The translations under genes were made by a program, and so were the position numbers. A stretch of DNA of 12,240 bases, from contig JAGLYT010000017.1 in the NCBI GenBank assembly GCA_023132075.1, positions 1 to 12,240 of the forward strand. Direction: 5' to 3'. Numbering within the stretch: position 1 is the stretch's first letter; every line of letters begins with the position of its first letter. The notes under the pieces are model-generated. The model saw only the letters and a program-made list of their open reading frames with translations, did no database searches and was not told the DNA's origin. Source of the stretch: JAGLHV01 sp023132075 [NCBI: bacterium]. GTDB lineage: Bacteria; CBDUZB01; JAGLHV01. This document shows, one piece after another, positions 1 through 12,240 of this stretch.

Positions 1-72
1 GTTTGGGTTAATGCCAATAAATTTGCCGGTCCAAGATTTGATACAAAAGGTAATCCTATTACAAGCTGGTAA
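1..72 (+). CDS. 3' end of an unrecognised gene (partial)
   Basis: Frame 1 is open from the window edge to a TAA at 70-72 and encodes the last 23 residues of a protein, ending ...PRFDTKGNPITSW. The tail is too short to assign to a family. It has no hydrophobic segment, so it looks like a soluble C-terminus. Only 17 bases separate its stop from the next start, which suggests that it is the upstream member of the same operon as the glycosidase at 90. The operon promoter would then lie outside the window. Confidence 0.6.
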   Translation, partial: VWVNANKFAGPRFDTKGNPITSW

Positions 73-89
73 AGGGGGATTTTAAAGAA

Positions 90-2228
90 ATGAATTCTGT
101 TAATTTAAAGGATGGTTGTTTTCAGGTCAATGGGAAAAAGCAGTTTATTTTATCGGGAGAAGTGCAATATTTTAGAATTGAAAAAAATAAATGGAGAAAA
201 ATGTTAGATGGTTTGTGTGAGGCAAACTGCAATACTCTTTCTACTTATGTGCCCTGGAATTGGCACGAATATGAACAGGGAAAATTTGATTTTACCGGGA
301 AGACTCATCCCAGCAGAGATTTGGTAAGTTTTTTAAAATTAGTTAAGGAATATGGCTTGAATTTAATTATTAAAGGGGGGCCCCATATTCATGCGGAGTT
401 TTTAAACGGAGGTATTCCCAAATGGGTTCTTTCCGGGTATCCGGAAGTGCTTTGTTTAGATAGTGAAGGAAAACCTACCGGTAGTTATGCTTTTTATCCT
501 CCGGTAACCTATCTTCATCCGACTTATATGCAGTTGGTAAAAAAGTGGTATGAAGCATTTACCGAAGTAGTGCTTCCTTTTGATAATATTATTTTATGGC
601 AGGTAGATAATGAAGTAAGTTATAGTTTGTCTTTTTTTCATTATTCACCCGGACAAGCCTTTTCCGGTGATTATAATCCTTTTCTGGTAGAAAAAAATGG
701 GCTTTATCAACAATATTTAAGTAAGAAATTTAAAGATATAAAGGATTTGAATGCCCGTTACGGAGAGAACAATACGGATTTTACTTTGGTTTCTCCTCCC
801 CGGAAAGAGCCATCTAATAAGGAAGAACAATTTAAAGTTTTTGACTGGTGTGAATTTCGGGAGAAATTAGTGGCAATGTATGTGCGTTCTTTGATGGAGA
901 TGCTTTTTGAGTTAGGCTGCCGGGGCCCTTTCAGTGTTGATGATCCGCTTTTGGGTTATGATACATCATGGAAAGGTATTTATGATGAGGTTAAAGATTC
1001 CCGTTGGCAGGTAGTTATCGGGTATACTTATTATACCGGGAATATGGAAGAGGAATCGATGGGTTATCATCTTTCCCGCATAGAGTTTACCAGGGCTTCA
1101 GGAACCCCGGTGGTTTCCAACCATGAAATTCAGGCGGGAAATGTGTATTTCCTTCCACATTGGAAACAGTCTCCCTCGGATTATGATTTAATCTGGAAAA
1201 CTTCCATAGGGTTTGGCAGCAATATGCTTAATTTTTATTGGTTTTGTGATGGATATAATTTTTTAGGATACGAACATTTTTTACCAAAAATGAATTTTTC
1301 TTCTCCGTTGGATAAGGATGGAAATAAGAGATTTCAATTTGGAATAATTAAAAAAATAGGGGAAATGCTTAAAAAATACCCGGAAATTGTAGAAACTAAA
1401 CCTGATTATGATTTGGCCGTTGGATATTATCACCCCTATGCCCGAATGGGTAAGTTTAGTAATTTAGAGGGAGTAGGTAATTTCGAATTAAGTAAAGGTG
1501 GAGCGGTCGGGTCTTTTATAGATCTTTTAGGGGTGTGTAATATTAATTTTCAAATGCTTAATTTAGAAGAAAACATTAAAGAAAACATCTTTGCCTGTCC
1601 ATCAAAATTAGTTGTTCTTTGTTATGAATTCTTAGATAAAAATATTCAAAAATCTTTGCTTGATTATGTTTCTGCCGGAGGACATTTGATTTTATTAAAC
1701 CAAGTACCTTTAAAGGATGAAAATCTGGGGGAATGTAAGATGTTGTACGATGCTCTAAAAATAGCAAGATTGGATTCTATTCCCAAAGGGAAAGGGTTTT
1801 TTGAAATAAACAGAGTGGGATACAAAAATTATGATTTTTGTGTTTATGATGATTTACAGATATATGAGTTTAATGACCGGGATTATATTCAGGATATGAC
1901 TTCTTTTTCCTCGGGTAGAATATGTGGATTTACCAGGAACGTCGGAGGCGGAAAAATTTCGGTTGTTGGATTTGTTCCCCGGGTTTTTCTGGATGTTTCC
2001 AGAAATTTTGCCCGGGATTATTTTGAAAAAAAATCACGGGATGGGATTTTAGTTTATGAACGGAAAAATAAAGATTTTTCACTTTTTACGGCGTGTAATT
2101 TATCGGAAAAAGAAGAAAAGATAGAAATGAATCAGAAGCAATTTATATTACCTCCCCGTCGAGCGACATTTATTGTTAAAAAAGGTGAAAATTACGAAAA
2201 GTGGGGAGAAGAGCGAACAGGATTATGA
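90..2228 (+). CDS. Divergent GH35/GH42-like beta-glycosidase (clan GH-A)
   Basis: A 712-residue retaining glycosidase, probably exo-acting on a terminal beta-linked sugar such as galactose or glucosamine. The (beta/alpha)8 barrel spans about residues 1-400. Seen in the sequence: the GH35 motif YVPWNWHE (53-60), an altered sugar-binding motif GGPHIHAEF (96-104; usual form PGPYICAEW), the acid/base Glu175 in QVDNE and the probable nucleophile Glu346 in SNHEIQAG. Residues about 440-560 resemble the Rossmann-like trimerisation region of GH42 enzymes, followed by a small C-terminal beta domain. There is no signal peptide, so it is probably cytoplasmic. The start is preceded by AAAGGGGG (71-78). 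The stop overlaps the next gene's ATG, implying translational coupling. Length and mixed GH35/GH42 features also recall archaeal GlmA exo-beta-glucosaminidases. The family is fairly sure; the substrate is not. Confidence 0.82.
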   Translation: MNSVNLKDGCFQVNGKKQFILSGEVQYFRIEKNKWRKMLDGLCEANCNTLSTYVPWNWHEYEQGKFDFTGKTHPSRDLVSFLKLVKEYGLNLIIKGGPHIHAEFLNGGIPKWVLSGYPEVLCLDSEGKPTGSYAFYPPVTYLHPTYMQLVKKWYEAFTEVVLPFDNIILWQVDNEVSYSLSFFHYSPGQAFSGDYNPFLVEKNGLYQQYLSKKFKDIKDLNARYGENNTDFTLVSPPRKEPSNKEEQFKVFDWCEFREKLVAMYVRSLMEMLFELGCRGPFSVDDPLLGYDTSWKGIYDEVKDSRWQVVIGYTYYTGNMEEESMGYHLSRIEFTRASGTPVVSNHEIQAGNVYFLPHWKQSPSDYDLIWKTSIGFGSNMLNFYWFCDGYNFLGYEHFLPKMNFSSPLDKDGNKRFQFGIIKKIGEMLKKYPEIVETKPDYDLAVGYYHPYARMGKFSNLEGVGNFELSKGGAVGSFIDLLGVCNINFQMLNLEENIKENIFACPSKLVVLCYEFLDKNIQKSLLDYVSAGGHLILLNQVPLKDENLGECKMLYDALKIARLDSIPKGKGFFEINRVGYKNYDFCVYDDLQIYEFNDRDYIQDMTSFSSGRICGFTRNVGGGKISVVGFVPRVFLDVSRNFARDYFEKKSRDGILVYERKNKDFSLFTACNLSEKEEKIEMNQKQFILPPRRATFIVKKGENYEKWGEERTGL

Positions 2229-3463
2229 AAAAGATAGATTTAGAAATGTGGGTTATGCCCAATGCGTCTTTTAAGACCGGTTTGACTTTTGGGCAGGAGT
2301 TGAAACATTTTTCAAAAAAATACCCACATATAAATGTAAGGATAAAGGTCCATACATGGTCATCTGCGTGGAGACTTATTATGAAAGCGGTAAGGACCAA
2401 GAAAGGACCGGATGTTTTTCAGCTGGGCAGCAGCTGGGTTAATACTCTTGCTTATTTGGGAGGATTGGCTGATATTAGTAAACCGGTAGAAGAATTAAAA
2501 AAGAAAGATTTTTTTTCTCCTCTTAATAAACAAATGGAAGAATCTTTTAAAGAAGAAAAAATATATTCCCTTCCCTGGTTTATGGATACCAGGATACTTT
2601 TTTATCGAAAAGATATTTTCAAAAAAGCAGGATTGAAAGAAAAAGATATCGGAAATTGGGATTCATTTCAAAAAGCCTGCCAAAAAATAGCGAGCCTTAA
2701 AATAAAAGGGAAAAAAATTTATCCTCTGGCGGTTTCCGGAGCAAAAAGCTGGACGTTAATTCATGATATTGCTCCCTGGATTTGGTCGGGTGGGGGAGAA
2801 TTTTTGAATTTTAGAGGTAAAAAAATAAGTTTTCAACAAAGAGAATCTTTAAAAGGAATGAAATTTTATTTTGACTTGGTTAGGGCTTATGGGAGTAAAA
2901 TTGCCTTAAAGCAAAATATGGGAAAGGTAATGGAGGATTTTTTTATTTACGGGCGTTGTGCGATGCATTTTTCCGGAACATGGGTTTTTTCTGCTTTTCT
3001 TAATCCCAATAGTCATTTGTACCGGGCGGAAATTGCCCAAAATATTGGAATAGCCCTGCCGCCTGCCGGGCCTAAGGGGCGGTATGCTTTTTTGGGTGGA
3101 AGCAATCTGGGGGTTGCTAAATTTTCTAAATATCCCCGGGAAGCATGGGAATTAATTTCTTTTTTAACCTCTCCTTCATCTCAATTACGCTATACAAAAG
3201 CGATTAGTAATCTTCCTGTTCATTCTAAAATATTTGATGCGTTTTTTTTCGAGGATAAACAATTAGCGGAAAAATTTAAACAAATATGTTCTTATGGGAA
3301 GATGTTTCCCCCGGTATTTTCATGGGGGATAATTGAAACAATTATGATGGAAACGCTGGCAGAGATTTTTAATAGTATAAGGAAAGGTCGATACACGGAA
3401 AATCTTCTTAAAAAAGAGATAAAAAAGATTTCTTCCGAAATAAATTTTGTTCTTTCCCTTTAA
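2225..3463 (+). CDS. Family 1 (UgpB/MalE-type) sugar-binding protein lacking a signal peptide
   Basis: A 412-residue protein with the fold signature of ABC-transporter sugar-binding proteins (COG1653 type). Positions from ATG 2225: N-terminal strand with WVMPN, then PDVFQLGSSW (about 62-71), YSLPWFMDT (from 114), LFYRKDIF (from 125), a Trp/Gly-rich WIWSGGGEF (about 185-193) and GRCAMHFSGTW (about 243-253). I chose ATG 2225 because it forms a classic ATGA overlap with the upstream stop. The only other in-frame start is GTG 2201, since a stop lies at 2186-2188. Neither start gives a signal peptide or lipobox: the mature domain begins at once. No permease or ATPase gene is in the window. It could be a cytoplasmic sugar sensor or scavenger, or a transporter component whose export signal was lost. 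Fold assignment is strong; role is open. Confidence 0.85.
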   Translation: MKKIDLEMWVMPNASFKTGLTFGQELKHFSKKYPHINVRIKVHTWSSAWRLIMKAVRTKKGPDVFQLGSSWVNTLAYLGGLADISKPVEELKKKDFFSPLNKQMEESFKEEKIYSLPWFMDTRILFYRKDIFKKAGLKEKDIGNWDSFQKACQKIASLKIKGKKIYPLAVSGAKSWTLIHDIAPWIWSGGGEFLNFRGKKISFQQRESLKGMKFYFDLVRAYGSKIALKQNMGKVMEDFFIYGRCAMHFSGTWVFSAFLNPNSHLYRAEIAQNIGIALPPAGPKGRYAFLGGSNLGVAKFSKYPREAWELISFLTSPSSQLRYTKAISNLPVHSKIFDAFFFEDKQLAEKFKQICSYGKMFPPVFSWGIIETIMMETLAEIFNSIRKGRYTENLLKKEIKKISSEINFVLSL

Positions 3464-3488
3464 AAAATATTTAAGAAAATTTTTTTAA

Positions 3489-3517
3489 TTAACAAATTTT
3501 GATATAAATAATATTAT
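3489..3517 (+). promoter_or_regulatory. Possible sigma70-type promoter for the diguanylate cyclase gene
   Basis: TTAACA (3489-3494) and TATTAT (3512-3517) are separated by 17 bases in the 87-base gap before the GGDEF gene. The gap is almost pure A/T, so chance matches are likely. A weak AAAAAAGGA ribosome site (about 3531-3539) follows before the ATG at 3551. Confidence 0.35.
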
Positions 3518-3550
3518 TTTATAAAGGATTAAAAAAGGAAATAGATATTT

Positions 3551-5011
3551 ATGGCTAAAGAAAGTTTAAATAAATATTCGGAAAAACTCAGGAAGGTTAG
3601 TAAAATCTTTCGTTATACAGAGCCGGATTTGGAAGAAATTCTTAAACAGGTTTTAGCTATTGGATTTTCTACTTTAAGATTTGACTGGATGGAAATATTA
3701 TTATGGGACAGTGAAAGAAAAGTTTTAGAAGTAAAAGTGGTTGCTGAAAAAGACGGGATAATGGAAGGGGAAGAAGAGATTTTTATTTCGGAAAAGACTG
3801 ATCCGAGAATAATAGTGGGTTTAGGCAGGGAAAAGTGTATTGTAAGAAAGAAAAAAGGAGCGGAAGGATTTTTTTCAATAAAAAGCGGTAATAAAATTTT
3901 AGGGGTTTTAGGCATAAATAATCGATTAAGCGGAAGGAATATAAAGGAGTGGCAGATTTCATTACTTAAAGAATATGCTGAAGAAATCGGCGTAGGAATT
4001 GGTAATTTGGAATTACTTTTAAAGGAACAAATGCAGGCAGACAAGTTTAAGGCCCTTTCTAAAATAGGAATGGCCTTAGTAGGGCAATTAAAACTGGAAA
4101 ATAGAATAAAAATAATTTTGCGTAGTGTTATTAAACATTTAAGTATTGAACGGGTTAAATTATACCTGGTGAATGAAGAGAAAAAAGTTCTACAGGGAAC
4201 AATGTCTTTTGATCTCAGAGGGAAATTTCATGTTTTAAAGGAAGTATATTCTTTAAAAAAGAAAACCCATCCTGAAGTTTTTATGGTGATGAAAAAAGAA
4301 GCTCAGGAAGTAGGGTCTTTTGGATTGGTTTTTTCCATTCCTTTGAAAGTAGAAAAAAAAATAGTCGGATTTCTTGTTGCCGATAATATTTTCAGCCGGG
4401 AACGAATTAAAAAAGAAGATATTGAATACTTGAAACTTTTTGCTCAGCAGGCGAGTGTTTCCATAGAAAATGCCCGGCTTTTCAATGATGTCGAGAGGCT
4501 TTCTCTTACCGATGGATTAACAGGTTTATATACTAATAGGTATTTTAGAAAACGTCTTGGAGATGAAATTGTTCGAACGACAAGGCTTAAAACAAAGCTT
4601 GCTTTAGCCATTATTGATATTGACTATTTTAAAAGTTATAATGATTCTTACGGCCACATGGTTGGAGATCGAGTACTTGTTGATTTGGCCGGAATAATTA
4701 TGAAAAATATCCGTCAGGTAGACTTTGCTGCCCGTTATGGAGGGGATGAATTTGTTGTTTTTTTTCCGTCTACCTCTTTAGAAGGTGTGCAAATTGTTAC
4801 TTTTCGTTTATTGAGAGCAATTAGAAAGCATTATTTTCTTATTTCGGGAAAAAAAATAGGGGTTAGTGTAAGTATGGGGTTCGCTATTTATCCCTCTAAT
4901 GCACGAAATAAGGAAGCTTTATTTAGAAAAGCGGATAAAGCTCTTTATCGGGCTAAATCGCAGGGAAGAAATCAGGCTTGTTTTTATTCCGAAACATTGG
5001 ATAAAAAGTAA
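3551..5011 (+). CDS. GAF-GAF-GGDEF diguanylate cyclase
   Basis: A 486-residue soluble protein predicted to make cyclic di-GMP from two GTP. Two GAF-like sensor domains (about 20-155 and 165-310; the second ends in the usual AQQASVSIENARLF helix) lead into a GGDEF domain (about 316-480). The catalytic domain looks complete: SLTDGLTGLYTNRYF at the start, metal-site Asp356 in DIDYF, Asn364, YGHMVGD, the signature GGDEF at 397-401, and ALYRAKSQGRN near the end. RQVD (388-391) lies five residues before GGDEF, the position of the product-inhibition I-site. No membrane segment or signal peptide is present, so the sensed signal should be cytoplasmic; GAF ligands cannot be read from sequence. No EAL domain is present. 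It lies between the binding-protein gene and the GH94 gene, in the same direction but in its own transcription interval. Confidence 0.93.
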   Translation: MAKESLNKYSEKLRKVSKIFRYTEPDLEEILKQVLAIGFSTLRFDWMEILLWDSERKVLEVKVVAEKDGIMEGEEEIFISEKTDPRIIVGLGREKCIVRKKKGAEGFFSIKSGNKILGVLGINNRLSGRNIKEWQISLLKEYAEEIGVGIGNLELLLKEQMQADKFKALSKIGMALVGQLKLENRIKIILRSVIKHLSIERVKLYLVNEEKKVLQGTMSFDLRGKFHVLKEVYSLKKKTHPEVFMVMKKEAQEVGSFGLVFSIPLKVEKKIVGFLVADNIFSRERIKKEDIEYLKLFAQQASVSIENARLFNDVERLSLTDGLTGLYTNRYFRKRLGDEIVRTTRLKTKLALAIIDIDYFKSYNDSYGHMVGDRVLVDLAGIIMKNIRQVDFAARYGGDEFVVFFPSTSLEGVQIVTFRLLRAIRKHYFLISGKKIGVSVSMGFAIYPSNARNKEALFRKADKALYRAKSQGRNQACFYSETLDKK

Positions 5012-5059
5012 AATTCAAAAAATGTTTTTTAGTAAAAAATGGGTTTGTGTTGATTTTTA

Positions 5060-5089
5060 TTGACAAAATTGTGTTTTTTTTGTTATACT
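5060..5089 (+). promoter_or_regulatory. Strong sigma70-type promoter with extended -10, upstream of GH94
   Basis: A perfect -35 TTGACA (5060-5065) is followed after 18 bases by TATACT (5084-5089). TG at 5081-5082 gives an extended -10 (TGtTATACT). Transcription would begin near 5096. It is the best promoter in the window and indicates that the GH94 gene is transcribed independently of the GGDEF gene. Confidence 0.75.
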
Positions 5090-5095
5090 TCCGCT

Positions 5096-5244
5096 TAAAT
5101 ACCAGAAAAAAGCATAAGAAAAAAATAGAGTTATTGTTTGTTTGTATGGATGTTTTGAGTTGTTAGAATTTATAAATCGCTCAAAAAAAGGTTTCAACGA
5201 AGGTAGTGGGAAAATAAAAATTTTATAAAACAAGGAGAGGAAAA
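5096..5244 (+). promoter_or_regulatory. 5' leader of about 150 nt of the GH94 transcript
   Basis: The distance from the predicted transcription start to the ATG at 5245 is long for a simple leader. It contains a possible stem TTTTGAGT (5153-5160) with GCTCAAAA (5179-5186), including one G-U pair, around an 18-base loop. It ends in a strong ribosome site, AAGGAGAGG (5232-5240). No match to a riboswitch class, including c-di-GMP-I, was recognised. The leader may be passive; the start point is inferred from the promoter only. Confidence 0.35.
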
Positions 5245-7596
5245 ATGAAGTATAGTAATTTTAGTAAAGACAGCAAAGAAGTTGTAATTGTAAGACCCGA
5301 TGTTCCCCGACCATGGATTAACTATCTCTATAATGAGGAATATTGTGCTATTGTTTCTCATACTGGGGGAGGCTATAGTTTTGAGCACGATTGTAAAACC
5401 AAAAGAATTACTACCTGGAATCCGGATAATCTTTTTACCGACAGACCGGGTAGATATGTGTTTTTAAAAGATAGGGATACTAAAAAATATTGGTCGATTA
5501 ACTGGCAGCCTATTTGTCCGGAAAAGCAGGATTTTCAATGTCGTCATGGATTAGGCTATACGGTTGTTAGTTCAAAAAATCAAAATATAGAGGGAGAAAT
5601 AACTTATTTTGTTCCCCGCAAAGAACCGATGGAAATCTGGAAGATAAAAATAAGCAATAAAAGTAATAAAAAAAGAAATTTGAGTATGTTTTCCGTGACT
5701 GAGTTAATTTTGGGAGATTTTCAAACGGAATTACTCTATAAAAATATTTTTGCTATGTATAACAAAGCATGGTTTGATAAAAAGATTCAGGCGCTTGTTT
5801 CTACGAAAAACACATGGGGTTGGGGAGGAGGAGTATATCCGCATCAGGCTTATGTAGGAGCGAATTTTAAGATACATGGATGGGAAACGCGCAGAGAAAA
5901 TTTTTACGGTAAATATTTAATTCCTTCCCGTCCGGAGGCGGTACTAAATGGAAAATGTTCTAATACGGACAATTACGGAGAAAATATGGTTTCTGCCCTA
6001 CAGCATAATTTTACACTTAAACCAAATGAGGAAAGAGAATTTGTAATAATGCTGGTTCATGCAAAATCACAGCAGGAAGGGAATAAACTGTTAAAGAAAT
6101 ACCGAAATTTATCGACGGTAGAAAAATCTCTTAAAGAGGTGCGGAATTTCTGGCAGAAATTGGTAGACAAAGTGGAAGTTTCTACCCCTGATAAAAATTT
6201 TGACCGGATGGTAAATGTTTGGAGTAAATACCAACTTTATACTGCTAATACATGGAGCAGATCTCCTTCTTTTTATCATGAAGGGACAGGAGGAAGAGGT
6301 TATCGGGATTCCTGTCAGGATGCAGAGGGAATATTATCCCTTAACTCAGAATATGTAAAGGATAAATTAAGAGCGATTGCTGTTTTGCATTTTAAAGATG
6401 GTCATACGGCTTCCGGTTGGTCGGATCATTACGGCCCTTTTACCGATAGTCCAAGAGCTGATCATCCGGCGTGGTTTACTTACACTTTATCTGCTTATGT
6501 TAAAGAGACCGGGGATGTAGATTTCTTGAATGAGAAGGCGAAATGGCTTGATGGAGGAAAGGGAACAATATTTGAACATGTTTTAGCCAATATTGATTAT
6601 CTCTGGACCCATCGTGGGCAGCACGGTGCTCCTTTAATTGGAATTGCTGACTGGAATGATGCTATTGATAGTGCAGGGGATGAAGGAAAAGGAGAAAGTG
6701 TTTGGTTAGGAATTGCTTTTCACCGATCCCTTCTTTATGCGGCAGAGCTGGCTAAAGTTTTGGGTAAAAGCGATGTTGAAGCAGACCTTTTGAAAAAGGC
6801 AAAAGAAATGAAAAAAATTCTTAATAGTTCTGCCGGTTGGGACGGACGGTGGTTTTTGGGCGGGTATACTGATGAAGGAAAGCCCTTTGGTTCGTCTAAG
6901 AATAAAGAAGGTTCAATTCATATGAACTCTCAAACATGGGCAGTATTGGCTGATGTTTGTGACAATAAAAGAAAAAAGCAGGTAATGTCAATGGTAGATA
7001 AATATTGTGATACAGTCCATGGTCCGGCTTTACTCAGACCGGCTTATAAAAATACGGATTTATCTATCGGAAGAATTACTAAGTTTGCTCCGGGTGTAAA
7101 GGAAAATGGAGCTATTTTCTGTCACGCGGTAGCTTTTAAAATTGTTGCTGATTGTATGGCTGGCCGGGGAAATGAGGCTTTTGATTCTTATCAGAAAATA
7201 AATCCTGCTTGCCAGAAAAACGGATATAAAGTAGAACCTTATGTTTTTGCCGAATACCTGGTGGGCCCGGATCATCCTCATCATTTTGGTGAGGGGGCAT
7301 ATACCTGGATTACAGGGACGGCGGCATGGATGTACTTAGCTGCTACGGAATGGATGTTAGGTGCCCGTCGGGATTTTGAGGGATTACGGATAGATCCTTG
7401 TATTCCTTCTAAATGGGGTAAGTGTTCCATAAAACGTACCTTCAGGGGAGATGTTTATGATATATCCATTAAAAACCCAAAACATGTAAATAAAGGTGTA
7501 AAATCGCTTAAGGTTGATGGTTCCCTGATAAAAGGTAATTTAGTTAAGTATTTTGGTGACGGGAAAACCCATCGTGTAGAAGTGGTAATGGGATAG
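5245..7596 (+). CDS. GH94 family beta-glycoside phosphorylase (cellobiose/chitobiose phosphorylase-like)
   Basis: A 783-residue inverting phosphorylase predicted to cleave a beta-linked disaccharide or oligosaccharide with phosphate, giving an alpha-sugar-1-phosphate. Family features in order: N-terminal beta-sandwich with HTGGGYSFEHD (39-49) and a WSINWQP element; sugar-site GYRDSCQD (352-359); ADWNDA (468-473), where Asp472 should be the general acid; GKGESVW (481-487); GVKENGAIFCHA (617-628) with phosphate-site His627; the TGT triplet 690-692 (Thr690 and Gly691 for phosphate binding); and C-terminal LRIDPCIP (714-721). Length is near the usual 800. There is no signal peptide, as expected for an enzyme using cytoplasmic phosphate. 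The segment at 393-410 (ending ADHPAWF) differs from the usual NDDPLWL of cellobiose phosphorylases, so substrate is uncertain: cellobiose-, chitobiose-, laminaribiose- or sophorose-type links are all possible. It has its own promoter and a strong ribosome site. Confidence 0.92.
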   Translation: MKYSNFSKDSKEVVIVRPDVPRPWINYLYNEEYCAIVSHTGGGYSFEHDCKTKRITTWNPDNLFTDRPGRYVFLKDRDTKKYWSINWQPICPEKQDFQCRHGLGYTVVSSKNQNIEGEITYFVPRKEPMEIWKIKISNKSNKKRNLSMFSVTELILGDFQTELLYKNIFAMYNKAWFDKKIQALVSTKNTWGWGGGVYPHQAYVGANFKIHGWETRRENFYGKYLIPSRPEAVLNGKCSNTDNYGENMVSALQHNFTLKPNEEREFVIMLVHAKSQQEGNKLLKKYRNLSTVEKSLKEVRNFWQKLVDKVEVSTPDKNFDRMVNVWSKYQLYTANTWSRSPSFYHEGTGGRGYRDSCQDAEGILSLNSEYVKDKLRAIAVLHFKDGHTASGWSDHYGPFTDSPRADHPAWFTYTLSAYVKETGDVDFLNEKAKWLDGGKGTIFEHVLANIDYLWTHRGQHGAPLIGIADWNDAIDSAGDEGKGESVWLGIAFHRSLLYAAELAKVLGKSDVEADLLKKAKEMKKILNSSAGWDGRWFLGGYTDEGKPFGSSKNKEGSIHMNSQTWAVLADVCDNKRKKQVMSMVDKYCDTVHGPALLRPAYKNTDLSIGRITKFAPGVKENGAIFCHAVAFKIVADCMAGRGNEAFDSYQKINPACQKNGYKVEPYVFAEYLVGPDHPHHFGEGAYTWITGTAAWMYLAATEWMLGARRDFEGLRIDPCIPSKWGKCSIKRTFRGDVYDISIKNPKHVNKGVKSLKVDGSLIKGNLVKYFGDGKTHRVEVVMG

Positions 7597-7599
7597 TAG

Positions 7600-7627
7600 T
7601 TAAATTAATAAAAAATTGTTAATTTAA
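7600..7627 (+). repeat. All-A/T inverted repeat after the GH94 stop
   Basis: TTAAATTAA (7600-7608) and TTAATTTAA (7619-7627) are perfect inverted repeats around a 10-base loop, just after the stop at 7594-7596. With no G-C pairs and no clean T-tract the hairpin would be weak. It may be a poor terminator or chance in AT-rich DNA. Confidence 0.3.
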
Positions 7628-7635
7628 AAAATAAA

Positions 7636-7680
7636 AAGTCGTGTAGATTACAATAATTTTTTAAGAAGTCGTTGTTGATT
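7636..7680 (+). repeat. Imperfect direct repeat, 30-bp period, upstream of the secreted hydrolase
   Basis: AAGTCGT occurs at 7636-7642 and again at 7666-7672. Similarity extends to AAGTCGTgtagATT versus AAGTCGTtgttgATT, and each copy is followed by a TTTTTTAA run. The 30-base spacing puts the copies roughly on one DNA face, as in a two-site operator. The function is inferred and chance is possible. Confidence 0.3.
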
Positions 7681-7855
7681 TCTTTTTTAACGGATATTTT
7701 TTTAAAAGAAAAATTTTTTGTAAATGGTAATAATTAAATTTGAGTATTCTTTTTTCCGGATAGTAACTTATTGGAAATAATAATTCAGTAAGTATTAAAA
7801 ATAAGGAAAACAAATTGTTACGAATTACAGAATGTAATAAAAAAGGAGAAAACAA

Positions 7856-9160
7856 ATGAAGAAAAAAAGCTTATTATTGTTATTGTCAATCTGCATGACT
7901 TTTTTTTGTGCATTGGAAAGTATTTGGGCCAGGCAGGTTAAAGTTGTTGGTTCTCAGGGAAGTTGGCAGCTTATGGTGGATGGGGCTCCCTTTTATATTA
8001 AAGGGGTTGGTTTTGCTAAAACTGTTCATGCGGGTAATATTGATTATTATTTTAATGAAATGAAGAAAATCGGTTTAAATTCTTTTCGTACCTGGGGGAC
8101 AGGGGATGATACTTCTCTGATGCTGGAAAAAGCGGAAGAATACGGATTGATGGTAGATGTGGGTATTTGGCTCTTACAGAATAAAAAGGGTGAACCTAAA
8201 GCTGTTGATTATGTTAAGGGAGAAAAATATAAAAGAAAGACCCTGAGGGAAATAGAAGAACAGGTAAAAAAGCTTAAAGATTATCCGTCGGTGCTGATGT
8301 GGAATGTAGGAAATGAAGTGGTGATGAGTTTAAAGACGGAAGAGGAAAAAATAGCTTATGCTAAGTTTGTGGAAAAAATTTGTAAACTGATTCATAAAAT
8401 AGATCCCTCTCACCCGATTACTTCTACTACGGCCTGGTCTTTTGCCTGGCCTTATTTTAAAAAATATACTCCCAGCCTGGATATTTATGGGACTAATATT
8501 TACGGTGGAGTAGTAGTGATTAAAGAAGAGTGGGAAAAAATAGGTATAGACAAGCCTTATTTAATAACAGAATATGGACCGCATGGAGAATGGGAAGTTT
8601 CTGTTGATAAGAATGGGCAGCCGATAATTCCTTCCGAAGAAAGTAAAGCTAAAGCGTATTTTAATGGATGGAAGCATTATATTGAAAAAAACAAAGGGCT
8701 AAATCTCGGGGCATATGCGTTTGCTTTTGAGGGGGGTGAAGATTTTTGCGGAGCATGGTTTAATATATTTATGTTGGGCAAGAAAAGAACTTCTTATTGG
8801 AAAATATATGAGATGCTTACGGGGAAAAAAGGTAAAAATAAACCTCCCCTGGTTTGTAAATTTGAATTGAGTAAATTTACTGATATTTATCCGGGAGAGA
8901 ATGTTAATGTCTATCTGGAAGTAAAGGATCCGGATAAGGATAAATTAAACTGTGTTTTTAAAATGTGCAACAGGAAACTTTGGGATGAAGGCATTTATCC
9001 GGTCATATTCGAGAAAAAGAAAAAGAAAGAGTTTGTAATAACTGCACCCGATAAGCCGGGAATATATTTTTTATATGTTTATGTAACTGACGGGAAAGGT
9101 AATATTGCTGTAGAAGGAAAATCGATTAAGATAATAGAGAAAAAGGAGAAAGGTAAATAA
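7856..9160 (+). CDS. Secreted clan GH-A glycoside hydrolase (GH2/GH5-like) with C-terminal Ig-like domain
   Basis: A 434-residue protein with a clear Sec signal peptide: MKKKS, a Leu-rich core and a likely cut after SIWA (about residue 25). The mature protein opens with a short beta segment carrying WQLMVDGAPFYIKGVGF, then a TIM barrel (about 45-320). WNVGNE (149-154) gives acid/base Glu154, and YLITEYGPHGEW (235-246) gives nucleophile Glu239, the arrangement of retaining clan GH-A enzymes. Residues about 330-428 form an Ig/cadherin-like beta-sandwich (DPDKDKL, then APDKPGIYFLYVYVTDGKG). It is much shorter than full GH2 enzymes, lacking their N-terminal jelly-roll and sandwich domains, so GH2-C-like or GH5-like is the best label. 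Substrate unknown; probably a beta-glucan, mannan or galactan. The start has AAAAGGAG seven bases upstream. The stop overlaps the next ATG by one base. It is the only exported enzyme in the window. Confidence 0.85.
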   Translation: MKKKSLLLLLSICMTFFCALESIWARQVKVVGSQGSWQLMVDGAPFYIKGVGFAKTVHAGNIDYYFNEMKKIGLNSFRTWGTGDDTSLMLEKAEEYGLMVDVGIWLLQNKKGEPKAVDYVKGEKYKRKTLREIEEQVKKLKDYPSVLMWNVGNEVVMSLKTEEEKIAYAKFVEKICKLIHKIDPSHPITSTTAWSFAWPYFKKYTPSLDIYGTNIYGGVVVIKEEWEKIGIDKPYLITEYGPHGEWEVSVDKNGQPIIPSEESKAKAYFNGWKHYIEKNKGLNLGAYAFAFEGGEDFCGAWFNIFMLGKKRTSYWKIYEMLTGKKGKNKPPLVCKFELSKFTDIYPGENVNVYLEVKDPDKDKLNCVFKMCNRKLWDEGIYPVIFEKKKKKEFVITAPDKPGIYFLYVYVTDGKGNIAVEGKSIKIIEKKEKGK

Positions 9161-11961
9161 TGGAAAGAAAAAAAATAATTGATTTTGACGAACAAAGTTT
9201 TATTATTAAAGGAAAAAGAGTAATTCTTTTTGGAGGTGAATTTCATTATTTCCGGGTACCGCATGAATTGTGGGATGAGCGGCTAAAAAAAATGAAACAA
9301 GCGGGAGTGAATTTTATTTCAGCCTATATTCCCTGGAATTGGCATGAACCGGAGGAAGGGGTTTATACTTGGGAAGGGGATCACGATTTAGGTAAATTTT
9401 TGGATCTTTGTAAAAAATATAATTTTTATGTTGCCATGAAGCCCGGCCCTTATATTTGTGCTGAATGGGACAATGGGGGGTTTCCTCATTGGATATTGCC
9501 TAAAAATCTAAGGTTGAGATTTTTGGATGATGAGTATCTTTCCTATGTAAAGAAATGGTATAAGGAAGTGGGGAGAGTGATTAAGCCTTATTTAATTACC
9601 AATTCCGGAGGGCCGGTAATTCTTTTTCAGATAGAAAACGAATATGACCATTTAATTGAACAACAAAGAGATGTAATTGTTACCAAGGAAGATGCCAAAA
9701 AGTACTTGATGTCTCTTTTAAAATATACACGAATGGCTGGAGTAGATGTTCCTGCTTTTACTAACGAAGCTTGTTTTATTCACGGAACGGAAATTATTGA
9801 AACCAGAACTTTTTATCCCAATATTCCCTGGCTGTGGATGTGGGAATTCGATGATTTTGATAAAAAAATAAAGCAGGCAAAAAAAGGACAGCCGGATAAA
9901 CCTGTTTGTATTTTTGAGCTTCAGGGAGGATGGTTTGCTCAATTCGGACAGCCCATATATAATGTGCCTTCTTCCTTAACCAATGCCATTGTGCGTAATG
10001 TTTTGGCACGCAATGCATGTTTACTTAATATATTTATGTTTGTTGGAGGAACAACTTTTCCTTATTGGGGTTGCCGCGGAGATGCCCGGGGTAGTGGAAG
10101 TATGGATGCGATTGGTTCTGTAACCAGTTATGATTTCGGTTGTTCTCCTATTCGGGAATGGGGACAATTAAGTGAAAAATATTATGATTTAAAGTCAACT
10201 GCAATGTTTTTAAAAGCGTTTCCTAAACTTTTTGTAGAAACGAAAGAGGTTATTAACGGGGCAAAAATTGTTCAGGGGGTAGAGGGAACACATGTAATAA
10301 AGGAAAATAAAGTATTTTCCGGCGGGGAATTTGCTGAAGTTTATGAAAAAGTAATGGTATTGGAAAAAGCAAACAAATCTTCCGGTTTATTGTTGGTTAG
10401 AAATACGGAAACTTCCGATAAAAATTTAGTGATTAGTTATAAAGTTCCGGGAACCCAAAAAGAACGATTGTTACCCAAAGAGGGAAAATTATTTATTCCT
10501 CGGGAAACAGCTTATTTATTACCCATAGAAGTAAAGATTCCTAATACGAATTTAGTTGTCCAGCATTCAACTTCGGAGATTTTAACTTCCAGGCAGGTGG
10601 GTAAAAATCAGATATTCTTTTTATATGGGACAAAGGGAAGAAAAGGGGAAGTAGTTATTCGTGGAGTAAAACGCGCTCCTAAAACAATAAAAGGAAAGAT
10701 GAAACATACATTACGGGATAATGTTCTTCATTTATCCTATATCCATAAAGATATTCAAATGGTAGCGTTAGAAGGGGTGATAATAGTAATTCTTGATTTT
10801 GAGAGAGCCCGGAATACCTGGCCGGGTTCGAAGGAAAGTATTTTAATTTCTCAGGCCTATTGTCTTATGGATAGCGGCCAGTCCAAAAAAGATTTAAATT
10901 TACGTTTGCAGGTTTTAAACGGTACGGCAAACAATAATTTAATATTTTTACCGTCAAAACCGAATAAAGTACTGGTAGAAGGGAAAACCGTTTCTTTTAA
11001 ATGGGATAAAACTTTCTCCTGTATTTCTTTCGTAGTAAAAGTGAAAAAAGAAAAACCGGTGAGTATTAAAAAAGATGACTTTTGTTATGTTTTACCGGAT
11101 AATAAAGAGAAAGAATTTGATTATGACGACAGCAATTGGAAATTGTTACCTGAACCTGTAGCCCTGGAAGATATTAGCATGGCAGACCATGGATTTGTTT
11201 GGTATAGAACGGACTTTTCAGTTTCAGACGAAATAGAAGATGCCCTGATTGTTTTTGACACAGGGGGTGTTGACCGGGCCTATGTATACTTAAACGGAGA
11301 ATTTTTATGGAAGGGAATTGGAGAGGCAAAAATTGAAGTTCCCGGGAAATTTCGGCAGGGGAAAAATGTTTTAGCGGTTAGGTATGAAAATGCTTTTCAT
11401 ACAAAAGGTCATCCTGCAGAAGGGCCTATCCATAAAAAAAGCGGTATTAAAAAACCGGTAGTAATTTGTGGAAGGGTAAATGATGAGGAATGGGAAAAAG
11501 AGATAAAGAGTTTTCGTGTGCGTTTAAAACTGGGAGGAGTCACCAAAGGATTTGCTAAAAATGAATTTGATGATAGTAAATGGATTAAGGTTCCACGAGG
11601 GGAAAAATATATTTTTCACAAAGATATGGGGGACCTGGTTTGGGTTAGGCAGCGGGTTAAATTTAAAAAGGAGAAAGGGTGGACAGCACCTTTGGGTTTA
11701 TTTATCTCCGAAGCCGCAGAAAGAATGATTATTTATCTTAATGGAAAAGCATTAGGAAAATATGAAAATATTGGGCCGCAGCATAAATTTTATATCCCCG
11801 AATCGATGTTAAAAGAAGACAATGTTTTTAGTTTTATTTTAGAAGGCCCGGGGTTTAATCAGTTTAAACCGAGTGAATTTAAACCGCCTTATTTGAAAGA
11901 ACCGATAATAGAGGATTTTTTTGAAGCCAGGGAATTAGAAGTTAAAATCTGTAGAAGTTAA
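9160..11961 (+). CDS. GH35 beta-galactosidase, large multidomain form
   Basis: A 933-residue retaining exo-glycosidase predicted to remove terminal beta-galactosyl (or related) residues. The TIM barrel covers about residues 10-350. It carries GGEFHYFRVP (25-34), YIPWNWHEPEEG (56-67) and the canonical PGPYICAEWDNGGFPHW (95-111). GGPVILFQIENEY (150-162) matches the PROSITE GH35 signature exactly; Glu161 is the acid/base and Glu253 in FELQGGW the nucleophile. A beta-rich middle section (about 375-640) resembles bacterial GH35 accessory domains. Two similar galactose-binding-type jelly-rolls follow, at about 650-750 and 800-925, each opening with an F-D-D-S-x-W-like motif. No signal peptide, so probably cytoplasmic. 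TAATG overlap with the upstream hydrolase and ribosome-site purines at 9144-9153 indicate translational coupling. Exo-activity on beta-glucosamine or arabinoside is an alternative. Confidence 0.92.
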   Translation: MERKKIIDFDEQSFIIKGKRVILFGGEFHYFRVPHELWDERLKKMKQAGVNFISAYIPWNWHEPEEGVYTWEGDHDLGKFLDLCKKYNFYVAMKPGPYICAEWDNGGFPHWILPKNLRLRFLDDEYLSYVKKWYKEVGRVIKPYLITNSGGPVILFQIENEYDHLIEQQRDVIVTKEDAKKYLMSLLKYTRMAGVDVPAFTNEACFIHGTEIIETRTFYPNIPWLWMWEFDDFDKKIKQAKKGQPDKPVCIFELQGGWFAQFGQPIYNVPSSLTNAIVRNVLARNACLLNIFMFVGGTTFPYWGCRGDARGSGSMDAIGSVTSYDFGCSPIREWGQLSEKYYDLKSTAMFLKAFPKLFVETKEVINGAKIVQGVEGTHVIKENKVFSGGEFAEVYEKVMVLEKANKSSGLLLVRNTETSDKNLVISYKVPGTQKERLLPKEGKLFIPRETAYLLPIEVKIPNTNLVVQHSTSEILTSRQVGKNQIFFLYGTKGRKGEVVIRGVKRAPKTIKGKMKHTLRDNVLHLSYIHKDIQMVALEGVIIVILDFERARNTWPGSKESILISQAYCLMDSGQSKKDLNLRLQVLNGTANNNLIFLPSKPNKVLVEGKTVSFKWDKTFSCISFVVKVKKEKPVSIKKDDFCYVLPDNKEKEFDYDDSNWKLLPEPVALEDISMADHGFVWYRTDFSVSDEIEDALIVFDTGGVDRAYVYLNGEFLWKGIGEAKIEVPGKFRQGKNVLAVRYENAFHTKGHPAEGPIHKKSGIKKPVVICGRVNDEEWEKEIKSFRVRLKLGGVTKGFAKNEFDDSKWIKVPRGEKYIFHKDMGDLVWVRQRVKFKKEKGWTAPLGLFISEAAERMIIYLNGKALGKYENIGPQHKFYIPESMLKEDNVFSFILEGPGFNQFKPSEFKPPYLKEPIIEDFFEARELEVKICRS

Positions 11962-12000
11962 GAAAAACTTTTGTTTTTTACCATTCTTTAATCTTTTTAT

Positions 12001-12042
12001 TCCCTGTAGTTAGGGGGGTATGGGAAGGAAAGGGTATACCTT
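12001..12042 (+). other. Purine-rich structured stretch in the 3' region of the operon
   Basis: Between the GH35 stop and the terminator, GGTAT (12017-12021) can pair with ATACC (12036-12040), extended by G-U pairs to about 12015-12042. The loop is almost pure purine. Four G-runs sit close together (12013-12018, 12022-12024, 12027-12028, 12032-12034), and a CCCT at 12002-12005 could compete for the first run. It could be a stable 3' UTR element, a processed small RNA or a weak two-tier G-quadruplex. No known RNA family was recognised. Confidence 0.25.
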
Positions 12043-12082
12043 ATGACACTCTGTGGTTTTTTATGGGGTAGTTCATTAACAG

Positions 12083-12124
12083 AAAAACCTGAAAAATCGT
12101 TTTTTGCGATAATTCAGGTTTTTT
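12083..12124 (+). terminator. Strong Rho-independent terminator
   Basis: AAAAACCTGAA (12083-12093) pairs perfectly over 11 bases with TTCAGGTTTTT (12113-12123), and the T-tract runs to 12124. The loop contains a second small stem, ATCG (12096-12099) with CGAT (12107-12110). The A-run on the left means it could also stop transcripts from the opposite strand. It ends the 7856-11961 operon, leaving a 3' UTR of about 160 nt. Confidence 0.88.
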
Positions 12125-12130
12125 GCTATT

Positions 12131-12153
12131 ATAGGGTATCTTAAATATCCTAT
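12131..12153 (+). repeat. Hairpin / near-palindrome just after the terminator
   Basis: ATAGGGTAT (12131-12139) pairs with ATATCCTAT (12145-12153) over nine bases with one G-U pair and a 5-base loop. No T-tract follows on either strand, so it is not a standard terminator. It could be a dyad operator for a gene beyond the window or part of the repeat-rich intergenic tract. Confidence 0.4.
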
Positions 12154-12170
12154 TGGCACGCAAAAACAAA

Positions 12171-12240
12171 ATAGTTCATAGTCCATCCGCCTTACGGATT
12201 GGCGAGACTGTCGCTCTGCTCCAGCAGTCGATAGTCCATA
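12171..12240 (+). repeat. 7-bp repeat flanking a GC-rich hairpin cluster (continues past the window)
   Basis: ATAGTTC and ATAGTCC lie in tandem at 12171-12184, and ATAGTCCAT recurs at 12178-12186 and 12231-12239, 53 bases apart. Between them, 12185-12230 is about 60% G+C by hand count (28 of 46), against a very AT-rich background. It folds into small hairpins: ATCCG/CGGAT (12185-12199), GCGA/TCGC (12202-12214) and CTGCT/AGCAG (12216-12227). GACTG (12206-12210) can also pair with CAGTC (12225-12229). No coding frame of note is present. It looks like one unit of a dispersed intergenic repeat cut by the window edge. Confidence 0.5.

Follow-up and report, generated by a model that had tools for sequence, protein, structure and literature searches.

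A leaderless solute-binding protein clade and its predicted association with a soluble diguanylate cyclase

A solute-binding protein (SBP) related to CbpB and betaGlyBP is encoded in JAGLHV01 sp023132075 without an export signal and without room for one. It is one of 26 such proteins without a leader, which come from 10 genomes and three phyla. The window, i.e. the whole stretch of 12,240 nucleotides of contig JAGLYT010000017.1 that was analysed, also encodes a predicted soluble diguanylate cyclase (Table 1). This cyclase, rather than the glycosidase, is probably the meaningful partner of the SBP, as judged from gene association. On balance, we favour a cytoplasmic oligosaccharide sensor that acts on the adjacent cyclase by contact.

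Table 1. Features of the window
Feature	Position	Strand	Remarks
Pseudopilin-like gene, 3' end	1..72	+	C-terminal peptide as in pilin-like ORFs of the sister genomes L035 and L036 (N_methyl in L036)
GH35/GH42-type glycosidase (GLMA-like), no hydrophobic N-terminus, directly upstream of SBP	90..2228	+	PDB 5gsl 2.8e-80
In-frame stops barring a longer SBP frame	2177-2179 TAA, 2186-2188 TGA	+	Sequence reading
Leaderless solute-binding protein (SBP), CbpB/betaGlyBP-like	2225..3463	+	412 aa; possible GTG start 2201
GAF-like + GAF + GGDEF diguanylate cyclase, proposed partner	3551..5011	+	486 aa; GGDEF and RxxD motifs intact
GH94 phosphorylase, cellobiose-phosphorylase-like	5245..7596	+	Glyco_hydro_94 1.4e-107; PDB 3qde (cellobiose phosphorylase) 2.8e-150
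Glycosidase-like protein (GH2-C TIM barrel), hydrophobic N-terminus	7856..9160	+	Hydropathy 2.67
GH35 beta-galactosidase-like protein	9160..11961	+	Glyco_hydro_35 4e-85

The frame, the in-frame stop at 2186-2188 and the GTG eight codons ahead of the ATG had been pointed out in the sequence-only reading, and all are present. Starting at the GTG, the protein would comprise 420 aa. Pfam assigned it to SBP_bac_1 (1.8e-34) and SBP_bac_8 (2.4e-32). The highest 12-residue mean hydropathy within residues 1-45 is 0.36 from the ATG and 0.58 from the GTG, compared with about 3.0-3.1, measured likewise, for lipoprotein SBPs of both sister genomes. Reading frame and hydropathy, on which the export call is based, thus bear out that the mature domain begins at once and that the Sec or lipoprotein leader of CbpB/betaGlyBP-type SBPs is missing. 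A cytoplasmic location is well supported. The congeneric SBPs of L035 and L036 (86% and 94% identity, respectively) have stops just upstream in their frames and start at the equal mature-domain position, so that a sequencing error near 2200 that hides a longer start, an earlier worry, is very unlikely. The ATGA overlap with the glycosidase gene is real in the window genome. In both sister genomes the glycosidase stop ends 8 nt ahead of the SBP ATG, and the overlap is therefore peculiar to the window genome among the three congeners.

Lack of the leader extends far beyond the genus. Among 77 distinct matches at fetched loci, 26 were leaderless, while the other 51 consisted of 50 proteins with a hydrophobic N-terminus and one truncated sequence. 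A broad search of 386 genomes gave 42 matches, of which 11 were leaderless, and all 11 fell inside the leaderless clade. All 42 were read; the last seven of them were all leadered, including one with a weak hydropathy of 1.57 and a broken frame (L168). A second broad search (385 genomes, a sample largely equal to the first) added no lineage. An earlier search of 60 genomes produced many weaker matches, and reading was confined to those given a locus; the distribution of the clade hence describes this sample plus genomes of two further phyla. In a tree of 45 of the 77 distinct matches (the 26 leaderless proteins and 19 of the 51 others, with CbpB and betaGlyBP left out and one long-branch row as root), the leaderless proteins occupied one side of a branch with 97/98 support, with leadered relatives around them. 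Since they form a single clade amid leadered relatives, the leader was probably lost once. The f1-f115 grouping in this tree was modest (88/80). Every clade member starts at the mature domain or at most 10 residues from it, and the annotation 'extracellular solute-binding protein' is probably wrong across the whole clade. Copy numbers can be high: G390 has nine leaderless SBPs, and in one genome they are arranged in runs of six and three. Cytoplasmic SBP fusions, suspected from open-frame length, were also considered. Three of the long-frame matches were read (others, e.g. in G006, G026 and G054, were left out), and none was cytoplasmic: G031, G027 and G015 showed a leadered SBP-permease fusion, an overlapping long frame and an N-terminal domain added behind the leader.

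The relatives of the window SBP suggest what it may bind. Its best PDB matches, 7x0i (3.3e-71) and 7c63 (4.6e-64), extend over almost its whole length, which makes it an almost full-length homologue of CbpB from Clostridium thermocellum and betaGlyBP from Thermus thermophilus. Both are binding proteins of ABC importers, with cellodextrins or beta-glucosides as ligands; the window SBP differs in lacking a leader and in being paired with a diguanylate cyclase, and in its genus the importer genes are accompanied by a different SBP. In CbpB, cellobiose is bound with 1.9 uM and cellotetraose with 0.56 uM affinity, and the sugar stacks on W90 and W296 (PMC9601137). Both tryptophans are kept in the window SBP as W45 and W253, and a single numbering offset fits both. 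The ligand is most likely a beta-linked glucose-type oligosaccharide. In the clade, the W45 position is W in 26 of 26 proteins and the W253 position in only 11 of 26, so that ligands probably differ between members. An AlphaFold model from five sequences reached a pLDDT of 42 and was discarded.

The GG(D/E)EF and RxxD motifs have established roles in diguanylate cyclases. The window cyclase matches PF00990 with both motifs intact, and synthesis of c-di-GMP is predicted. It contains no 19-residue stretch with a mean hydropathy above 1.4, and hence no membrane segment; the match of its N-terminal domain to GAF_3 is weak (1.4e-4, under the cut-off of that model). In five of the 10 genomes, from two phyla, a cyclase adjoins a leaderless SBP. 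The one in L076 is 38% identical to the window cyclase over 477 positions. The pair, at 37% and 38% identity, keeps its gene order in two genomes of a further phylum, G116 and G253, where no sugar genes were recognised beside it. The five pair-bearing genomes have only 5-8 GGDEF matches each. Further support for the association is provided by the cyclase tree, in which a branch with 100/98 support separates the pair cyclases and the f198 homologues from 10 other GGDEF proteins; of twelve further loci, L129 (the G392 cyclase homologue) and L139 were omitted after a script found no GGDEF-type motif. A long cyclase homologue occurs in 9/10 genomes with leaderless SBPs and in 0/5 searched genomes without them, a small count that is not phylogenetically independent, with four of the nine genomes having supplied the query alignment and two of the nine long matches being cut by contig ends. 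In the remaining five leaderless-SBP genomes the clade cyclase is unlinked (degenerate where read) or was not found. In f198, the cyclase homologue is not linked to the SBP; it shares a gene run with a pilus-type ATPase, and its GGDEF motif is degenerate in all three copies read. The match in G390 is partial (positions 246-481).

Other c-di-GMP genes near leaderless SBPs of f198 were given little weight as partners, their adjacency being inconsistent. A GAF-HD-GYP gene is divergent from and adjacent to a leaderless SBP gene in G391 and G392 and missing there in G240 and G368, and a PAS-GGDEF-HD-GYP gene is five genes away from one, which is not adjacency. These four genomes have 15-16 HD_5 matches each.

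Taken together, the gene association suggests that the SBP may control c-di-GMP. In the proposed mechanism, an exported cellodextrin-type binding protein would have lost its leader, probably once, and become a cytoplasmic sugar receptor. It would bind an imported beta-linked glucose-type oligosaccharide, and closure around the sugar would alter the way the receptor contacts the soluble GAF-GAF-GGDEF cyclase, so that c-di-GMP output would track intracellular oligosaccharide supply. Ligand, physical contact between SBP and cyclase and sign of regulation are all inferred. More tentatively, the clade may represent a family of inward-turned Venus-flytrap receptors that couple intracellular oligosaccharides to c-di-GMP through stand-alone contact. 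Within a single phylum, its expansion to as many as six paralogues per run, their pockets diverged, would provide an intracellular glycan-sensing repertoire.

The sequence-only reading had stressed the glycosidase, and its sensor proposal stands with regard to location and context (the clade, and permeases mostly absent) but not with regard to this enzyme. The leaderless glycosidase adjoins the SBP in all three genomes of the genus, i.e. in L035 and L036 as well as in the window, and a GH94 phosphorylase without hydrophobic N-terminus, whose presence fits intracellular beta-glucosides, is located downstream in the window. The SBP might therefore be a cytoplasmic carrier or enzyme partner that hands imported oligosaccharide to the glycosidase or to GH94, with no signalling involved. 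The glycosidase is, however, a neighbour in 3/10 genomes, all of the window genus, against 5/10 for the cyclase; none was recognised beside the distant leaderless homologues in the remaining seven (chosen neighbours by Pfam, all others by eye), and no enzyme gene interrupts the SBP runs of six and three copies. We regard a mere carrier as unlikely.

Importer genes bear on two further readings. In L035 and L036, the gene run that holds the leaderless SBP also has ABC importer genes, placed upstream of it, with a MalG-like permease in both and a MalF-like one seen there in L036 only. The pseudopilin-like gene precedes the glycosidase in these genomes, and since the contig begins at its 3' end, the corresponding genes lie outside the window. 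The check for nearby permeases gave a mixed picture: both sisters have them, but the importer has its own SBP there, a lipoprotein of a different subfamily that is closest to an arabino-oligosaccharide binder, and none was seen nearby outside the genus. Outside the genus, 22 of 23 leaderless genes are on contigs without a BPD_transp_1 match, several of these contigs being short, and the remaining one (G368) is about 45 kb from such a match. The idea that the SBP binds imported sugar inside the cell and inhibits or tunes the upstream importer draws on the shared gene run; given the importer's separate SBP and the distant permeases it is still less likely than the carrier. Export by a non-classical route, as a second binding protein for the importer, would agree with the same gene run and with a binding-protein sequence kept over its whole length. 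We consider it more improbable again, because all clade members start at or close to the mature domain, the sister importer SBPs have strong lipoprotein leaders, and no permease was seen in the vicinity of the distant members.

The SBP is under purifying selection. Pairwise omega in the window genus is 0.083-0.121, with neighbouring genes alike; for 9 other SBP pairs it spans 0.04-0.22 (from 11 chosen pairs, 10 SBP and one cyclase; one SBP pair was saturated in dS and gave no value, and two others had dS > 1.8). Leader loss might mark the onset of decay, yet with such omega values and intact frames in a single clade across three phyla, a functionless decaying duplicate or a gene-calling artefact is scarcely credible.

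In NspS-MbaA-type pairs the enzyme is a membrane receptor. Cytosolic sensors with an SBP fold are also known, for example SgrR and GntR-SBP fusions, in which this fold is fused to DNA-binding domains. The latter have the SBP fold as intracellular sensor in common with the window protein, which is separate and single-domain. NspS-MbaA, in turn, resembles the window pair in combining an SBP, there polyamine-binding, with a c-di-GMP enzyme, a combination that is predicted here. NspS is periplasmic, while the window SBP, of a sugar-binding family, and its cyclase are both predicted to be soluble and cytoplasmic; the window pair thus has neither the periplasmic SBP nor the membrane enzyme of that type. 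If the proposal is true, a soluble SBP and a soluble cyclase would let the cell gauge imported, not external, glycan, as a testable two-gene sensor that could go into reporters. A literature search that covered few subscription papers returned no description of a leaderless or cytoplasmic SBP clade or of a cyclase link. SBP-activated receptors in general likewise have a periplasmic SBP that works with a c-di-GMP enzyme (PMC9602780). In the accessible part of a review on c-di-GMP sensing, the sugar entries of the table work via EIIAGlc of the PTS, and the periplasmic-binding-protein-clan domains of c-di-GMP proteins are placed in the periplasm (PMC8846402).

The window is one entire contig of a 389-contig genome of 1.87 Mb. 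In the frame of its sugar-binding protein (SBP), stops at 2177-2179 and 2186-2188 limit the possible starts to GTG 2201 or ATG 2225, and hydropathy analysis revealed no hydrophobic stretch after either codon. The sequence-only reading, which held that the SBP lacks an export signal, was thus confirmed. Relatives were checked as well: two congeneric loci, L035 (86% identity) and L036 (94%), keep the start position and the upstream stops. The ATGA overlap taken to couple the SBP to the preceding glycosidase is not conserved, as the glycosidase stop ends 8 nt upstream of the SBP ATG in both loci. Pairwise omega was 0.083-0.121 for the leaderless SBP gene, 0.082-0.090 for the glycosidase gene and 0.098-0.130 for the cyclase gene. 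The glycosidase is nearest to GLMA-type enzymes (5gsl, 2.8e-80); its matches include a beta-1,2-glucosyltransferase (7vkw, 8.3e-59), which makes a beta-1,2-linked sugar a possible substrate.

Features discussed, with location and strand
Feature	Location	Strand
Pseudopilin-like gene, last 72 bases	window 1-72	+
GH35/GH42-type glycosidase without leader	window 90-2228	+
Leaderless SBP	window 2225-3463	+
GAF-GAF-GGDEF diguanylate cyclase	window 3551-5011	+
GH94 phosphorylase	window, after cyclase	+
GH2-C-type glycosidase-like protein, hydrophobic N-terminus	window, after GH94 gene	+
GH35 enzyme	window, last gene in order	+
Pseudopilin-like gene	L036:5234-5848	+
Pseudopilin-like gene	L035:2428-3048	+
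Run of six leaderless SBPs, G390	L113:288-8040	-
Run of three leaderless SBPs, G390	L114:5633-9362	-
f198 cyclase homologue, degenerate GGDEF, intact RxxD	L141:6969-8402	-
f198 cyclase homologue, degenerate GGDEF, intact RxxD	L142:5279-6799	-
f198 cyclase homologue, degenerate GGDEF, intact RxxD	L143:6547-8013	+
GAF-HD-GYP gene, divergent from leaderless SBP	L116:12559-13689	+
GAF-HD-GYP gene, divergent from leaderless SBP	L119:6312-7427	+

A profile search of 386 genomes yielded 42 matches in 32 genomes. Eleven (7 genomes) were leaderless and 31 carried a leader, which in L168 is weak and in a broken frame. Two phyla searched in addition gave leaderless copies in three further genomes. A uniform script, run over all loci fetched by that stage, returned 77 distinct matches. 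The 26 leaderless ones have at most 10 residues ahead of the domain and hydropathy up to 1.46, and score 416-648 bits against a profile built from 11 of them. The other 51 score at most 376 bits; 50 have a hydrophobic N-terminus (hydropathy at least 1.93) and one is truncated. The 26 are carried by ten genomes, three from the window's genus (f1) and two, four and one from families f115, f198 and f261, respectively. Phylum queries placed f115 and f198/f261 in two phyla and listed f1 in neither. In a 45-row tree, rooted on a single long-branch row and built without the importer proteins CbpB (Clostridium thermocellum) and betaGlyBP (Thermus thermophilus), all 26 are set apart by one branch (97/98) amid leadered relatives, so a single leader loss would suffice to explain the clade. 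Omega was 0.04-0.22 in the measurable SBP pairs of f198, f115 and f261. W45 is invariant in all 26, and W253 is tryptophan in only 11, which suggests that the binding pockets have probably diverged. The f261 genome, G390 (~1.3 Mb), shows an expansion to nine leaderless SBPs in tandem arrays of six and three on two contigs, neither with a permease match; on a third contig, three conventional leadered SBPs accompany permease genes. At the W253 position, eight of the nine copies have L and one has H.

The earlier interpretation of a cytoplasmic SBP working with the glycosidase is supported in part, for the cytoplasmic design; the proposed partner is the cyclase. In the two f115 genomes with leaderless SBPs, G116 and G253, a GAF-GGDEF gene follows the leaderless SBP after 85 and 9 bases, respectively. 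Compared with the window pair, the SBP is 37% identical (418 positions) and the cyclase 38% (477 positions, N-terminal GAF-like part included). No transporter or glycosidase was recognised, mostly by eye, beside the G116 and G253 pairs. With few GGDEF matches per genome (7-8 in f1, 5 in f115), and assuming a density of about one gene per kilobase, it is very improbable that chance placed the two genes side by side in two phyla. Phylogenetically, the cyclases of f1, f115 and f198 group together across a branch (100/98) from 10 other GGDEF proteins. A long cyclase homologue occurs in nine of ten genomes with leaderless SBPs and in none of five searched genomes without. Two of the nine matches (G001, G392) are truncated at contig ends, and the query was built from sequences of four of these nine genomes. 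Neither SBP nor cyclase was found in G387, one of the five, an 81% complete genome of the genus to which G116 belongs. The two genes are adjacent in five of the ten genomes.

In the window's genus, permease genes lie near the pair. Upstream of it, L036 encodes a protein without Pfam match, MalF-like and MalG-like permeases, a lipoprotein SBP and a pseudopilin-like protein; in L035 the run is visible only from the MalG-like gene on. This importer comes with a separate SBP, which shares just 26% identity with the leaderless protein and is nearest to an arabino-oligosaccharide-binding protein (2.8e-47). G001 and G002 have two SBP_bac_1 matches each, the lipoprotein and the leaderless SBP. In the window's genome the leaderless SBP is the only match found, which is what a run continuing past the end of the contig would give. 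Outside the genus, the leaderless SBP is probably not a transporter part: of 23 genes, one (in G368) has a BPD_transp_1 match on its contig, ~45 kb away. The contigs of the other 22 have no such match, including the 593-kb contig of G253; several are short (4.6-10.7 kb), and permeases may lie beyond their ends. The pseudopilin-like gene, with N_methyl in L036, has an omega of 0.18 between L035 and L036, above the neighbouring genes measured. L036 / L045 (JAUVLC010000026.1), titled 'Clostridia bacterium', encodes pilin-like proteins and, judged by eye, outer-membrane barrel-like proteins; the record may be mislabelled.

A PDB search aligned the leaderless SBP nearly end to end with CbpB (7x0i, 3.3e-71) and betaGlyBP (7c63, 4.6e-64). 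According to PMC9601137, CbpB binds cellodextrins with a KD of 0.56-1.9 uM, and W90 and W296 stack the sugar rings. With a single offset of 48 these map to the printed chain and to W45 and W253 of the window SBP, which thus has both sugar-stacking tryptophans. From this likeness, the kept tryptophans and the GH94 enzyme, whose nearest relative is cellobiose phosphorylase, a beta-glucoside can reasonably be inferred as ligand. Most likely, the pair reports sugar. An oligosaccharide would enter through the importer and be enclosed by the cytoplasmic SBP, whose closed or open form would alter the GAF domains of the cyclase, c-di-GMP thereby reporting sugar supply. The cytoplasmic design, the conservation and the pair itself are shown; ligand, contact and sign we infer. 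SBPs acting with c-di-GMP enzymes are already known: in NspS-MbaA, the SBP is periplasmic, in contrast to the cytoplasmic design found here. PMC9602780 mentions SBP-activated cyclases and phosphodiesterases and puts cytosolic proteins with SBP signatures at ~1% of those retrieved, so leaderless SBP-fold proteins are not unheard of. In the literature searched, as far as available, no description was found of this clade of sugar-type SBPs or of a soluble cyclase as its partner.

Some observations argue against a simple pairing. In G390 the cyclase match is only partial. At one f198 locus, two of four genomes have a divergent GAF-HD-GYP gene next to the leaderless SBP; with 15-16 HD_5 matches per genome, this is no more than suggestive. 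The f198 cyclase homologue does not adjoin any SBP. Its gene run in G368 also encodes response-regulator-like proteins (by eye), a GAF histidine kinase and an MshEN-domain T2SSE ATPase, and by eye G240 and G391 have similar runs. The three f198 copies read have a degenerate GGDEF motif (EGDGI/EGDGV) and keep RxxD. In f198 the homologue may serve as a c-di-GMP receptor instead of a cyclase, possibly for a type IV pilus.
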